From positions 1 through 64,000 of the forward strand of contig NZ_PRLC01000005.1 of NCBI RefSeq assembly GCF_003287455.1: a stretch of 64,000 bases of DNA. The letters run 5' to 3'. Shown here in pieces: positions 1 to 64,000 of this stretch. How positions within the stretch are numbered: the stretch's first letter is position 1; each line of letters begins with the position of its first letter. A model generated the notes under the pieces. It had not been told where the DNA came from. It saw only the letters and a list, made by a program, of their open reading frames with translations, and did no database searches. Origin of the DNA: Faecalibacterium hattorii. Lineage in GTDB: Bacteria > Bacillota > Clostridia > Oscillospirales > Ruminococcaceae. The translations under genes were made by a program, and so were the position numbers.

Positions 1-111
1 GAGCCCTGTGCAGTACAGGATTCAGACCGTTGGGGCCGCTTAATTTGATTTTTGTCTAACTTTTGGGGTTCATTTCAATTTCCAGTGCCGGGGGTGTTGG
101 TTTATTGGCTG

Positions 112-1422
112 TTACCGATTCTGTGACAGACGGGGAAAGCGCTTTTCCTTTTCGTCAGGCGAATCGGGCGCGGCGGCGGGGTCGGCGGGGGTGAGGCGGA
201 CCTCGGTGACGCGGCGGCGGGCAGTGCGGGTCACGACACCGTCGTACTCGCCGAGGGAGAAGTGATCGCCGACTTTTGGCAGGTGGCAGGTCTTTTCCTG
301 CACGAGGCCGTTGACGGTGTTGGAGTCGATGTCCTCATCTTCGGGCAGATCCAGCGTCTCGAAGAGGTCGTCCACGCTGGCGGAGCCGGAGACGAGCCAG
401 CTGCCGTCCGACTGCTTGCGGAAGTCCTCGGTGACCTCATCGTGCTCATCCCAGATCTCGCCCACCAGCTCTTCGAGGATATCTTCCAGCGTGATGATGC
501 CCTCGGTGCCGCCGTACTCATCCACGACGACGGCCATATGGTGATGCTGCTCCCGCAGGGTGCGCAGGAGCTGAGAGATCTGGGTGGAGCCGGTGGTATA
601 CAGGGTCGGAGCCACGAGATCGTCGATCTTCGTCGCCTTTTTCAGGCGGGCAATGTAAAAGTCCTTTTCATGGACCACGCCGATGATATTGTCGATGGTG
701 CCATGGTAGACCGGCAGACGGGAGTAGCCCGACTCCGCGAAGGTCTGGGCCAGCTCCTCAAGGGAGATGTCGTCCTCCACGGCCACCACATCCACACGGG
801 GGGTCAGGATCTCCTCCACCTCCACGTCATCGAACTCGATGGCGGAGCGGATCAGCTCGCTCTCCCGGTCGGTCAGCTCGCCGTCATTTTCGGCCTCGCT
901 GACCATGGTCATCAGCTCACCCTCGGTGATGGTGTCGCTCTCGCTGCTGTGAACAAAATGGTTCAGCAGCCGTTTCCACTGGCTGAACAGCCATGTCAGC
1001 GGGGTAAGCACCAGCATCAGCAGGCTGAGCACCGGCGCAACTGCGGTGGCTATCGTTTCCGGCATCTCCTTGGCAAGGCTCTTGGGTGTCACCTCGCCAA
1101 AGATCAGCACCACGATGGTCAGCACCATAGTGGACACCGTAGCGCCCCGCTCTGCACCCAGCATTTTGGTGAAAATGATGGTGCCGATGGAAGCGGCGGC
1201 GATGTTCACGATATTGTTGCCGATGAGGATGGTGGAGAGCAGCTTATCATACTGTTCCGACATCGCCAGCACGCGGGCGGCTGTGCGGTCGCCGTCGTCG
1301 GCGCGGCTCTTGAGGCGGATCTGATTCAAGGAGGAAAAAGCGGTCTCGGATGCGGAGAAAAAGGCGGAGAAGGCCACCAGAATCACCAGTGTCACCCAAA
1401 GCGTCATACTGCCATCGTCCAT
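112..1422 (-). CDS. CNNM/HlyC-CorC family membrane protein (DUF21 + CBS pair + CorC_HlyC)
   Basis: Predicted integral membrane protein of the CNNM/CorB family, which has been linked to Mg2+ or other divalent cation export. The old name hemolysin C is misleading. The N-terminal ~180 residues form the DUF21 membrane domain with the signature [17 protein letters not shown] pair follows (about 200-320) and includes [19 protein letters not shown] small CorC_HlyC domain (about 340-410) ends before a charged tail. The 436-residue length is normal for the family. The start is uncertain: the nearest AGGAG lies 17 nt upstream of this ATG, and a second ATG sits five codons later. It stands alone, and a REP-like repeat separates it from clpB. 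Confidence 0.88.
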
Positions 1423-1460
1423 AATAAAGGGAAATCACACTCCTAATTTTTTGTTGGTGA

Positions 1461-1532
1461 GGCTCCCCCCAGTCTACTCCGCAGACAGCCCCCTCTGGGA
1501 GGTGGCATCGCGCAAGCGATGACGGAAGGAGT
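1461..1532. repeat. REP-like palindromic repeat, locus a
   Basis: One of eight related intergenic elements in the window. The right half carries GGTGGCATCGCGCAAGCGAT, a CATCGC/GCGATG hairpin with a GCAA loop, followed by the tail GACGGAAGGAGT. The left half (CCCCCCAGTCTACTCCGCAGAC) is a related unit in the opposite orientation. Confidence 0.7.
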
Positions 1533-1540
1533 TATGATGA

Positions 1541-1584
1541 AAAAGTGCTCTCCACCGTTGCTCTCGACGATGAAAAGCACTTTG
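1541..1584 (-). terminator. Possible intrinsic terminator of clpB
   Basis: Read on the minus strand, AAAGTGCT pairs with AGCACTTT, followed by TTCATC. It lies about 85 nt beyond the clpB stop. The loop is long and the T-tract is weak, so this is only a candidate. Confidence 0.4.
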
Positions 1585-1669
1585 TTCAACGCCTATCATA
1601 CCATATTCTGCACCCCCGCGCAAGCGTTACGGGCGGCGGAAGGGTACAAAACCGGTAAAATCAACGTGT

Positions 1670-4282
1670 TTATTTGAGCACAAGGGCGGTGCCGTCGTAA
1701 TCGACGGTGAGGGTCGCGCCCTCGGTGTAGCCGCCCTTGATGATGGCCTTGGCGATGAGGGTCTCGACCCGGCTCTGGATGAACCGCTTGATGGGGCGGG
1801 CACCATAGACGCTGTCGTAAGCAGAATCAATGATGAAGTCCTTCGCGGCGGTGGTCACGTCGAGCTTGAGGTGCTTGCCCTCGTCCATCCGGTGACGCAG
1901 GTCGTCCAACTGGAGATCGACGATCTTCCGCATCTCGTCCTTGGTCAGGCTCTTATAGTAGACGATCTCATCCAGACGGTTGAGGAACTCCGGGCGGAAC
2001 TTGGACTTGAGCAGGGCGTCGATCTGCTGGCGGGCCTCGAAGCTCAGCTCATTGGAGCCGCCCGCGCGAGATTTTTCGAGGTCGTTCAGGATGATGTCGC
2101 TGCCGAGGTTGGACGTCAGGATGATGACCGTGTTCTTGAAGTCCACGGTGCGGCCCTGACTATCGGTGATGCGGCCATCGTCCAGCACCTGAAGCAGGAT
2201 GTTGAAGACGTCCGGGTGGGCCTTTTCCACCTCATCGAACAGCACGACGCTGTAGGGTTTGCGGCGGACGGCCTCGGTGAGCTGGCCGCCTTCCTCATAA
2301 CCGACGTATCCCGGAGGCGCGCCGATCAGGCGGCTGACGCTAAACTTCTCCATATACTCGGTCATATCGATACGGACCATGTTCCGCTCATCGTCGAACA
2401 GAGCCTGAGCCAGCGCTTTGGCCAGCTCGGTCTTGCCGACGCCGGTGGGACCGAGGAAGAGGAAGCTGCCGATGGGGCGGTTGGGGTTGGCGATGCCGGC
2501 GCGGCTGCGCAGGATGGCCTCGCTGACCTTGGTAACGGCCTCGTCCTGACCGATGACCCGCTTATGGAGCACATCGTCCAGATGGAGCAGCTTCTCCCGC
2601 TCGCCCTCGACGAGCTTTTCCACCGGGATGCCGGTCCAGCGGGCCACGATACGGGCGATCTCCTCGTCGGTGACGCGGTCTCGCAGGAGGCTGTCCTCCT
2701 TCTTCTCGTTGGCCAGTTTTTCCTCGGCTTCCAGCTGCTTCTGCAATTCAGGCAGCTTGCCGTACTTCAGCTCGGCGGCCTTGTTCAGGTCGTACTCGCG
2801 CTGGGCTTTCTCGATGGCGGCGTTGGTCTGCTCGATCTGCTCGCGCAGAGTCTGCACCTTGCCAATGGCGTTCTTCTCGTTCTCCCACTTTGCCTTCATG
2901 CTGCGGAACTTATCCTGCAATTCGGCCAGTTCCTTTTCCAGTTCCTTCAGACGGCTCTGGCTCAGGGCATCGGTCTCCTTTTTCAGGCTGACCTGCTCGA
3001 TCTGGAGCTGGGTGATCCGGTGGGCGAGGTCGTCCATCTCGCTGGGCATACTGTCCATCTCGGTCTTGATCATGGCACAGGCTTCATCCACAAGGTCGAT
3101 GGCCTTATCGGGGAGGAAGCGGTCGGTGATATAGCGGTCGGAGAGGGTAGCGGCGGCGATCAACGCATTATCGCTGATCTTGACGCCGTGGAAGACCTCA
3201 TAGCGCTCCTTCAGGCCGCGCAGGATGGAGATGGTGTCCTCGACGGTGGGTTCGTCCACCTGAACGGGCTGGAAGCGGCGCTCCAGCGCGGGGTCCTTCT
3301 CAATATACTTGTGGTACTCGTCCAGCGTAGTGGCGCCGATGCAGTGCAGCTCACCGCGGGCCAGCATAGGCTTCAGCAGGTTGCCCGCATCCATGGCGCC
3401 GTCGGTCTTGCCCGCGCCCACGATGGTGTGCAGCTCATCGATGAAGAGGATGATCTTGCCCTCGCTCTTCTTCACCTCGTTCAGGACGCTCTTCAGGCGC
3501 TCCTCGAACTCGCCGCGGTACTTGGCACCGGCCACCAGCGCGCCCATGTCCAAGCTGAACACGGTGCGGTCCTTCAGGTTTTCGGGCACATCGCCCCGGA
3601 CGATCCGCTCAGCCAGACCCTCGGCGATGGCGGTCTTGCCGACGCCGGGCTCACCGATCAGGCAGGGGTTGTTCTTGGTCTTACGGGACAGGATACGGAT
3701 GACGTTCCGGATCTCCTGATCGCGTCCGATGACCGGGTCCAGCTTCTGCTTGCGGGCCAAGTCCACAAGGTCCTGCCCGTATTTCTGGAGGGCATTGTAG
3801 GTCTCCTCCGGGTTGTCGTTGGTCACGCGCTGGTTGCCGCGTACCGCAGTGAGCTGCTGCAAGAACGCATCCTTCTTGATATTGAAGGCGCGGAACAGCT
3901 CGGTGGTGTTCTGGGTAGGCTCATCCAGCAAGCCGAGGAAGACATGCTCGACGCTGACGTAGTCATCCTTCATCGCCTTGGCCTCGCGGGCGGCGGCACT
4001 CAACACCTTATCGGTGGCTTGGGAGATATAGACCTTGTCCGGGTCACGGCCGGAGCCGGACACACGGGGCAGCGCCGCGAGCTTTTCGGCCGCGGCGGCG
4101 GCAAAGCTGCCGGGGTCCACGTTCAGCTTCTGCAAAAGCTGGGGAATGAGGCCCTGCTCCTGCGATGCAAGGGCGTGGAGCAGATGCTCCGGCTCCAAGG
4201 CGTTGTGCTGGTACTCCACGGCCAGCTGCTGCGCGGCCTGAAGGGCTTCCAGCGTCTTCTGGGTATATTGATTGGTATTCAT
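1670..4282 (-). CDS. clpB: ATP-dependent chaperone ClpB
   Basis: Hexameric AAA+ disaggregase that works with DnaK to rescue aggregated proteins in the cytoplasm. The order is a Clp N-domain (1-145), AAA-1 with Walker [14 protein letters not shown] (about 200), a coiled-coil middle domain rich in [14 protein letters not shown]-like heptads (about 400-525), and AAA-2 with Walker [13 protein letters not shown] (about 605). The C-terminal domain ends with [15 protein letters not shown]. The start is the ATG of MNTNQYTQ, preceded by GGAGG at 8 nt. An ATG five codons upstream overlaps that Shine-Dalgarno and is rejected. The 870-residue length is typical. A consensus promoter and a CIRCE operator lie upstream, so HrcA heat-shock control is expected. 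Confidence 0.97.
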
Positions 4283-4349
4283 AGAATCGACCTCCATTCG
4301 TACCGTGTTGTTGTGTTAGCAGCCGTTCGGCAGATGTGCCATTTCACTT

Positions 4350-4376
4350 TTAGCACTCTATTCGTTCGACTGCTAA
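4350..4376. promoter_or_regulatory. CIRCE operator (HrcA site) of clpB
   Basis: TTAGCACTC, nine bases, then GACTGCTAA. The consensus is TTAGCACTC-N9-GAGTGCTAA, so only one base differs. It begins at the clpB transcription start region, just downstream of the -10. Confidence 0.88.
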
Positions 4377-4377
4377 G

Positions 4378-4406
4378 AATATACTCCAAACAACCTGCGA
4401 TGTCAA
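4378..4406 (-). promoter_or_regulatory. SigA-type promoter of clpB
   Basis: On the minus strand TTGACA (4401-4406), a 17 bp spacer, and TATATT (4378-4383), immediately followed by the CIRCE element. Confidence 0.85.
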
Positions 4407-4464
4407 TAGGTTGAACGGTGACAGGAGGGGAATTCACAAAAAGTTTGCAAATGAAAACAAAAAA

Positions 4465-4567
4465 AGCCGCTGCCAACTCCCTCCGTCACGGTTTCGCCGT
4501 GCCAGCTCCCTCCGGGAGGGAGCCTTGGCCTAACGGCAAGCTGTGAAAGAAGTTGGCAACAGCCTTT
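4465..4567 (-). terminator. Terminator of the PPIase gene with a REP-like repeat in its loop (locus b)
   Basis: Read on the minus strand, GGCTGTTGCCAACT and AGTTGGCAGCGGC form a broken stem followed by seven Ts. Between the arms sits a complete repeat of the window's REP-like family (about 4477-4535, GGGAGCTGGCACGGCGAAAC and its partner arm). It appears to be a terminator hairpin enlarged by a repeat. Confidence 0.65.
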
Positions 4568-4577
4568 GGTGTTATTT

Positions 4578-5723
4578 TTACGCCACCTGTGCCCCAGTCG
4601 TCAGGGCGTCGGAGACGGCGTCCATGAGGGCGACCATGGTGCAGTAATTGGCACCGTAGGTCTCGGTGTAGGAGGAGTAGGTATCGATCTGCTCCTGCGT
4701 GGGGGCGATGTCCATCGCCTCGGCCACGGCCTGATAGAGCAGGGCCTCGCGGGCGTACTGGGTGATGCTGTCGCTCATATTTTCCAGCAGAGCATCGGCG
4801 GAGTCGTATCCGGCGGCAGTCTGCAGGAAGCTGTCGAGGTCGTAACCGTAGTGGTTGGCCATGGTGTAGTAGTAGTTCAGGCACTGGTTGACCTGATAAT
4901 CCGTGATCTCCTTGGGCAGCTCGTCCTTGAAGGTGGAGTTGGCCAGCAGGTAGTCCATGACGGCGGTGTTGAGGTTGTTCTGGTACAGCATCTGCCGGAA
5001 TTCGGCCCGCAGACCCTCGACGGTATGGACGTCATCGGAGGTGCCGAAGTGTTCCTCCACCCATGCGTCGGTCAGCTCCGGCAGAATCTCCTCGCTGATG
5101 TAGTTCAGGGTGACCGAGAAGACGGCCTTCTTGTTGCTCAGGACCACCGCGTTGCCGTCGGCGTCGGTGGAGTCGCTGTAGCCGTCCGGGAAGGTGACGT
5201 TGACATCGAAGGTCTCACCGGGCTTGTGGCCGACGATCTGGTCTTCGAAGCCGTCGATGAAGCTGCCGCTGCCCAGCGTCAGGCTGTAGCCGCTGTAGGT
5301 GCCGCCCGTGAAGGCTACGCCGTCCACGGTGCCCGCGTAGTCGATGTTGACGGTGTCGCCGTCAGCCGCGGCGCGGTCGGTGACCTGCCGGGTGGTGGTG
5401 TTCTGGCTGAGCACCGAATCGATCTGGGACTGGATGTCCTCCTCGGTAGGCTCGATGTCCGCCTTTTTCAGCGGGATGGCCGCATAGTCCTCCGGCAGGG
5501 TGACGTAGTCCAGCGCCTTGATGCCGGACCAATAGCCGTTCTCATCCAGACCGTCGCTGTAGGCGAAGTTCTGGTAATCGTAATCGGATGCGCTGCCGTA
5601 GACCGAGACGGCCTCACTGCTGGCAGCGGAAGAAGACGCGCCGGACTTCGAGCAGCCCGCCGCCGTCAGCGCCAGCGCACCAGCGCAAAGAAGGCAGAGC
5701 GCCTTCGTCATAAATCGTTTCAA
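4578..5723 (-). CDS. Trigger-factor-like FKBP-type peptidyl-prolyl isomerase, lipoprotein
   Basis: Extracytoplasmic lipoprotein with a trigger-factor-type FKBP domain, expected to assist folding of exported proteins. The N-terminus is a signal peptide ending in the lipobox LTAAGC (Cys about 24). An FKBP region (about 130-230) contains GDTVNIDYAGTVDGVAF and IVGHKPGETFDVNVTFPDGY. The C-terminal ~150 residues are helical and resemble the trigger-factor C-domain. The start is TTG: AGGAGGG lies 7 nt upstream of it, while the next ATG, four codons later, is too far from that site. A ribosome-bound trigger factor would lack the signal peptide and be longer, so this is the secreted paralogue type. 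Confidence 0.85.
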   Translation of the reverse strand: MKRFMTKALCLLCAGALALTAAGCSKSGASSSAASSEAVSVYGSASDYDYQNFAYSDGLDENGYWSGIKALDYVTLPEDYAAIPLKKADIEPTEEDIQSQIDSVLSQNTTTRQVTDRAAADGDTVNIDYAGTVDGVAFTGGTYSGYSLTLGSGSFIDGFEDQIVGHKPGETFDVNVTFPDGYSDSTDADGNAVVLSNKKAVFSVTLNYISEEILPELTDAWVEEHFGTSDDVHTVEGLRAEFRQMLYQNNLNTAVMDYLLANSTFKDELPKEITDYQVNQCLNYYYTMANHYGYDLDSFLQTAAGYDSADALLENMSDSITQYAREALLYQAVAEAMDIAPTQEQIDTYSSYTETYGANYCTMVALMDAVSDALTTGAQVA

Positions 5724-5855
5724 CTGGTTCCCTCCTGTGGCCCAACATAAGGCCGTTCTATGATTTTTTCAGCCAAACCTTATTATAAAGGGTAAAAATG
5801 AAAAAGAAAAGAATTTCGCGAAAATTCCACAAGTTGAACAAAGAGAGGGGCCTCG

Positions 5856-5908
5856 TTGCTTTTTGTAGAAGCCTGTGTTATTCTATAGTTGCTGTTGAAA
5901 AACAGCAA
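5856..5908 (+). promoter_or_regulatory. Promoter and 5' stem-loop of the small toxin mRNA
   Basis: TTGCTT (5856-5861), a 17 bp spacer and TATTCT (5879-5884). The transcript would begin near 5889-5891, right at a perfect 8 bp hairpin: TTGCTGTT (5889-5896), GAAA loop, AACAGCAA (5901-5908). A stable stem at the extreme 5' end is typical of type I toxin mRNAs. Confidence 0.65.
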
Positions 5909-6010
5909 GGCGCTGTGCCCAAAACGCAGGCGGCTGAGCTCCTTCGGTGGGTCTTGTTTGTGGTTTTCCCTAGCAAGATGCCGGAAGGGCAGCTTTTTTG
6001 AAGTACATGA

Positions 6011-6039
6011 CCTCCCGGACGCCTACGCCGAAAGGAGGG
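6011..6039 (+). promoter_or_regulatory. Sequestered ribosome binding site of the small toxin
   Basis: CCTCCC (6011-6016) is the exact complement of the Shine-Dalgarno GGAGGG (6034-6039), which lies 8 nt before the ATG at 6048. Pairing would close the ribosome binding site in a 17-nt-loop hairpin. Confidence 0.65.
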
Positions 6040-6047
6040 ATGCGTCG

Positions 6048-6191
6048 ATGGCTCTGAACGACATGCTGACGTTGATCGCTGTGATCTTTACGTTTGCCGG
6101 GTTGTTGGTGAATATCGTGAACACGACGTTCAACATCACTTGGAAGATCGCCCATGAGCACAAAGATGAAGACAGCAAAAAAAGCGAATGA
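6048..6191 (+). CDS. Small hydrophobic peptide, candidate type I toxin
   Basis: A 47-residue peptide with one predicted membrane helix (about residues 6-25, MLTLIAVIFTFAGLLVNIV), then TTFNITWKIAHEH and a strongly charged tail DEDSKKSE. GGAGGG precedes the ATG by 8 nt but is complementary to an upstream CCTCCC. The mRNA has a ~160 nt leader with a 5' hairpin. A convergent RNA covers the last codons and the terminator. This gene layout matches known type I toxins, but I do not recognise the peptide family. A decayed relative sits at 27435-27566. Toxicity is inferred from architecture only. A small regulatory membrane peptide is the alternative. Confidence 0.7.
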   Translation: MALNDMLTLIAVIFTFAGLLVNIVNTTFNITWKIAHEHKDEDSKKSE

Positions 6192-6290
6192 CCGCCTTCA
6201 TGTTCCCCAACCTGAACGGTCAATTCGCTTTTTTGCGATTCCTGATTCATCAGTAAGGAGCTAGCCGTCTGCGGGCCAGCGCCTTTCTCT
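6177..6290 (-). ncRNA. Antisense RNA, candidate type I antitoxin (copy 1)
   Basis: A short RNA of about 114 nt predicted from an ideal minus-strand promoter, TTGACA (6320-6325), 17 bp, TATACT (6297-6302). It ends at a hairpin GCGAATTGACCG/CGGTCATTCGC followed by seven Ts. It overlaps the 3' end of the small peptide mRNA by about 58 nt, including the final codons. Its 5' part (AGAGAAAGGCGCTGGCCCGC) is repeated exactly in the orphan RNA at 11434. No reading frame is evident in it. Confidence 0.7.
6184..6234. terminator. Bidirectional terminator shared by the peptide gene and its antisense RNA
   Basis: GCGAATGACCG pairs with CGGTCAATTCGC. Six Ts follow on the plus strand and seven on the minus strand, so both convergent transcripts end across one hairpin. 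Confidence 0.75.
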
Positions 6291-6296
6291 ATTGGT

Positions 6297-6325
6297 AGTA
6301 TAATCGTTCCAACGTCGTTTGTCAA
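6297..6325 (-). promoter_or_regulatory. Promoter of antisense RNA copy 1
   Basis: TTGACA-N17-TATACT on the minus strand, a near-consensus SigA promoter. The copy-2 promoter has the same two hexamers and spacing. Confidence 0.8.
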
Positions 6326-6425
6326 GCTGCAGCCCAGCGAAGGGACAATTCCCTCTTGCTTCTCCGGGCCGCGCGTTCTATTATAATAGGTGATACGCCA
6401 ACCATCAACCAGAAGGAGGACCCCC

Positions 6426-7598
6426 ATGGATTACAACAAAGCTGCCCTCGAAATGCACGAGAGCCACCACGGCAAGGTGGGCATCGTGAGCAAGGTGGAG
6501 GTCAAGACCCGCGACGACCTGTCCACCGCGTACACTCCCGGCGTGGCCGAGCCCTGCCGGAAGATCAAGGAAAACCCCGACGACGTGTACAAGTACACCT
6601 TCAAGAGCAACATGGTGGCCGTCGTGTCCAACGGCACCGCCGTGCTGGGTCTGGGCGACATCGGCCCCGAAGCCGGGCTGCCCGTCATGGAGGGCAAGGC
6701 CGTGCTGTTCAAGGAGTTCGGCGGGGTGGACGCCTTCCCCATCTGCATCGACGCCCACGACGCCGCCAGCGTCATTGCGGCGTGCAAGGCCATCGCCCCC
6801 ACCTTCGGCGGCATCAATCTGGAGGATATCAAGAGCCCGGAATGCTTCGAGATCGAGGAGACCTTGGAGCGGGAGCTGGACATCCCCGTTTTCCACGACG
6901 ACCAGCACGGCACCGCCATCGTGGTGACCGCCGCCCTCATCAATGCACTGCGGGTGGTGGGCAAGAAGATGGAGGATGTGCACATCGTCCTGAACGGCCC
7001 CGGCGCGGCGGGCACGGCCATCATCAAGATGCTGATGACCGCCGGTGCCAAGGACATCGTGGCCGTGGACCAGTTCGGCACCCTGTACAAGGGCTGCAAC
7101 AGCGCCGAGGCCCACAAGAACTGGCTGGGCGAGGTGACCAACCCCCGCCAGATCAAGGGCGGCCTGAAGGAAGCCCTCGCCGGGGCCGACGTCTTTATCG
7201 GCGTGTCCAAGCCCGGCATCCTGACCACCGAGCTGTGCAAGACCATGAACAAGGACGCCATCGTCTTCGCCATGGCCAACCCCACCCCGGAGATCATGCC
7301 CGACGAGGCCAAAGCCGGCGGCGTCCGGGTCATGGCCACCGGCCGCAGCGACTTCCCGAATCAGGTCAACAACGTCCTGTGCTTCCCCGGCCTGTTCAAG
7401 GGCGCGCTGAGCGTCCGGGCGCGGGACATCAACGACCAAATGAAGCTGGCCGCCGCCTACGCCATTGCCGACCTCATCACCGACGACGACCGCAGCGAGG
7501 AGAACATCATCCCCGGCGCCTTTGACCCCCGCGTGGCCGAGGCCGTGGCCTCTGCCGTGGCAAAGGCTGCCCGCGAGACCGGCGTGGCCCGGCTGTAA
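6426..7598 (+). CDS. NAD(P)-dependent malic enzyme (oxaloacetate-decarboxylating)
   Basis: Cytoplasmic enzyme converting malate to pyruvate and CO2 with reduction of NAD(P). The malic N-domain holds the Tyr of STAYTPGVAEPC and the catalytic Lys region MEGKAVLFKEFGGVDAFP. Metal ligands are in EIEETLE and FHDDQHGT. A Rossmann C-domain starts about residue 170 (VLNGPGAAGTA). The start is the ATG after GAAGGAGGA at 5 nt. The 390-residue length fits the short bacterial type. It is followed 15 nt later by fumarase alpha, so the operon joins fumarate, malate and pyruvate. An upstream TTGCTT-N17-TATTAT (6358-6386) could be its promoter. Confidence 0.93.
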   Translation: MDYNKAALEMHESHHGKVGIVSKVEVKTRDDLSTAYTPGVAEPCRKIKENPDDVYKYTFKSNMVAVVSNGTAVLGLGDIGPEAGLPVMEGKAVLFKEFGGVDAFPICIDAHDAASVIAACKAIAPTFGGINLEDIKSPECFEIEETLERELDIPVFHDDQHGTAIVVTAALINALRVVGKKMEDVHIVLNGPGAAGTAIIKMLMTAGAKDIVAVDQFGTLYKGCNSAEAHKNWLGEVTNPRQIKGGLKEALAGADVFIGVSKPGILTTELCKTMNKDAIVFAMANPTPEIMPDEAKAGGVRVMATGRSDFPNQVNNVLCFPGLFKGALSVRARDINDQMKLAAAYAIADLITDDDRSEENIIPGAFDPRVAEAVASAVAKAARETGVARL

Positions 7599-7613
7599 AG
7601 GAGGAGTCCCGCT

Positions 7614-8453
7614 ATGAGGACGATTTCCGCACAGGAGATCACAAGCACCGTGGCCCGGCTCTGCATCGAGGCCAACACCCACCTGCCCAAGGATGTGGAA
7701 GCGGCCCTTGCCAAAGCGCGGGAGGAAGAGCCGTGGCCGCTGGCCAAGACTACCCTCGACCTGCTCTGGTCGAACCTCGGCGCGGCGGCGGAGAAGGCTC
7801 TGCCCATCTGTCAGGACACTGGTATGGCCTGTGTCTTCGTGGAGCTGGGCACCGACGTCCACATCGATGGCAGCTTTGAGGCCGCCATCCACGAGGGCGT
7901 CCGCCGCGGCTACACCGACGGCTATCTGCGCAAGAGCATCGTGGCCGACCCCCTGCGCCGGGGCAACACCGGCGACAACACCCCCGCCGCCATCACCGTG
8001 CATCTGGTGGACGGCGACGGCTGCACCATCACGGTAGCCCCCAAAGGCTTCGGCAGCGAGAACATGAGCCGCATCCAGATGCTCAAGCCCGCCGACGGCG
8101 TGGAGGGCTTCAAGAAGTTCGTGCTGGAGACCGTGACGCTGGCGGGTTCGAACCCCTGCCCGCCCATCGTGCTGGGCATCGGTGTGGGCGGCAGCTTCGA
8201 TAAGGTGGCCTATCTCGCCAAAAAGGCCTTGCTCCGCCCGCTGGATGTGCCCAACCCCGACCCCTACTATGCCGCCTTGGAGCAGGAGCTGCTGGCCGCC
8301 GTCAACGAGACGGGCATCGGCCCGCAGGGCTTCGGCGGCAAAACCACCTGTCTGGGCCTTGCCATCGAGCAGATGCCCACCCACGTGGCGGGTCTGCCCG
8401 TGGCCGTGAATGTTTCGTGCCATGTGACACGGAGAGCAACCGCGAGGATCTGA
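7614..8453 (+). CDS. Class I fumarate hydratase, alpha (N-terminal) subunit
   Basis: Alpha subunit of the two-subunit, oxygen-sensitive [4Fe-4S] fumarase interconverting fumarate and malate. Cluster cysteines are visible in LPICQDTGMAC, the NPCPPIVLGIGVGG segment and VSCHVTR near the C-terminus. The 279-residue length is normal. GGAGG lies upstream of the ATG. It sits between malic enzyme and the beta subunit in one operon. A REP-like hairpin occupies the gap to the beta gene. It is clearly different from the ttdA-type paralogue at 17059-17958: the tail is short and the Cys-Trp-Ser-His motif of TtdA is missing. The substrate is therefore called fumarate from family and operon context, not from direct evidence. 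Confidence 0.88.
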   Translation: MRTISAQEITSTVARLCIEANTHLPKDVEAALAKAREEEPWPLAKTTLDLLWSNLGAAAEKALPICQDTGMACVFVELGTDVHIDGSFEAAIHEGVRRGYTDGYLRKSIVADPLRRGNTGDNTPAAITVHLVDGDGCTITVAPKGFGSENMSRIQMLKPADGVEGFKKFVLETVTLAGSNPCPPIVLGIGVGGSFDKVAYLAKKALLRPLDVPNPDPYYAALEQELLAAVNETGIGPQGFGGKTTCLGLAIEQMPTHVAGLPVAVNVSCHVTRRATARI

Positions 8454-8461
8454 AGGGTCAA

Positions 8462-8499
8462 ACTCCCTCCGGCATCGCGCAAGCGATGACGGAGGGAGT
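8462..8499. repeat. REP-like palindromic repeat inside an operon, locus c
   Basis: ACTCCCTCCG and CGGAGGGAGT form a 10 bp outer stem around CATCGC-GCAA-GCGATG. It lies between the fumarase alpha and beta genes, 18 nt before the beta start codon, so it must be transcribed. Confidence 0.75.
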
Positions 8500-8517
8500 A
8501 AAGCAAAGGAGAAGCCT

Positions 8518-9081
8518 ATGCAATACAAACTAACCACCCCCTGCACCGCGGAGGAGCTGGCGAAGCTCCGGGCGGGCGACACGGTGCTGCTGTCGGGAGT
8601 CGTATACACTGCCCGCGACCAAGCCCACAAGCGGATGCTGGAAGCGCTGGACAAGGGCGAACCCCTCCCCTTCCCGCTGGAGGGCAGCGCCATCTACTAC
8701 GTGGGCCCCACGCCGGAGCGCCCCGGTGAGGTCATCGGCTCTGCCGGGCCCACCACCAGCGGCCGGATGGACGCCATGAGTCCCCGGCTGCTGGACCTCG
8801 GCAACAAGGTCATGATCGGCAAGGGCAAGCGGGACGCCGCCGTGAAGGAGGCTGTCCGCCGCAACGGCGCGGTCTACCTCGCCGCGTTGGGCGGGGCCGG
8901 GGCCCTGATGGCCAAGAGCGTCAAGACGCTGGAAGTCATCGCGTGGCCCGACCTCGGCTGCGAGGCTGTCCGCCGCCTCACCGTGGAGGATATGCCCCTC
9001 ACCGTCATCCTCGACGCCCATGGGGGCGATCTGTATGAGAGCGGGCCGGAGGCGTACAAAGCCGCCGAAAGCTCGCTCTGA
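8518..9081 (+). CDS. Class I fumarate hydratase, beta (C-terminal) subunit
   Basis: Beta subunit partner of the preceding alpha subunit, supplying the remainder of the active site. Motifs include RAGDTVLLSGVVYTARDQAHKR with the swapped arginines and histidine, AIYYVGPTPERPGEVIGSAG, the TSGRMD segment and a GKGKRDAAVKEA loop. The 187 residues are typical. AAAGGAG precedes the ATG. Compared with TtdB at 16433, it keeps the Fum-type SAGPTTSGRMD where TtdB has [11 protein letters not shown]. No clear terminator follows. Confidence 0.88.
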   Translation: MQYKLTTPCTAEELAKLRAGDTVLLSGVVYTARDQAHKRMLEALDKGEPLPFPLEGSAIYYVGPTPERPGEVIGSAGPTTSGRMDAMSPRLLDLGNKVMIGKGKRDAAVKEAVRRNGAVYLAALGGAGALMAKSVKTLEVIAWPDLGCEAVRRLTVEDMPLTVILDAHGGDLYESGPEAYKAAESSL

Positions 9082-9226
9082 ACTAAGACCCGGCAGAGGT
9101 GAGACTCCGTGTGGGTTTCGATTGGGCCTACGGTGGGGACAATTGTGATCCTCTCCCTCCCAAAGGCAATCACACCAAACTATACGAGCGAAAAGCAGTT
9201 TGATTGAACAAACTTCCCTGAATTGC

Positions 9227-9255
9227 TTGCATCATCGGGAAGAATGTGGTATCCT
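9227..9255 (+). promoter_or_regulatory. Promoter of the DtxR-family gene
   Basis: TTGCAT (9227-9232), 17 bp, TATCCT (9250-9255). The rest of the 9082-9324 gap holds nothing I can assign. Confidence 0.55.
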
Positions 9256-9324
9256 ATAACAAACCGAACCGATGTGCGTTTTTCTGCTCCGGGCCGGAAA
9301 TTTTAAGGCAGGAGGCCGACAACC

Positions 9325-9723
9325 ATGCAGATCCACCAATCCGCAGAAGATTACCTTGAAACCATCCTGATGCTGAATCAGAGGATGGGCCGCGTCCGTT
9401 CCATCGACGTGGTCAATGAGCTGGGCTACACCAAGGCCAGCGTCAGCATCGCGATGAAGAAGCTGCGGGAGAACGGCTATATCGCGGTGGACGGTGAGGG
9501 AAACCTGACCCTGCTGGAGCCGGGCCGTGCCATCGCTGAGCGCATCTATGGCCGCCACCGGCTGCTGACCCATTTCTTCGTCCAGCTCGGCGTGGACGAG
9601 GCCATCGCCGCCGAGGACGCCTGCAAGGCCGAGCATATCCTCAGCGAGCAGACCCTCGAAAAGATCCGCGAATATGCCCTGCTCCACGATGCCCAAGACA
9701 GCGTGAAGCCCCAAGGCGAATAA
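9325..9723 (+). CDS. DtxR/MntR-family metal-dependent transcriptional regulator
   Basis: Metal-sensing repressor, most likely for Mn2+ or Fe2+ homeostasis genes. The N-terminal winged helix has YLETILML and the recognition helix YTKASVSIAMKKLRENGYI. A dimerisation and metal-binding helix pair follows (HRLLTHFF and EAIAAEDACKAEHILS, with Glu, Cys and His typical of metal ligands). At 132 residues it is the short form without an SH3-like domain, like MntR. AGGAGG lies upstream of the ATG. It is monocistronic and ends in a strong terminator. No transporter target is in the window, so the metal cannot be named. Confidence 0.88.
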   Translation: MQIHQSAEDYLETILMLNQRMGRVRSIDVVNELGYTKASVSIAMKKLRENGYIAVDGEGNLTLLEPGRAIAERIYGRHRLLTHFFVQLGVDEAIAAEDACKAEHILSEQTLEKIREYALLHDAQDSVKPQGE

Positions 9724-9734
9724 CTTCTGCAAGC

Positions 9735-9775
9735 AAAAGCCGCTGCACCGTTTTAAGCGATGCAGCGGCTTTTTT
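9735..9775. terminator. Bidirectional terminator between the DtxR and Rrf2 genes
   Basis: AAAAGCCGCTGCA and TGCAGCGGCTTTTTT form a 13 bp stem with T-tracts on both strands. Confidence 0.88.
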
Positions 9776-9789
9776 GTTGTCTTTTCCTG

Positions 9790-10221
9790 TCAGATAACGT
9801 AGTCGTTCCCGGCTTCTTCGGGCGCGGCGAGGTCCGCGATGGTGATGTTGCCGAAGTAGTTGGTGATGAGGTCGTTCAGGCCCTTCCACATGTTGTAAGT
9901 GCGGCAGTTTGCCATCCGCTCGCAGGGGGCGGCCCCCGGCGCAAGGCAGCTCACCGGCGCAAGGTTGCCCTCCGTCAGCACCAAGATCTCGGCTACGGTG
10001 TACTGATCCGGGCTGCGGGTCAGGCGGTAGCCGCCGCCCTTGCCGCGCAGACCCTCCAGAAAGCCGTTCTGCACGAGGACTTTCAGGATGTTTTCGAGGT
10101 ACTTCTCCGAGATCTCCTGCCGCGCGGCGACCTCCTTCAGCGGAACATACCGCTCCGTCTGATGCTCGGCTAAGTCGATCATCACGCGCAGAGCGTAACG
10201 GCCTTTGGTGGATACGATCAT
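9790..10221 (-). CDS. Rrf2-family transcriptional regulator with a cysteine triad
   Basis: Rrf2/IscR/CymR-type winged-helix regulator. The DNA-binding part (1-70) includes YALRVMIDLAEH, ISEKYLENILKVL and the wing GLRGKGGGYRLTR. A cysteine cluster SCLAPGAAPCERMANC (about 90-107) could hold an Fe-S cluster, as in IscR or NsrR; CymR lacks such cysteines. The spacing here is C-x7-C-x5-C. It is divergent from cysK, so it probably controls cysteine biosynthesis and itself. AAGGAG lies upstream of the ATG. Which ligand it senses, Fe-S status or O-acetylserine, is open. Confidence 0.88.
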   Translation of the reverse strand: MIVSTKGRYALRVMIDLAEHQTERYVPLKEVAARQEISEKYLENILKVLVQNGFLEGLRGKGGGYRLTRSPDQYTVAEILVLTEGNLAPVSCLAPGAAPCERMANCRTYNMWKGLNDLITNYFGNITIADLAAPEEAGNDYVI

Positions 10222-10337
10222 AATTGCGCTTCTCCTTATCTGGTCTATCGTTCAGTTATATATTGTTCTTTTCATTTCAAGTTAACCTATTATACAACAG
10301 GGTTAATAACTTTTCAATCTATTTTTGCGTTTTTCCA

Positions 10338-10366
10338 TTGACAAGCGGGGTGAAGGGGGCTATAAT
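10338..10366 (+). promoter_or_regulatory. Promoter of cysK
   Basis: Perfect TTGACA (10338-10343), 17 bp, TATAAT (10361-10366). Confidence 0.9.
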
Positions 10367-10372
10367 ACCATC

Positions 10373-10395
10373 AAACCCACAAATAACGTTGGTTT
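10373..10395. promoter_or_regulatory. Candidate operator at the cysK transcription start
   Basis: Imperfect inverted repeat AAACCCAC-N7-GTTGGTTT, one mismatch, directly downstream of the -10. Its position suits repression, plausibly by the divergent Rrf2 regulator. This assignment is inferred. Confidence 0.5.
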
Positions 10396-10450
10396 AGAGG
10401 GTTATAGATAGAGACGCCGGGCCCAGCGCCCCCAGAGGGAGGATACTTCT

Positions 10451-11383
10451 ATGAGCAAGATTTACACGTCCGCAGATCAACTGATCGGCCACACTCCGCT
10501 GCTGGAGCTGACCCACATCGAGAAAGAGCAGGACTTGAAGGCCACCATTCTGGCCAAGCTGGAATATTTCAACCCGGCCGGTTCCGTCAAGGACCGTATC
10601 GCCAAGAAGATGATCGACGACGCCGAGGCCACCGGCAAACTCAAGCCCGGTTCCGTCATCATTGAGCCCACCTCCGGCAACACCGGCATCGGTCTGGCCG
10701 CCGTGGCCGCCGCCAAGGGTTACCGCATCATCATCGTCATGCCGGAGACCATGAGCGTCGAGCGCCGCCAGTTGATGAAGGCTTACGGCGCAGAGCTGGT
10801 GCTGAGCGAGGGTGCCAAGGGCATGAAGGGTGCCATCGCCAAGGCCGACGAGCTGGCAAAAGAGATCCCCAACTCCTTCATCCCCGGCCAGTTCGTGAAC
10901 CCCGCCAACCCCAAGGCCCACATCGAGACCACCGGCCCTGAGATCTGGGACGACACCGACGGCGGCGTGGACATCTTCGTGGCGGGCGTCGGCACCGGCG
11001 GCACCATCACCGGCGTGGGCCAGTACCTGAAGAGCAAGAACCCCGCCGTCAAGGTCGTGGCTGTGGAGCCCGCCTCCTCCCCCGTACTGAGCAAGGGCAC
11101 CGCAGGCGCACACAAGATCCAAGGCATTGGCGCGGGCTTCGTCCCCGACGTGCTGGACACCAAGGTCTACGACGAGATCATCCCCGTCGCCAACGAGGAC
11201 GCCTTCGCCACCGGCCGCCTCATCGGCCACAAGGAAGGCGTGCTGGTGGGCATCTCCTCCGGCGCCGCCGTCTGGGCCGCTCTGGAACTGGCCAAGCGCC
11301 CCGAAAACGCAGGCAAGAAGATCGTCGTCCTCCTGCCCGACACCGGCGACCGTTACCTCTCCACCCCGCTGTTTGCGGAATAA
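10451..11383 (+). CDS. cysK: Cysteine synthase (O-acetylserine sulfhydrylase)
   Basis: PLP enzyme forming cysteine from O-acetylserine and sulfide. The PLP lysine is in [12 protein letters not shown] (about residue 45), the substrate loop is PTSGNTGIG (about 75), and the phosphate-binding glycines are [11 protein letters not shown] (about 180). The end, [14 protein letters not shown], is characteristic of CysK. The 310 residues are the usual length. GGAGGATACTTCT precedes the ATG. It is preceded by an ideal promoter and possible operator and is divergent from the Rrf2 gene. The orphan antitoxin-like RNA begins about 15 nt after its stop, and that RNA's terminator may also end the cysK mRNA. 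Confidence 0.95.
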
Positions 11384-11397
11384 AAAAGGCCCCACGC

Positions 11398-11427
11398 TTG
11401 ACAAAAACGTGAGAACCGACGTATAAT
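11398..11427 (+). promoter_or_regulatory. Promoter of the orphan antitoxin-like RNA
   Basis: TTGACA (11398-11403), 18 bp, TATAAT (11422-11427), both perfect hexamers. Confidence 0.8.
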
Positions 11428-11433
11428 AGAAAC

Positions 11434-11528
11434 AGAGAAAGGCGCTGGCCCGCAATGGTCAGCTTCCGTGTTCCTTAGTCAAAAAGATTGACCGACAGGA
11501 TTGGTACACTGGGCGGTCAATCTTTTTT
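11434..11528 (+). ncRNA. Orphan antitoxin-like small RNA (copy 3)
   Basis: Predicted ~95 nt RNA. The 5' region carries AGAGAAAGGCGCTGGCCCGC exactly as in copy 1, and the TGGTCAGC segment resembles copy 2. The 3' end is the family terminator GATTGACCG/CGGTCAATC plus six Ts. Unlike copies 1 and 2, no toxin frame faces it: opposite its 3' end only a 13-codon remnant survives and dus occupies the rest. It may be a relic, or may act in trans on the other copies. Confidence 0.65.
11486..11528 (+). terminator. Terminator of the orphan RNA (and probably cysK)
   Basis: GATTGACCG pairs with CGGTCAATC, followed by TTTTTT. Confidence 0.8.
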
Positions 11529-11555
11529 GTTTTGCTTGCTCTCGATGTACCGCAT
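11517..11555 (-). pseudogene. Toxin remnant opposite the orphan RNA
   Basis: A minus-strand frame reading MRYIESKQNKKD then stop. Its last residues NKKD and the stop within the terminator match the end of the decayed toxin at 27566 (DDDNKKD) and resemble the intact one (EDSKKSE). There is no hydrophobic segment and no Shine-Dalgarno. This is a weak homology claim because it rests on very few residues plus position. Confidence 0.4.
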
Positions 11556-11576
11556 GACAGCAGAAAGGTTTTCCCT

Positions 11577-12512
11577 ATGAACTACTACACCGCCCCCATG
11601 GAGGGGCTGACGGACCGCATCTGGCGGCAGGTGCACCAGAAATGGTTCGGTGCGGCGGGTGCACCGGCACGATACTACGCGCCTTTTTTGTCGCCGCCGG
11701 AGAACCGCATCCTCATCAAAAAGAAGATGGCCGAGCTGGAAGATGCCGGGAACGCCGGGGTGCCGGTGGTGCCGCAGGTCCTCGCCAAGGACGGCGAGCT
11801 GGCCGGGTGGTTCATCGGCGAGGTGCGGAAGCTGGGCTGCACCGAGGTCAACTTGAACTTCGGGTGCCCCTCCGGCACGGTGACCGCCAAGGGCAAGGGG
11901 GCCGGGATGCTCCGGGATCCCGCCAAGCTCGACGCCTTTCTGGACGCGGTGTTCTCCGCCGTGGAGGGGCCGGTGTCGGTCAAGACCCGGCTGGGCGTCC
12001 AGAGTGCCGAGGAGTTCGGGGCGATCCTCGCCGTTTATAATCAGTACCCCATCTGTGAGCTGACCATCCACCCCCGCGTGATGAAGCAACTCTACCGGGG
12101 CGAGGCCGACCGTGCCGCCTTTGCGCGGTATCTCGCCGACTGCCAAATGCCCGTCTGCTACAACGGCGACATCACCACTCCGGAGGCCCTGCACGGGCTG
12201 GAAGCCCAGTTCCCCACCCTTTCCGGCATCATGGTGGGGCGGGGGCTCATCGGGGACCCGGCGCTGCTCCGCCGCGCGCAGGGCGGGCCGCCCGCCTCCA
12301 AAGAGGAGCTGCGCGGCTATGTGGACGACCTCTACCGCGCCTACACCGCCGCCTTCGGAATGCCCAGCTGCGCCGTCAGCCGGATGAAGGCCCATTGGTT
12401 CTACCTGCTCCCCCACTTCGCGGGCGCTGCGGCCCTCGAAAAGCCCCTCCGCAAAGCGCGGGAGGGCTGGGAGTATGAGACGGTGGTAGGGCAGATCTTT
12501 GCGGGGCGGTGA
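11577..12512 (+). CDS. tRNA-dihydrouridine synthase
   Basis: FMN enzyme reducing uridines in tRNA. The TIM barrel begins at NYYTAPMEGLTDRIWR. The Dus signature is VNLNFGCPSGTVTAKGKGAGM, whose Cys is the catalytic acid. FMN-binding segments are VKTRLG and IMVGRGLIGDP. The start chosen is MNYYTAP. The upstream AGAAAGG is a weak binding site, and an earlier in-frame ATG at 11547 lacks one. At 311 residues it is of normal length for the family. It stands alone between the orphan RNA and ireB. Confidence 0.9.
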   Translation: MNYYTAPMEGLTDRIWRQVHQKWFGAAGAPARYYAPFLSPPENRILIKKKMAELEDAGNAGVPVVPQVLAKDGELAGWFIGEVRKLGCTEVNLNFGCPSGTVTAKGKGAGMLRDPAKLDAFLDAVFSAVEGPVSVKTRLGVQSAEEFGAILAVYNQYPICELTIHPRVMKQLYRGEADRAAFARYLADCQMPVCYNGDITTPEALHGLEAQFPTLSGIMVGRGLIGDPALLRRAQGGPPASKEELRGYVDDLYRAYTAAFGMPSCAVSRMKAHWFYLLPHFAGAAALEKPLRKAREGWEYETVVGQIFAGR

Positions 12513-12542
12513 AGTATCTGCGCACCTAACCTCGCCCCCAAA

Positions 12543-12590
12543 AGCTCCCCCTTTGGGGGAGCTGGCACGGCGAAGCCGTGACTGAGAGGG
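12543..12590. repeat. REP-like palindromic repeat, locus d
   Basis: GCTCCCCCTTTGGGGGAGCTGGC followed by the CACGGC-GAA-GCCGTG hairpin and the tail ACTGAGAGGGC. It follows dus directly. Confidence 0.7.
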
Positions 12591-12655
12591 CAAGGATGGC
12601 GGAGGCGAGGCTTTGCGTGGTTTTAGATCAGGCCTACAACAGGGCTGCGATAGGA

Positions 12656-12687
12656 CAAAAAGCCGCTCCCTCAAGCGAAGGAGCGGC
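12656..12687 (-). terminator. Terminator of ireB
   Basis: On the minus strand GCCGCTCC pairs with GGAGCGGC, followed by a T-tract. Confidence 0.85.
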
Positions 12688-12698
12688 GGAAAAGCCCT

Positions 12699-12944
12699 TT
12701 ATACGTGCAAATAACTGCGCAGCAATGCTTGCAGCAGGTCGTCACGATCGACCTTGCGGATGAGGGAGCGGGCTCCCTTATAGGTCGTGATGTAGGTGGG
12801 ATCCTCGGAGAGGATATAGCCCACCAGCTGATTGACCGGATTATAGCCTTTTTCTTTCAACGCATCGTACACTTCCTGCACGATGGCGTGGATCTCATCG
12901 TCTTTTTTGTCGTGGATCGAAAAAATAGCAGTTGCGTCGCCCAC
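12699..12944 (-). CDS. ireB: IreB-family regulatory phosphoprotein (UPF0297)
   Basis: Small cytoplasmic protein; in Enterococcus IreB is a substrate of the IreK/PrkC kinase and a negative regulator of cephalosporin resistance. The family core is visible as [39 protein letters not shown] and a C-terminal [12 protein letters not shown]. The start is taken as the GTG of [22 protein letters not shown] lies 8 nt upstream, and an in-frame ATG ten codons earlier lacks a binding site. This gives 81 residues, slightly short of the usual ~88. It is monocistronic here, whereas many Firmicutes pair it with ruvX. Confidence 0.85.
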
Positions 12945-13128
12945 GCAGCACACCCCCTTCGGAATTTTCCGCACCCGACGTTGGGTGCAACACTGGAACT
13001 ACGTCCTATTGTACACGAATTGCGCCCAAACTTCAAGATTCCGGGCGTCAGTTTGCACATATTAACCAAAAAACGCCGAAAATTTGAGTGAAAACAACGG
13101 GGCCTCGCCCCAAAAGGAGTGGAAAACC

Positions 13129-13587
13129 ATGCTGTTTGGTGTCGGATGTGACCTGTGCGAGATCGCACGGATGGAGCAGAGCCTGTTCGGGCCCCACGGG
13201 GAGGCCTTTGAGGCGCGAGTGTTTGGCGAAGCGGAGCGGCAAGCGCTCGCGCTGGACAGCTGCCGGGAGGCCCCCAAAAAGGCCAAGAACGACCACGGCG
13301 ACACGGTGCGGCAGAGCGCCCTGAACGTCAGCCGCCGGGCCCGCAAAGCCGCCAGCGCGGCAGCGGACTTCGCCGCGAAGGAAGCCTTCCTCAAGGCGGC
13401 GGGCACCGGGCTGCGGGAACCCTTTGCCCTGCGGGACATCGAGGCCGTCCGGCTGGAAAGCGGTGCCCCGGCCTACCGGTTCTCCGGCCCCGCCGCCGCA
13501 TGGGTGGCCGAGCACGGCCTCCGCGCTCACCTCTCCCTCAGCCACGAGGGCGGCATGGCGCTGGCCTTCTGCGTGCTGGAAACCTGA
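13129..13587 (+). CDS. acpS: Holo-[acyl-carrier-protein] synthase with an internal insertion
   Basis: Transfers the phosphopantetheine arm from CoA to the acyl carrier protein of fatty acid synthesis. The Mg2+ aspartate is in VGCDLCEIARME (Asp8), and the second metal ligand and catalytic region is FAAKEAFLKAAGTG (Glu85). The end, HLSLSHEGGMALAFCVLE, is typical. At 152 residues it is about 30 longer than usual AcpS. The extra segment (residues ~42-72, SCREAPKKAKNDHGDTV and RRARKAA) lies where the family has a short loop and is rich in Lys and Arg. AAGGAG precedes the chosen ATG. It is upstream of the MazF-type gene, an order seen in other Firmicutes. Confidence 0.88.
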   Translation: MLFGVGCDLCEIARMEQSLFGPHGEAFEARVFGEAERQALALDSCREAPKKAKNDHGDTVRQSALNVSRRARKAASAAADFAAKEAFLKAAGTGLREPFALRDIEAVRLESGAPAYRFSGPAAAWVAEHGLRAHLSLSHEGGMALAFCVLET

Positions 13588-13674
13588 CCTCCTCCTCCGC
13601 ATACAATGGAATAGCCCCCGCGTGCATACCGGCCGCCGCTGCGGCCCATACTAAGGGCAAGGAGGGAAGATTCC

Positions 13675-14025
13675 ATGGAGGTACACAGAGGAGAAGTTTT
13701 TTATGCCGACCTTTCGCCCGTGGTGGGGTCGGAGCAGGGCGGGGTGCGGCCGGTACTCATCGTGCAGAATGAGATCGGCAACCGCCACAGCCCCACGGTG
13801 ATCGCGGCGGCCATTACATCCCGGCTGGACAAAGCGCGTCTGCCCACCCACATCAACATCCGGGCGGCGGACACCGGCCTTGCCAAGGACAGCGTCGTGC
13901 TGCTGGAGCAGATCCGCACGCTGGACAAACATCGCCTCCGCGAGCGGGCGGGGCAGATCACCCCCGCCGACCAGAAGCGGGTGGATCAGGCGCTGGACGT
14001 CAGCTTGGGGCTGACCAGTTTTTGA
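13675..14025 (+). CDS. MazF/PemK-family mRNA interferase (NdoA-like), no adjacent antitoxin
   Basis: Sequence-specific endoribonuclease toxin of the MazF/NdoA group. Family motifs are RGEVFYADLSPVVGSEQGG (dimer loop and catalytic Arg), RPVLIVQNEIGN, the catalytic region VIAAAITSR and EQIRTLDKHRL. The 116 residues match Bacillus NdoA. The ATG has AAGGAGGG upstream. No MazE- or NdoAI-like gene lies in the 87 nt between acpS and this gene or downstream. The chromosomal NdoA type often has its antitoxin immediately upstream, so it is either missing, elsewhere, or not needed. A terminator follows. Confidence 0.9.
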   Translation: MEVHRGEVFYADLSPVVGSEQGGVRPVLIVQNEIGNRHSPTVIAAAITSRLDKARLPTHINIRAADTGLAKDSVVLLEQIRTLDKHRLRERAGQITPADQKRVDQALDVSLGLTSF

Positions 14026-14054
14026 GTTGGTTTTGAAAAAAGGTTTTCACAAAG

Positions 14055-14098
14055 AGGGCTGTTGCACAAGGATAGAAGCCAGTGCAGCAGCCCTTTTT
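14055..14098 (+). terminator. Terminator of the MazF-type gene
   Basis: GGGCTGTTGCAC and GTGCAGCAGCCC pair, followed by TTTTTCT. Confidence 0.8.
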
Positions 14099-14429
14099 CT
14101 GAGGAGGAAAACTTGCCGGGACAATAAAAACTGCGCTCCATAGCGGTTTTCTCTTTTTTCGCAACAGTCTGTTTTGCAGCCAGATATCGGGTAGATTCGG
14201 GCCTGTTTCATTTCGTATCTTCATAATACAACCACTCTTATGAAAATGGAAGGGGGTAATCCGTCGGTTCTTTCCAAATTTTCAAGTAGCAAACGGAATG
14301 GAGCAAACACCATGCACAATTTTCAGAGCTTGTTTTGCGCAGAAACTGAGGCTGGATGCGGTCTGGTTCAGCACTTGGCCGCAGATGGACCGGAGGCATT
14401 TCGACACACATCTTCTTGTTCTCGTAATT
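14099..14429. other. Gene-free stretch
   Basis: No coding frame with a binding site or recognisable composition is visible. Short open frames here run into the dispersed repeat downstream and look accidental. Confidence 0.5.
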
Positions 14430-14531
14430 TGTCGGGGCAAGGCCCCTCCATCTTGCTTACGCAAGACCGTTCTGTCGCTTAAAAGCCCCACTGGGGCTTT
14501 CATTGCTGCGCTCCACTGCGCAAACGCGAAC
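14430..14531. repeat. Dispersed ~102 bp repeat, family II copy 1
   Basis: It runs from TGTCGGGGCAAGGCCCCTCC through TCTTGCTTACGCAAGACCG, AAAAGCCCCACTGGGGCTTT to CAAACGCGAAC. It matches 22165-22267 with few differences. It contains three small palindromes (GGGGC/GCCCC, CTTGC/GCAAG, AGCCCCACTGGGGCT). Confidence 0.8.
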
Positions 14532-14595
14532 TTTTGAGAACACGCTGATTTCGGCAGCTTGCAAGAAAACACATGGGAAACTTTGGCAAAAAGAG

Positions 14596-14621
14596 AGAGG
14601 GCCGGACGGTGCCAGCCCTCT
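14596..14621 (-). terminator. Likely terminator of the DASS permease gene at 14747
   Basis: On the minus strand GAGGGC pairs with GCCCTC, followed by TCTCTTTTTG, about 125 nt past the stop codon. Confidence 0.55.
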
Positions 14622-14746
14622 TGACAGAATTATGAGATGCTCAAAAACTTCTGCTGCTTTTATTACGGTTTTCAAAAATAGCGCCGATCAGAACGGCATA
14701 TTTATGATATGCAGTTTGCGGATACTACTGCGGTGGGAAAATAGAA

Positions 14747-16021
14747 TCAGGCAAAAGGATAAAGTGTCGGCAGGAAAAATACGGACACGACGATGAGGAT
14801 GAGCGCCAGCGGGGTACCACACTTGAGATAATCCTTCAAGGTGTATCCGCCCGGCTCGATGATCATGATCTGGCAGGGAGCTGCCATGGGGGTCATGATG
14901 GACACACAGCTGGCTGTGATCACGCCGACCACGGCAGCACGGGGGTCTACGCCCATGCGGATACAGGCGGAAGTGACCAGTGGGATGAAGATGGTCAGGG
15001 TAGCCAGATTGGACATAACCTGCGTCAGAATGAAGGGAACAAGGAAGAACACCAGCATAATGATGTACGGATTGGTAGTATCGCCCAGCAGGCGGATCAT
15101 CCAGTCTGCCACCACATCGCCTGCACCGGTGGTCTGGATGGCGTCCGACAGAGCCAGCACACCGGCAAACAGGAAAATGGTCGGCTGGTGGATGGAGTTG
15201 AGGGCTTCCTTCTCGGTCAGCACACCCGTCAACACCAGAGCGGTAGCGCCGATGCAGGAAGTGAGATACATCTTGACACCAATGACATTTTCCAGCAGCA
15301 TCATTGCAATGGAGACCAGAACGATCAGGACAGCCAGATTGCGCTTGAAGGGGCTGAGTTTTTCGCTCTCAGAAGCCGTATGTGCTGCATCTGAAAACTG
15401 CTCGTTGGGAATATCCGGCATCAGCTTATAGCCAACAAAGGTCATGTACAGGATGGCAATGGTCAGCATCGGGATGCGCGCAATGGTGAAATCCCAGATG
15501 TGCAGCGGTGTCGGTGCGCCGGCCTGCATCATGACATCGTTCCATGCCATGTTGGAAGCACCCTGACCGAGAAAGGTCATCTGGGTGGCAATGTTGGCAC
15601 AGGCCATAGAAGGATACAGCAGCTTGCTGCGGCTTACGCCGATATCGTTCGCAATGCATACCAGCAGAGGGATCATGATAGCGGCAGTTGCGGTGGCACT
15701 GGTGATGGCGCCCAGAAACGCACCTGCCACACAGGAAAGAAAAATCAGCATCCGCATATTGTTCTTGTAGCGGATGACCAGACTCTGGGCTTTGTCAATC
15801 AGGGGCGTTTTGGTCAGCCCTGCACCGATGACGAACATGGCTACGAACATGACCACGTTCGTGTTGATGAAGCCGCCAAAGGCCTCGGCAGGGGTCTTGA
15901 TGCCGGTGAGGATCAGCGCCAGAATGATGCCGGTAGAAATGACCGAGAACGGGACTTTACCGGATACAAAGGCGATGATCGTTACAAGCAGGATGACCAG
16001 TGTGATCTCCAATGGGCTCAT
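14747..16021 (-). CDS. DASS/SLC13-type anion permease 1 (tartrate island)
   Basis: Polytopic inner-membrane carrier of the DASS/ArsB-NhaD superfamily for di- or tricarboxylates, about 11 predicted helices. Typical features are an N-terminal helix pair (ITLVILLVTIIAFVSGKVP), the repeat loops GAFLGAITSATATAAIMIP and FLGQGASNM, and a C-terminal PMAAPCQIMIIEPGGYTLKDY. The start is the ATG after AGGAGG at 9 nt; 28 upstream codons are excluded. At 424 residues it is shorter than E. coli TtdT. It is transcribed in the same direction as ttdAB but after a 411 nt gap with its own operator candidate. The neighbourhood suggests tartrate, malate or succinate as substrate. Confidence 0.85.
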   Translation of the reverse strand: MSPLEITLVILLVTIIAFVSGKVPFSVISTGIILALILTGIKTPAEAFGGFINTNVVMFVAMFVIGAGLTKTPLIDKAQSLVIRYKNNMRMLIFLSCVAGAFLGAITSATATAAIMIPLLVCIANDIGVSRSKLLYPSMACANIATQMTFLGQGASNMAWNDVMMQAGAPTPLHIWDFTIARIPMLTIAILYMTFVGYKLMPDIPNEQFSDAAHTASESEKLSPFKRNLAVLIVLVSIAMMLLENVIGVKMYLTSCIGATALVLTGVLTEKEALNSIHQPTIFLFAGVLALSDAIQTTGAGDVVADWMIRLLGDTTNPYIIMLVFFLVPFILTQVMSNLATLTIFIPLVTSACIRMGVDPRAAVVGVITASCVSIMTPMAAPCQIMIIEPGGYTLKDYLKCGTPLALILIVVSVFFLPTLYPFA

Positions 16022-16096
16022 TTGGGTTGTCCTCCTGTGGATTACTTCCACCTTGCAGATGCAAAGCAGTGGCACTTGAATGTTTATATTTGATAA

Positions 16097-16124
16097 TGTA
16101 TCCAATAAACAAGAAAAGGATACA
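16097..16124. promoter_or_regulatory. Candidate GntR operator upstream of DASS permease 1
   Basis: TGTATCC (16097-16103), 14 bp, GGATACA (16118-16124), a perfect inverted repeat. The 16-mer TTTGATAATGTATCCA is identical at 19510-19525. Confidence 0.6.
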
Positions 16125-16266
16125 CCGAAAGACCACGCTTGTCAAGGGATTTGTTATACTTTTGTCGAAAAATACAATTTTCCAAAGGAACTTTATATAA
16201 GGTGTGTAGAACAAAAAGAACGGGCAAGATCGTCTTTGTCTGCATTTCCTTCAAGGAACAAATAAC

Positions 16267-16303
16267 GCCCCGGAACCCTTTACGCGGAAAAGGGTTCCGG
16301 GGC
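16267..16303. terminator. 15 bp perfect inverted repeat after ttdB
   Basis: GCCCCGGAACCCTTT and AAAGGGTTCCGGGGC, 7 nt loop, about 130 nt beyond the ttdB stop. There is no proper T-tract on either strand (GTTATTTG on the minus strand), so it may be a terminator without a strong U-run, a processing site or a regulator site. Confidence 0.5.
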
Positions 16304-16432
16304 AAATTGCGGAGAACAAATACGTGGCAAATTAAGCTGAGCAAGAAACTTGGGGTAAGAAAAACGATTTAGGAGAATCGTATGAAAGGAAATAATGAGT
16401 GAAGTCTGTCCCCCGCTGAGAGGATATCCGGA

Positions 16433-17059
16433 TTACTTAATAAAGCCGACGTGCTTGCAGATCTCTTCGACGGCCTTATCCTTGCGCTGATTGAAGATGA
16501 CCTTGTTCTCTTCGAACAGGTTGCGGCCCTCAGTGTCGATGGAAACGATCAGGGGGCCAAACTCGTTAACGTGGCAGTGCCACAGAGTTTCCGGCATACC
16601 GAGGTCACGCCACTGGGCCTCGACGATCTCCTCCACCTCGGTGGCAGCCACAACGGCGTTACCGGCAGGGAAGACACAGTGGATGGCACCGAACTCCTTG
16701 CAGGCGCGCTCGGTGTTGGGGCCCATGCCGCCCTTGCCCACGATGACGCGGACACCGGACTTCTGCACGAACTCATACTCGAACTTCTCCATGCGCATGG
16801 AGGTGGTGGGGCCCACAGACACCATCTCGAACTTGTCGTTCTCCAGCGGGCGGATGATGGGACCGGCGTGGAAGATGGCTGCGTCCTTCACGTCCACAGG
16901 CAGCGGGCGGCCCTCTTCCACGAGGCGGCGGTGCGCCACATCGCGGCAGGTGGTCAGGTCGCCGTTCAGGTAAACGACATCACCGATATGGATGTCCTTC
17001 AGGTCTTCTGCGGAGACCGGAGTGGTAAGAATTTTCTTTCCGTCTTTGATGGTCAGCAT
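16433..17059 (-). CDS. ttdB: L(+)-tartrate dehydratase, beta subunit
   Basis: Beta subunit of the [4Fe-4S] enzyme converting L-tartrate to oxaloacetate. It resembles E. coli TtdB throughout: [85 protein letters not shown] and VEEICKHV at the end. The 208 residues agree with TtdB (201). Its ATG overlaps the ttdA stop by one base (TAATG), so translation is coupled. A fumarase activity cannot be excluded for this superfamily, but the separate fumarase at 7.6-9.1 kb and the island context favour tartrate. Confidence 0.88.
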
Positions 17060-17958
17060 TACAAAGTCACCCCCGAATGAGTATCAATGGTGTAGTTCAG
17101 ATCTTTATCAAAAATAATGTGGCCGCGGCGATGGCTCCAGCAGCCCATGTTGACGGCAACGCCGATGGCAGAAGGATGGCGGGCAGTGTTCTCAATGTGC
17201 ACGCCCATGACGGAGTACTTGCCGCCCATGCCCTGAGGACCAAGGCCGATGGAGTTGATGCCGTCCTCCAGCAGCTTCTCCATATAGGCTGCGCGCTCGT
17301 TCTCGTTGTGGCTGCCCAGAGGACGCATCAGAGCCTTCTTGGACAGCAGAGCGGCGGTCTCAACAGAGGTGGCAACGCCCACGCCCACCAGCAGCGGAGG
17401 ACAGGCATTGATGCCGTAGCTGGTCATGACATCCATGACGAACTTGGTCACACCTTCGTAACCTGCACCGGGCATCAGAACCATGGCCTTGCCCGGCAGG
17501 GTGCAGCCGCCGCCTGCCATATAAGCGTAGATCTCACACTTGTCGCTGTTCGGGATGATATCCCACCAGACGGTAGGGGTGCCCTTGCCGACATTGCGGC
17601 CGGTGTTGAACTCATCGAAGGTTTCAACGCTGTTGTGGCGCAGAGGTGCTTCGAAGGTGGCCTTGACCACAGCCTCCTTCAGCAGACCCTCCACCTCGCC
17701 GATGAGGGGGAAGTCCACGCCGCACTTTACCCAGAACTGGAGCACACCAGTGTCTTGGCAGCTGGGGCGGTTCAGTTCCTTGGCCAGCTTCTGGTTCCGC
17801 TTCATGGTCTCATAAATGACCTTGGACAGCGGTGCGTCCTCCTGTGCGCCCAGCTCATCGAGCTTGGCAATGATGTCGTCCGGCAGCACCTTGGCGATAT
17901 GGCTCACAAAGTTCGCCATATAGGTCGTCATCTGCTGCACCTGTTCTTGCTTGTTCAT
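17059..17958 (-). CDS. ttdA: L(+)-tartrate dehydratase, alpha subunit
   Basis: Fe-S-binding alpha subunit partner of TtdB. TtdA-type features are [75 protein letters not shown] and the cluster-ligand segment [13 protein letters not shown]. The 299 residues match E. coli TtdA (303). AAGGAGG lies upstream of the ATG. It follows DASS permease 2 by 68 nt and overlaps ttdB, forming a permease-ttdA-ttdB operon. Confidence 0.88.
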
Positions 17959-18026
17959 TCCAATGCCTCCTTAGATTTGGTACATTTTGCGCGTTGGTTC
18001 ACTCATATTCAACGTTCCTGTCCGCT

Positions 18027-19295
18027 TTACTGCGGGAAGAACGGGAATGCGATGGGAAGGATCACCATGCTGACAACCGTTGCGATGAGGATGAGGGGCA
18101 GGCCAGCCTTGGCATAATCCTTGAAGGTGTACCCGCCGGCGGAAACCACCATGGTGTTGGCGGGCATACCGATGGGTGTTGCGTAAGCGCAGGAGCCGCC
18201 GATGACACAAGCCATCAGGACGGCGCGGGGGTCGGCACCCATGCCCTGTGCGATGCTCAGGCAGATGGGAACCATCAGAGCGGTGGTTGCGGTGTTGGAC
18301 ATGAAGTTGGTCATGACGCAGCAGAGCAGGAAGACCACCAGAGTCAGGACGTAGGGAGAGGGATTCTCGCCCAGAGCACCAATGACGATGTTTGCAATCT
18401 CTGCTCCTGCCCCGGTCTTATCCAGTGCAGAGGCCAGAGACAGCGTACCACCGAAGAGGAAGATGGTCTTGAGGTCGATGGACTTCAGGGCGTCTTTCTC
18501 GGAGATGACACCGGTGAGGATCAGAGCCAGCGCACCGATACAGCCGGTGATGCAGAGTTTGATGCCAATCTGCTTTTCAAAAATCATGCCCAACAGGGTG
18601 AGCACGAGGATGACAAGGGAGAGCACCTGTTTCCACTTGGGAACATTGCTGAAGTCCTGCTCGCCGCCGAAGGAGTCATCATCGGAGACGGGGTGGTTGG
18701 GCAGCAGCTTCATGCCAAGGGTGGCATAGAAGAGGATGCCGGCGGCGAGGATGGGCAGGCCCACGATAGCGTACTCGAAGAAGCCGAAGGACATCCCGAT
18801 CTCACCCAGAGCACTCTGGGCGATGAGGTTGCCCGGTGCGCCGATGAGGGAAAGGTTGCCGCCCATGGCCGCTGCAAATACCAGCGGCATCAGCAGCTTG
18901 GAGCGGGCATAGCCGGACTTTGCCGCAATGCCGATGACCACGGGGATCAGGACGGCGGCGGTGCCGGTGTTGGAGAGCACACCGCTCATCAGGCCAACGA
19001 TGACCATGATGGCCACGATGAGGCTGCGCTCGGATTTGGCAAAGTGGGTAACGATGCCGCCGATCTTGTTGGCCATACCTGTTTCAAACAGGGCACCGCC
19101 GACGATGAACATGGCGACGAACAGGATGACGTTGCTGTCGATGAAGCCCGCAAAAGCAGTCTTGATGTCCAGAACGCCGGTAACGACCAGACCGATACAG
19201 ACGATCATAGACGTTACGCCGAGGGGGATCTTCTCAAACACGAACATGACGACCGCGAAGAGAAGAAAGAGTAGGGTGATAGTTGCTGCTGACAT
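18027..19295 (-). CDS. DASS/SLC13-type anion permease 2 (tartrate island)
   Basis: Second DASS-type carrier of the island, heading the operon with ttdA and ttdB. About 11 hydrophobic helices; motifs include FGGTLSLASALDKTGAG, MTNFMSNTATTALMVPICLS and CAYATPIGMPANTMVVSAGGY. The start is ATG after AAGGAGG at 8 nt, giving 422 residues; an upstream in-frame ATG lies in the leader. It shares the C-terminal GGYTFKDYAKAG pattern with permease 1 (GGYTLKDYLKCG). Two carriers may allow uptake plus exchange, or different dicarboxylates. A long leader with a CCCGGAA/TTCCGGG hairpin (19449-19470) precedes it. Confidence 0.85.
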   Translation of the reverse strand: MSAATITLLFLLFAVVMFVFEKIPLGVTSMIVCIGLVVTGVLDIKTAFAGFIDSNVILFVAMFIVGGALFETGMANKIGGIVTHFAKSERSLIVAIMVIVGLMSGVLSNTGTAAVLIPVVIGIAAKSGYARSKLLMPLVFAAAMGGNLSLIGAPGNLIAQSALGEIGMSFGFFEYAIVGLPILAAGILFYATLGMKLLPNHPVSDDDSFGGEQDFSNVPKWKQVLSLVILVLTLLGMIFEKQIGIKLCITGCIGALALILTGVISEKDALKSIDLKTIFLFGGTLSLASALDKTGAGAEIANIVIGALGENPSPYVLTLVVFLLCCVMTNFMSNTATTALMVPICLSIAQGMGADPRAVLMACVIGGSCAYATPIGMPANTMVVSAGGYTFKDYAKAGLPLILIATVVSMVILPIAFPFFPQ

Positions 19296-19325
19296 ACCGG
19301 GGAATCCTCCTTTGATGAAATATAA

Positions 19326-19333
19326 TGTATCCA
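19326..19333. promoter_or_regulatory. Isolated TGTATCCA half-site in the leader of DASS permease 2
   Basis: The same octamer that opens the two full palindromes, here without a clear partner, about 30 nt before the start codon of permease 2. Confidence 0.35.
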
Positions 19334-19517
19334 TTTTATCGGAGCAAAACAGCCCTGACTTTCGGAACGCCCCAGCTGCACCTCGTTGTGCAGAGTCTTT
19401 GCCGCCGTGCTGTGCCCTCACAGCCCTTCTTTGTTCTGGAAGGATTTGCCCGGAACCTTAGAATTCCGGGAATCTCGGCAGCGTCTTTTTTGAATTTTTA
19501 TATCTAATCTTTGATAA

Positions 19518-19545
19518 TGTATCCACTTGACGACACGAGAATACA
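19518..19545. promoter_or_regulatory. Candidate GntR operator upstream of the permease-ttdAB operon
   Basis: TGTATCC (19518-19524), 14 bp, GAATACA (19539-19545): the same spacing as at 16097-16124 with one mismatch, preceded by the identical TTTGATAA. Confidence 0.6.
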
Positions 19546-19670
19546 CCCGAAACAGAGATTTGTCAATCCCTTTTTTCGAGTTTTGTCGCATTGCACGGAT
19601 TATGTACCAATTTTTGTGCACGCCAGACAAACAGTAGGATACAAGAAAATCTCCCTCCGCCGCCTTCTGC

Positions 19671-19715
19671 AAAAAACGTGCGATCTCCAAAGCAGATGGA
19701 GAACGCACGTTTTTT
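19671..19715 (-). terminator. Terminator of the DUF1847 gene
   Basis: ACGTGCG and CGCACGT arms with an internal TCTCCA/TGGAGA pair and T-tracts on both strands. Confidence 0.85.
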
Positions 19716-19722
19716 CCTTCTT

Positions 19723-20343
19723 TTATTCCAGCCGCTTTTTGAAATACCCCTCGGCACAGTAAATGGCACCACAGGGATTATGCGCCAGAACGCGATCCTT
19801 GGCCACCAGCGTTGTGACCATGGCGTCCGAGTACTTATAAAACATCGAGTCGTGTCCCACACAAAGTCCGACCTCAATGTTGAACTCGGTGTGCTGTTCG
19901 TTCAGAAGCTTTGCCTGTGCGATGGGGTTGCACATGGCCTCAAATTCGCCGGGGTGGATCTTGACCTCTTCCGGGATGCCCACTTCTTCTTTGGAGATGC
20001 CGCCGGTCTTGCAGATGACCGACACCACCTCAAACCCCTGCGCACGGAGCAGGTCGGCCACGATGCGGGCTTCCTTCCGCAGACCTTTGCAGAATGCAAG
20101 ACCCAGCTTGTGGTAGCCCATCCGCTTGCAGAACTCCACCGTCTCCTTCAGGCGGGGCCATTGACAGTAGCCAAGCCCCTCAATGGCCGAACAGTTGACG
20201 TAGAAATCGTGATTCTCAGGCAAATCATAGCCGGCGCGGGCGGCCTCCATCACCGAAGCATTCCGCATAGGGCAGTTTTTGGGCATCTTTTCCGGCTCGT
20301 TGTTGGCGCAGGCCAGAACCGTACAGTTCGCACAGGTATACAC
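19723..20343 (-). CDS. DUF1847 cysteine-rich putative metal-binding protein
   Basis: Cytoplasmic protein of 206 residues with an N-terminal cluster YTCANCTVLACANN and KNCPMRN that looks like a metal or Fe-S site. Further cysteines occur in VNCSAIEGLGYC, LAFCKGLRKEA, ICKTGGISKEE, NIEVGLCVGHDSMFYKYSD and AHNPCGAIYCAEGY. This pattern is typical of DUF1847; its function is not established. It begins 19 nt after the GntR gene at 20363, so it is in the regulator operon. A role in maturing or protecting the [4Fe-4S] tartrate dehydratase is possible but speculative. Confidence 0.8.
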   Translation of the reverse strand: MYTCANCTVLACANNEPEKMPKNCPMRNASVMEAARAGYDLPENHDFYVNCSAIEGLGYCQWPRLKETVEFCKRMGYHKLGLAFCKGLRKEARIVADLLRAQGFEVVSVICKTGGISKEEVGIPEEVKIHPGEFEAMCNPIAQAKLLNEQHTEFNIEVGLCVGHDSMFYKYSDAMVTTLVAKDRVLAHNPCGAIYCAEGYFKKRLE

Positions 20344-20362
20344 TGTCTTGTCCTCCTTGATC

Positions 20363-21007
20363 TTATAAATAATAGGTCAGCGCATCGTCCATACTGCGGT
20401 AGATGTGTTTTTCCATTTCAGCCCGTGCTTCCAGCGCATCCCGTGCTTCCAGCGCCGCATAGATCTTTTTATGCTCGCTCTGGGAGTTGAGGGCATAGTC
20501 CAACTCGCTCATTTCCACACCAACGGACAGGCCATTCCACAGCTCCGAGAGAAGATTGCGCATTTTTTCATTGCCGGAAGCTTCCCAGATCTCAAAATGG
20601 AAGGACTGGTTGTAGTCAGTATAATTTCCGGCCTGCTGAAGAGAAAGAGCCTCCTCAGCAGTATCCACGCAGTTTTTGATCTTGGACAGGTCAGCGTTGT
20701 TCTGGCAGCAGAGCATACATGCCGTCCCTTCCAAGGCAGCGCGCAGCTGGTAGTGCTCCCGAATCGTTTTTTCCGTTACGCCCAGCACAATGGCGCACTT
20801 GTTTTGCTTGACTTCCAGCAGACCGTCACGGGCAAGGATCTGAAAGGCCTCTCGCACCGGCGTGACCGACACGCCCAGTTCCTGTGCGGTGTTTTCCAGC
20901 GTGAGTTCTGCGCCCTCCGGGATGCTTTTTGAGATAATGGCTTTCCGCAAAGCGGAAGCTACCCGCTCGCGGGCGGGCAGCAGCTTAATGGGTTTCAGTC
21001 CCAGCAT
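20363..21007 (-). CDS. GntR-family transcriptional regulator (FadR/FCD type) A
   Basis: DNA-binding regulator with a winged helix at 1-75 (ERVASALRKAIISKSIPEGA, LGVSVTPVREAFQILARDGLL) and an all-helical FCD effector domain. FCD metal and ligand residues are suggested by FHFEIWEASGNEKM and HIYRSMDD. It is 214 residues long, starting at ATG with AAGGAG 7 nt upstream. It overlaps the end of the second GntR gene and is followed by DUF1847. It is probably a local regulator of the tartrate genes. Confidence 0.88.
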   Translation of the reverse strand: MLGLKPIKLLPARERVASALRKAIISKSIPEGAELTLENTAQELGVSVTPVREAFQILARDGLLEVKQNKCAIVLGVTEKTIREHYQLRAALEGTACMLCCQNNADLSKIKNCVDTAEEALSLQQAGNYTDYNQSFHFEIWEASGNEKMRNLLSELWNGLSVGVEMSELDYALNSQSEHKKIYAALEARDALEARAEMEKHIYRSMDDALTYYL

Positions 21008-21563
21008 ATTGACTCCTTATCGTTAAAATCAGATGCAGCAGTTCTTCTTCATAGGTGTTCCATGCATCCAGCACATCAGGGGAACCTTGACGGTCCAGCA
21101 TCAGCAGGCGGGCAAGCCGGTCGTTCACCGGCGCAGGACGTGCGCTCACGGCAAAGGCAATGTAGGTCTCCTGAATGCTCTCCAGCAGCTTGCGGTGCAG
21201 CGGATAGGGCAGGACGGTTCGCAGGGTACGGTGCTGCAGCATCTCGTCTCCTGCCAACATCGCATCCTGCGGCAGCGCACGCATAGCCTGCCGTTCCAAC
21301 TGAGCCCCCAATGCCAGAATTTGGCGCAGTGTCTCTTCGGTCAAATCTGCCGCTTTTATCCGATTGTTGGGCAGGCGGATGATAAGACCCTGATATTCAA
21401 GGATCATCAAGGCCTCCCGCACCGGCATCCGGGAGACACCGAGACTCTCTGCCAGTTCGTTCTGGGTCATTTCGGTGCCCGCCGGGATCTGCCCAGATAA
21501 AATGGCCTGCTGCAGGGCTTCCACCACACCGCCGTTTTTCTTCTGGATGCCGATATATTCCAT
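20985..21563 (-). CDS. GntR-family transcriptional regulator B
   Basis: Second GntR-type protein, 192 residues. The winged helix reads VVEALQQAILSGQIPAGTEM, LAESLGVSRMPVREALMILE and LIIRLPNNRIKA. The C-terminal ~115 residues are helical but lack clear FCD metal motifs, so the effector domain may be divergent. Its 3' end overlaps the next GntR start by 23 nt, implying co-translation. Tandem GntR genes could form a heterodimer or act on different operators. Confidence 0.85.
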   Translation of the reverse strand: MEYIGIQKKNGGVVEALQQAILSGQIPAGTEMTQNELAESLGVSRMPVREALMILEYQGLIIRLPNNRIKAADLTEETLRQILALGAQLERQAMRALPQDAMLAGDEMLQHRTLRTVLPYPLHRKLLESIQETYIAFAVSARPAPVNDRLARLLMLDRQGSPDVLDAWNTYEEELLHLILTIRSQYAGTETH

Positions 21564-21591
21564 AGAGCCCTCCGTGCAAATATCTTTTTTA

Positions 21592-21613
21592 TATTGTATC
21601 CAATTTTACAATA
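21592..21613. promoter_or_regulatory. Palindrome upstream of GntR B
   Basis: TATTGT-N10-ACAATA, perfect arms, containing TGTATCCA (21595-21602), the octamer shared with the other island operators. It is probably an autoregulatory site. Confidence 0.5.
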
Positions 21614-21741
21614 AAAAGCAATACTTCCTTTATGACAAACAAAAATACCCGGCAGATTCCTTATGAAAAATCTGCCGGATATAGACCGGATGCCCTTGGG
21701 GTGTTCCATTCTGAAAAATTGAAGGGCAAATGCAAGCTGTG

Positions 21742-22014
21742 TTAACTGTTATGGAACCTTGTCAACCAATCTTCCATTCTTCCATGGTCACAGCCAAGTG
21801 ACAGGTAGTGCTCAATCTCCCCACCCAGCACAAGCTGTGCATACTCCAAAGGCTTATGGTAGAGCAGCCAGTCCAGTTCTGCCCGCTGTGCCGGGGTGTT
21901 GCCGTATTCGTCCTCGATGGCGATGCAGTCGATGGCAAGGGTAGTGCCACCCTCGAATCGGGCTTCCACCCGGTTGGTGTCCATGTTGTAGCGGCAGGAA
22001 AGCAGTTTGTTCAT
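21742..22014 (-). CDS. Short conserved hypothetical protein (DUF6061-like)
   Basis: 90-residue soluble protein beginning MNKLLSCRYNMDTNRVEARF, with an acidic middle (AIDCIAIEDEYGNTPAQRAELDWL) and a C-terminal CDHGRMEDWLTRFHNS. GGAGG lies 8 nt upstream of this ATG. It resembles the small DUF6061 proteins common in gut Clostridia, of unknown function. It is monocistronic. Confidence 0.65.
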   Translation of the reverse strand: MNKLLSCRYNMDTNRVEARFEGGTTLAIDCIAIEDEYGNTPAQRAELDWLLYHKPLEYAQLVLGGEIEHYLSLGCDHGRMEDWLTRFHNS

Positions 22015-22164
22015 AAGGAAACCTCCATGTTTTTCACATTTACTTCTTCTGCGGTGGAAAGTTCCGGCTGTCCGTTTGCAAATACATAAAGCCACTTCTT
22101 GACGCAGCCCTTTGCAGGTCTACATCCATCCACCACACGCCCGATTCTTACACCAAACGCGAAC

Positions 22165-22267
22165 TTGTCGGGGCGGGGCCCCTCCATCTTGCTTACGCAA
22201 GACCGTTCGGTCGCTTAAAAGCCCCACTGGGGCTTTCATTGCTCCGCTTCGCTGCGCAAACGCGAAC
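22165..22267. repeat. Dispersed ~103 bp repeat, family II copy 2
   Basis: Same element as 14430-14531. Here AAACGCGAAC occurs on both sides (22155-22164 and 22258-22267), so the unit is bounded by a 10 bp direct repeat. The surrounding 22015-22350 holds no other recognisable feature. Confidence 0.8.
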
Positions 22268-22353
22268 AACGCTCTTTTTACTCTGCACAAAATCCTGCAT
22301 CGTTTGGCGTAAAATTGGCGTATGGTGTAGTTTTCGCTGGAAATTCGTCAAAA

Positions 22354-22400
22354 GAAAAAGCCTGAAACTTCTCGGTACATCAAGAAGTTTCAGGCTTTGT
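22354..22400 (-). terminator. Terminator of greA-lysS
   Basis: On the minus strand AAAGCCTGAAACTTCT and AGAAGTTTCAGGCTTT pair, followed by TTCTTTT. Confidence 0.9.
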
Positions 22401-22418
22401 CATCTTAAAATTGGAAAT

Positions 22419-23930
22419 TTACTGTTCAATCGGCTTCATCGTGGGGAACAGCAGAACGTCCCGGATGGAGGCGCTATCGGTCAGCAGCATGACGAGGCGA
22501 TCCACGCCGAAGCCGAGGCCGCCCGTGGGGGGCAGACCGTACTCCAGAGCGTTGACGTAGTCGTAATCGACCTGCGCCTTGCAGTCGGGTTCGATGGCCT
22601 TGCGCTCGGCGACCTGACGCTCGAAACGGCCCTTCTGGTCGATGGGGTCGTTCAGCTCGCTGAAAGCGTTGCCGTACTCGGTGCAGTCGATGAAGTACTC
22701 AAAGCGCTCGGTGAAGGCAGGATCATCCGGCTTACGCTTGGCCAGCGGGCTGATCTCCACGGGGTAATCGTAGATGAAGGTGGGCTGGATGAGCTTGTCC
22801 TCCACGAAGGCGTCGAAGAACTCGGCCAGAATGGCACCCTTGGTGGGTACTTCCGGCAGCTCGACGTGGTGCTCCTTCGCGGCGGCGATGGCGTCCTCGT
22901 CGGTCTTCCAGTCGTTGAAATCGACGCCGGAATACTTCTTCACGGCCTCGATCATGGTCAGGCGCTCCCAGTGGCCCATGTCGATCTGCTTGCCCTGATA
23001 GGGGATGACCATGCTGCCGCAGATCTTGAGGGCGAGGCGCTTGTACAGCTCCTCCACGAGGTCCATCATGCCGTGGAAGTCGGTGAAGGCCTGATACAGC
23101 TCGATGCTGGTGAACTCCGGGTTGTGCTTGGGGTCCATGCCCTCATTGCGGAAGATGCGGCCCACCTCGTACACGCGGTCCATGCCGCCCACGATCAGGC
23201 GCTTGAGGTACAGCTCGGTCTCGATGCGCAGCACCATGTCCATGTTCAGGCTGTTGTGATGGGTGTAGAAGGGGCGGGCAGAGGCGCCGATCTCAAAGGG
23301 GGTCAGGATGGGGGTATCCACCTCCAAGAAGCCCTTCTCGTCCAGATAGGCGCGGATCTCCTTCAGGATCTGGCTGCGCTTCACGAAGGTGTCCTTCACC
23401 TCCGGGTTGGCGATCAGGTCCACGTAGCGCTGACGGTAGCGCATCTCGGTGTCGGTCAGGCCGTGGAATTTCTCCGGCAGGGGGCGCAGGCTCTTGGCCA
23501 GCAGGGTCAGCTCGGTGGCGCGGACGCTCAACTCGCCGGTCTTGGTGCGGAACACCTCGCCCTTCACGCCGATGATGTCGCCCACGTCCAGCTTCTTGAA
23601 GGCGGCGTAAGGCTCGTCGCCCAGCTCGTCGCGGCGGACGTAGAGCTGGATGTCGCCCTTATCGTCCCGCAGGTGGGCAAAGCTCGCCTTGCCCATGACG
23701 CGCTTGGACATCATGCGGCCCGCCAGCGCGACCTTCTTGCCGGAGTCGGTCTCATTGGGCAGATCTTTGAACTCTTCCTTCAGGTCCGCCGAATAGGCGT
23801 CCTGCGGGAACTTGGTCAAGGTGAAGGGGTCGTTGCCCGCAGCCTGCAGGTCGGCCAGCTTCTGACGGCGCACCTGCACCTGCTCGCTCTCGGACAGGCC
23901 CGCAGCGGGGTTTCTCTTTTGCTCTTCCAT
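22419..23930 (-). CDS. lysS: Lysyl-tRNA synthetase (class II)
   Basis: Charges tRNA-Lys. An N-terminal OB-fold anticodon-binding domain (about 60-175) is followed by the class II catalytic domain with motif 2 (GRIFRNEGMDPKHNPEFTSIE) and motif 3 (GLGFGVDRLVMLLT). The 503 residues are typical. The ATG follows GGAGG. It starts 20 nt after greA, an order common in Firmicutes. No T-box leader is visible. Confidence 0.97.
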   Translation of the reverse strand: MEEQKRNPAAGLSESEQVQVRRQKLADLQAAGNDPFTLTKFPQDAYSADLKEEFKDLPNETDSGKKVALAGRMMSKRVMGKASFAHLRDDKGDIQLYVRRDELGDEPYAAFKKLDVGDIIGVKGEVFRTKTGELSVRATELTLLAKSLRPLPEKFHGLTDTEMRYRQRYVDLIANPEVKDTFVKRSQILKEIRAYLDEKGFLEVDTPILTPFEIGASARPFYTHHNSLNMDMVLRIETELYLKRLIVGGMDRVYEVGRIFRNEGMDPKHNPEFTSIELYQAFTDFHGMMDLVEELYKRLALKICGSMVIPYQGKQIDMGHWERLTMIEAVKKYSGVDFNDWKTDEDAIAAAKEHHVELPEVPTKGAILAEFFDAFVEDKLIQPTFIYDYPVEISPLAKRKPDDPAFTERFEYFIDCTEYGNAFSELNDPIDQKGRFERQVAERKAIEPDCKAQVDYDYVNALEYGLPPTGGLGFGVDRLVMLLTDSASIRDVLLFPTMKPIEQ

Positions 23931-23950
23931 TATTTCCTCCCGTGCTGTGC

Positions 23951-24436
23951 TCAGTTGGCCGAGTGGGCGATGCTCAGCACCGTGTACTCGACGGTGTGGC
24001 CGGAGGGCAGCAGGACTTCTGCCTTTTCGCCCACAGCCTTGCCCAGCAGGGCGTGGCCCACAGGGCTCTCATCGCTGATCTTGCCGTTCAGGGGGTCAGC
24101 CTCGGTGCGGCCAACGATGTCATATTCCTCTTTCTCGTCCTCACCGGCCATCTGAATGGTGACATGGGTGCCAACGGAGACGCTCTCGACGCTCAGCTCA
24201 CTCTCGTCGATGACGACGGCGTTCTTGACCATCTGCTCCAGCTCGGTGATGCGGTTCTCCACCAGACCCTGCGTGTTCTTGGCCTCGTCGTACTCGCTGT
24301 TCTCGGACAGGTCGCCGTGGCTGCGGGCTTCCTTGATCTCTTCAGCCAGCTCCTTGCGGCGGACAGTCTTGAGGTATTCCAGCTCCTCCTGCACGGCCTT
24401 CAGGCCGGCAGCGGACATTTTGATTTCTTGTGCCAT
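23951..24436 (-). CDS. greA: Transcription elongation factor GreA
   Basis: Rescues backtracked RNA polymerase. The N-terminal coiled coil (1-75) has the acidic tip DLSENSEYDEAKN that enters the secondary channel. The C-terminal domain includes YDIVGRTEADPLNGKISDESP. 161 residues. AAGGAGAG precedes the ATG. It is the first gene of the greA-lysS operon. Confidence 0.96.
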   Translation of the reverse strand: MAQEIKMSAAGLKAVQEELEYLKTVRRKELAEEIKEARSHGDLSENSEYDEAKNTQGLVENRITELEQMVKNAVVIDESELSVESVSVGTHVTIQMAGEDEKEEYDIVGRTEADPLNGKISDESPVGHALLGKAVGEKAEVLLPSGHTVEYTVLSIAHSAN

Positions 24437-24508
24437 TGGGGAATCTCTCCTTGTCTATTGGATTGGCGCAGCCGCAAAGCCGCGCACGAGTGCTATTTTG
24501 ACTGTTCT

Positions 24509-24537
24509 ATTATAATGGCAAGCTGCGGGATTGTCAA
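24509..24537 (-). promoter_or_regulatory. Promoter of greA-lysS
   Basis: Perfect TTGACA (24532-24537), 17 bp, TATAAT (24509-24514) on the minus strand. Confidence 0.9.
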
Positions 24538-24570
24538 TAAAAACGACGCTTCTGCAACGCAAAAACCGCG

Positions 24571-24611
24571 CAAAAAGCCCCGCCGGCAGAGGGAATTGCC
24601 GACGGGGCCTG
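24571..24611 (-). terminator. Terminator of the EF-G paralogue gene
   Basis: GCCCCGTCGGCA pairs with TGCCGGCGGGGC on the minus strand, followed by TTTTTG. Confidence 0.88.
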
Positions 24612-24624
24612 AGAATGTCTTTTG

Positions 24625-26709
24625 TTAGTCTTCGCCAGACTCGTCCAGATTACCCAGCTTCTTCGCCTGTTCGACAACGGCGGGGACGAGCATTTCGGGC
24701 AGGATCTCGTAGCGGGCGAACTCGGTGGTGAACCAGCCGCGGCCCTGCGTGGTCTGACGGATGAAGGTGGTGAAATTGGTCAGCTCGGCCAGCGGCACTT
24801 CGGCGATGATGGTCTGCAAGCCGTCCTCATCGGGTTCCATGCCCAGCACGCGGCCGCGCCGTTTGGTCACGTCGCCCATGATGTCGCCGGTGTTGTCGTT
24901 GGGGACATGGGCTTTCAGGGTGTGGATAGGCTCCAGAATGACGGGGCCTGCTTCAGGCATGGCGGCCTTATACGCCAGCTTCGCGGCCATGATGAAGGCC
25001 ATTTCGGAGCTGTCCACGGGGTGATAGCTGCCGTCCAGCAGGGTGGCTTTCAGGCCCACCACGGGGTAACCGGCCAGCACGCCCTTTTCGGCGGCAAGGC
25101 GGACGCCCTTTTCGACGGCGGGGAAGAAGTTCTTCGGGACACTGCCGCCGAAGACCTTTTCCTCAAAGACCACCTGCTCGCTGTCGCAGGGCTCAAAGTT
25201 GATGACGACATCGCCGAACTGGCCGTGGCCGCCGGTCTGCTTCTTATGGCGGCCCTGCTTCTGGCACGCCTTGCGGATGGACTCACGGTAGGCGATGCGG
25301 GGCGCTTCCAGCCCGATCTCGACGCCGAACTTGTTTTTCAGCTTGGCCTTGACCACATCGAGGTGCTGCTCGCCCAGACCACCGATGATCTGCTGGTGGG
25401 TCTCGGCGTTGTTCTCGTAGCTCAGGGTGGGGTCTTCTTCCATCAGGCGGGCCAGCGCGCTGCTGATCTTGCCCTCGTCGCCCTTCTTGGCCACGGTGAC
25501 TGCCATGAACAGGCTGGGCAGCGGGAAGACGGGAGCGGGCAGCTTGACAACGCGGGACGCATCGCAGAGGGTGTCGCCGGTCTTGGCAGAAACGAGCTTT
25601 GCCACCGCACCGATGTCACCGGCGCCGATGCCGTCGGCGTCCACCTGTTTCTTGCCGATGACGGTCAGCGGCTTCGAGATCTTCTCGACCTCGCCGGTGC
25701 GGGCGTTGACCAGCGGCTCACCGGCCGTGACCTTGCCGCTGACAACCCGCAGATAGCTCAGCTTGCCCACGAAGGGGTCCGCCACCGTCTTGAAGACGTA
25801 GGCGGCGGTGGGCTCGTCCTCGGTGCAGTGGAGCTCCACAGGCTCACCGTTGGCGTCCTCGGCCACGGTGCTCTCCTCATGCTGGGGGCTGGGCAGCAGC
25901 TTGTGCATATTGAACAGCAGCATATCCAGTGCCTGCTGGTTGACGGCGCTGCCGCAGAAGACGGGGGTGATGAGGCCGTTCTTGACGCCCTTGCGCATCC
26001 CCTCGACGATCTCCTCGGTGGTGAAGGGCTCGCCGCCGAAGAACTTCTCCATCAGCTCATCGTCGGTCTCGGCGATGGCCTCACTCATAGCCTCGATCAG
26101 GCCTTGGAAGCGGTGGCCGATGTCGGGCAGCTCCACTTGGATCTGCTTGCCGCTCTCGTACTTGAAGGCCTTCTGGCTGAACAGGTTGATGTACACGGGG
26201 GTGCCGTCGTCGAGCTTGGCGGGCACGACGCAGGGGCAGACCGTGGAGCCGAACTTGATCTTCATATCCTCAAGGATCTTGAAGTAGTTGGCGTTCTCAA
26301 GGTCGCACTTGCTGACGAAGACCATGGTGGCCTTGCCGTTCTTACGAGCCAGCTGGAAAGCCTTTTCCGCGCCGACGGTGACGCCGCTGCGGCCGGACAC
26401 CACCACCAGCACGCTCTCGGCGGCCCGGATGCCCTCATACTCACCGGCCTCGAAATCGAACAGGCCCGGCGCGTCGATCAGGTTGTACTTGATGCCTTCG
26501 TACTCCACGGGCACCACCGACGCCGACAGGCTGGCCTTGCGCTTTGCTTCCTCAGGGTCAAAGTCCGAAATCGTGGTGCCGTCTTCCACACGGCCCATAC
26601 GCTCTGCTGCGCCCGAAAAATAGACCAATGCCTCAGTCAGCGTCGTTTTGCCGCTGCCGGCATGGCCTGCAATCAAGATATTGCGGATGTTGTTGCTTGC
26701 GTATTTCAT
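24625..26709 (-). CDS. Elongation factor G-like GTPase (second EF-G type)
   Basis: Translational GTPase of the EF-G2-like group, 694 residues. G1 is AGHAGSGKTTLTEAL, G3 is DAPGLFDFE and G4 is SKCDLENANY, where canonical EF-G has NKMD. Domains II-V follow, with KQTGGHGQFGDVVINFEPC in domain IV and IAEVPLAELTNFTTFIRQTT in domain V. The altered G4 and short switch regions separate it from the housekeeping FusA, which is normally next to rpsL/rpsG. The start is the ATG of MKYASNN; an upstream ATG would add 82 unrelated residues. Its precise role (stress translation or ribosome recycling) is unknown. Confidence 0.9.
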   Translation of the reverse strand: MKYASNNIRNILIAGHAGSGKTTLTEALVYFSGAAERMGRVEDGTTISDFDPEEAKRKASLSASVVPVEYEGIKYNLIDAPGLFDFEAGEYEGIRAAESVLVVVSGRSGVTVGAEKAFQLARKNGKATMVFVSKCDLENANYFKILEDMKIKFGSTVCPCVVPAKLDDGTPVYINLFSQKAFKYESGKQIQVELPDIGHRFQGLIEAMSEAIAETDDELMEKFFGGEPFTTEEIVEGMRKGVKNGLITPVFCGSAVNQQALDMLLFNMHKLLPSPQHEESTVAEDANGEPVELHCTEDEPTAAYVFKTVADPFVGKLSYLRVVSGKVTAGEPLVNARTGEVEKISKPLTVIGKKQVDADGIGAGDIGAVAKLVSAKTGDTLCDASRVVKLPAPVFPLPSLFMAVTVAKKGDEGKISSALARLMEEDPTLSYENNAETHQQIIGGLGEQHLDVVKAKLKNKFGVEIGLEAPRIAYRESIRKACQKQGRHKKQTGGHGQFGDVVINFEPCDSEQVVFEEKVFGGSVPKNFFPAVEKGVRLAAEKGVLAGYPVVGLKATLLDGSYHPVDSSEMAFIMAAKLAYKAAMPEAGPVILEPIHTLKAHVPNDNTGDIMGDVTKRRGRVLGMEPDEDGLQTIIAEVPLAELTNFTTFIRQTTQGRGWFTTEFARYEILPEMLVPAVVEQAKKLGNLDESGED

Positions 26710-26776
26710 ATCGGTTTTTCCCTCTTTCCGCCGCACGGAGTGCGTTCTCTCCGTTTTTGTGGCATATTTTACAAAG

Positions 26777-26804
26777 ATAATACCACACTCTAAGCGAATT
26801 TCAA
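26777..26804 (-). promoter_or_regulatory. Promoter of the EF-G paralogue gene
   Basis: TTGAAA (26799-26804), 16 bp, TATTAT (26777-26782) on the minus strand. Confidence 0.65.
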
Positions 26805-26890
26805 ATAGGTTGCCCGAAAATTCTTTTCCTTTCCCCGCCAAACTTGCCGTCCCGCTTTTGTGCATTTTGACCGGGAACGGCGAAAATTGA

Positions 26891-26919
26891 TTGTAAAACG
26901 TCGGTTGACATGGTACAAT
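26891..26919 (+). promoter_or_regulatory. Promoter of the dCMP deaminase gene
   Basis: TTGTAA (26891-26896), 17 bp, TACAAT (26914-26919). Confidence 0.6.
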
Positions 26920-26954
26920 AGGCCCAAACAAATGACCGAGGGAGGACACGTTCA

Positions 26955-27434
26955 ATGAAACGCACCGATTATATCAATTGGGATGAATATTTTATGGGCA
27001 TCGCCCTGCTCACCGCCATGCGCTCCAAGGACCCCAGCAGTCAGGTGGGTGCGTGCATCGTCAGCCCGGAAAACAAGATCCTTTCGCTGGGCTACAACGG
27101 TATGCCCATCGGCTGCGACGACGACGCGATGCCATGGGACCGCGAGGGCGAGCCGCTGGACACCAAATATATGTACGTCTGCCACGCCGAGCTGAACGCC
27201 ATCCTGAACAGCGCCCACAACAACCTCAAGGGGGCGCGGGTGTATGTGACCCTCTTCCCCTGCAACGAGTGCGCCAAGGCCATCATCCAGTCCGGCATCT
27301 CGGAGGTGGTGTACTACGGCGACAAGTACCACGACTCCGATTCCAGCGTCGCCGCGCGGTTCATGTTCAAAAAGGCGGGCGTCCGCCTCACCCCCTACAC
27401 CCCCAGCGGCCGGAGGACAGAGCTGGAGCTGTAA
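26955..27434 (+). CDS. dCMP deaminase (ComEB-like)
   Basis: Zinc enzyme deaminating dCMP to dUMP for dTTP supply. The zinc and catalytic motifs are CHAELNAIL (His, Glu) and [11 protein letters not shown] (two Cys). The substrate region is [22 protein letters not shown]. 159 residues. GGGAGGACACG precedes the ATG. It is monocistronic with its own promoter. Its stop codon is in frame with the decayed toxin that follows, so readthrough would make a fused tail. Confidence 0.94.
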
Positions 27435-27566
27435 AAAACAGTTGTACTGCCACTGACTCTTCTGGCTGCAGTGGCTTCACTGATCGTTGATGTGGCGAAA
27501 GCCGCATTCGATATCGCGTGGAAGATTTCGCACGACCGAAAAGACGATGATAACAAAAAAGATTGA
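27435..27566 (+). pseudogene. Decayed small toxin gene (copy 2)
   Basis: Open frame directly behind the dCMP deaminase stop: LPLTLLAAVASLIVDVAKAAF, then DIAWKISHDRKDDDNKKD and stop. It aligns with the intact peptide at 6048-6191 (LTLIAVIFTFAGLLVNIVN, NITWKIAHEHKDEDSKKSE), with four residues missing. It has no ATG and no Shine-Dalgarno; one GTG is in frame mid-helix. The promoter, 5' hairpin and leader of copy 1 are absent because the deaminase gene ends here. It is most likely a 5'-truncated toxin whose antisense RNA is still intact. Confidence 0.65.
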
Positions 27567-27649
27567 CCGCCTCAGTGTTCCAAGCCTGACGGTCAATCTC
27601 TTTTGACATACGGGACGGAAAGCTGACCTTTGCAGTCAGCGTCCCTTCT
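27555..27649 (-). ncRNA. Antisense RNA, candidate type I antitoxin (copy 2)
   Basis: Predicted ~95 nt RNA with an internal hairpin GCTGACTGCAAAGGTCAGC and an outer GGGACG/CGTCCC stem. It ends in GATTGACCG...CGGTCAATC plus six Ts, opposite the final codons of the decayed toxin. The layout is the same as copy 1. Confidence 0.7.
27561..27604. terminator. Terminator of antisense RNA copy 2
   Basis: GATTGACCG/CGGTCAATC stem. The T-tract is strong on the minus strand (TTTTTT) and weaker on the plus strand (TCTTTT), where it may also end the deaminase mRNA. Confidence 0.75.
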
Positions 27650-27655
27650 GTTTGT

Positions 27656-27684
27656 AGTATACTCGAAGCATCGTGGTTTGTCAA
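27656..27684 (-). promoter_or_regulatory. Promoter of antisense RNA copy 2
   Basis: TTGACA (27679-27684), 17 bp, TATACT (27656-27661) on the minus strand. Confidence 0.8.
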
Positions 27685-27700
27685 GACAGGCTGCAGCCTC

Positions 27701-27729
27701 TTGACCACCCGACGATATCGTATTATAAT
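27701..27729 (+). promoter_or_regulatory. Promoter of argF
   Basis: TTGACC (27701-27706), 17 bp, TATAAT (27724-27729). The following GCATAAATATTCGCA (about 27743-27757) loosely resembles an ARG box and could bind ArgR; that part is weak. Confidence 0.75.
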
Positions 27730-27785
27730 AGAAGCACATCTCGCATAAATATTCGCATTTTAATGTATAGAGAGGGAATTATACA

Positions 27786-28781
27786 ATGAGTCTGAAAAAC
27801 CGGAGCTTTTTGAAGCTGCTCGACTACACCCCCGCCGAGATCGAGGAGCTGCTGGACCTTGCAGCCGACCTGAAGGCCAAGAAGAAGGCGGGCGTCCGCC
27901 ACGACGCCCTGCGCGGCAAGAACATCGCGCTGATCTTCGAGAAGACCTCCACCCGCACCCGCTGCAGCTTCGAAGTCGCTGCCCATGACCTCGGCATGGA
28001 GGTCACCTACCTCGACCCGTCGGGCAGCCAGATCGGCAAAAAGGAGTCCATCGCCGACACCGCCCGCGTGCTGGGCCGGATGTTCGACGGCATCGAGTAC
28101 CGCGGCTACGGCCAGCAGATCGTAGAGGACCTCGCCCGCTATGCGGGGGTGCCGGTCTGGAATGGCCTGACCAACGAGTTCCACCCCACCCAGATCCTCG
28201 CCGACTTCCTCACCATCCGGGAGCATTTCGGCAAACTGAAGGGCATCCACTTCGTCTATTTCGGCGACGCCCGCTACAACATGGGCAACAGCCTGATGGT
28301 GGGCTGCGCCAAGATGGGCCTCCATTTCACCGCCTGTGCCCCCAAGAAGTACCAGCCGGACCCGGCTCTCATCGCCCAGTGTCAGGCCATCGCCGCCGAG
28401 ACCGGCGCAACCCTGACCTTTGAGGAGGACCCCGCCAAGGCCGCCAAGGGGGCCGATGTCCTTTACACCGACGTCTGGGTCTCCATGGGTGAGCCGGTGG
28501 AGGTCTGGGCCGAGCGCATCCACGACCTTTCCGCCTACCAGATCAATCAGGAGCTGATGGCACTGGCCGGCCCGGATGCCGTCTTCATGCACTGCCTCCC
28601 CGCCTTCCACGACCACAAGACCACCGTGGGCAAGGAAATGGGCGAAAAGTTCGGCCGCGACGCCATGGAAGTGACCGACGAAGTCTTCGAAGGCCCCCAG
28701 AGCATCGTGTTTGATGAGGCCGAGAACCGGATGCACACCATCAAAGCCGTCATGGCGGCGACCTTGGGCTACGAGGGCTAA
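27786..28781 (+). CDS. argF: Ornithine carbamoyltransferase
   Basis: Forms citrulline from ornithine and carbamoyl phosphate, in arginine synthesis or the reverse in arginine breakdown. Motifs are [13 protein letters not shown] (carbamoyl phosphate loop, about residue 55), FHPTQ (about 135), the ornithine region DVWVSMGEP and [11 protein letters not shown] (about 270). 331 residues. It is not next to other arginine genes, so anabolic and catabolic roles cannot be separated from context. Confidence 0.95.
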
Positions 28782-28797
28782 GCGCTTCGGATATAGC

Positions 28798-28832
28798 AAA
28801 ACTCCCCTGCTTTTCGGCAGGGGAGTTTTTTC
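28798..28832. terminator. Terminator of argF
   Basis: AAACTCCCCTGC and GCAGGGGAGTTTTTTC. It also faces the end of the convergent VTT gene. Confidence 0.9.
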
Positions 28833-28833
28833 T

Positions 28834-29418
28834 TCAGATATCGTGTTTTTTGCAGAACTGCTTGCTGGCCCAGTACATCCCGCCCCAAAGGACGACGGCG
28901 AGGATGAGGTAGACCGGGTTCTTCAGCGAGCTGACGATGGACTGGCCGAAGAGGGCCATCATGGCCACCATGGCGCCTTTGCCCAGCAGCATGGTGATGA
29001 GGTAGCGCTTCTCGTCAAAATCGGAGATGCCGAAGGCGAAGTGCATGAAGGACGACGGCGCGAAGGGCAGCACCGACAGCATGAACAGGGATGCGACGTC
29101 CAACCGGCTGACCCACCGCTGGGCCTTTTCCAGCTTTTCGGAGCGGCTGGCGACTTTCCAGAAAAAGCGCTTGACCACCCGCCGCCAGAACAGGAACATG
29201 AGCGTACCGCCCAGCAAGACGCCGATCCAACTGTAAGCAAAGCCCAGAAAGCCGCCGTGGGCCGCCACGTTCAGCGCCACGATGGCGATGAGAGGCAGCG
29301 GCGGAAAAAACGACTCCACCATGGCCAGCGCGATGGGCGCAAGGGGCCCAAGATCCCCGAATCCGTCCAGCAGTGTCTTCCAGAAGTCCAGCGTTCCCAG
29401 CTGGTGCAAAAATTCCAT
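28834..29418 (-). CDS. VTT-domain membrane protein (YqaA/DedA-like)
   Basis: Membrane protein of 194 residues with about five hydrophobic segments in the VTT (DedA/TMEM41/TMEM64) fold, a superfamily linked to lipid scrambling or flippase functions. Recognisable parts are MVESFFPPLPLIAIVALN (re-entrant loop with prolines), YSWIGVLLGGTLMFLFWR and SVLPFAPSSFMHFAFGIS. The start ATG follows AGAGAGGGG. It is not in an operon. Confidence 0.82.
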   Translation of the reverse strand: MEFLHQLGTLDFWKTLLDGFGDLGPLAPIALAMVESFFPPLPLIAIVALNVAAHGGFLGFAYSWIGVLLGGTLMFLFWRRVVKRFFWKVASRSEKLEKAQRWVSRLDVASLFMLSVLPFAPSSFMHFAFGISDFDEKRYLITMLLGKGAMVAMMALFGQSIVSSLKNPVYLILAVVLWGGMYWASKQFCKKHDI

Positions 29419-29561
29419 CGTGTAACCCCTCTCTCTTGTTTCTACTAGTATATCCAGAACCTATGAAACAGCTATTAAATTTTCTGCAATTTTTTTGCTT
29501 TTTCGGCTGGACGTATACTTTCCATTACGAAACAGCGGGCAGTTTTCCTGCACGATGGCGA

Positions 29562-30566
29562 TCAGTTTTCTGCTTTTTCGGCGGCCTGCTTCTCCGCGCG
29601 GGCCTGCATCCGCTCGATCTGCTGGGTGCGCATCTTCTCCCAGCGGGCCAGATGCTCCGCCGTGGGCATCTGCACGCAGCGGGCGAAGCTCCAGTGCAGC
29701 CCGTCCCGCCGGGCCAGCTTGTAGCGCTGGAACACACCCTTTCCGGCCTCGCTGCCGGTCCCGGCGCAGCGAGGGCACTGGGCCAGCGTGTACCAGCTGT
29801 TGCTGCCCCGCTTCAGCCAGATGTCGTCCGGCGTAAGGTCCGCCCCGCAGACCGGGCACTGGGCCCTGCTGATCTTCGGGTCCACCCGCCATGCGTACTG
29901 CTCCACGTAGCCCCGGAAGATCTTGAAGTCCCGGTAGTCCCCCGGCGTCTGGCAGAGGCTCTGGCGCAGGGCCTCGTCCTCGGTGGGGTAGGCAGCCAGC
30001 CCCTCCCGCAGGTGGAGCTTGCGGCAGACATCGGCGGTGTAGAGAGTGTCCGACAAGGCATCGTGGAAGGGGCGGTCCATGGGGATGCCCAGCCGGGTCA
30101 CAACACTTTCCAGTGTCATCCCCTCGCCCTCCTTGCGGGGGTGCTCCCGCAAAAAGACCTGCTGCAGGTCGTACCAGACCGTCGGGCGGCTCTCGTCCAG
30201 ATTGCACAGGTAAAGGTTCTGCTTGAGCACCGGCACGTCGTCCATGCCCCACTCGGCAAACTCGGCGTCCGGGCCGCACCACTGCATGAACCGGCGCAGC
30301 CCCTGCACGATGGGGTCGCCGTTGTCAAGGTCTTCCTGCGTCAGGCCGGTGACCTTGGCGATATGGTGCTGCAATTTGCGGAAGATGCGGGGGCGCAGAT
30401 GGATGGAGAAGGTATCGAGGACATTGCCGTCCTCGTCGATCTTCACCGCGCCGATCTCGATGATCTCGCCCCGGAAGGTCTGCTGCACCCCTTGATAATT
30501 GAACGTATACGGCTGGTAGCCGATGTTCCACTCCAAATCAAATAAAACCAGATTGCGCTGCGGCAT
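29562..30566 (-). CDS. DEDDh 3'-5' exonuclease-domain protein with C-terminal zinc ribbon
   Basis: The N-terminal ~185 residues form a DnaQ-like exonuclease of the ERI-1/KapD group. Exo I is VLFDLEWN (Asp, Glu), a FAEWGMDD segment follows, and Exo III is PFHDALSDT (His, Asp). The C-terminal part has paired cysteines CPVCG and CPRCAG about 30 residues apart, a probable zinc ribbon, then a charged helical tail. The 334 residues exceed a bare exonuclease by ~140. The substrate is unknown; ERI-1-like members act on RNA 3' ends. It is transcribed after the HAD gene with a 12 nt gap. Confidence 0.82.
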   Translation of the reverse strand: MPQRNLVLFDLEWNIGYQPYTFNYQGVQQTFRGEIIEIGAVKIDEDGNVLDTFSIHLRPRIFRKLQHHIAKVTGLTQEDLDNGDPIVQGLRRFMQWCGPDAEFAEWGMDDVPVLKQNLYLCNLDESRPTVWYDLQQVFLREHPRKEGEGMTLESVVTRLGIPMDRPFHDALSDTLYTADVCRKLHLREGLAAYPTEDEALRQSLCQTPGDYRDFKIFRGYVEQYAWRVDPKISRAQCPVCGADLTPDDIWLKRGSNSWYTLAQCPRCAGTGSEAGKGVFQRYKLARRDGLHWSFARCVQMPTAEHLARWEKMRTQQIERMQARAEKQAAEKAEN

Positions 30567-30578
30567 TCGTGTATCCTC

Positions 30579-31400
30579 TCACTGTAAAATAAACTTCTCA
30601 ATGGCCTCGGCCACGCCGTCATGGTTGTTGTCGGCGGCGGTCACGTAGTCGGCCACCTGCTTCACGGCGTCCTCGGCGTTCTGCATGGCGACGCCCACCC
30701 CCGCGAACTCGATCATCGAGCGGTCGTTCAGGCCGTCGCCGCAGGCCATCAGGTTTTCGCGGGTCAGGCCCATCCGGTCCAGCAGTGCGCCGAGGCTGAC
30801 GTCCTTCGCCACGCCCAGCGGCACCGCCTCGATGAAGAAGGGGCTGGAGGGGTAAAGGTCGATGCGGCCCTCAAACTGCGCCTTGCCCGCTTCGCAGACG
30901 GCGTCCCGGCGGGCGGGGTCCACGGTAATGAGCATCTTGCAGATGGGGTAATCCACGTAGGAAGCCAGATCGTCCACATGGTACATCTCCAGCTTGGTGG
31001 TCACGCACTCCTTCCGGGCCCACTCGTCGCCGTCCCGCTCGCAGACGATGCCGCGATCGTCATAGGTCAGGATGGCCACATCCTGCGCGGCTGCAAACTT
31101 GCACAGCTGGGGCACGAACTCCGGGGCCAGCTGCTTTTGGTACAGAGCCTCGCCGGTGGCGCAGTCCACGATCTTGCCGCCGTTGTAGGCGAGGATGCAG
31201 CCGCCTTTTTTGTCCAGCCCCAGCGCCTTTGCCAGCGGGGTGATGCCCGCCGTGGGCCGGCCGGATGCCAGCACGATGGTCACGCCCTGCGCCGCCGCGG
31301 CATCCAGCGCCGCGCGGGTGCGGGGGGTAACAATCTTTTCGTCATTGGTCAGGGTGCCGTCCAAGTCCAGCGCCAGCACCCGAATCTTCGTCTTGCTCAT
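30579..31400 (-). CDS. Cof-type HAD-IIB family hydrolase A
   Basis: Cytoplasmic Mg-dependent phosphatase of sugar phosphates or related metabolites. HAD motif I is LALDLDGTLTNDEK, motif II is VLASGRPTAG, and motif IV is MACGDGLNDRSMIEFAG. The type IIB cap lies between about 85 and 190. The start is the ATG of MSKTKIR with GGAAGGAAC upstream; 71 earlier codons are rejected. 273 residues. TTGCGC-N18-TACAAT (31468-31497, minus strand) is a probable promoter. Confidence 0.9.
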   Translation of the reverse strand: MSKTKIRVLALDLDGTLTNDEKIVTPRTRAALDAAAAQGVTIVLASGRPTAGITPLAKALGLDKKGGCILAYNGGKIVDCATGEALYQKQLAPEFVPQLCKFAAAQDVAILTYDDRGIVCERDGDEWARKECVTTKLEMYHVDDLASYVDYPICKMLITVDPARRDAVCEAGKAQFEGRIDLYPSSPFFIEAVPLGVAKDVSLGALLDRMGLTRENLMACGDGLNDRSMIEFAGVGVAMQNAEDAVKQVADYVTAADNNHDGVAEAIEKFILQ

Positions 31401-31467
31401 ATCTTGTTCCTTCCGGGCGGGGGTACTCTTCCCCGCCGATGGTGTCATATTTTTCGGTAACGTGTTT

Positions 31468-31497
31468 ATTGTACAATGAACGCCCCGCTCTGCGCAA
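31468..31497 (-). promoter_or_regulatory. Promoter of HAD hydrolase A
   Basis: TTGCGC (31492-31497), 18 bp, TACAAT (31468-31473) on the minus strand. Confidence 0.55.
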
Positions 31498-31635
31498 CCC
31501 TCCGGCATGGATTTCTGTAAAATTTTTCGCCGCCGGGCCGCGTTCCATTTCCCGCCGGACTTCTCATTCCCCGCCGCTTCCCCAGAACATCCAGTTTTTT
31601 GTCGAATCGACATAAACTCTTAGCCAGTATTACCG

Positions 31636-31664
31636 TTGCGCCGCCCGGCCTTTTGGGCTATACT
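31636..31664 (+). promoter_or_regulatory. Promoter of lrgAB
   Basis: TTGCGC (31636-31641), 17 bp, TATACT (31659-31664). Confidence 0.6.
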
Positions 31665-31699
31665 ATTGACTTAGCTGCTTTACCAAAGGGGGATTCTTT

Positions 31700-32086
31700 A
31701 CGAAATATCTGTTCCAGTTCGCACGCATCCTTGCGTTCTGTTTTCTCGGTGAGATCTGCCACGCCGTTCTGCCGCTGCCTGTCCCGGCCAGCATCTACGG
31801 CCTGATCCTGCTGCTGGCGGCGCTGCTGCTGGGCCTCGTCAAGCTGGAGGACGTGAAAGAAGTCGGCCTGTTCCTGACCGGCATCTTCCCGCTCCTCTTC
31901 GTGCCTGCCGCCGCCGGGGTCATGGAGCTCTGGGTCGAGATGGGCGATATGCTGCTGCCCATCGTCATTGCCATCGTCCCGGTCACGGTCCTCGTCCTTG
32001 TGACCGCCGGGCACACCACACAGGCGCTGACCCGCCGCAAACAGACCAAAAAGGAGGCCGCCGCAAATGACAGCGCTGCTGAATGA
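31700..32086 (+). CDS. lrgA: LrgA/CidA-family holin-like protein, apparent ACG start
   Basis: Membrane protein of the LrgA/CidA family, linked to murein hydrolase control and, more recently, pyruvate transport with LrgB. The frame reads KYLFQFARILAFCFLGEICH, LPVPASIYGLILLLAALLLG and LEDVKEVGLFLTGIFPLLF, matching the family from its first residues (typically MKYLKQ...). The codon in the initiator position is ACG. AAAGGGGGA lies 6-7 nt upstream, ideal for this codon. No ATG, GTG or TTG is in frame from the stop at 31668 until the GTG at 31853, which would remove half the protein. So ACG initiation, a mutated start or a sequence error is likely. It overlaps lrgB by 20 nt. Confidence 0.75.
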   Translation, partial: TKYLFQFARILAFCFLGEICHAVLPLPVPASIYGLILLLAALLLGLVKLEDVKEVGLFLTGIFPLLFVPAAAGVMELWVEMGDMLLPIVIAIVPVTVLVLVTAGHTTQALTRRKQTKKEAAANDSAAE

Positions 32087-32774
32087 GTTTCTTTCTTCTT
32101 CCTCCGCGTGGGGCGTGCTGCTGACGCTGGCCGCCTTCGCGCTGGGCACCCTCATCAACAAAGTAACCGGCAAGGCGGTCTTCAACCCACTGCTGCTGGG
32201 CAGCATCTTCGTCATCATCCTGCTCAGCGTGCTGAAGATCTCCTACGCCGATTACAAGGTCAGCGCGGCCCCGGTCAGCTATCTGCTGCTGCCCGCCACC
32301 ATCAGCCTTGCCATCCCGCTGTATGAGAAGTGGGACCTGCTCAAGGAGAACGCCGCCGCCATCATCGCGGGCATCTCGGTGGGCACGCTGGTCAGTCTCG
32401 GCAGTGCCTTGGCGCTGGCCGTTGCCATGGACCTGACCCGCGAGCAGTACGTCACCCTGCTGCCCAAGTCCGTCACCACAGCCATCAGCATGGACGTTGC
32501 CGCCGAGCTGGGCGGCATCGCAGCCCTTACCGGTGCCATCGTCATCCTCACCGGCATCGCGGGCAACCTGCTGGCCGAGACGGTCTGCAAGGTCTTCCAC
32601 ATCACCGACCCCATCGCCAAGGGTGTGGGCATCGGCACCTCCGCCCATGCCGTCGGCACCAGCAAGGCTCTCCAGATGGGCGAGGTCGAGGGTGCCATGA
32701 GCGGCCTGTCCATCGCCGTCGCCGGTGTTCTCACCGCCGTCCTCTGCCCTGTCTTTGTGAATTTTATTGGTTGA
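32067..32774 (+). CDS. lrgB: LrgB-family membrane protein
   Basis: Partner of LrgA in the inner membrane, 235 residues, about six helices. Family segments are FNPLLLGSIFVIILLSVL, LPKSVTTAISMDVAAELGG, ITDPIAKGVGIGTSAHAVGT and the end GLSIAVAGVLTAVLCPVF. The ATG lies inside the lrgA coding region, with AAGGAGG 10 nt upstream, so translation is coupled. No LytSR two-component genes are adjacent. Confidence 0.93.
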   Translation: MTALLNEFLSSSSAWGVLLTLAAFALGTLINKVTGKAVFNPLLLGSIFVIILLSVLKISYADYKVSAAPVSYLLLPATISLAIPLYEKWDLLKENAAAIIAGISVGTLVSLGSALALAVAMDLTREQYVTLLPKSVTTAISMDVAAELGGIAALTGAIVILTGIAGNLLAETVCKVFHITDPIAKGVGIGTSAHAVGTSKALQMGEVEGAMSGLSIAVAGVLTAVLCPVFVNFIG

Positions 32775-32785
32775 GCTTTTACGCC

Positions 32786-32822
32786 AAAGGAGCCTCGCAG
32801 TTTTCCGCTGTGAGGCTCCTTT
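32786..32822. terminator. Terminator of lrgAB
   Basis: AAAGGAGCCTCGCAG and CTGTGAGGCTCCTTT form a 14-15 bp stem. Confidence 0.85.
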
Positions 32823-32876
32823 AGCTTTATGGCAACTAAAAAAGCCCTGCGAAAGCAGAGCTTTTTTACCGTGAAG

Positions 32877-33926
32877 TCAGTGCTGGATCCCCCGGCTGCG
32901 GTAATGCTCATCTTTGGCGTCATACATCCGGGTCTCGGCCTGTTTGATGAGGGCTTTGATCTGGATGCCGCCGGCGCTGCAGGTGGCGCAGCCCACAGCC
33001 ACGGAGTAACCGTGGGCCTCGACGGCCTGTTCCAGCGTCTGCATCATCTCGCGGACATGGCGGAGGTCGGTGTCCACCACAAAGGCCACGAACTCGTCGC
33101 CGCCGATGCGGTAGGTATCCTTGCGGCCGAAAATTTTGGTCATCTCCTGCGCCACGATCTTGAGCATCACGTCACCGGCGTCGTGGCCCTTGGTGTTGTT
33201 CAGCTCATGCAGCCCGTTCACGTCCACATAGACGCAGCTCAGGCTGTTGGCACAGCGCAGGGGGTACTCGTGCATGTGGTTCTCGTAGGCGTTGCGGTTG
33301 GGGATCTGGGTGTTCAGGTCGGTCTCGGCGATGACCTTCAGCTTGCACCGGGCCACCACGTTGTCGGTCAGGGCGCGGACGTAGTAGGTGGAGATCACAC
33401 AGGCCATCAGCCCGAACAGCCCCGCGTCCATCAGATCCATGGCCGCCACTTCCGGGGTCTTGAACGTCACCACGCAGCAGGCGAAGACGCCCTCGTACAG
33501 CGCGGTGCGCAGGATGTTCCACAGGGCCGGGCGGGTAAAGAGCATGGGCAGCACCACCGCAAGGATGTGGAAGCAGGTGGCAGGCTGGTCGGCGTAGATG
33601 AAACACCCCAGATAGATGCCCAGCAGGTAACACACTGCCAGAAAGCCGTCGGCGCAGATGGCCAGCACCATGTGTTTATTGGGGAAGCTCTGGGTAACGC
33701 CGAGCAGCGCAAGGCAGCCTGCCAGCGCCCCGACGTAGGGGATGAACCCCCCGGCCAGCGATTTTACCATGCAGCAGATCATCATGGCGATCAGTAAAAA
33801 AAAGATCGCGATGGAAAGGAAAAACACCAGCTTCGCCCTGTTCTCCTTCCGGAGCTCGTCCCGGCAGTTCCTGTAAACATCCGGCTCGACGCCGCCATAT
33901 AACAATAGGTTTCGCAACGTTTCCAT
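32877..33926 (-). CDS. Membrane-bound diguanylate cyclase (GGDEF)
   Basis: Synthesises c-di-GMP. About six membrane helices (residues ~30-200, e.g. LVFFLSIAIFFLLIAMMICC) precede a C-terminal GGDEF domain with IPNRNAYENHMHEYP, CVYVDVNGLHELNNTKGHDAG and the intact active loop RIGGDEFVAFV. An RxxD inhibitory site is not obvious. 349 residues. The adjacent upstream gene encodes an HD-GYP-like protein on the same strand, so synthesis and breakdown enzymes lie together. Confidence 0.9.
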   Translation of the reverse strand: METLRNLLLYGGVEPDVYRNCRDELRKENRAKLVFFLSIAIFFLLIAMMICCMVKSLAGGFIPYVGALAGCLALLGVTQSFPNKHMVLAICADGFLAVCYLLGIYLGCFIYADQPATCFHILAVVLPMLFTRPALWNILRTALYEGVFACCVVTFKTPEVAAMDLMDAGLFGLMACVISTYYVRALTDNVVARCKLKVIAETDLNTQIPNRNAYENHMHEYPLRCANSLSCVYVDVNGLHELNNTKGHDAGDVMLKIVAQEMTKIFGRKDTYRIGGDEFVAFVVDTDLRHVREMMQTLEQAVEAHGYSVAVGCATCSAGGIQIKALIKQAETRMYDAKDEHYRSRGIQH

Positions 33927-34014
33927 CTCTTACCCCTCTGCGCGTGCCGCTTTTCTTGTGCACTCTTACTAGATATTGTATCATATATGCAAAGGAAATG
34001 GAAGGTTTTACGGT

Positions 34015-35859
34015 TTATTTTTCTCTGCCGATGTGGTAAGCCTGCAAATAGACCTCCTTGCGCCTCTCGTCCAGCCTTTGCGCCAGCTCTGCGCAGAAAT
34101 CCTTATCGTCGAACAGGGCCACCACTTTGGGAGCGTAGCGGGTGCCGCTCTGGGCTTTCAGCTCCCCCACCAGCGTGCGGAAAGGCTTGGCCATCTGGTA
34201 GCAGCGGCCGATGTTGTCCGTGGCCGCATCCAGCGAGTCCGCCACGCTCAGCGCATCCACGATGACCTTGATTTCCGGCGGGCAGGGCGGCACATCCTTG
34301 GGATAGCCGCCTTGGCCATTATAAAAACGGTGATGGTAGAGGGCCGCCGGGGCCATGTACTTGCCGCACCCGGCCTCCTGTAGCAGCCCACAGCCGATGG
34401 CCGGGTGGGTCTGGATGCCCTGAAACTCCTCGTCGATGAGACGGCGGCCGTTGTTGTCGATGTTCAGGATGACGGCGCTCTTGCCGACGTCGTGATACAG
34501 GCCGCACTCGTAGGCGGTGTCCAGCAGTTCGGCCTTCCGCGCCGCCACCTCGGCCACATTCTTGCAGCCCTTCAGGCCCACCACTGCGGCGGGGTCGGTA
34601 TCGATCAGCCGCCTGATGAGGGCCTTGGTCAGGTGGGCCACCATGGTGGAGTGGACCTCAGTGGGCTTATGGCCGAGGAGAATGCTGCCCAGCACCGTGT
34701 GCGCATCAAACTGCTTGGCGTCCGATTGTGCGATGATAAGCTCCCGGATGGCAAAGCTTGCCACGCGGGGATACTCGTTGCTGAGCATCTCGTCCAGATA
34801 GCGGTGGGCCGCTTCCCGTTCTTTTGCAATACGGTCTGCCAGCTCCGTGCGCTCCTGCTCGGTCATCAGCGTTTCGTAATAGAAGATATAAGCCGCACCC
34901 GTCAGATTGCGGTTGATGCCGTCCGGCGAGTAATCCCGTGCGCCGGTCTGGTCGATCATGTCCAACAGGTCTTCCACCACAGCACGAGCCGTGCCTTTTC
35001 CGGCATGGTAGCGCGCCGCATGGTAGAAGTAATTCGCCCGCCAGTTCTGCAAGCGGGATTCGTCCCCCTTGTTGGCCTTCTGGTGCTCATAAACGTAGGC
35101 TGCCGATCTCAACATTCGTTCCGCTATCACAGGGTCATCGTGGTGGCGCAGGTAAGCCATCAGGGTCATCTGATCCATGTGCATGGCATAAATGAACCGC
35201 TGCCACGGGATGTCCGGGTCCAGCTCCTGATAATAGGGCGACTCGATGATGCCCATGGCGAGGTCGAACAGCTCAAGATACCGCTTGCAGTCCGCCTTTG
35301 TCTGGCGGGAGACCGTCAGACGGATGTTGCCGAGGCTGCGGATGATGTATTGCCGCGTCTCGGTGTCCATCTCCTCGTACCTGCTGATATAGCTGGCCGC
35401 TTCCATAAAGTGTGCATGGATGCGGGATTCCAGCAGATTGATCCCATGGTCGTCGTCCCGGACGTTGAGGTAATGCAGGGTGATGCCGTTGTAGTAAAGC
35501 TCCTTCACGATCATCCGGTCGTCCTCGCGGAAGCGGGCGGCTTCCAGCAGCAGACTGTGGATCTTGTAGGCCACGCCGCAGTCCTCGCTGTTGCCAAAGT
35601 TGAACAGCCGCCCTGCAAAGGCTTCGAGGTTGGTGATCTCCTCGTCCGTCAACGTTTTCGGGTCCAGCACATAGACCAGCTCATTCAGCAGGGCGTTGTT
35701 CTCCTGCATCAGCCCAAAGGAGCACACCGCGTTGCCCTGAATCTCTTCCAGCAGCGCCTCCGGGGCCGTCTCCGGCGCAAACTGTGGTTTGGAGAGTGCC
35801 CGTACCCTGCGCAGGTTCTGGATATAACGTTCGCATTTTTCGGGATACGTTGTTTCCAT
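34015..35859 (-). CDS. HD-GYP-type phosphohydrolase protein
   Basis: A 614-residue soluble protein. The long N-terminal part (1-~430) is helical and TPR-like in feel, without a motif I can name. The C-terminal domain resembles HD-GYP c-di-GMP phosphodiesterases: LYHDVGKSAVI (HD), THPAIGCGLLQEAG, ALYHHRFYNGQGGYP (the GYP element) and VADSLDAATDNIGRCY. The start is the ATG of METTYPEK with AGAGGG 9 nt upstream; a GTG three codons earlier overlaps that site. Its promoter lies 20 bp downstream of a 13-base G tract (minus strand). The pair with the GGDEF gene suggests a c-di-GMP role, but the substrate is unproven. Confidence 0.8.
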   Translation of the reverse strand: METTYPEKCERYIQNLRRVRALSKPQFAPETAPEALLEEIQGNAVCSFGLMQENNALLNELVYVLDPKTLTDEEITNLEAFAGRLFNFGNSEDCGVAYKIHSLLLEAARFREDDRMIVKELYYNGITLHYLNVRDDDHGINLLESRIHAHFMEAASYISRYEEMDTETRQYIIRSLGNIRLTVSRQTKADCKRYLELFDLAMGIIESPYYQELDPDIPWQRFIYAMHMDQMTLMAYLRHHDDPVIAERMLRSAAYVYEHQKANKGDESRLQNWRANYFYHAARYHAGKGTARAVVEDLLDMIDQTGARDYSPDGINRNLTGAAYIFYYETLMTEQERTELADRIAKEREAAHRYLDEMLSNEYPRVASFAIRELIIAQSDAKQFDAHTVLGSILLGHKPTEVHSTMVAHLTKALIRRLIDTDPAAVVGLKGCKNVAEVAARKAELLDTAYECGLYHDVGKSAVILNIDNNGRRLIDEEFQGIQTHPAIGCGLLQEAGCGKYMAPAALYHHRFYNGQGGYPKDVPPCPPEIKVIVDALSVADSLDAATDNIGRCYQMAKPFRTLVGELKAQSGTRYAPKVVALFDDKDFCAELAQRLDERRKEVYLQAYHIGREK

Positions 35860-35927
35860 TTGGGGCACCCTCTTTTCCGTAAAAAGATGAAATCGTTTTC
35901 ATTGCCAAAAAACAGCTCTTGTCCTTT

Positions 35928-35956
35928 ATTATACGGTCCGAAATTACGAAAATCAA
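35928..35956 (-). promoter_or_regulatory. Promoter of the HD-GYP gene
   Basis: TTGATT (35951-35956), 17 bp, TATAAT (35928-35933) on the minus strand. Confidence 0.75.
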
Positions 35957-35975
35957 CTGTTTTTCAGTGTTTTTA

Positions 35976-35988
35976 CCCCCCCCCCCCC
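35976..35988. repeat. 13-base homopolymer C tract (G on the minus strand)
   Basis: Uninterrupted C13, 20 bp upstream of the HD-GYP -35 element and 55 bp beyond the MATE stop. By far the longest homopolymer I see in the window. Confidence 0.9.
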
Positions 35989-36043
35989 TTGGTAATTTCT
36001 TTCATTTCGGGAGGGTTTTTTGGCAGGTTTTTCCTGAATGTTT

Positions 36044-37402
36044 TTAAGTGTCCAGCCAATTTGCTTTCCATGTGTAAAGGATCATCAGCACCGCGCCGAG
36101 ACCCCACGACACCGGGTAGAGGACGAAGATGCCATCGATGGAGCGGAAGAAGGGCAGCACCCACTGGATCCACCCGATGCGGAACACGCAAAGGGAAACC
36201 AGCAGCACCACCATGGGCGGAACGGTCTTGCCCGTGCCGCGCACCGTGCCCGCCAAGCTGTGCAGGATGCTCAGTTCCCAGTAGAAGGGGCAGAAGTAGT
36301 GCATCGCGGTGCAGCCAAAGGCCACGACCTCCGCATCATGGGTGAACAACTGCATGATGGGGTTCTGGAAGGCCAGCAGCAGCACGCCGGTGAGGACGGT
36401 GTAGCCGACGCCCATGCCCAGCGTGACCCACATGCTCTTCTTCACCCGGTCGGTCTTGCCCGCGCCGTAGTTCTGGCCCACAAAGGTGGTGGCCGCCATG
36501 CTGAAGCTCATGATGGGCAGGATGTTGAAGCCGTCCACCTTCATATAGGCCGCAAAACCGGCCATAGCGGCGGCACCGTAGCCGTTGACGCCCGCTTGGA
36601 CCAGAATGTTGGACAGCGAGATGACCATGTTCTGAATGCCGGTGGGCAGACCCACCTTGATGATGCGGGCAGCCATCTTCTTGTGGACCTTGATCTCCTT
36701 CGCGGTCACGCGGTAGTCGTCGTTCACCCGCATCAAAAAGCCCAGCGACAGCACGCAGGAAACGAGCTGGCTCACGTCCGTGGCGATGGCCGCACCGGCC
36801 ACGCCCATCTTCAGCCCCGCGATGAGCACGAGGTCGAGGAGGATGTTCGTGCCCGACGCGATGCCCAGATACAGCAGCGACCGCTGGGAGTTGCCCGCCG
36901 CGTTCAGGATGCCCGCCGCCATGTTGTACACGACGCTGAACAGCACACCGCCGAAATAGATCTGCATATAGGTCACGGCGTCTTCCAGCACCTCCGCCGG
37001 GGTGTCCATGGCCATCAGTAGAGAGCGGCTGATGAGGATGCCGCCGACGGTCAGGATCAGGCCGAGGATCGCCGCCAGCGCCAGCGAGGTGTGGACGGCC
37101 TCCTGCGCCTCCTTCCGGTCCTTCGCGCCGAGGTACTGCGCCACCACCACGCCCGCGCCCACGGCGATGCCCTGACTGAAGCCGATGAGCAGGAAAATGG
37201 GCGAGCCGCTGGAGCCGACAGCCGCCAGCGCGTTGCTGCCCACGAAATTGCCGACAATGATGGAGTCGGCGGTGTTATACAACTGCTGAAGCAGGTTGCC
37301 CAAGATCAGCGGCACAGAAAACAGCAGGATGTTCTTCCAGATGCTGCCCTCTGTCATCAAGCGTGTCTTTTTCTTTTGCGTTTCCAAAACGGTTGCTGCC
37401 AC
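36044..37402 (-). CDS. MATE-family multidrug efflux transporter
   Basis: Inner-membrane cation-coupled exporter with twelve predicted helices in two MatE halves. Segments include PLILGNLLQQLYNTADSIIV, SPIFLLIGFSQGIAVGAGVV, the loop RSLLYLGIASGTNILLDLVL and MSFSMAATTFVGQNYGAGKT. The start is GTG (VAATVLETQ) with AGGAGG 6 nt upstream, giving 452 residues, the family norm; 56 upstream codons are excluded. It has its own promoter with a palindrome between -35 and -10, so local repression is likely. Confidence 0.92.
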   Translation of the reverse strand: MAATVLETQKKKTRLMTEGSIWKNILLFSVPLILGNLLQQLYNTADSIIVGNFVGSNALAAVGSSGSPIFLLIGFSQGIAVGAGVVVAQYLGAKDRKEAQEAVHTSLALAAILGLILTVGGILISRSLLMAMDTPAEVLEDAVTYMQIYFGGVLFSVVYNMAAGILNAAGNSQRSLLYLGIASGTNILLDLVLIAGLKMGVAGAAIATDVSQLVSCVLSLGFLMRVNDDYRVTAKEIKVHKKMAARIIKVGLPTGIQNMVISLSNILVQAGVNGYGAAAMAGFAAYMKVDGFNILPIMSFSMAATTFVGQNYGAGKTDRVKKSMWVTLGMGVGYTVLTGVLLLAFQNPIMQLFTHDAEVVAFGCTAMHYFCPFYWELSILHSLAGTVRGTGKTVPPMVVLLVSLCVFRIGWIQWVLPFFRSIDGIFVLYPVSWGLGAVLMILYTWKANWLDT

Positions 37403-37454
37403 GTTCTTCCTCCTGAAAATTTCCTTTCCTAAAGTTCCCACACAAACATCTTTA

Positions 37455-37483
37455 ACGATACAACCTTCTTGTCCGGTTGTCAA
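37455..37483 (-). promoter_or_regulatory. MATE gene promoter with embedded operator
   Basis: TTGACA (37478-37483), 17 bp, TATCGT (37455-37460) on the minus strand. ACAACC (37460-37465), N9, GGTTGT (37475-37480) is a perfect inverted repeat filling the spacer. Confidence 0.65.
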
Positions 37484-37505
37484 GTGCCCGCGCGAAAACG
37501 GTCGT

Positions 37506-37550
37506 AAAAGAAAGAAAACCGGGTCCTTGCCGCATTGCAAAGACCCGGTT
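37506..37550 (-). terminator. Terminator of bioY
   Basis: AACCGGGTC pairs with GACCCGGTT on the minus strand, followed by TTCTTTCTTTT. Confidence 0.85.
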
Positions 37551-37605
37551 TCCGTGTGCACCGCGTGCACAGGAGCCGTACTATATATAAGGAGAACGCT
37601 TTTCG

Positions 37606-38157
37606 TTACGCCAGCTTCAGCACGCCCGCCTGAATCAGCCGCTTGCGCATCAGCGCACCGACGATGCAGGAGACCACGATCTTGCCGAGGTCCAGTGCAA
37701 TGAAGGGATAAACACAGACCGCCAGCGCGTAGCCCAGATCACACTGCATCTGGAACACGAACCACGCCGTGCCCAGCACATAACAGGCCGCGTCGCCCAG
37801 CACCAGACCGATGCCGGAAACCACCGGGCTGCCGTTGCTCTTCTCGATGAACAGGCCGCCGATGAACGCCATCAGCAGGTAACCCACCAGATAGCCGCCC
37901 GTGGGGCCCGCCAGCTTGGCAAGGCCCGCGCCGTAGCCGGAGAACACCGGCAGACCCACAGCGCCCAGCGCCAGATAGACCGCCACGCTCAACGTGCCGA
38001 ACTTCGGCCCCAGCAGCCATGCGCTGAAGCAGATGACCAGATTGGTCAGCGAAATGGGGATGGCCCCGATGGGCACGCTCAGGGGGCCCAGCACACACAT
38101 CACAGCCGCCATCAGCGCCGTGACTGCCATTTGATACGTCGTCAGTTTCTTTTCCAT
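37606..38157 (-). CDS. bioY: BioY-family biotin transporter S component
   Basis: Membrane substrate-binding component of an ECF biotin importer, 183 residues, about six helices. Family features: VLGPLSVPIGAIPISLTNLV, GAVGLPVFSGYGAGLAKLAGP, TGGYLVGYLLMAFIGG and PFIALDLGKIVV. The start is the ATG of MEKKLTTYQ with AGAGAGGAC upstream; 54 earlier codons are rejected. No bioMN (ATPase and T unit) genes are adjacent, so it would use shared ECF modules. The promoter has possible BirA half-sites. Confidence 0.92.
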   Translation of the reverse strand: MEKKLTTYQMAVTALMAAVMCVLGPLSVPIGAIPISLTNLVICFSAWLLGPKFGTLSVAVYLALGAVGLPVFSGYGAGLAKLAGPTGGYLVGYLLMAFIGGLFIEKSNGSPVVSGIGLVLGDAACYVLGTAWFVFQMQCDLGYALAVCVYPFIALDLGKIVVSCIVGALMRKRLIQAGVLKLA

Positions 38158-38200
38158 GTTGTCCTCTCTCACAGTATAAAAGATTCTTGTCACGATTGAA

Positions 38201-38255
38201 AGTATACCCCGCCGCTCCCGGACGGTCAACAATAAAGTTTTCCAAAGGTTTACAA
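38201..38255 (-). promoter_or_regulatory. bioY promoter with two BirA-like half-sites
   Basis: On the minus strand TTGACC (38224-38229), 17 bp, TATACT (38201-38206). TTGTAAACC (38247-38255) lies just upstream, and TTGTTGACC (38224-38232) overlaps the -35. They are direct, not inverted, repeats 23 bp apart, unlike the usual BirA palindrome. Confidence 0.55.
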
Positions 38256-38268
38256 TTTCCGTTTTTGC

Positions 38269-38297
38269 TTGCCAAACCGTCCAAAATCCACTATACT
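38269..38297 (+). promoter_or_regulatory. Promoter of the hypothetical gene at 38339
   Basis: TTGCCA (38269-38274), 17 bp, TATACT (38292-38297), divergent from bioY. Confidence 0.65.
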
Positions 38298-38338
38298 TGG
38301 GGTGATTGCATTCACCCAAAATGGAAGGAGACGTGCAG

Positions 38339-38914
38339 ATGGGCGGAGGACACCTTTCCCGGCCGGATTTCGGGATGCCCCAGCCAAACCCGGACCATCC
38401 CCTGACGGAATTCTATCAGCTTCTTCAGCGCGGGCTGGACCGCGAGGGCGTGTTTGCTCTGCCCGCGCTCTATGCAGCCTTTCAGGCCCCGGCCCGGCGC
38501 ATCTACGCCGACGAAGCCGCCGATTACCTCACCCTATCGGAGACCCCGGCGGAGAGCCGCACCCTGCTGCTCCCGCCCCGGATGCTCCAAATTTTATACA
38601 GCAGCCTCCACGTCCTGCCGGACGGCACCCCGGCGGCTCTTCTCCTCACCGAGGAGTGCTCCCGCACCGTCTACGCGGTGCAGCTCCAGCCCCCCTTTGT
38701 CTGGGAGGACCCGCTGCCGCCTTTGCCGGACTGCGCCGCCGCGCTGACGCTGACCCTCACCCTGCGGGATGTGGAAGCCATCGACGCCGACCCCGCCGCG
38801 CTGGCCCGGCGGCTCTGCCGGGAAGCGGCGGGCAAACACTGGCTCGCCCACCCCAAGGCCGATACCTACCTCGCCGGGCGGATCGCGTTGCTCCAGCGAT
38901 TGTACAAACGTTAG
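38339..38914 (+). CDS. Hypothetical protein, 191 residues
   Basis: I do not recognise this protein. It is soluble, rich in Ala, Leu, Pro and Arg, with no signal peptide or membrane segment. Landmarks are LTEFYQLLQRGLDREGVFAL, ARRIYADEAADYLTLSETP, SLHVLPDGTPAALLLTEECS and HWLAHPKADTYLAGRIALLQ. The start is the ATG with GGAAGGAG 8 nt upstream. Codon use is the high-GC pattern of its neighbours, and it has its own promoter, both of which support a real gene. Confidence 0.7.
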   Translation: MGGGHLSRPDFGMPQPNPDHPLTEFYQLLQRGLDREGVFALPALYAAFQAPARRIYADEAADYLTLSETPAESRTLLLPPRMLQILYSSLHVLPDGTPAALLLTEECSRTVYAVQLQPPFVWEDPLPPLPDCAAALTLTLTLRDVEAIDADPAALARRLCREAAGKHWLAHPKADTYLAGRIALLQRLYKR

Positions 38915-39049
38915 GATTTTGTTATATTCTTTTCATTCTACCATGCAATAATTGGGGCATTTCAGCCGTGTATTAGGTGAAATGTCCCTCTGGAACCAAG
39001 GATTTCCAGCAAGCCCCGGCCACCGGGGCCGCAAAGGAGTGTAAGACTT

Positions 39050-39541
39050 ATGGGACAGTTGACCAAAGACGAAGTTTTTGCGCTGGCTGTGCAGCGATAC
39101 AGTGACGCCGTCTACCGCGCAGCCTACCACAATTGCAGCTGCGCGGCGGACGCTGAAGACGTGGTGCAGGACGTATTTGAAAAGCTCCTGAACTACAACG
39201 GCCGCTTTGAGAGTGAGGAGCACCTCAAGGCTTGGCTGCTGCGCGTCGCCATCAACCGCTGCCGGGACCTGACCCGTGCAGCGCGCCAGAAGGACACCGA
39301 ATTGGACGAGAATATCCCCGCCCCCGACCCCACAGAAGACGGCAGCGTGCTCGATGCGGTCCGCGCCCTGCCGGAGAACTACCGCAACGCCGTGTACCTC
39401 CACTATTATGAAGGCTACACCGCCGCGGAAGTGGGCCGGATGCTGGGGGCCCCCACCAATACGGTGCTCAGTTGGCTGCGGCGCGCCCGCGCACAGCTAC
39501 ATACCATGCTGAAGGAGGAGATCGAAGATGAGGTGGTATGA
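39050..39541 (+). CDS. ECF-type RNA polymerase sigma factor
   Basis: Alternative sigma factor of 163 residues. Region 2 covers about 10-80 (YSDAVYRAAYHNCSCAADA, EDVVQDVFEKLL, LKAWLLRVAINRCRDL). Region 4 covers about 105-160 (LPENYRNAVYLHYYEGYTAAEVG, TNTVLSWLRRARAQL). AAAGGAG lies upstream of the ATG. Its stop overlaps the next gene by 14 nt, and that gene encodes a membrane protein that probably acts as its anti-sigma factor. What it senses is unknown. Confidence 0.92.
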   Translation: MGQLTKDEVFALAVQRYSDAVYRAAYHNCSCAADAEDVVQDVFEKLLNYNGRFESEEHLKAWLLRVAINRCRDLTRAARQKDTELDENIPAPDPTEDGSVLDAVRALPENYRNAVYLHYYEGYTAAEVGRMLGAPTNTVLSWLRRARAQLHTMLKEEIEDEVV

Positions 39542-40670
39542 GTACAAGATGGAGGTCGATGACCTGCACGCCTCAGAGGGCCTGAAGGCCAAGCTCTTGG
39601 CGATGCAAGCCAAGGCGGACGCCTCCGGCGCCACCCCGAAACCCCAGTTGACCCCGGTCCCCGCACCGGAGCCCGCGAAGAAGAAAAAGGCCATCCGCTT
39701 CCCCGGCCGGCGGGTGCTGGAAGCCGCCGCCTGTGCGGCGCTGTGCGGCGGCATCCTCTACGGGGCTGCCCGCGTCGGCTCCCTGCCCAGCGTCACCCTG
39801 CTCTCCGGCGGGTCGGCATCCAGCACCGCCGCTGCCTACGAGGCCGCCCCGGAGCTGGCCACCTACTCCATGGCGGACGCAGGTGGTTCTGCCTACAGCG
39901 CCGACCGCGCCGTGAACACCTCCGGCAGCACCCTGCTGACCTCCGGTAATGTGGAGAACGACACCGCTGCCCATACCGCCGACAACGCGAAGATCATCTA
40001 CACCACCTGCCTCTCCATCGAGACAAAGGACTACGACTGGGCCTACCAGCAGCTGAACGATACGCTGTCCAGTGTGGACGGCTATCTGGAGTCCAGCAGC
40101 GAGTACACCGACAGTACCGACAGCACCCGCACTCTCTCCCTGACGCTGCGGGTGCCGGAGAGTTCCTATGACGCCTTCGTGGATGCCGCCGAACAGGCGG
40201 GCAGTGTGACCAGCAAGAGCGAGTCCGCCGACGATGTGACCACGCAGTACATGGACATCGAAGCCCGGCTCGACAACCTCACCGCCCAGCGCACCCGTCT
40301 GCAGGAGCTGCAAGCCAGCGCGGACAACCTCACAGACCTGTTGCAGATCGAGTCCTCCCTGAGCGATGTCCAGTACCAGATTGAGAGCTACCAGAGCCAG
40401 CTCAACTGGTACAGCCAGCAGGTCTCCTACTGCACCGTGAACATCACCCTTGACGAGGTGGAGACCCTGACCACCGGCACCAGCTTCGCTGCCCGGCTGG
40501 CCGACGCCGCCAAGAACGGCTGGTCGAACTTCACCGCCGGGGCACAGGCCGTCGTGGTCTTCCTCATGGGCGCATGGCCCGCCATCGTCATCGGCGCGGC
40601 GTGCGGCGTGGTGTTCTATCAGGTCCGCCACCCCCGCAAAAAGCGCCCGAACCCAAAGGACGCAAAGTGA
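39528..40670 (+). CDS. DUF4349 membrane protein, probable anti-sigma partner
   Basis: A 380-residue protein translated in overlap with the sigma gene. The cytoplasmic N-terminus (1-45, WYEYKMEVDDLHASEGLKAK) could bind the sigma factor. A first membrane helix (about 60-80, VLEAAACAALCGGILYGAA) leads to an extracytoplasmic Ser/Thr/Asn-rich linker. A DUF4349 domain follows (about 150-320, SLTLRVPESSYDAFVDAAEQ, DIEARLDNLTAQRTRLQEL), with coiled-coil character. A second helix (about 345-365) precedes a basic tail. DUF4349 proteins often lie next to sigma factors, but the anti-sigma role here is inferred. Confidence 0.82.
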   Translation: MRWYEYKMEVDDLHASEGLKAKLLAMQAKADASGATPKPQLTPVPAPEPAKKKKAIRFPGRRVLEAAACAALCGGILYGAARVGSLPSVTLLSGGSASSTAAAYEAAPELATYSMADAGGSAYSADRAVNTSGSTLLTSGNVENDTAAHTADNAKIIYTTCLSIETKDYDWAYQQLNDTLSSVDGYLESSSEYTDSTDSTRTLSLTLRVPESSYDAFVDAAEQAGSVTSKSESADDVTTQYMDIEARLDNLTAQRTRLQELQASADNLTDLLQIESSLSDVQYQIESYQSQLNWYSQQVSYCTVNITLDEVETLTTGTSFAARLADAAKNGWSNFTAGAQAVVVFLMGAWPAIVIGAACGVVFYQVRHPRKKRPNPKDAK

Positions 40671-40716
40671 CCTGCCCCCGCCCGGAATAAAACTCGAAAA
40701 AAATTTCGGAAAACGC

Positions 40717-40745
40717 TTGACATTCTCCCCGCCCTGTGGTATTAT
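40717..40745 (+). promoter_or_regulatory. Promoter of the initiator tRNA gene
   Basis: TTGACA (40717-40722), 17 bp, TATTAT (40740-40745). The leader contains a GTCAGC/GCTGAC hairpin before the tRNA. Confidence 0.88.
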
Positions 40746-40788
40746 ACTTGAGCAGTCAGCGAGAGGCTGACGCAAGACAAGTAAATAT

Positions 40789-40865
<77 letters not shown>

Positions 40866-40867
40866 CC

Positions 40868-40899
40868 AAGCATCTTGATGAATTTCAAGATGCTTTTTT
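40868..40899 (+). terminator. Terminator of the tRNA gene
   Basis: AAGCATCTTGA and TCAAGATGCTT, followed by TTTTG. Confidence 0.92.
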
Positions 40900-40915
40900 G
40901 TCGTGTTTTTACAAA

Positions 40916-41063
40916 ATAAAAAGCCGCATACTCCCTCAGTCACGGCTTTGCCGTGCCAGCTCCCTCTCGGAGGGAGCCTTGGCGTAACGGTTAGCTGTGA
41001 AAGCCTCCCTCTCAGAGGGAGGTGGCATCGCGTCAGCGATGACGGAGGGAGTATGCAGCCTTT
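40916..41063 (-). terminator. Terminator of the AEC operon containing a double REP-like repeat (locus e)
   Basis: The outer arms AAAAGGCTGCATACTCCCTC and GAGGGAGTATGCGGCTTTTT (minus strand) form a long stem with a T-tract. Inside are two repeat units: one with CACGGCAAAGCCGTG and one with CATCGCTGACGCGATG. It has the same arrangement as 4465-4567. Confidence 0.65.
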
Positions 41064-41068
41064 TCTCC

Positions 41069-42034
41069 TTACGCAATAAACCCATTGCTTCTTGCCCAGA
41101 AGACCCAGAAGGTCAGGGTCAGGGCGCTGAAGAAGGTGGTGGTGACGCAGACACTGCCGGTGAGGGTGCCCTCGTGGCCCATCTGCTTGGCCATGACGTA
41201 GCCCGCCGGGGTGGTCACGCTGCCCAGCATGACCAGCAGGGCGACGAGCTTCTGGTCGGTGAAGCCGAAGTGCACCGCCATGGGCAGGAAGATGGCGGGC
41301 AGGAGGATGAGCTTGGTCACGGTGGCCGCGGCGGTAGGCTTCAGGTAGGCCAGCGCCGCGCGGCCCTTGAAGCCCGCACCGATGGCCAGCAGCGCCAAGG
41401 GGCTGGTCAGCCCGGCGAGGCTGGTCAGGGTCTTGTTCACCATGGTCGGCATGGGCAGCCGGAGCAGACTCCACACAAAACCCGCCGCGATGCCCAGCAG
41501 GATGGGGTTCGTGACGATGCCCTTGAGGCTCTTTTTGATCTTCTCCCCCATGCCGCTTTTGGCCGATCGAGAAAGCGAGGGGCTTTCCAGCGTCAGGATG
41601 ACCACGGCGAAGATGTTGTACAGCGGCACGCTGCCGAGGATCATCAGGCCCGACATGCCGGAGGTGCCGTAGATGTTCTGGATGAAGGCCGCGCCGAGGA
41701 TGGCGGCGGAGGAGCGGTAGCACGCCTGAACGAACTCGCCCACGATGTGCTTGTCCTTCAGCAGCAGCTTTGCCAGCACCCAGATGACCAGAATGCTGGC
41801 CGTGGTGGCTGCGGCGCAGAAGAGCACATAGGCCCCATCAAAGCTGGCCCGGACGTCCATGGTGGCAAGGTCCCGGAAGAGCTGCACCGGCAGCGCCACA
41901 TTGAAGACGAACTTGTTGGCCATGGCCACGAAGTCGTCGGTCAGGAAGTTTTTGCGGTGGAGCAGACAGCCCAGCACCATGATGAAGAACAGCGGCATGG
42001 TGCTGTTCAGGCTGAAGAGCAGGCTTTCCCCCAT
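41069..42034 (-). CDS. AEC-family permease (auxin efflux carrier type)
   Basis: Membrane transporter of 321 residues with ten predicted helices in two inverted repeats. Bacterial relatives export or exchange malate, malonate and similar anions. Segments include LNSTMPLFFIMVLGCLLHRK, VALPVQLFRDLATMDVRASF, ILGIAAGFVWSLLRLPMP and LVALLVMLGSVTTPAGYVMA. It begins 3 nt after the MoxR-type gene stop with GGGGGAATG just upstream, so it is the last gene of that operon. Whether the transporter belongs functionally with the ATPase system is unclear. Confidence 0.87.
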   Translation of the reverse strand: MGESLLFSLNSTMPLFFIMVLGCLLHRKNFLTDDFVAMANKFVFNVALPVQLFRDLATMDVRASFDGAYVLFCAAATTASILVIWVLAKLLLKDKHIVGEFVQACYRSSAAILGAAFIQNIYGTSGMSGLMILGSVPLYNIFAVVILTLESPSLSRSAKSGMGEKIKKSLKGIVTNPILLGIAAGFVWSLLRLPMPTMVNKTLTSLAGLTSPLALLAIGAGFKGRAALAYLKPTAAATVTKLILLPAIFLPMAVHFGFTDQKLVALLVMLGSVTTPAGYVMAKQMGHEGTLTGSVCVTTTFFSALTLTFWVFWARSNGFIA

Positions 42035-42037
42035 GGC

Positions 42038-43576
42038 TCACATTCCCCCATGGCGGCGCTCTTCAGCGGCCAGCTCCTGCTGCAAGGCGGCCTTGCGGTG
42101 ATCCAGCAGCAGGTCTTTGTTGTAACGGAAGTACCGGTCGCAGCCGTTTTCGGTGATGAAGGCATGGGCGGCGGGGGCCAGCGTCAGCTCGGTGACGAAG
42201 ACCACCATCTCCTGCCCTTCCGCAAAAGCCGCTTCCATGAAGTCGAAGGCAGCTTCCAGCGCGGCAGAGGCCGTTTCCTGCGCCTTGTCCCGCTCGTCGG
42301 CGAGGGTCTGGAACTGGGTGCGGAGCAGCTCGAAGGCTTCCTTGGTGCCCACGGCATTGGCGTGGCGCAGTTCCGCTTCCCACTTGCGGAGGGCAGCACA
42401 GACCGTGAGCCGAGTGGCCGCAGCATCCCGGCTCAGCAGCCCGGCCTCCCGCTGGCGCTTCGTCTCGGCGTCGTAGTCGGCGATCATCTGGCTGAACAGG
42501 GTGGCCGGGCCGTCCGGGATATCCTCCGGCAGGGTAGCAAAGCCCTGTTTGGCTTCCCGCAGGAAGGCGTAGCACCCGTCGGCGGCGGCATCGGCCTGAC
42601 GAGAGGCCGTGAACCGGTTGTTCAGGCCGGACAAGATCAGGCTGACAAGGCTGAGCCGCTCGTCGAAGGGAGCGTTCAGCAGCCGGGCAAAGACGGCGGG
42701 CTTGGCCTGACCGGCCAAGATCTCCTCCACGCCGTAGTCGTCGCGGTACTTATAATAAAGGTCGAGGTAGGCCGAGAAATCCTCAGCGATCTTCTCGTGC
42801 TGGAGGTACTGGCGGATGAGCGACTCGTCGGCCTTGAGGCCCAGCGCCTCGTAGGTGTCCAGCAGGTTGGACAGGTCCTCCCAGCCGCGGGCGGTGACGA
42901 ACTGAGTACCGTCCACGTCGGCGTTGATCTGGTAGAAGTTCTGGGGGTGGAGGTCGAGGTAGCTCAGGATGGCGCTGTGGATGCGGGCCGTGCGGGCGTA
43001 GTCCTTCCACGCCTGCAGATCGGGCTCGATGTCCATCCGGCGGACACGGTCGAGGGTGACGATGTCGAAATCGCGGACGGATTTATTGTACTCCGGCGGG
43101 TTGCCGGCTGCCACGATGACCCACCCCGCCGGAACTGCCTGATTGCCGAAGGTCTTGCACTGCAAGAATTGCAGCATGGTGGGGGCCAGCGTCTCGGAGA
43201 CACAGTTGATCTCGTCGATGAAGAGGATGCCTTCCTTCAGGCCCGTGGCCTCCATCTTGGCGTAGACGCTGGCGATGATCTCGCTCATGGTGTACTCCGT
43301 CACCGAAACGTCCTTGTCGCCGTAGTGGCGCTGGCGGATGAAGGGCAGACCCACGGCGCTCTGGCGGGTGTGGTGGGTGATGGTGTAAGCCACCAGCGCC
43401 ACGCCGCACTCCCGCGCCGCCTGTTCCATGATCTGCGTCTTGCCGATGCCCGGAGGGCCCATCAGCAGGATGGGGCGCTGCCGGATAGCCGGGATGGCGT
43501 ATTCGCCCAGCGCGTCCTTGGCCAGATAGGCTTTGACGGTATGTTCGATCTCTTGCTTGGCTCGTTGGATATTCAT
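42038..43576 (-). CDS. MoxR-type AAA+ ATPase
   Basis: 512-residue ATPase. Walker A is LLMGPPGIGKTQIM (40-47), Walker B is GILFIDEINCV (about 115), and sensor 1 lies in WVIVAAGNPPEYN. The C-terminal half is helical and unlike standard MoxR lids. MoxR ATPases usually remodel protein complexes together with vWA proteins, and such a partner is encoded immediately upstream. The gene order LRR protein, vWA/metallopeptidase, MoxR, AEC with 17 nt or less between most genes indicates one operon. Confidence 0.88.
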   Translation of the reverse strand: MNIQRAKQEIEHTVKAYLAKDALGEYAIPAIRQRPILLMGPPGIGKTQIMEQAARECGVALVAYTITHHTRQSAVGLPFIRQRHYGDKDVSVTEYTMSEIIASVYAKMEATGLKEGILFIDEINCVSETLAPTMLQFLQCKTFGNQAVPAGWVIVAAGNPPEYNKSVRDFDIVTLDRVRRMDIEPDLQAWKDYARTARIHSAILSYLDLHPQNFYQINADVDGTQFVTARGWEDLSNLLDTYEALGLKADESLIRQYLQHEKIAEDFSAYLDLYYKYRDDYGVEEILAGQAKPAVFARLLNAPFDERLSLVSLILSGLNNRFTASRQADAAADGCYAFLREAKQGFATLPEDIPDGPATLFSQMIADYDAETKRQREAGLLSRDAAATRLTVCAALRKWEAELRHANAVGTKEAFELLRTQFQTLADERDKAQETASAALEAAFDFMEAAFAEGQEMVVFVTELTLAPAAHAFITENGCDRYFRYNKDLLLDHRKAALQQELAAEERRHGGM

Positions 43577-43593
43577 AAAGCTTCCTCACATCC

Positions 43594-45036
43594 TCAGGTG
43601 TTGTTCAGTTCGCGGTAGGGGTCGTCCTCGTCGTTCAGCGCTTCGGCGAGAGCCGAAGCCGCCTTGGCGGACGGGCCGGTAAATTCATCCTCGTCCAGCA
43701 CCACCTTCATGGCCCATGGCGGAACATTGGCGTCGTCGAAGCGGTCGCCAAGGAACAAAAAGGCGGTGTCATAGGCCGGGCGGCGGGCCGGGTAGCTGCC
43801 CATGCCGTCGGTGAAGTAGAGCAGCCCCCGCAGATTCGAGAACTTTTTCTCGGCGCAGAGCTGGCTGACGTACGCAAAGGCCGGGCGGAAGTCCGTTCCG
43901 CCGCCGCCCCGGAGCTGGAAGTGGTTCATGGCGTGGATGAGCTCGTCCTCGTTTCGGACCAGCAGGTCCTGCCGAACGGCATTGTCCGCTTGGATGAGGT
44001 GGAGGTTCATCCGGTGGAAGAAGTTCTCCCGCCCCTTCAGCAGGGTGTAGGTCTCAGCCAGAAAGGCCCGCACCAGCTCACCGGAAGTGGAATAGCTGGT
44101 ATCGATGACGAGGGCCAGTTCCTCGATCTTTTTGCTCTCCCGCGTTTCCAGCGGCTCGATGAGGGGCATGTTCCCATAGACGGAGAGGCCATAGGTGTAG
44201 AAGTTCAGGTCGAACTCGTCCGGGTCAAGGTGGACCTCCTCCCGCGTGACGCAGAAGCGGCGGAGGAAGTCCCGGTAGCTGCGGCGGCTGCGGTTGGCGG
44301 CTTTGACCTGTTCGCGCAGGTTGTCGGCTCCCTCGCCCGCTTCTTTGTCCCGCAGTTCCAGTTCGGTCTGCATCCGCTCGCCGATCTTCTGCCACGTTTT
44401 CTGGGGCAGGGGCGTGGGCATCTGCTGGGGCTGTTCGGGGGCGTCCTTGGGCCAGAGGCGGTGGTCGTCGGTGGTGAACTCCCGCTCCAGCTGCCGCAGC
44501 ACGCCGGGGGTCTGCTTCACCAGCCATCGGTAGGCCGGGGCCGCCGCCACCACTTTGCCCTCCGCCGCGATGGACCCATAGGCGTTCTGCCGCACATAGG
44601 TCAGCGGCCGCTTGACGCTGGAGCGGTTCAGCCCATCGATGACGTTTTCCACCGCGATGTCGCACGCAAGGCCCCACAAACGGGGGTCCCGCCGCCCCTT
44701 CATCCAGAGATGTCGGAATACGCAGTGGAATATCGTATGGAGATACAACCGGTTGAGATATTTCGGATTTTGTTTGTAGAGCCGGAGCAGGGCGCTGGGC
44801 TGATAGCAGAGGATACGGCCATCCGTAGCCAACACGCCGCACCGTTCGTCCGGGGTGGGGGTCAGGGCCGAAAGGGCCATGTCCAGAAAGCGGAAATCCA
44901 GATACAGCCCGCTGCGCACCACGGCCAGCACCTCGCCGCCCATCCGCGTCTGCCACTCCTCGTGGGTCTCCGGCCGCTTCGACTCAAAGGGCTTGCGGGG
45001 GTCGAAGAATTTTTCTTTTTCGGGGAGCTGGGTCAC
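43594..45036 (-). CDS. vWA-like and metallopeptidase-domain protein (DUF2201 type)
   Basis: 480-residue protein with a zincin-like N-terminal half. NRLYLHTIFHCVFRHLWMKG has an HxxxH-type helix where classical zincins have HExxH, and DIAVENVIDGLNR follows. The C-terminal vWA domain has the MIDAS start LALVIDTSYSTSGEL (DxSxS), with FRPAFAYV and LLYFTDGMGSYPA. The start is GTG (VTQLPEKEKFF) with GAGGTGAGG upstream; 52 earlier codons are rejected. It forms a conserved pair with the MoxR ATPase. The altered catalytic motif leaves protease activity doubtful. Confidence 0.85.
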   Translation of the reverse strand: MTQLPEKEKFFDPRKPFESKRPETHEEWQTRMGGEVLAVVRSGLYLDFRFLDMALSALTPTPDERCGVLATDGRILCYQPSALLRLYKQNPKYLNRLYLHTIFHCVFRHLWMKGRRDPRLWGLACDIAVENVIDGLNRSSVKRPLTYVRQNAYGSIAAEGKVVAAAPAYRWLVKQTPGVLRQLEREFTTDDHRLWPKDAPEQPQQMPTPLPQKTWQKIGERMQTELELRDKEAGEGADNLREQVKAANRSRRSYRDFLRRFCVTREEVHLDPDEFDLNFYTYGLSVYGNMPLIEPLETRESKKIEELALVIDTSYSTSGELVRAFLAETYTLLKGRENFFHRMNLHLIQADNAVRQDLLVRNEDELIHAMNHFQLRGGGGTDFRPAFAYVSQLCAEKKFSNLRGLLYFTDGMGSYPARRPAYDTAFLFLGDRFDDANVPPWAMKVVLDEDEFTGPSAKAASALAEALNDEDDPYRELNNT

Positions 45037-45046
45037 TTTCCTCACC

Positions 45047-46117
45047 TCAGAAATCAAAATCGTATCGTTTCTTTTTCGGCTTCGCGGACAGCTTTGTGTA
45101 CTCCGCATCGGCCAGCAGGGCCGCTGCCGCGGCGTTGTCGGCCTTGGCGGCCATCTGGGCAGCCTCGGCAAAGGCGGCGGCGTCCAGCACATCCAGCGCC
45201 AGCAGGGCTTTCAGGCCGTCGAGGTTCTGCGCCTTCAACAGCCGGGCAACCACCCGGCCCGTGTTGGCTTTGAGGAACGCCGTGTAGGCCGCTTTCGCCC
45301 CTTCGGTCAGGTTCCACGGCCAGCGCAGCCGGTCGAAGCAGAGCATGGCCATAATGTTCCTGTCCTCGGCGGCGTGACCCTCCGGGAAGATGGCGTCATA
45401 TTCTGCGCAGAGGAATTTTCCATTCAGAAAACACTGTCTGTAATGGTATCCTTGCCCGGAAAAGGTATGCAGCAGGATGTGGGCCGGGGATTCCTCCACG
45501 TCCTCCCAATAGGCGGGGTACCACAGCCCTGCGCGGGGGGCCGCTTCGCCGGGGAGCCAGAACAGGGCACGCACCGCCTCGGTGATGTTGTTGACGAGGG
45601 CGAACAGCCCGGTGGCCGCTTCCGGCTCAGCCCGCACCACAAGGTCCGCCAGCGCGAAGCAGTTCAGGAAGACATCGCTGCCCACGGTCAGGTCGGCGGC
45701 CCCGAAGGAGAGCCGCCGCAGCCTACGGCAGTTGTAGAATGCGCAGCTCCCGATGACCTGCAGCCCGTCGGGCAGGACGGCTTCTTCGAGGAAGTTCCCG
45801 CAGACGGGGTGCAGGTCGGTCTCTTCCGGTGCGTCCCCGAAGTCGAGGTCGTACCGGCGGCGTCCCGTCAGCGCCCGGCCAAAGGCGCGGGTCAGGGTCA
45901 CCGCCCCGTCCCCGCCGACTTCGTACCGGCAGAGGGCATCGGCGGCGGGCAGATTCCGGAGCTTTTCAGAAAAGCAGTAGTCCCCCAGCTCCGTGAGGGT
46001 CCACTTCTCCCCTCCCGGCCCCGGCACCTCCCCCGGCACCGCAATGCAGGGCTCGTCCCCGTAGACACGGATGAGGCGGGCGGTGTTATTTTTTAATGGA
46101 AGAATATCGAACAGCAT
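45047..46117 (-). CDS. Leucine-rich-repeat (BspA-like) protein of the MoxR-vWA operon
   Basis: 356 residues, no signal peptide, so likely cytoplasmic. The middle carries BspA-type LRR units (EEAVLPDGLQVIGSCAFYNC, RRLRRLSFGAADLTVGSDVF). The rest is helical (AKAAYTAFLKANTGRVVARL), and the end KKKRYDFDF is basic then aromatic. It is the first gene of the operon and starts 10 nt before the vWA gene. The ATG has only a weak upstream site. It could be the target-recognition or scaffold component. I know of no assigned function. Confidence 0.75.
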   Translation of the reverse strand: MLFDILPLKNNTARLIRVYGDEPCIAVPGEVPGPGGEKWTLTELGDYCFSEKLRNLPAADALCRYEVGGDGAVTLTRAFGRALTGRRRYDLDFGDAPEETDLHPVCGNFLEEAVLPDGLQVIGSCAFYNCRRLRRLSFGAADLTVGSDVFLNCFALADLVVRAEPEAATGLFALVNNITEAVRALFWLPGEAAPRAGLWYPAYWEDVEESPAHILLHTFSGQGYHYRQCFLNGKFLCAEYDAIFPEGHAAEDRNIMAMLCFDRLRWPWNLTEGAKAAYTAFLKANTGRVVARLLKAQNLDGLKALLALDVLDAAAFAEAAQMAAKADNAAAAALLADAEYTKLSAKPKKKRYDFDF

Positions 46118-46197
46118 AGTTTATCTCTATCGCGGAGCCCACTGCTTAACGCGAGATCAGGCTTTGCTCGTCCAGCAATATCAAAACCGACATGCCA

Positions 46198-46295
46198 AGG
46201 GCTCACCCCTTCGGGAAAGACTCCCCCGGCCGGGGGAGGTGGCACGATAGTGCCAGAAGGGGAGCAGCTGGCGAGCGAAGCGAGACTGAGAGGGC
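46198..46295. repeat. REP-like palindromic repeat, locus f
   Basis: CTCCCCCGGCCGGGGGAG with GGTGGCACGATAGTGCCAGAAGG, then AGCTGGCGAGCGAAGCGAGACTGAGAGGGC. It is a two-unit copy with diverged internal hairpins (GGCAC/GTGCC and CTCGCTTCGCTCGC type). Confidence 0.65.
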
Positions 46296-46303
46296 ATTCC
46301 TTA

Positions 46304-46342
46304 CAAAAAAACTGCTGCACGCGCAGATGCCGTGCAGCAGTT
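46304..46342 (-). terminator. Terminator of the FMN-binding protein gene
   Basis: AACTGCTGCACG pairs with CGTGCAGCAGTT on the minus strand, followed by seven Ts. Confidence 0.9.
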
Positions 46343-46354
46343 GGGTGTTTGCGA

Positions 46355-46747
46355 TTACTGTGCGGCCTGCGCCAGACAATCGTCCATGGCGGTGAAGATG
46401 GCGTCGCTGGTCATGGTGCTGCCAGAAACAGCATCCACCCCAGCTGTGCCGCCGGCTTCCTGCAGACTGACGGCCAAGCTTTCGGCCGCCTTGCCGCCCA
46501 GCGCGGGCGTTTCGCCCGAAGCATCGATGTTCACACCGGTCACTTTGCCGCCGGTGATGGTCACCGTTACCGCCACATCGCTCAGGCACCCTTTCGCGCT
46601 GGCGGTATAGGTGCCGTCGGTGTAGGTAGCGGCGTTATCGGCGGCGGGCACCGTTCCGGTGTTGGCGATGTACAGGGACAGGACAATGCCCAGCACGAGA
46701 TCCAGCACCACCATCAGAATGGTATTCCGACTCATGTGTTTTTTCAT
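46355..46747 (-). CDS. FMN-binding domain protein, membrane-anchored
   Basis: 130 residues. One N-terminal membrane helix (about 9-28, ILMVVLDLVLGIVLSLYIAN) is followed by an extracytoplasmic FMN-binding domain. DGTYTASAKGCLSDVAVTVT, TGVNIDASGETPALGG and VDAVSGSTMTSDAIF (about 105-117) are visible. The Ser/Thr of the last motif is where RnfG/NqrC-type proteins bind FMN covalently. AAGGAG precedes the ATG. It may take part in extracytoplasmic electron transfer; no partner gene is adjacent. Confidence 0.85.
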   Translation of the reverse strand: MKKHMSRNTILMVVLDLVLGIVLSLYIANTGTVPAADNAATYTDGTYTASAKGCLSDVAVTVTITGGKVTGVNIDASGETPALGGKAAESLAVSLQEAGGTAGVDAVSGSTMTSDAIFTAMDDCLAQAAQ

Positions 46748-46775
46748 CTTGCTGTTTGCTCCTTTGGGGAAAATT

Positions 46776-48434
46776 TTACTTTGCGGGCTTGAAGCTGTCG
46801 CGCAGGGTCACGACGCGGTTGTACACGCCGGGGTTCTTGGAATCCGGGGTGAAGAAACCGGTGCGGACGAACTGGAACTTCTCGCCGGGCTTTGCGTCCT
46901 TCAGGCTCTCTTCCAGCTTGCAGCCGGTGCGGGCCACAACGCTTTCGGGGTTGAGGTAGTCCTTGTAGTCGCTGCCCTCCGGGATGGCGTTCATGTTGGC
47001 CTCGGTGAAGAGCTTGTCGTACAGGCGGACTTCGGCGTCCACGGCGTGCGCGGCGCTGACCCAGTGGATCGTGCCCTTGACCTTGCGGCCGTCGGCGGGG
47101 TTGCCGTTGCCGGTCTCGATATCAGCCGTGCAGTGGATCGCGGCGATGGAGCCGTCCGCGTTCTTCTCCACGCTCTCGCACTTGACGATATAGGCACCCA
47201 TCAGGCGGACTTCGCCGCCGAGGGTCAGACGCTTGAACTTGGGAGGCGGCACCTCGGCGAAGTCCTCGTTCTCGATCCACAGCTCCTTGGTGAAGGCCAC
47301 CTTGCGGGTGGTGGTATCGTTGGCTTCACGGTTGGGGTTGTTGGCGATATCGAAGTACTCGGTCTTGTCCTCCGGGTAGTTGTCGATGATGAGCTTCACC
47401 GGGTCCAGCACGGCGATGCGGCGCTGAGCGGTCAGGTCCAGCTCGCTGCGGATGCAGGCTTCCAGCTGGCGCATATCGATGAGGTTGTCGGACTTGGAGA
47501 TACCGGCTTCCCGCACAAAGGTGAAGATGGAGGTGGGGGTGTAGCCGCGGCGGCGCAGACCGCAGAGGGTCGGCATCCGGGGGTCGTCCCAGCCGTCTAC
47601 AATGCCCATTTCCACCAGCTCACGCAGGTAGCGCTTGCTCATGACCGTGTTGGTCATGTTCAGGCGGGCGAACTCGCGCTGCTTGGGGAACTCAGTGCCG
47701 AAGATGTTCTCGATGACCCAGTTGTACAGCGGGCGGTGGTTCTCGAACTCCAAGCTGCACATGCTGTGGGTGATGCCCTCGATGGCGTCCTGAATGGGGT
47801 GGGCGAAGTCATACATCGGGTAGATGCACCACTTGCTGCCCTGCCGGTGATGCTCGGCGTACTTGATGCGGTAGATGGCCGGGTCACGCAGGTTCATGTT
47901 GGGGCTGGCAAGGTCGATCTTGGCGCGCAGGGTCTTCTCGCCCTCCTTGAACTCGCCCGCACGCATCCGGCGGAACAGGTCAAGGTTCTCTTCCGGGGTG
48001 CGGTCCCGCCACGGGGACGGGCGGCTGGGCTTACCGGCGTCGCTGCCGCGGTACTCGCGCATCTCGTCGCGGGTCAGGTCATCGACGTAGGCCTTGCCCT
48101 CCTGAATGAGCTTCTCGGCGTACTCGTAGCACTTGTCGAAGTAGTCACTGCCGTAGAAGATGCCGCCGTTGGGGTCGGCACCCAGCCAATGCAGATCCTC
48201 GATGATGCTGTTGACGTACTCCTCGCCTTCGCGGGCGGGGTTGGTGTCGTCCAGACGCAGGTTGAACTTACCGCCGTACTGGTTCGCGATGGACCAGTTG
48301 ATGTAGATGGCCTTGGCGCTGCCAATGTGCAGGTAGCCGTTCGGCTCCGGCGGGAAACGGGTATGGATCTCGCTGATCTTGCCCTCGGCGAGGTCGGCGT
48401 CGATGATCTCAGTCAAAAAGTTTTTATCAGCCAT
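46776..48434 (-). CDS. glnS: Glutaminyl-tRNA synthetase
   Basis: Class I synthetase charging tRNA-Gln directly. The HIGH motif appears in PPEPNGYLHIGSAKA (about 25-35) and the KMSKS-type loop in TNTVMSKRYLRELVE (about 255). The catalytic domain is followed by the two beta-barrel anticodon-binding domains. 552 residues, starting at MADKNFL with AAGGGGG upstream; nine earlier codons are excluded. Many Firmicutes instead use GatCAB, so this is a notable though not rare presence. Confidence 0.95.
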   Translation of the reverse strand: MADKNFLTEIIDADLAEGKISEIHTRFPPEPNGYLHIGSAKAIYINWSIANQYGGKFNLRLDDTNPAREGEEYVNSIIEDLHWLGADPNGGIFYGSDYFDKCYEYAEKLIQEGKAYVDDLTRDEMREYRGSDAGKPSRPSPWRDRTPEENLDLFRRMRAGEFKEGEKTLRAKIDLASPNMNLRDPAIYRIKYAEHHRQGSKWCIYPMYDFAHPIQDAIEGITHSMCSLEFENHRPLYNWVIENIFGTEFPKQREFARLNMTNTVMSKRYLRELVEMGIVDGWDDPRMPTLCGLRRRGYTPTSIFTFVREAGISKSDNLIDMRQLEACIRSELDLTAQRRIAVLDPVKLIIDNYPEDKTEYFDIANNPNREANDTTTRKVAFTKELWIENEDFAEVPPPKFKRLTLGGEVRLMGAYIVKCESVEKNADGSIAAIHCTADIETGNGNPADGRKVKGTIHWVSAAHAVDAEVRLYDKLFTEANMNAIPEGSDYKDYLNPESVVARTGCKLEESLKDAKPGEKFQFVRTGFFTPDSKNPGVYNRVVTLRDSFKPAK

Positions 48435-48495
48435 GTGGCGTTCCCCCTTCATCCGGGCCAAACCGCCCGGAACTACTCATGATTCAATACCCATT

Positions 48496-48524
48496 ATAAT
48501 ACACCATTTTTCGCTTTGCTTCAA
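48496..48524 (-). promoter_or_regulatory. Promoter of glnS
   Basis: TTGAAG (48519-48524), 17 bp, TATTAT (48496-48501) on the minus strand. Confidence 0.65.
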
Positions 48525-48566
48525 GGTGGAAATGCAAACCGGGGCAAAATGGCGTTTTCTACCGCA

Positions 48567-49499
48567 TTATTTCTGCGGGTAAAAGGCGTTTTGGTAGCTG
48601 ACCAGCGCCCCGATCTGGTTGGACTTATTGTGGAAGGCGCACGCCACGATCTCCGGGTGGGCAAGGCTGCGGGCCTGTTCCTCGCTGAAGGGGTGGCCCT
48701 TCAGGATCTGCTCCTCATACACCCGATCCAGCGTCTCGATCAGGAGGGGCTGGCTGCTGATACCGCCGCCGATGGCGACCTTTTCGAGATCCAGCAGGAC
48801 GCTCAGATTATAGATCTGCACGTCCACGGCAAAGCAGAATTTTTCCAGCACTTCCAGCGCCTCCGGCTCCCCGGCGTTGGCTGCGTCGAAGAAGATCCTG
48901 CCGTTCATGGGCGCGTCTGCGGGCAGACCCTTGCGCTCCCGGTAGGCGTCCAGCAGAGCCGTGGTGCTGCACTGGCACGCCATAGTCTTTCTGCCGTTGT
49001 TCCACTCGTCGGCGTTGGTGTTCATGAAGCTGTACTCTCCCGCCGTAAAGTCTCGGCCCCGCACCAGCTGGCCATTGACGATGAGGCCGCCGCCCACGCC
49101 GGTGCCGATGATGAACACCGCCGCGTTGCTGCAGCCCTTGAGGACGCCCCGCTGCAATTCGGCGATGGCGGCGGCTTTGCCGTCGTTCTCGATCCAGACC
49201 TTGCAGCCGCACTTTTCGGCAAGGCGCGGGCCCACCGGCGTGCCGATGTTGTAGATGATGGAGGGGGCCCCGCCGCCCTTGACCACGCCGTGCTCGGCGT
49301 CGATGAAGCCGGGCAGACTCAGCGCGATGCCGTCCACCTCGTCCCTGTGGGGACGGTAGATCTCCGCCATCGTCTCCAGAAAATGTTCCTGACTGTCGCC
49401 GGGCGTGGGCACGCTGCCGGACTCATAGTAGTTCATGGTGTCATCCATGACCGAATACTTGATCTCGGTGCCGCCTACGTCAAAGACCATTACCTTCAT
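48567..49499 (-). CDS. ROK-family sugar kinase
   Basis: 310-residue ROK protein without a DNA-binding domain, so a kinase rather than a repressor. The ATP phosphate motif is MVFDVGGTEIKYSVMDD. The catalytic Asp is in KVWIENDGKAAAIAEL. VFIIGTGVGGGLIVNGQLV matches the second ATP segment. The usual CxCGxxGCxE zinc motif is reduced to KTMACQCSTTALLD. The start ATG has GGGAGGT upstream. The substrate could be glucose, fructose, mannose or an amino sugar. Confidence 0.87.
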   Translation of the reverse strand: MKVMVFDVGGTEIKYSVMDDTMNYYESGSVPTPGDSQEHFLETMAEIYRPHRDEVDGIALSLPGFIDAEHGVVKGGGAPSIIYNIGTPVGPRLAEKCGCKVWIENDGKAAAIAELQRGVLKGCSNAAVFIIGTGVGGGLIVNGQLVRGRDFTAGEYSFMNTNADEWNNGRKTMACQCSTTALLDAYRERKGLPADAPMNGRIFFDAANAGEPEALEVLEKFCFAVDVQIYNLSVLLDLEKVAIGGGISSQPLLIETLDRVYEEQILKGHPFSEEQARSLAHPEIVACAFHNKSNQIGALVSYQNAFYPQK

Positions 49500-49616
49500 G
49501 CAATTTACCTCCCGCTGGTTTTTCTTTATTATAAAACAAACGCCGTGCAAAATCCACCCCATCGGTTCCACTTCATACGCTGGCGGAACCGGGAACCTTG
49601 CGAGGAAGACTATCAG

Positions 49617-49661
49617 GCCCCCTCCCAGAGGGGGCTGGCTGCGAAGCAGACTGGGGGAGTT
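49617..49661. repeat. REP-like palindromic repeat, locus g
   Basis: CCCCCTCCCAGAGGGGGCTGG, then CTGC-GAA-GCAG and the tail ACTGGGGGAGT. A single diverged unit. Confidence 0.65.
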
Positions 49662-49669
49662 ACGGGCAT

Positions 49670-49709
49670 AAAAAATCCCACGCTGCGGCAAAGCAAAACG
49701 CAGCGTGGG
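49670..49709 (-). terminator. Terminator beyond the ROK kinase start, after the uxuAB operon
   Basis: CCCACGCTGCG pairs with CGCAGCGTGGG. Six Ts follow on the minus strand, about 40 nt past the uxuB stop. Confidence 0.9.
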
Positions 49710-49748
49710 CACGAAGATAGCTTAACTTAAAAGGGAAATGTCAGCGCC

Positions 49749-51335
49749 TCAGCGGGCGGCGACGTACTTGTGCAGGGTCTTGCGGACAGCGCCGTTGCCA
49801 GCGTACAGCTCCTTGACCATGCCTTCGATCTGCTCACCCAGACCGACCTCATACAGGTTGACACCGAAGATGTCGGCGCGGCTGTACAGATTCTTCAGGC
49901 AGCTGAAGTCCTGCTCCCCTTCCTTGACCTCCAGCGGAGCCACGATGGCCTGCAGCTCAGCCAGCATCGGATCGGGAGAGATCTCGAAAGCCTTGCCGTT
50001 GTCATCGACACCCTTCAGGTAGCGGGCATAACCGGCCAGCACCAGCGGGATCAGGACGAGGTTGGACTTGTCCAGACCCCGTGCCTCGTAAGCCTTGATG
50101 GTCTCGCCGAAGCGGATGGCCAGCTTCTGAGAGGTATCGGTGGCGATGCGCTGGGGTGCGTCGGGCATGAAGGGGTTGGGCAGACGGCGGTTGATGACCG
50201 CGCCGATGAACTCGTAGGGGTTCAGGACGCCCGGATCCACGACAACGGGCATTGCCTCGATGTAGCCGATCTTCTGGATGAAGGAGCGCAGGTCCTCGTC
50301 TGCCATCTCGGCGGAGATGAGGGTGTAGTCCAGCATACAGCCATAGATGGACATGGCGGTGTGCAGGGGGTTCAGGCAGGTGCAGACCTTCATCTTCTCG
50401 ATCTTATCGACGGTCTCGCGGTCGCAGTACAGGACACCACCCAGCTCCAGCGGAGGACGGCCATTGGTGTAGTGGTCCTCGATGCACAGGTACTGGGTCT
50501 CCTCGGCGTTGACGAAGGGAGCAGTGAAGGTGTGCTTCTCGGTGACGATGGTGTAGTTGTCCTCAAAGCCGTCGTCGGCCAGCATCTGCTGGACCTTGGC
50601 ATCGGGGCGCGGGGTGATCTTATCGATCATGCTCCACGGGAAGGTGATCTTGGTCTCGTCCTGTACATAGGCGAGGAACTCAGCGGGAACCAGACCCTGC
50701 TCGACCCACTTGGTCGCGTAGGTGATGACCGCATTCTTGACCTTGTCGCCGTTGTGGGAGCAGTTGTCCATGCTCTGCACGGTCAGGGGCAGCTTGCCGG
50801 CCTTGAAACGCTCGTACAGCAGAGCGGTGACCTTGCCCATGGCCAGAACGGGGGTCAGGCCGCGCTCCAGATCGGCAGGAGCCACGCCGTAGCCCTTCTC
50901 GGTGATGGTGAAGGAGATCATCTGCAGGCTGGGGTTCTGGAAGATCTCCACCAGACGGGCCCAGTCCTCGGTGAAGGAGGGGTCAGCCTTCAGGCTCTCG
51001 GTGACGGAGGCCACGACCTTCTTCTCGATGTCGCCGGTGGACTTCAGGCAGACCAGCAGGCTCATGTTGTCGTAGGGGCGGTAAGCCTTGTCGATGATCT
51101 CGTAGTCGAAGCTCTCGGCCACGATGACACCGCGGTCATACTTGCCGCTGTTCAGCGCGTCGTTCAGGACGGCGGCGGGGAAAGCGCGGAAGATGTTGCC
51201 AGCGCCGAAGTGGACCCAAGTAGGCTCCGCGTGGGTCTTGGCCTTGACGGCCTCCACATCGAACTTGGGCAGCTCGTAGCCCTTTTCTGCCCACTCGGCG
51301 GACAGATTGCCATTCTTGATATCAGTCAGCTTCAT
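49749..51335 (-). CDS. uxuB: Mannitol dehydrogenase family protein, probable fructuronate reductase
   Basis: NAD-dependent oxidoreductase that should interconvert D-fructuronate and D-mannonate. 528 residues in the long-chain mannitol dehydrogenase fold: the Rossmann part has WVHFGAGNIFRAFPAAVLND, and the catalytic domain includes MDNCSHNGDKVKNAV with the KxxxxNxxH-like residues. The ATG follows AAAGAAAGGCTG. It begins 5 nt after the uxuA stop, giving an uxuA-uxuB operon that supports the mannonate assignment over mannitol. Confidence 0.9.
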   Translation of the reverse strand: MKLTDIKNGNLSAEWAEKGYELPKFDVEAVKAKTHAEPTWVHFGAGNIFRAFPAAVLNDALNSGKYDRGVIVAESFDYEIIDKAYRPYDNMSLLVCLKSTGDIEKKVVASVTESLKADPSFTEDWARLVEIFQNPSLQMISFTITEKGYGVAPADLERGLTPVLAMGKVTALLYERFKAGKLPLTVQSMDNCSHNGDKVKNAVITYATKWVEQGLVPAEFLAYVQDETKITFPWSMIDKITPRPDAKVQQMLADDGFEDNYTIVTEKHTFTAPFVNAEETQYLCIEDHYTNGRPPLELGGVLYCDRETVDKIEKMKVCTCLNPLHTAMSIYGCMLDYTLISAEMADEDLRSFIQKIGYIEAMPVVVDPGVLNPYEFIGAVINRRLPNPFMPDAPQRIATDTSQKLAIRFGETIKAYEARGLDKSNLVLIPLVLAGYARYLKGVDDNGKAFEISPDPMLAELQAIVAPLEVKEGEQDFSCLKNLYSRADIFGVNLYEVGLGEQIEGMVKELYAGNGAVRKTLHKYVAAR

Positions 51336-51340
51336 AACAT

Positions 51341-52441
51341 TCAGCCTTTCTTTTTCTCTTCATCCAGACGATCCAGCAGATCCCAGACGCCCAGCATATA
51401 CTGGATGCCCAGAGCACGGTCATACTTGCCGTAGCCGGGGCGGCAGTTGCCGGGGCCTTCCTCCCACAGCTGGCGGCCGTGGTCGGGGCGGATATAGCCC
51501 TCGTAGCCGCCGTCATGGTAAGCGCGCAGGATCTCGATGATGCCGGTCTCGCCGCAGCAGTCGCGGTGAGCAGCCTCGGAGAAGTCGCCGTTGGGGAAGT
51601 GATGGATGTTGCGGATGTGAGCGAAGGCGATGCGGTCGCAGTGCTTGCGCACGATCTCAGCAACGTTGTTGTTGGGGTTCGCGTTCAGGCTGCCGGAGCA
51701 CAGGGTCAGGCAGTTGTACTCGTCGTCCACCATGCTCAGGAAGCGGTCGATGCTCTCGGCATCCACCAGCAGACGGGGCAGACCGAAGATATCCCAAGGG
51801 GGATCGTCCATGTGGATGGCCATCTTGATGTCGCACTCGCGGCAGGTGGGCATGATGGCTTCGAGGAAGTACTTCAGGTTCTCCCACAGCTTCTCCTTGG
51901 TGACAGGGGCGTAGGCCTTGAACAGCTCGTCCAGTTTTGCCATGCGCTCCGGCTCCCAGCCGGGGAAGGTCATGTGATACTTCTCGGTAAAGCCGAGGAT
52001 GTAGTCGGCCATGGCCTTGTAGTCGTCCTGAATCATGTCCTTCTGATAGAACAGAGCGGTGGAGCCATCGCCGACGGGGTGGAACAGGTCGGTACGGGTC
52101 CAGTCAAAGATGGGCATGAAGTTGTAGCAGATGACCTTGACGCCGAACTTGGACAGGTTGCGGATGCACTGCTTGTAGTTCTCGATATACTTATCGCGGG
52201 TGGGCAGACCGATCTTGATGTCGTCGTGGACATTGACGGACTCGACCACGTCCATATCGAAGCCGTAAGCGTGGATCTGGTCTGCGACCTTCTGGATCTC
52301 GTCGATCTCCCAGATCTCGCCGGGCATCTTATTGTGCAGTGCCCAGACGATGCTGGTCACGCCGGGGATCTGCTTGATGTCGTTGAGGGTGATGGGGTCG
52401 TTGCCCTCACCATACCAACGCCAACCCATTTTCATAGGCAT
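51341..52441 (-). CDS. uxuA: Mannonate dehydratase
   Basis: Dehydrates D-mannonate to 2-keto-3-deoxygluconate with Fe2+ or Mn2+. 366 residues in a TIM barrel. Typical parts are MKMGWRWYGEGNDPITLNDI, GVTSIVWALHNKMPGEIWE, KMAIHMDDPPWDIFGLPR (metal-site His) and AFAHIRNIHHFPNGDFSE. The start is ATG with AAGGAGG 8 nt upstream; 53 earlier codons are rejected. It heads the uxuAB operon, feeding the KdgK and KDPG aldolase encoded at 56-58 kb. Confidence 0.94.
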   Translation of the reverse strand: MPMKMGWRWYGEGNDPITLNDIKQIPGVTSIVWALHNKMPGEIWEIDEIQKVADQIHAYGFDMDVVESVNVHDDIKIGLPTRDKYIENYKQCIRNLSKFGVKVICYNFMPIFDWTRTDLFHPVGDGSTALFYQKDMIQDDYKAMADYILGFTEKYHMTFPGWEPERMAKLDELFKAYAPVTKEKLWENLKYFLEAIMPTCRECDIKMAIHMDDPPWDIFGLPRLLVDAESIDRFLSMVDDEYNCLTLCSGSLNANPNNNVAEIVRKHCDRIAFAHIRNIHHFPNGDFSEAAHRDCCGETGIIEILRAYHDGGYEGYIRPDHGRQLWEEGPGNCRPGYGKYDRALGIQYMLGVWDLLDRLDEEKKKG

Positions 52442-52512
52442 AGGGGTTTCCTCCTTATGTTGCTTTGCTTTTCCGTCCGCAGCAACCGCTGCGGCACATC
52501 CCTGCTTATATT

Positions 52513-52524
52513 CTAATATATCAG
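52513..52524. promoter_or_regulatory. Candidate GntR operator at the uxuA promoter
   Basis: CTAATATATCAG, whose complement CTGATATATTAG recurs exactly upstream of the GntR gene (54394-54405). It overlaps TTGCCA-N17-TAGAAT, a possible uxuA promoter on the minus strand. Confidence 0.5.
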
Positions 52525-52683
52525 TTTCGCCTTGGCAATTGGCGTTTTGACATTTTTTGAAGTTTTTTCTTGTATACTTTAGACAAAAAGACGACTGCAC
52601 AAAGGATTTTGCCCCTTTTGCAGCCGTCTATTCCACGATTTTCTTGCTATTTTTTTGTCAATATTGATGGAAATGCTGCACGC

Positions 52684-52971
52684 TCACTCTTTCACCCGCA
52701 GACTGCGGAGCAGCCGCTCTTTTTCTTCCGGCTTCCATGTGCGCAGTTCCCGGTAGAGTTCCGTGTCTGTCCAGTCCGCCCGGCCAACAATGTAATCGAT
52801 GCAGACCCCATAATGATCCGCCAGCGTCATCAGATGATGTGTCGGAATCTCCTGCACTCCCAGCTCATATTTTGCATACTGCTGCTGGGTCGTATTCAGA
52901 AGCGCCCCCGCTTCCTTCTGTGTCAGGTCTGCGTCTTCCCGCAAATCCCGAAGTCGTTCGTAGCAATACAT
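52684..52971 (-). CDS. XRE-family helix-turn-helix regulator
   Basis: 95-residue repressor-like protein. The HTH spans about 5-60: RLRDLREDADLTQKEAGALL, NTTQQQYAKYELGVQEIP and HHLMTLADHYGVCIDYIVGR. The tail (TWKPEEKERLLRSLRVKE) is charged. The start is the ATG of MYCYERL with AAGGGGG upstream. It is divergent from the lipoprotein gene at 53095, and two palindromic sites lie between them, so autoregulation is likely. Confidence 0.88.
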   Translation of the reverse strand: MYCYERLRDLREDADLTQKEAGALLNTTQQQYAKYELGVQEIPTHHLMTLADHYGVCIDYIVGRADWTDTELYRELRTWKPEEKERLLRSLRVKE

Positions 52972-53005
52972 AAAAGTAAAGCCCCCTTGAGAGGAACTAT
53001 ACTTG

Positions 53006-53046
53006 ACATCCAATCAGATGTATTGACTTTACATCTTATCAGGTGT
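53006..53046. promoter_or_regulatory. Two palindromic operator candidates between the XRE and lipoprotein genes
   Basis: ACATC-N6-GATGT (53006-53021) and ACATC-N6-GGTGT (53031-53046), 25 bp apart centre to centre. The second lies between the -35 and -10 of the lipoprotein promoter. Confidence 0.65.
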
Positions 53047-53051
53047 ATTAT
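53023..53051 (+). promoter_or_regulatory. Promoter of the lipoprotein gene at 53095
   Basis: TTGACT (53023-53028), 17 bp, TATTAT (53046-53051). Confidence 0.75.
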
Positions 53052-53094
53052 GATGTTATAAGCATCTTTTTATTCGTACTTAGGAGGAATCAGT

Positions 53095-53574
53095 ATGAAA
53101 AATCTAAAAAGACTCGCACTCATTCTCGCTACGGTCATGATGTTCTTCACGCTAACCGCTTGCCAGTCCACCACGCCGACTGTTACCAACCCCGAAACCA
53201 ACACCAGCACCACTTCCAAGGGCGAAGTTGAGCTCGTCAATCGGGATGGCGTCAAGATCATTCTGGTCGGCAACCTCGACCTGAAGGGCAATGTCCTTGG
53301 CCCTCAGATCAAGGTTCGCGTTGAGAACAATTCTGGCCGGAGCATCATCGTTCAGGCCCGCAACACTTCGGTGAACGGTTTCTCGATGGATGCCATCATG
53401 TCCTGCTCCGTGAACAACGGTGAAAAGGGGTATGATACCCTGCTTTTCCTGAACAGTGACCTCAACAATGCCGGTATCACAAACATTAAAACGATCAAAA
53501 CCGCATTTGCAATTATCGACGGCAACACTTGGTACACTCTTTCCACCACCGATTCTGTCACCATTAACTTCTAA
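53095..53574 (+). CDS. Hypothetical lipoprotein, 159 residues
   Basis: Exported lipoprotein with signal peptide MKNLKRLALILATVMMFF and lipobox LTAC. A Thr/Pro/Asn linker leads to a beta-rich domain (GVKIILVGNLDLKGNVLGPQ, VENNSGRSIIVQARNTSVNG, IIDGNTWYTLSTTDSVTINF). This looks like a FxLYD or DUF5067-type immunoglobulin-like fold, but I cannot name it firmly. AGGAGG precedes the ATG. The gene is less GC-rich than its neighbours, which with its own XRE regulator hints at separate acquisition. Confidence 0.78.
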   Translation: MKNLKRLALILATVMMFFTLTACQSTTPTVTNPETNTSTTSKGEVELVNRDGVKIILVGNLDLKGNVLGPQIKVRVENNSGRSIIVQARNTSVNGFSMDAIMSCSVNNGEKGYDTLLFLNSDLNNAGITNIKTIKTAFAIIDGNTWYTLSTTDSVTINF

Positions 53575-53609
53575 TTGATTTTCTATCACCTCCGGTTTCA
53601 CAAAACAGC

Positions 53610-53659
53610 AAAGGCCCTTGGGATGCAAAGACTACAGCTTCTGCATTCCAAGGGCCTTT
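53610..53659. terminator. Bidirectional terminator between the lipoprotein and GntR genes
   Basis: AAAGGCCCTTGGGATGCA and TGCATTCCAAGGGCCTTT form an 18 bp stem with one mismatch. Confidence 0.9.
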
Positions 53660-53673
53660 CAATATTTTACCTT

Positions 53674-54348
53674 TTAACCTTCAATAAAGTAATCCGGGTG
53701 GTTTGCCTTCGCCTGTTCCACCGAGAGCTTATAGCGGTTGAGGTGGTCGCTCAGGGCACGGCCCACATCCTCCTCGCTGCCGTGGAGCACGGCTTCCAGA
53801 ATGCGGGTGTGCGCGCCGCAGACGGACTTGTTTTCCTCGGTCTGCAAGCTGAACTTGCGCAGCCGCTCGATGTGCTGGAAGGTGGACAGCATATGGTCGA
53901 AGTGCTCCTCCATCCCGCACAGCTCAAAGGCTCGGCGGTGGAAGGCGTTGTCGAGGTCCAGCATCCGGGTCTCACGGTTCTCGGCACCGGGGTCGCTCTC
54001 CAGCACGCGGTACCGCTCGATGAGCAGCCGATAAGCCGCCTCCTGCTCGCCGGTCAGGCGGCCGCGGACGCGGTTCAGGATCTCCTTTTCTAAGGTATAG
54101 CGGGCAAACTGCTCCATCTCCATCAGCTTCAGGTCGATGGGGGCAACGTATGTACCGCTCTGCGGCTTGATGGTGACCATGTGGGCGATGTTGAGCATGA
54201 TGAGCGCTTCCCGCATGGGGGTGCGGCTGATGCCGAGCTCCTGCGCCAGCTCATGATCGTTGAGTTCATCGCCGGGTTTCAGTTCCATTGTAATGATACG
54301 GCTGCGGATGGTCTCGTATGCAGCCTCTCGTGCACTCCGTACTGCCAT
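53674..54348 (-). CDS. GntR-family regulator (FadR/FCD type), probable hexuronate regulator
   Basis: 224 residues. The winged helix is at 1-75 (YETIRSRIITMELKPGDELN, LAQELGISRTPMREALIML). The FCD domain has metal-ligand-like residues in LDNAFHRRAFELCGMEEHFD and AHTRILEAVLHGSEEDV. The start is the ATG of MAVRSAREAA with AGGAGAGAGG upstream; 30 earlier codons are rejected. It lies between uxuAB and the KDPG/Kdu genes, and its promoter region shares a 12-mer with uxuA, which supports a uronate regulator role. Confidence 0.87.
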   Translation of the reverse strand: MAVRSAREAAYETIRSRIITMELKPGDELNDHELAQELGISRTPMREALIMLNIAHMVTIKPQSGTYVAPIDLKLMEMEQFARYTLEKEILNRVRGRLTGEQEAAYRLLIERYRVLESDPGAENRETRMLDLDNAFHRRAFELCGMEEHFDHMLSTFQHIERLRKFSLQTEENKSVCGAHTRILEAVLHGSEEDVGRALSDHLNRYKLSVEQAKANHPDYFIEG

Positions 54349-54393
54349 CGTTCCTCTCTCCTTTTGGCAACCAAAACGTAGGCGCTCCGCTCT

Positions 54394-54405
54394 CTGATAT
54401 ATTAG
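54394..54405. promoter_or_regulatory. Candidate autoregulatory operator of the GntR gene
   Basis: CTGATATATTAG, identical (inverted) to the site at uxuA, downstream of a TTGACG-N18-TAAAAT promoter read on the minus strand. Confidence 0.5.
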
Positions 54406-54484
54406 TGCAGGCGCCAGTTTCATTTTACCCCGGAACAACGTCCGCCGTCAATAGGAAAGGGCCATAAAATGCAAGATTTTCTTG

Positions 54485-55129
54485 TCAATCTGCGATTTTC
54501 GTCTTTTTGCCATACAGGAACGGCACCCAGACGGCCACCAGCACCAGACCGCAGACCACATCAATGATGGAATGCTGCTTGGTGAAGACGGTGGACAGGC
54601 AGATGAGTCCGGCCCAGACCCACGCCACGGCCTTCAGCGCCGGGCGGTGCTTTGCCAGCTTGCTCTGGGAAAAGGCCAGCGCCATGCAGCCGGAGCTCTG
54701 GCAGTGGATGGACGGGCAGACGTTGACCGAGGCATCGGCCTTCCAGATAAGCTGCATGATCCGCATCGCAAGGTTGTCGCGGCCGATGGCCTCCGCCGTG
54801 GGGCGGATATCCAGCCCGTTGGGCAGGATCATGTAGATCATCAGGCAGAGGGTCATGCCGGAGAACATCATCAGGCAGAGCTTGTCGTAGCTCTCGGTGT
54901 CATACCACCAGAGCATCGCCGTCACCGCCGCCAGCAGCACAAACCAGCTGCAATAGGGGAAGATGAACCATTCATTGAACGGAATGAGGTCGTCGATGGG
55001 GGAATGGATGATGTACTTCGGATTTTTGATGGTCAAGTCCAGCCAGAAAAACCAGATGAGATAGATCACCCAATAGGCCTGAAACCACAGATGCGGCTTC
55101 AGCTTGGAACGCAGGGATGGGGTCTTCAT
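54485..55129 (-). CDS. PAP2-family phosphatase, membrane-bound
   Basis: 214-residue membrane protein with about six helices and a PAP2 active site. CPSIHCQSSGCMALAFSQSK carries the PSxH segment (motif 2), and FTKQHSIIDVVCGLVL is motif 3 (SxxxxxxHxxxD). Motif 1 (KxxxxxxRP) is not obvious, so the substrate-binding side may be divergent. Likely substrates are lipid phosphates or, in InoE-like relatives, phosphosphingolipids. The start is MKTPSLRSK with AGGAG upstream. Confidence 0.85.
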   Translation of the reverse strand: MKTPSLRSKLKPHLWFQAYWVIYLIWFFWLDLTIKNPKYIIHSPIDDLIPFNEWFIFPYCSWFVLLAAVTAMLWWYDTESYDKLCLMMFSGMTLCLMIYMILPNGLDIRPTAEAIGRDNLAMRIMQLIWKADASVNVCPSIHCQSSGCMALAFSQSKLAKHRPALKAVAWVWAGLICLSTVFTKQHSIIDVVCGLVLVAVWVPFLYGKKTKIAD

Positions 55130-55228
55130 GTCTTTTCTCCTATATTTTTGATTTCGCAACGCTTTATTTTACCACAAGGCGACGTATTGCGCAAATACAA
55201 ATTCTAGGATACAATAAAAGTATTCCTC

Positions 55229-55351
55229 ACTCCCTCCGTCATCGCTTGCGCGATGCCACCTCCCTCCCGGAGGGAGGCTTTCCATCTGTCCGTCACGCAA
55301 AAGGCTCCCTCACCGAGGGAGCTGGCACGGCAAAGCCGTGACTGAGGGAGT
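55229..55351. repeat. REP-like palindromic repeat, double copy, locus h
   Basis: Unit 1 is ACTCCCTCCGTCATCGCTTG followed by CGCGATGCCACCTCCCTC. Unit 2 is GGGAGCTGGCACGGCAAAGC followed by CGTGACTGAGGGAGT. The units face each other around a ~45 nt centre and lie directly upstream of the HAD gene's ribosome binding site. Confidence 0.78.
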
Positions 55352-55373
55352 ATGCAAGCCAAAAGGAGACCTT

Positions 55374-56282
55374 ATGTCAAACCTCATTCATCCCCGTCTC
55401 ATCGCCCTCGACCTCGACGGCACGCTGCTGGACCGCCAAGGCGCAGTCACTCCCCGCACCCGCCAAGCCATCGCCGACGCGGTGGCGCAGGGCGTGGTGG
55501 TGCTGCCCGCCACGGGCCGCCCGCTGTCCAATCTGCCGCCGGTGGTGGCCCAGCTCCCCGGCATCCGCTACGCCATCACCTCCAACGGAGCCGCAGTCTG
55601 GGACCTCGGCGCGAACCCCATGAGTGCAGTCTACAGCCGCTACTGGAACGCCGCCGAGCACCGCACCACCGAACCCACGGCCCTCATCGCCCGGCCCATG
55701 CCGGTGGAGCTGGCGCGGGAGGCCTTTGCACTTTATATGGAATACCCCGGCGCCCTGAGCGTCTTCTGCGATGGCCGCACCTACCGCGACCGGGTGGGCA
55801 TGGCGCGGTTCGGGGTCCGCTATGCCCGGCGCACCGGCTCCACCGAGGCCCGCCAGCCCAACGACGGCCGCTTCACCGTAGTGAACGACCTCAGCGAGTG
55901 GATGAGCCGCCACGCCCACGAGGTCGAGAAGTTCTGCATGTTCTTCGATACCCCGGAGGAGGCACAGGCCGCCCTCCCCCGCTTCTACGCGCTGGAAGGG
56001 GCCGAAGTGGTGCAGGGCGCACCGGATAACATCGAGCTCACGGCCAAGGGCGTGGACAAGGGCACGGCCCTGCTGGCGCTGGCCGACCGGCTGGGCATCC
56101 CCTGCGAGGCCACCGCCGCCTTTGGCGACAGCGAGAACGACCGCGCCATGCTGGAAAAGGCGGGCATCGCCGCCGTCATGGCCAACGGGATGCCCCAGAT
56201 CAAGGCGCTGGCCGACCTCGTCAGCACCGGCGACTGCGACCACGACGGCGTCGCCGAGCTGTTTGAGCGGCTTGGTCTGTGA
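55374..56282 (+). CDS. Cof-type HAD-IIB family hydrolase B
   Basis: 302-residue phosphatase. Motif I is IALDLDGTLLDRQGAV, motif II is VLPATGRPLSN and motif IV is AAFGDSENDRAMLEKAG. The type IIB cap lies about 85-200. The start is ATG with AAAAGGAGACC upstream; twelve earlier in-frame codons run into the repeat and are excluded. It is paralogous to the gene at 30579 but only distantly. The substrate is unknown. Confidence 0.9.
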   Translation: MSNLIHPRLIALDLDGTLLDRQGAVTPRTRQAIADAVAQGVVVLPATGRPLSNLPPVVAQLPGIRYAITSNGAAVWDLGANPMSAVYSRYWNAAEHRTTEPTALIARPMPVELAREAFALYMEYPGALSVFCDGRTYRDRVGMARFGVRYARRTGSTEARQPNDGRFTVVNDLSEWMSRHAHEVEKFCMFFDTPEEAQAALPRFYALEGAEVVQGAPDNIELTAKGVDKGTALLALADRLGIPCEATAAFGDSENDRAMLEKAGIAAVMANGMPQIKALADLVSTGDCDHDGVAELFERLGL

Positions 56283-56344
56283 TGCTTCGGCATTTTTGTG
56301 CAATGTATACAAGCTCCTATGCAAAACATTGTGCTTGTTGAGCA

Positions 56345-56388
56345 TTACCAAATGTCGTTTCGTCGTTTATACTAATAGTACGAACGTA
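56345..56388 (+). promoter_or_regulatory. Promoter and possible operator of the KDPG aldolase operon
   Basis: TTACCA (56345-56350), 17 bp, TATACT (56368-56373), followed by the small palindrome TACGAACGTA (about 56379-56388). Confidence 0.5.
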
Positions 56389-56459
56389 TGGTGGGGCGGG
56401 GTGTGCCCAAATGGCGGCAAGCCCCACTCCCATGAGTTAAAATAAAAGGAGAATGCGTT

Positions 56460-57422
56460 ATGAATCCCATTGTCGAAAAGGTCTATCAGATCGGCATTAT
56501 CCCTGTTATCGCTTTCAACAGCGTTGATGAAGCCCTGCCCCTGTGCAAGGCACTGGCAGACGGTGGTCTGCCCGCAGCTGAGGTCACCTTCCGCACCGCA
56601 TGTGCTGAGGAGTGCATCCGCAAGATCCACGACGAGATGCCCGAAATGCTGCTGGGCGCCGGCACTGTCCTGACCACCGAGCAGGCTGACCGCGCAATGG
56701 CAGCCGGTGCTTCCTTCATCGTTGCTCCCGGCTTCGACCCCGAGGTCTGCAAGCACGTCATCGACAAGGGCGGCATCATGATGCCCGGCACTGCTTCCGC
56801 CGGTGAGATGCAGCAGGCCATGAACATGGGCTGCGAGGCTCTGAAGTTCTTCCCCGCTGAGGCAAACGGCGGTGTTGGTATGCTGAAGAACATCGGCGCT
56901 GCCCTGAAGGGTGCCCGCTGGATGTGCACCGGCGGCGTCAACGCCAAGAATGTCAACGATTATCTGGGCTATGACCAGATCTTTGCTGTCGGCGGCACTT
57001 GGATGTGCAAGAGCGACGTCATCAAGGCTGGCGACTGGGCAAAGATTACCGCTCAGAGCAAGGAAGCCGTTGACACCATGCTGGGTCTGCACCTGCACCA
57101 TGTCGGCATCAACACCGGCAACGAGGAGGAGGCCATGAAGATCGCCAACTTCATCGGTGCAATGCTGAATATGAAGGTCGCTCCCGGCAACTCCAGCATT
57201 TTCGTCGGCAACAAGGAATTCGAGATCATGAAGAAGCCGGGCCGCGGCACCAATGGCCACATCGCCATCGGCTGCAACAATGTGGACCGCGCCATCTATC
57301 ACCTGTCTCAGCGCGGCGTGAAGTTCGATCTGGACTCCAAGAACGTCAAGAACGGCAAGACTGTCGCCTGCTACTTCGCAGACGAGATCGGCGGCTTCGC
57401 CTTCCACCTCGTTCAGGCCTAA
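56460..57422 (+). CDS. KDPG/KHG aldolase fused to a VOC-like domain
   Basis: Cleaves 2-keto-3-deoxy-6-phosphogluconate to pyruvate and glyceraldehyde 3-phosphate. Residues 1-205 are a class I aldolase barrel with the catalytic Glu in AEVTFRT (about 40), LLGAGTVLTTEQ, VAPGFDPEVC and the Schiff-base Lys in ALKFFPAEANGG (about 133). The remaining ~110 residues (LGLHLHHVGINTGNEEEAMK, FLIM-like core, IAIGCNNVDRAIYHLSQRGV, GGFAFHLVQA) resemble a glyoxalase/VOC fold. Ordinary KDPG aldolases are ~210 residues, so this is a fusion. AAAGGAG precedes the ATG. kdgK follows. Confidence 0.9.
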   Translation: MNPIVEKVYQIGIIPVIAFNSVDEALPLCKALADGGLPAAEVTFRTACAEECIRKIHDEMPEMLLGAGTVLTTEQADRAMAAGASFIVAPGFDPEVCKHVIDKGGIMMPGTASAGEMQQAMNMGCEALKFFPAEANGGVGMLKNIGAALKGARWMCTGGVNAKNVNDYLGYDQIFAVGGTWMCKSDVIKAGDWAKITAQSKEAVDTMLGLHLHHVGINTGNEEEAMKIANFIGAMLNMKVAPGNSSIFVGNKEFEIMKKPGRGTNGHIAIGCNNVDRAIYHLSQRGVKFDLDSKNVKNGKTVACYFADEIGGFAFHLVQA

Positions 57423-57513
57423 ACCCTGACGCCATCCCACCTGCCATGCTCCGCCGCACCGGTCTTCCCTGCGGCGGGCTTATATAGGAAACAACAAAAA
57501 GGAGAATACCACA

Positions 57514-58539
57514 ATGAAAGTCGTTACTTTTGGCGAACTGATGGTTCGTCTGCAGCCGTTCAACTATGAGCGCTTCGTTCAGGCAAACAATCTGGAGTTT
57601 AGCTTCGGCGGCGGCGAGGCGAATGTCGCAGTTTCTCTGGCCAACTACGGTCTGGACGCTGCTTTCGTCACCAAGCTCCCCGCACACGCCATCGGTCAGG
57701 CAGCCGTCAACAGCCTGCGCCGTTACGGTGTTGACACCAGCATGATCACCCGCGGCGGCGATCGCGTTGGCATCTACTACAACGAGAAGGGCGCTTCTCA
57801 GCGCGGTTCCGTCTGCATCTACGACCGTGCCAACAGCGCCATCCAGCTGGCTCAGCCCTCCGACTTCGATTGGGACAAGATCTTCGAGGGTGTCGATTGG
57901 TTCCACTTCACCGGCATCACCCCGGCTCTGGGCCAGAACGTCGTCGAGATCTGCCTCGAAGCCTGCAAGGCTGCTAAGGCACACGGCGTGAAGATCAGCT
58001 GCGACCTGAACTACCGCGGCAAGCTGTGGACCCGTGAGCAGGCTCGTGCCGCTATGACCGAGCTGTGCCAGTACGTTGACGTCTGCATCTCCAACGAGGA
58101 GGATGCAAAGGACGTCTTCGGCATCGAGGCTGAGGCTACCGACATCTACGGCGGCAAGCTGAACGCTGAGGGCTACAAGAGCGTTGCAAAGCAGCTGGCT
58201 GACAAGTTCCACTTCGAGAAGGTCGCCATCACCCTGCGCGAGTCCCACAACGCTTCCGAGAACGGCTGGAGCGCTATGCTGTACGATGTCGCTTCCGACG
58301 AGTACTGCTTCTCCAAGAAGTACGAGCTGAAGATCATCGACCGCGTTGGCGGCGGCGACTCCTTCGGCGGCGGCCTGATCTACGCCCTGCTGACCGGCAA
58401 GAGCACGCAGGAGGCTGTTGAGTTCGCTGTGGCTGCTTCCGCTCTGAAGCACTCCATCGAGGGCGACTACAACATGATGACCGTTGCTGAGGTCGAGAAG
58501 CTGGCTGGCGGCGACGGTTCCGGCCGTATCCAGCGCTAA
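57514..58539 (+). CDS. kdgK: 2-keto-3-deoxygluconate kinase (PfkB family)
   Basis: Phosphorylates 2-keto-3-deoxygluconate to KDPG. 341 residues. The PfkB N-terminal signature is FGGGEANVAVSLANYGLDAA, substrate-side residues are around DRVGIYYNEKG, and the C-terminal ATP/anion hole motif is DRVGGGDSFGGGLIYALL with its catalytic Asp. AAAGGAG lies upstream of the ATG. It lies 91 nt after the aldolase and 19 nt before kduI, so at least kdgK-kduI is one operon. Confidence 0.92.
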   Translation: MKVVTFGELMVRLQPFNYERFVQANNLEFSFGGGEANVAVSLANYGLDAAFVTKLPAHAIGQAAVNSLRRYGVDTSMITRGGDRVGIYYNEKGASQRGSVCIYDRANSAIQLAQPSDFDWDKIFEGVDWFHFTGITPALGQNVVEICLEACKAAKAHGVKISCDLNYRGKLWTREQARAAMTELCQYVDVCISNEEDAKDVFGIEAEATDIYGGKLNAEGYKSVAKQLADKFHFEKVAITLRESHNASENGWSAMLYDVASDEYCFSKKYELKIIDRVGGGDSFGGGLIYALLTGKSTQEAVEFAVAASALKHSIEGDYNMMTVAEVEKLAGGDGSGRIQR

Positions 58540-58558
58540 GAGCAGGAGGGGATCCGAA

Positions 58559-59407
58559 ATGGATATCCGTTACTCCTGCAACCAGAAGGACTTCAAGCGC
58601 TATACCACCGAGGAAATGCGCGACGAGATGCTGATCACCGGCCTGTACAAGGCCGATGAGGTCGTGGCCGTTTACAGCCATGTGGACCGTATGGTCACGC
58701 TGGGCTGTATGCCGGTGCACGAGACCGTCTCCATCGACAAGGGCATCGACGTCTGGGCCAATTTCGGCACCCACTATTTCCTCGAACGCCGCGAGATCGG
58801 CATGTTCAACATCGGCAAGGATTCCACCGGCATCGTGGTGGCCGACGGTGTGGAGTACAAGCTGGGCTATAAGGACTGCCTGTACATCACCAAGGGCACC
58901 AAGGAAGTGACCTTCGCTTCCGCCGATCCGGAGCACCCCGCCAAGTTCTACATGGTGTCCGCTCCGGCACACTGCTCGTACGAGACCCGCCTGATCAAGA
59001 TGGCCGATGCAAACCATCGTCCTCTGGGCAGCGTCGAGACCTGCAACAAGCGCACCATCAATCAGTTCATCCACCCGGATGTCCTGAAGACCTGCCAGCT
59101 CAGCATGGGGATGACCGAACTGGAGCCGGGTTCCAACTGGAACACCATGCCCAGCCACACCCACGAGCGGCGGATGGAGATCTATACCTACTTTGAACTG
59201 CCGGAGGGGCAGGTGGTGTTCCATATGTGCGGCGAGCCTACTCAGACCCGCCACATCGTGATGCACAACGAGGATGCTGTCATCAGCCCCTCTTGGAGCA
59301 TCCACAGCGGCGTAGGCACCTCGAACTATACGTTTATCTGGGCAATGGGCGGCGAGAACATGGAGTTTGACGACATGGACAACATCGCTACCACTGACCT
59401 GCGCTAA
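58559..59407 (+). CDS. kduI: 5-dehydro-4-deoxy-D-glucuronate isomerase
   Basis: Zinc-dependent cupin isomerase converting 4-deoxy-5-keto-uronate from pectin or glycosaminoglycan breakdown to 2,5-diketo-3-deoxygluconate. 282 residues. The metal site is in MPSHTHERRMEIYTYFEL (His, His, Glu), with a further His near ISPSWSIHSGVGTSNYTFIW. The start ATG follows GCAGGAGGGG. A terminator separates it from kduD. Confidence 0.95.
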   Translation: MDIRYSCNQKDFKRYTTEEMRDEMLITGLYKADEVVAVYSHVDRMVTLGCMPVHETVSIDKGIDVWANFGTHYFLERREIGMFNIGKDSTGIVVADGVEYKLGYKDCLYITKGTKEVTFASADPEHPAKFYMVSAPAHCSYETRLIKMADANHRPLGSVETCNKRTINQFIHPDVLKTCQLSMGMTELEPGSNWNTMPSHTHERRMEIYTYFELPEGQVVFHMCGEPTQTRHIVMHNEDAVISPSWSIHSGVGTSNYTFIWAMGGENMEFDDMDNIATTDLR

Positions 59408-59421
59408 AAAGCACCCTGCAC

Positions 59422-59456
59422 AAGCCCCGTACCGGCTGCCCGGTATGGGGCTTTTT
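59422..59456 (+). terminator. Terminator after kduI
   Basis: AAGCCCCGTACCG and CGGTATGGGGCTT, followed by TTT. It lies 28 nt before kduD, so it may be attenuating rather than final. Confidence 0.85.
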
Positions 59457-59484
59457 GCTAAAAATTTAACTTGAGGAGGAAATT

Positions 59485-60285
59485 ATGAATCTTTCTGCAT
59501 TCGATCTGAAGGGCAAAGTCGCCCTCGTCACCGGCGGTGCCCACGGCATCGGTTTTTCCATCGCTGCGGGCATGGCCCAGTGCGGCGCGACGGTCTGCTT
59601 CAACTGCTCCAACGAGGGCAGCCTTGAAAAAGGCATCGCCGCCTACAAGGAAGCGGGCATCGACGCCCACGGCTACGTCGCTGACGTCACCGACGAAGCC
59701 GCCGTCAACGCTATGATCGCCAAGATCAAGGCAGAGGTGGGCCCCGTGGACATCCTCGTGAACAACGCAGGCCTGATGAAGCGGGTGCCCATGATTGAAA
59801 TGAGCCACGCCGACTTCCTGCGGGTCATCGACGTCCACGTCGGCGGTGCGTTCAACTGCTCCAAGGCCGTCCTGCCCGATATGATCGCCAAGCGCGAGGG
59901 CAAGATCATCAACATCTGCTCCATGATGAGCGAGCTGGGCCGCGAGACCGTCTCCGCTTACGCTGCTGCCAAGGGCGGCCTGAAGATGCTGACCAAGAAC
60001 ATCGCCTCCGAGTACGGTGAGTACAACATCCAGTGCAACGGCATGGGCCCCGGCTACATCGCCACCGCCCAGACCGCGCCCCTGCGCGAGATCCAGCCGG
60101 ACGGCAGCCGCCACCCCTTCGATCAGTTCATCACCGCCAAGACCCCTGCCGGCCGCTGGGGCGAGCCGGAGGACATGGTCGGCCCCTGCGTCTTCCTCGC
60201 CTCCCACGCTTCCGACTTCGTGAACGGCCAGATCCTCTACGCCGACGGCGGCATCCTCGCTTACATCGGCAAGCAGCCCAAGTAA
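59485..60285 (+). CDS. kduD: 2-keto-3-deoxygluconate oxidoreductase (SDR family)
   Basis: Short-chain dehydrogenase reducing 2,5-diketo-3-deoxygluconate to 2-keto-3-deoxygluconate after KduI. 266 residues. The nucleotide motif is VTGGAHGIGFSIAAGM, the structural motif NNAGLMKRVPM, and the catalytic Ser-Tyr-Lys lies in ICSMMSELG and SAYAAAKGGLKML. The C-terminus (ADGGILAYIGKQP) matches KduD or gluconate 5-dehydrogenase, which are close relatives; kduI next door favours KduD. GAGGAGG precedes the ATG. Confidence 0.9.
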   Translation: MNLSAFDLKGKVALVTGGAHGIGFSIAAGMAQCGATVCFNCSNEGSLEKGIAAYKEAGIDAHGYVADVTDEAAVNAMIAKIKAEVGPVDILVNNAGLMKRVPMIEMSHADFLRVIDVHVGGAFNCSKAVLPDMIAKREGKIINICSMMSELGRETVSAYAAAKGGLKMLTKNIASEYGEYNIQCNGMGPGYIATAQTAPLREIQPDGSRHPFDQFITAKTPAGRWGEPEDMVGPCVFLASHASDFVNGQILYADGGILAYIGKQPK

Positions 60286-60313
60286 GTTTTCCACTGAAAA
60301 CGCTGATAACGTG

Positions 60314-60354
60314 AAAAACAGCCCGTACAGTCTTGCACTGTACGGGCTGTTTTT
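60314..60354. terminator. Terminator of kduD
   Basis: AAAAACAGCCCGTACAG and CTGTACGGGCTGTTTTT form a 17 bp perfect stem, effective on both strands. Confidence 0.95.
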
Positions 60355-60359
60355 GTGGT

Positions 60360-61412
60360 TTAGGTTTTATCCATCAGATATTCAACTTTAGGTTTTGCGC
60401 CGGACTTCGCGGCTTCTGTGTACGAGATGTCCAGATACTTCAGCTCCTTGTTGCTGTCCAGAATGGCACCGCAGAGCGCCGAATCCACCCGTGCCTGATG
60501 GGTCAGGTTCAGCCACACCAGACTCTTCATCTGGGCCAGCGGGGTATAATCCAGCGTTTCATACGCCTTCTCGTCGCCCATGCTGGCACCCATATTCAGA
60601 TAACGGATGTTCGTCTGTACCAGCGGTTCCAAGCCGGGATATGTCGTCCCACTCGTCAGCCCCAGATAAGACAGCTGTTCCATCTGCGCCAGCGGTTCCA
60701 GCGAAACAAGCGTATCCACTGACAGACTCACCGAAGTCAAGGCCGGAAGCTTTCCCAGCGGCGTGAGATCCAACGTACCGCAGTTGCTCAGGGTCAGCGT
60801 CTGCAATGCCTGTAACTCTTCCAGCGGCGCAAGCGTCTCCGGTCTTGCATTGCCAATCGACAACATCTTCAAACCCTTACAGGCGCTCAGACCGGAAAGG
60901 TCGGTCAGCTCATCATACGGCTGCGAAGCGCTGTACGAAAAATACTGTAAGCTGTCGAAATGCTTCAGGTCGTTCAGTACGGACAGGCTCTGAAAGGCGG
61001 TTCCATTGTACAAATGCCGTACTTCCGGGTCCGTCTCCACCATCTCAAAGGTGAATGTATCCCCGCTGGTAGGCTGTTCCAATGCTACATCAAAGCCATC
61101 TGCGTTGCTTGCCCGCAAGACAAGCACTTGAATGTTCCACACATCGCTGTGCAGGATATCACCTTCCGGTTTATCCAGAACAAAGCGGACGTGGGCTTCC
61201 ATAGCAGGGTCTTCCCACTGGATGACATAATCTTCACCATGCTCGACGGTCTGTGAAGAGATTGCACTGTATCTTGCATCGACACCAGCTAAGGCCATTT
61301 CGTCCCGGCTGTCCGGCAGGGACGATGCCGAATTACTTGTTTTCGCTGCACAGGAGCAGAGGAGCAATAAACCCATGAACACAGCCAACAACGTTCCGAG
61401 TAGCTTTTTCAT
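60360..61412 (-). CDS. Leucine-rich-repeat lipoprotein
   Basis: 350-residue exported protein with a signal peptide and lipobox LLCSC (Cys about 21). After a beta-rich segment (~40-150) come five or six LRR-like units, e.g. GLKMLSIGNARPETLAPLEE, LQALQTLTLSNCGTLDLTPL, MEQLSYLGLTSGTTYPGLEP and MKSLVWLNLTHQARVDSALC. The spacing resembles bacterial internalin-like LRRs. The ATG has GGAGGGG upstream. The binding partner is unknown. It is convergent with kduD across a shared terminator. Confidence 0.82.
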   Translation of the reverse strand: MKKLLGTLLAVFMGLLLLCSCAAKTSNSASSLPDSRDEMALAGVDARYSAISSQTVEHGEDYVIQWEDPAMEAHVRFVLDKPEGDILHSDVWNIQVLVLRASNADGFDVALEQPTSGDTFTFEMVETDPEVRHLYNGTAFQSLSVLNDLKHFDSLQYFSYSASQPYDELTDLSGLSACKGLKMLSIGNARPETLAPLEELQALQTLTLSNCGTLDLTPLGKLPALTSVSLSVDTLVSLEPLAQMEQLSYLGLTSGTTYPGLEPLVQTNIRYLNMGASMGDEKAYETLDYTPLAQMKSLVWLNLTHQARVDSALCGAILDSNKELKYLDISYTEAAKSGAKPKVEYLMDKT

Positions 61413-61673
61413 AGGATACCCCTCCAATTTTTGCTACTTTAGCTTAAGTATACAGAGGATTTGTATATTGTCAATATATTATTTCAACATTTCGCATTTT
61501 ATTATAGTCTATTGTTGCATCAGAAACAAAAATTATTTTACTTTTCATACTTTTGTAAAGTATTACTTCTTGCTTTTCCGGTCGAACTGTGTATAATAGT
61601 TACTCGTGGGCAACTTTTCACACGAAGGTCTGCCCACGAAGGAATTTTTCACGAACAAGGAGAATACATCACT

Positions 61674-62153
61674 ATGAAACTGAAACATGCTGCTGTCGTG
61701 GCTGCTGCTCTGGCACTGGCCATCGGCATGACCGCTTGCGGTTCTTCTTCCTCTACCGCTTCTTCTGCTGCCTCTTCTGTGGCTTCCTCTGTGGCTTCCT
61801 CTGCTGCCGCTTCTTCCGAGGCTGCAAGCTCTGAGGCTGCTGTGGAGCCCGCTGAGTACACCGTGTACAACACCACCGGCACCAACGTCGCCGAGCTGTA
61901 CCTGTACGCTGTCGGTTCTGAGGACAAGGGCGAGAATCTGGCCGGTGAGGGTCTGGCAGACGGCGAGAGCGTCGTTCTGACCCTGCCGGAGGACGCAGAC
62001 ACCTCCGCTAAGTACGTTCTGGAGTTCACCACCGATGACGGCGCCACCCAGAGCTTCGAAACCCTGAGCTACGAGGTCACCCCCATCTCCCTGCTGAGCG
62101 TTGACGCTGCTGCAGGTGCTACCCCCATTGCTTTCGCTGCACCGGAGAAGTAA
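61674..62153 (+). CDS. Small Ser/Ala-rich lipoprotein
   Basis: 159 residues. Signal peptide with lipobox MTAC (Cys about 20), then a low-complexity Ser/Ala linker of ~35 residues built from repeated AASS and VASS units. A compact ~100-residue domain follows (EYTVYNTTGTNVAELYLYAV, LADGESVVLTLPEDADTSAK, YVLEFTTDDGATQSFETLSY). Cell-surface display is likely, function unknown. AAGGAG precedes the ATG. TTGCTT-N16-TATAAT (about 61571-61598) is the likely promoter. Confidence 0.82.
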   Translation: MKLKHAAVVAAALALAIGMTACGSSSSTASSAASSVASSVASSAAASSEAASSEAAVEPAEYTVYNTTGTNVAELYLYAVGSEDKGENLAGEGLADGESVVLTLPEDADTSAKYVLEFTTDDGATQSFETLSYEVTPISLLSVDAAAGATPIAFAAPEK

Positions 62154-62179
62154 TTTCTGCGGCAGAGCCGCAAATTAAA

Positions 62180-62243
62180 AATCCCCCGAAATCGGAAAAG
62201 CGTTTGTGCCGAATGGCACACCGCCCGATTTCGGGGGATTTTG
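62180..62243 (+). terminator. Terminator of the Ser/Ala-rich lipoprotein gene
   Basis: AATCCCCCGAAATCGG and CCGATTTCGGGGGATT form a 16 bp perfect stem with a long loop, followed by TTG. Confidence 0.8.
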
Positions 62244-62349
62244 TTCTACTTTGGGTTTATCAAGGGCGAGCAGCCCTTGATTCGTGCCCGCGCCTCGAAA
62301 AAGCGGCGCTTTTCTGGTTCTCTTTTGGCGCGCAAAAGAGAACCATCCA

Positions 62350-63231
62350 TCAGATCTTCTCGATGGTAATGGTCCACTCGCTCGTGAGGGCCTCATCGGG
62401 CTCCAGCACCTCGTGCTTGCCTTCCTCATTGACGCTGTTGGCCCAGCCGTTCCAAGGCTCCATGCAGACGAAGCTCTCGGCGTCCTGCTGCCAGAGCACG
62501 CCGTTGGTGAAGCTCTCGTCGGCGTCCACGGTCACCTTGTGGCCGTTGCCCTTGTCGGTGAAGGTCATGGGGAACTCCACGCCGGTCATCAGGCGGATGG
62601 AGTTGTCCGCGCCCTCCTTGCGGGTCAGGGTGATCTTTTCCGGGGCGGCGGGCTGCTCGCCCTTGGCGTTCTCGGAGCAGGTGGCGCACTTGATGTCAAA
62701 ATCCACATTCTCCAGCGCGGAAGCGGTGAAGTAGGGGTGGTAGCCGAAGCTGAAGGGCATCGGGACATCACCCTCGTTGATGACGGTCATACTGATGGAA
62801 GCGGTGGTGCCGTTCAGGTCGTAGTTCACCAGCAGGGTGAAGTCGAAGGGGTAGAGGAACTTGGTCAGCGGGGTGGACTCCAGAATAAGGGTCACGCCGT
62901 CGGGGCCGACACTCTCCACCTCCCATGCGCAGAGGTCCGCGAAGCCGTGGCACTCCATGGGGTAGGCCTTGCCGTCAAACAGGTGGACGCCGCCGTCCGG
63001 GTTGCCGCAGCTGGGGAAGAGCACCGGCACACCGAACCGGGGGCGGTTGCACTCGCTGAAGTTGGGGCGGCGGGTCCAGATGTACTCGTCGCCGTCGAGG
63101 GTGAAGCCGGTGATCATACCGCCGCGCTCCGGGGTGATGGTCAGGGCCGTCTTGGCAGCCGGGTCGGTGATGACGTACTGCTCGTAGCAGGCGCCGCCTT
63201 CGGTAACGTACTGGGTGGTGATCTGATTCAT
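62350..63231 (-). CDS. Aldose 1-epimerase family protein (galactose mutarotase-like)
   Basis: 293-residue beta-sandwich enzyme of the LacX-type branch, interconverting sugar anomers. Recognisable parts are ALTITPERGGMITGFTLDGD, RRPNFSECNRPRFGVPVLFP, CHGFADLCAWEVESVG (catalytic His region) and FSFGYHPYFTASALE. The catalytic Glu may lie in the C-terminal CMEPWNGWANSVNEEGKHEV. Its ATG overlaps the stop of the small upstream gene by 4 nt (ATGA). Substrate unknown; nearby uronate genes suggest sugar catabolism. Confidence 0.88.
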   Translation of the reverse strand: MNQITTQYVTEGGACYEQYVITDPAAKTALTITPERGGMITGFTLDGDEYIWTRRPNFSECNRPRFGVPVLFPSCGNPDGGVHLFDGKAYPMECHGFADLCAWEVESVGPDGVTLILESTPLTKFLYPFDFTLLVNYDLNGTTASISMTVINEGDVPMPFSFGYHPYFTASALENVDFDIKCATCSENAKGEQPAAPEKITLTRKEGADNSIRLMTGVEFPMTFTDKGNGHKVTVDADESFTNGVLWQQDAESFVCMEPWNGWANSVNEEGKHEVLEPDEALTSEWTITIEKI

Positions 63232-63389
63232 TTTAAGTCCTCCCTATTTTTCTGGCTTTCTGCCAGTTTTTTGAAATAGTAATCAACGCCATACCGGATG
63301 AAGTATTTTACAAGCCAAACTGCGCCATAGATGATCGCTGCATAAACCAGCAGTGTGATCAAGAGCATTCCTGTTGTATTTACTGCCAT
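63228..63389 (-). CDS. Small single-pass membrane protein, 53 residues
   Basis: MAVNTTG, then one hydrophobic helix (about 8-28, MLLITLLVYAAIIYGAVWLV), then a basic amphipathic tail (YFIRYGVDYYFKKLAESQKN). GGAAGG lies upstream of the ATG. The ATGA overlap with the epimerase gene supports it being translated. Function unknown. Confidence 0.65.
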   Translation of the reverse strand: MAVNTTGMLLITLLVYAAIIYGAVWLVKYFIRYGVDYYFKKLAESQKNREDLK

Positions 63390-63415
63390 AATAAAACTTC
63401 CTTCCTGTATTTTAC

Positions 63416-63460
63416 AAAAAGGCCGCCGTGCGCAAAACAAACGCACAGCAGCCTTTTTTA
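63416..63460 (-). terminator. Terminator of the altronate dehydratase gene
   Basis: GGCTGCTGTGCG and CGCACGGCGGCC pair (with one G-T) on the minus strand, followed by TTTTTG. Confidence 0.85.
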
Positions 63461-63461
63461 T

Positions 63462-64000
63462 TTATAACACGACGCCGTCCTTGAAGATGGAGATCTCACG
63501 GAAGCCGTGCTTCTCGGCCTTGGTCTGCTCGCCGCTGGCCACGCGGATGACCAGTTCCAACAGACCCTGTGCGGTCTCGTCGATGGTCTTCTCGCCGTCG
63601 GCGATGACGCCGGTGTTGTAATCGATCCAGCCGGACTTCTTGGTGGCCAGCGGGGTGTTGGTGGCGATCTTCAGGGTGGGAGCCGGGGCCGAGAACGGGG
63701 TGCCGCGGCCGGTGGAGAAGAGGATCATGTGGGCACCGGCAGCGGTCATGGCCGTAGCGGACACAAGGTCATTGCCGGGGCCGTAGAGCATGTTCAGGCC
63801 CTTGGTCACCACCGGGTCGCCGTAGCCGATGACGTCCATGATGGGGGCGGTGCCGCCCTTCTGGACGCAGCCGCAGCTCTTGTCCTCCAGCGTGGTGATG
63901 CCGCCCTGCTTGTTGCCCGGAGAGGGATTGTCGTAGACGACCTCATTGTGGCTGATGAAGTACTCCTTGAAGCCGTTGATCATCTTCTCCGCCTTCACAA
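63462..64000 (-). CDS. uxaA: Altronate dehydratase, large-domain C-terminus (partial)
   Basis: The gene continues past the right edge of the window, so only the last ~179 residues are visible. They match the C-terminal domain of altronate or galactarate dehydratases, which eliminate water from D-altronate to give 2-keto-3-deoxygluconate: LEDKSCGCVQKGGTAPIMDV (iron-ligand cysteines), GLNMLYGPGNDLVSATAMTA, ILFSTGRGTPFSAPAPTLKI and WIDYNTGVIADG. This links galacturonate degradation to KdgK and the KDPG aldolase encoded upstream. Galactarate dehydratase is the alternative. Confidence 0.85.
   Translation of the reverse strand, partial: VKAEKMINGFKEYFISHNEVVYDNPSPGNKQGGITTLEDKSCGCVQKGGTAPIMDVIGYGDPVVTKGLNMLYGPGNDLVSATAMTAAGAHMILFSTGRGTPFSAPAPTLKIATNTPLATKKSGWIDYNTGVIADGEKTIDETAQGLLELVIRVASGEQTKAEKHGFREISIFKDGVVL

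Follow-up and report, generated by a model that had tools for sequence, protein, structure and literature searches.

Candidate operator of a TtdW/TtdV-type GntR repressor pair in a Faecalibacterium tartrate island

Introduction

TtdV and TtdW of Salmonella have been described as L-tartrate-responsive repressors (PMC11237755, mBio 2024). According to that report, repression needs both proteins and is relieved by L-tartrate. TtdW of serovar Typhimurium bound the probe nearest ttdU in gel shifts, and TtdV alone bound no probe and joined TtdW. ArcA activation was also reported in Salmonella Typhimurium, and autoregulation of TtdV/TtdW was left open. The main text does not contain "footprint", "palindrom" or "consensus", and the TtdVW operator therefore appears unmapped there. 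Among other GntR proteins, NanR has been described on a (GGTATA)3 operator, where it adopts an asymmetric pose on DNA and three dimers are loaded cooperatively (PMC8012715). The FadR subfamily has the consensus TKGT/ACMA, with a class of 2-nt GT-AC spacing and extra adjacent boxes reported (PMC4494728). In E. coli, the hexuronate regulators ExuR and UxuR are two GntR paralogues reported as heterodimers (PMC9369180).

We analyzed a 64,000-nucleotide stretch of Faecalibacterium hattorii DNA (the window), which carries a tartrate island. A tandem GntR pair (R1 and R2) adjoins a permease, ttdA and ttdB, and the gene order is that of the Salmonella Senftenberg record; in the window, a DUF1847 gene is placed between the pair and permease 2. 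The genes are as follows.

14747-16021, minus strand: permease 1, CitMHS/DASS-like
16433-17059, minus strand: ttdB, L(+)-tartrate dehydratase beta
17059-17958, minus strand: ttdA, L(+)-tartrate dehydratase alpha
18027-19298, minus strand: permease 2, DASS family (TtdU-type)
19723-20343, minus strand: DUF1847 protein, adjoining the regulator pair
20363-21007, minus strand: R2, TtdV-type GntR/FCD protein that retains the FCD histidines and has Val in place of the recognition-helix Arg
20985-21563, minus strand: R1, TtdW-type GntR protein that retains the recognition-helix Arg; its FCD-like domain lacks two of the histidines

Results

The products of ttdA and ttdB scored above the NCBIfam equivalog cut-offs (NF006084, 536.2 over 365; NF006082, 364.5 over 264), and permease 2 exceeded the curated cut-off of 198.6 for DASS TIGR00785 with a score of 214.4. 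Permease 1, which an earlier note on this DNA had also called a DASS permease, scored 124.5 and fell below that cut-off but passed Pfam CitMHS. Taken together, the gene calls stood. The DUF1847 protein was present in 7 of the 18 islands examined.

The earlier note had proposed that the dyad TGTATCC-N14-GGATACA, with the same spacing and with identical adjoining bases, lies upstream of permease 1 and of permease2-ttdA-ttdB. The match was exact at site 1 (16097-16124), and site 2 (19518-19545) carried a single mismatch, its right arm being GAATACA. The adjoining TTTGATAA was indeed identical beside both dyads (16089-16096 and 19510-19517). TGTATCCA occurred exactly four times in the window, at 16097, 19326, 19518 and 21595, which confirmed the further copies claimed for the permease-2 leader (19326) and the GntR promoter (21595); shuffled windows had a mean of 0.96 copies, with at least four in 3 of 100 shuffles. 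The dyad pattern with up to three mismatches was seen twice in the window, as compared with 1.30 expected, and was not significant. Exact copies of TGGATACANTAT numbered five in the whole 2.79-Mb genome, four of them the island sites and the fifth elsewhere, within an ORF.

A single palindromic operator, with a GntR dimer on both arms, agrees with the exact match at site 1 and the single mismatch at site 2. However, the right arm coincides with the extended -10 of a TTGACA-17-TATYCT promoter at the two top-ranking promoter matches of the region. At the corresponding position in 19 sites, a TGTATYC-like sequence was found in only four, all from Faecalibacterium, and the remaining 15 agreed with TGTATYC at between 1 and 5 of its 7 bases. 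Nor did a partner arm turn up, with as many as three mismatches allowed over the whole pattern, for the copy in the permease-2 leader or for that at the GntR promoter. A palindromic operator is thus very improbable. We dropped the inverted-repeat reading after phylogenetic footprinting, in which the right arm was kept in Faecalibacterium only; the two arms together were not conserved in orthologous islands.

The dyad had been parsed wrongly: what the sequences conserve is the left arm together with TTTGATAA, and 7-bp repeats extend this element. Read on the gene strand, the element has the core TGGATACA. At the catabolic promoters this core starts some 12 nt past the -10, and 7-bp direct repeats come after it. 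The sites are listed below, with operator cores given as candidates by sequence.

16082-16096, minus strand: T plus heptads TATCAAA TATAAAC after the permease-1 core
16097-16104, minus strand: candidate operator core TGGATACA of the permease-1 promoter (left arm of the dyad)
16117-16145, minus strand: permease-1 promoter TTGACA-17-TATCCT, the extended -10 of which forms the right arm of the dyad
19326-19333, minus strand: second core, within the permease-2 leader and some 30 nt ahead of the start codon
19489-19517, minus strand: T plus heptads TATCAAA GATTAGA TATAAAA ATTCAAA after the permease-2 core
19518-19525, minus strand: candidate operator core TGGATACA of the permease2-ttdA-ttdB promoter
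19538-19566, minus strand: permease2-ttdAB promoter TTGACA-17-TATTCT, the extended -10 of which forms the mismatched right arm
21593-21602, minus strand: candidate operator core of the R1-R2 promoter, TGGATACAAT

The second core in the permease-2 leader was common to the three Faecalibacterium islands, and the permease-1 promoter was not found before permease 1 in two other genomes (G162 and G176). In the regulator-promoter core, TACAAT (21593-21598) is probably the -10 of the R1-R2 promoter, with a weak -35, TTGCTT (21616-21621), 17 nt before it. The canonical FadR palindrome was not seen: (T)TGGATACA(A) conforms in its ACA half but not in its TGG half.

The repeat unit after the core at the catabolic promoters was about WATCAAA, with a period of 7 bp; NanR-type repeats (TGGTATAW) were not found. 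Lag-7 identity across 18 sites was 0.53, a value reached by none of 2000 AT-matched draws. The repeats are probably transcribed, since they lie past the predicted start site, and they could act in an RNA leader or as plain A+T-rich start-site sequence rather than as protein boxes in DNA. AT-rich, unstructured 5' ends are common in general. Nevertheless, we regard this explanation as unlikely, given that the period was sharp at 7 and 14, was not equalled by AT-matched windows of the same loci and was gone past +44, and that Rfam at gathering thresholds gave only one tRNA in the whole window.

We compared the element across islands with an adjacent GntR pair, accepting a motif copy at up to one mismatch, against a background of about 0.008 other matches per 250 bp. 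The core element lay upstream of a catabolic gene in all 19 such islands read, which include Salmonella and Klebsiella, taken last; because sites and proteins share ancestry, these counts are not independent events. It preceded permease 2 or ttdA in 18 of them, and in the other (L146), whose fetched 16.5 kb contained no ttd gene, it preceded a different gene. The TGGATACANTAT string had been derived from the window, sister genomes and loci L023-L026, with G127 also in view, and it was afterwards found in nine of nine previously unseen pair islands, three with one mismatch. Salmonella and K. aerogenes both carried it without mismatch (2/2), and in the Senftenberg record the 12-base motif lies 41 bp upstream of ttdU. 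The local GntR regulon proposed in the earlier note, against which absence of the motif from orthologous islands would have counted, is supported by this footprinting, since the motif was present there. In Salmonella, K. aerogenes, G127 and G1132, we found no copy at the regulator promoter.

AT-rich genomes carried the 12-base motif outside the island as well (2/6 exact sites in G178, with further ones in G179 and G180), and a search for the 19-base motif at one mismatch gave matches in 114 of 397 genomes. Eleven loci from the latter search were inspected, of which five had TGTATACA and five more were near misses of other kinds. The eleventh was the search's only exact match without R2 (G659), and it lies inside an ORF. 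Pfam detected no GntR domain in seven ORFs of three of the five TGTATACA loci (L191-L193). The recognition-helix pattern was found in none of L191-L195, a weak test in that the pattern also missed the known Blautia R2. In two ttd plasmid loci without an R2 match (Priestia and Liquorilactobacillus), the intergenic stretch preceding ttdA contained no exact core; the TGGATACA present in Liquorilactobacillus overlaps the start codon annotated for ttdA.

The conservation might stem from nothing more than transfer or common descent of a single island, the non-coding match carrying no functional information. The island is indeed patchy, with R2 and a close (99-100%) ttdA co-occurring in the same 3 of 31 genomes of the genus. 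However, the core is constant while the surrounding promoters vary between genera, R1 proteins from other genera share only 27-51% identity with the window R1 over aligned parts, and copies precede different genes (regulators, permease, ttdA and OAD). Descent alone is therefore scarcely credible as the explanation.

We named TtdV and TtdW in the tree by applying the gene order ttdBAUVW (PMC11237755) to the Senftenberg record. The upstream member of the Salmonella pair, TtdW by this order, fell within the R1 clade (17 rows, 100/100); its neighbour, TtdV, fell within the R2 clade (19 rows, 98/93). The recognition-helix Arg was present in 18 of 18 R1 rows and in 0 of 19 R2 rows; the third FCD His, conversely, was present in 19 of 19 R2 rows and 1 of 18 R1 rows. 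The FCD site was retained in all R2, and the FCD histidines were mostly lost in R1. R1 and R2 structures were modelled as single proteins. Because R1 keeps the Arg and loses the FCD His, and R2 the reverse, these complementary losses suggest a hetero-oligomer with divided labour, which fits the published TtdW/TtdV gel shifts (PMC11237755).

Separate homodimers could also account for the element, R1 binding the TGGATACA core, which would be enough for autoregulation, and R2 the A+T-rich 7-bp repeats. The 7-bp period was present in the catabolic copies and absent from the regulator copies, the Arg that makes G contacts is missing from R2, and extra boxes 7-12 nt from the centre are frequent in FadR-subfamily sites (PMC4494728). 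In the published gel shifts, TtdW binds alone and TtdV joins it; TtdV alone, however, bound none of those probes, which speaks against R2 binding to the repeats (PMC11237755). We consider this arrangement rather unlikely. The lone Blautia R2 (L027) lacks the Arg, yet it adjoins a TGTATACA site (n = 1), and R2 might therefore bind alone, which would count against a pair in which only R1 reads DNA. Operator symmetry tracking the presence of R1 was also considered, the case for it being this one lone R2 beside TGTATACA. G043 has a more distant, non-adjacent GntR pair, and yet TGGATACA is present.

Discussion

We consider it likely that the repeated element serves as operator for a TtdW/TtdV-type GntR repressor pair, R1 and R2, that would control L-tartrate uptake and dehydration. 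The support is computed and consists of the sequences, their conservation, promoter geometry, tree grouping with the Salmonella pair and complementary residue losses. R1 would read DNA and R2 would bear the intact effector (metal) site, both being needed. At the catabolic promoters, the repressor complex on core and repeats would cover the transcription start, and tartrate, which we infer to be the inducer here, would dislodge it. The core at the regulator promoter holds the probable -10, and the pair would therefore repress its own genes. We infer the binding, the hetero-oligomer in Clostridia and the role of the repeats.

More tentatively, R1 and R2 may have become an obligate GntR hetero-oligomer by complementary decay, a proposal that could well fail. 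The asymmetric TGGATACA would nucleate a complex that spreads along the 7-bp ladder over the transcription start. One subunit would be left with DNA-reading only and the other with effector-sensing only, in bacteria as distant as gut Clostridia and Enterobacteriaceae.

These data offer a candidate operator for the TtdVW tartrate repressors, and the same element occurs in gut commensals with the same tartrate pathway as Salmonella. The complementary losses provide a testable model of a GntR repressor split into DNA-reading and sensing subunits, which would explain why Salmonella needs both genes.

Compared with the known systems, the locus is closest to Salmonella TtdV/TtdW in that R1 groups with TtdW and R2 with TtdV, and the same 12-base motif stands before ttdU; unlike the window, Salmonella has no regulator-promoter copy. 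The locus shares with NanR a direct-repeat operator for GntR protein(s), but NanR is one protein on GGTATA-type repeats, whereas the present locus combines two proteins with a distinct core and A+T-rich repeats of 7 bp (PMC8012715). The core TGGATACA resembles a FadR-subfamily box pair with one half changed: the ACAA half fits the consensus, whereas the other half has TGG instead of the expected TKGT and is conserved so in assigned sites (PMC4494728). Like ExuR/UxuR, for which heterodimers are reported, R1 and R2 are two GntR paralogues; ExuR/UxuR are hexuronate regulators (PMC9369180).

Tartrate island and re-reading of the shared dyad

The tartrate island is encoded on the - strand in the order R1, R2, DUF1847, permease 2, ttdA, ttdB and permease 1, and begins with two adjacent GntR protein genes:

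20985-21563, - strand, R1, GntR protein (Pfam)
20363-21007, - strand, R2, GntR protein with an FCD domain (Pfam)
19723-20343, - strand, DUF1847 protein

Pfam detected an FCD domain in R2 and none in R1, and ttdA and ttdB passed the NCBIfam cut-offs for L(+)-tartrate dehydratase. Of 18 islands examined, 7 have a DUF1847 gene close to the two regulators: those of the window, G162, G176, Hungatella, G928, G820 and G127. The island is flanked by two copies of a 106-bp intergenic repeat (14426-14531 and 22162-22267, same orientation, 93.4% identity), possibly a repeat element bounding it. The window also contains a second, fumarase-type TtdA homologue (34%; 7629-8438, + strand); of the 31 genomes of the genus, 27 have one such distant homologue, and the three genomes with a close ttdA have both.

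The earlier note proposed a dyad, TGTATCC-N14-GGATACA, shared by the regions before permease 1 (site 1) and before permease 2-ttdA-ttdB (site 2); it is exact at site 1 and has one right-arm mismatch at site 2. The recurrence of TGTATCCA was confirmed, with all four occurrences in the window lying in the island. TGGATACANTAT occurs five times in the whole genome, four times in the island and once elsewhere, inside an ORF. A promoter scan of 13000-22400 gave 7 matches versus 5.0 in shuffles and is by itself weak evidence. Its best two matches, both on the gene strand and each 10/12, were TTGACA-17-TATTCT (19566-19538) and TTGACA-17-TATCCT (16145-16117), and the right arms of the dyad are the extended -10 boxes of these two matches. 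With the right arms set aside, the remainder on the gene strand is TGGATACA-TTATCAAA, starting 12 nt after the -10. The right arm did not survive as part of a conserved operator: a TGTATYC-like sequence at the N14 distance was present in 4 of 19 sites, all in Faecalibacterium. The left arm, read on the gene strand, is hereafter called the core.

Conservation of the core

Phylogenetic footprinting used the R2 protein, not the motif, as bait. R2 matches were obtained at 6 loci in named genomes, in 3/31 genomes of the genus and 10/148 of the family (E 1e-20), in 2/391 genomes of the class and 8/397 in the family of G178, an Anaerostipes genome (1e-45), in 1/64 in the genus of G181 (Blautia) and in 4/392 in the order of G178, counts that take in search centres and repeats. 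From the 10 family-level matches, full stretches were used for G127, G043 and G086, and the weaker L013-L018 served as comparison sequences only. No ttd homologue was found in the stretches fetched around the more distant relatives L135 (39%) and L136 (33%). Nineteen adjacent-pair islands in 18 genomes were read, Salmonella and K. aerogenes counted.

The core was found upstream of the orthologous islands, the check named by the earlier note: TGGATACA precedes a catabolic gene in 19/19 pair islands, and such sites number 21 (19 plus 2, Salmonella and K. aerogenes). Among 39 assigned sites in 19 sources, TGGATACANTAT was exact in 35 and had one mismatch in 4; the same 337,850 bases held 11 matches besides these, 1 exact and 10 with one mismatch, or ~0.008 per 250 bp. 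In Anaerostipes (L023), an operon for a sodium-pumping oxaloacetate decarboxylase has one core copy upstream of it. In G1132 (L146), the ORF after the core copy may encode PEP carboxykinase, and no ttd homologue was found in the 16.5 kb fetched.

The exact 19-base consensus TGGATACAWWATCANANAT was present in 9/397 genomes in the family of G178, namely in 8/8 with R2 and in 1/389 without R2 (that copy in an ORF), a co-occurrence built in part into the pattern, which came from R2 islands. At one mismatch it was found in 114/397 genomes. The shorter motif has further copies elsewhere in AT-rich genomes, and one exact copy in G164, a genome of the window's genus, which has no R2.

Repeats after the core and the permease-2 leader

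In catabolic copies (cores before a catabolic gene; 18 sites, with G162, G176 and K. aerogenes dropped), direct repeats near WATCAAA follow the core, with z over +9 to +44 of 9.4 at lag 7 and 8.3 at lag 14. Over +16 to +44, a region that had no part in choosing the sites, the values were 5.4 and 4.1, respectively. None of 2000 draws of AT-matched windows of the same loci reached the observed lag-7 or lag-14 value. Past +44, no 7-base period was found in the catabolic copies (z 0.0), and the regulator copies (cores at regulator promoters; 13 sites) gave a lag-7 z of 1.5. Some copies, e.g. G127, have weak repeats, and the repeats may have a single origin because the sites are homologous.

The permease-2 leader between two cores (19294-19532, - strand) folds at -75.1 versus a shuffle mean of -58.95 kcal/mol (z -3.84). 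It had no Rfam match at the gathering threshold, and the three sequences available for comparison are too alike for covariation.

Two promoter classes

Counting from the core, information content at the catabolic promoters (19 sites, including three near-identical Faecalibacterium rows) marked TTGAC, beginning at -41, and TATnnT, which spans -18 to -13. The regulator promoters (15 sites, including L023:1815, which precedes an alpha/beta hydrolase instead of regulators) showed TTKAC beginning at -19. The core itself holds TACAAT, probably the -10, 17 nt beyond that hexamer. The corresponding -35 hexamer of the window is the weak TTGCTT. Salmonella, K. aerogenes, G127 and G1132 yielded no regulator copy, and in G1332 a TTGTATCCAA core lies near the R1 start in the opposite orientation. 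Among the three Faecalibacterium islands, the permease-1 promoter and operator (16082-16145) were present in the window's genome only; they were not found in G162 and G176, though the gene is present (98-99%). This sequence difference may reflect a regulatory module gained or lost.

Regulator proteins and proposed reading

For FadR and AraR, PMC4494728 gives a recognition-helix Arg-G contact as the main base-specific contact. This Arg was present in 18/18 R1 rows and 0/19 R2 rows (residue counts leave out the G162 and G176 rows). The FCD positions counted, which we take from the FCD family to be metal ligands, were complete in R2 (Asn and the second, third and fourth ligands, all His, 19/19 each); in R1 they were found in 1/18, 15/18, 1/18 and 2/18 rows, respectively. 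The predicted R1 model was GntR-like (mean pLDDT 87.7, six sequences), and comparison with the PDB gave TM 0.51-0.58 for VanR and 0.55-0.60 for TM0439, with large rmsd.

The reading we favour for these sequences is a pair of tartrate repressors whose core operator is asymmetric. At catabolic promoters the repressor would act as a steric block at and after the transcription start, and at the regulator promoter it would occlude the -10. In Blautia (L027 8763), an R2 without the Arg and without an adjacent R1 has TGTATACAATAT beside it, before an amino-acid permease gene, so R2 may bind alone in some hosts; that genome has another GntR-like match elsewhere. G043 encodes a distant GntR with Asn for Arg and a GntR with Arg ~10 kb apart (L137 5364-6023 and 16447-17100). 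TGGATACA precedes the first of them and a 2HCT transporter (coordinates including L137 12643 and L011 2178-2185), and the Arg-bearing GntR has a ttdA homologue (50%) after it.

Comparison with Salmonella TtdW and TtdV

The gene order of Salmonella ttdBAUVW gives R1 = TtdW and R2 = TtdV. This assignment is supported by the tree, in which the R1 clade (17 rows) had support of 100/100 and the R2 clade (19 rows) 98/93; the exceptional R1 row L137 fell outside the R1 clade, and L133_R1 was on a long branch. The Salmonella DNA compared here is from serovar Senftenberg, and the published work is on Typhimurium. In PMC11237755, Typhimurium ttdBAUVW is controlled by two GntR repressors, both required, and L-tartrate lifts the repression. 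The probe closest to ttdU is bound by TtdW; TtdV alone shows no binding, and the two together give a slower band.
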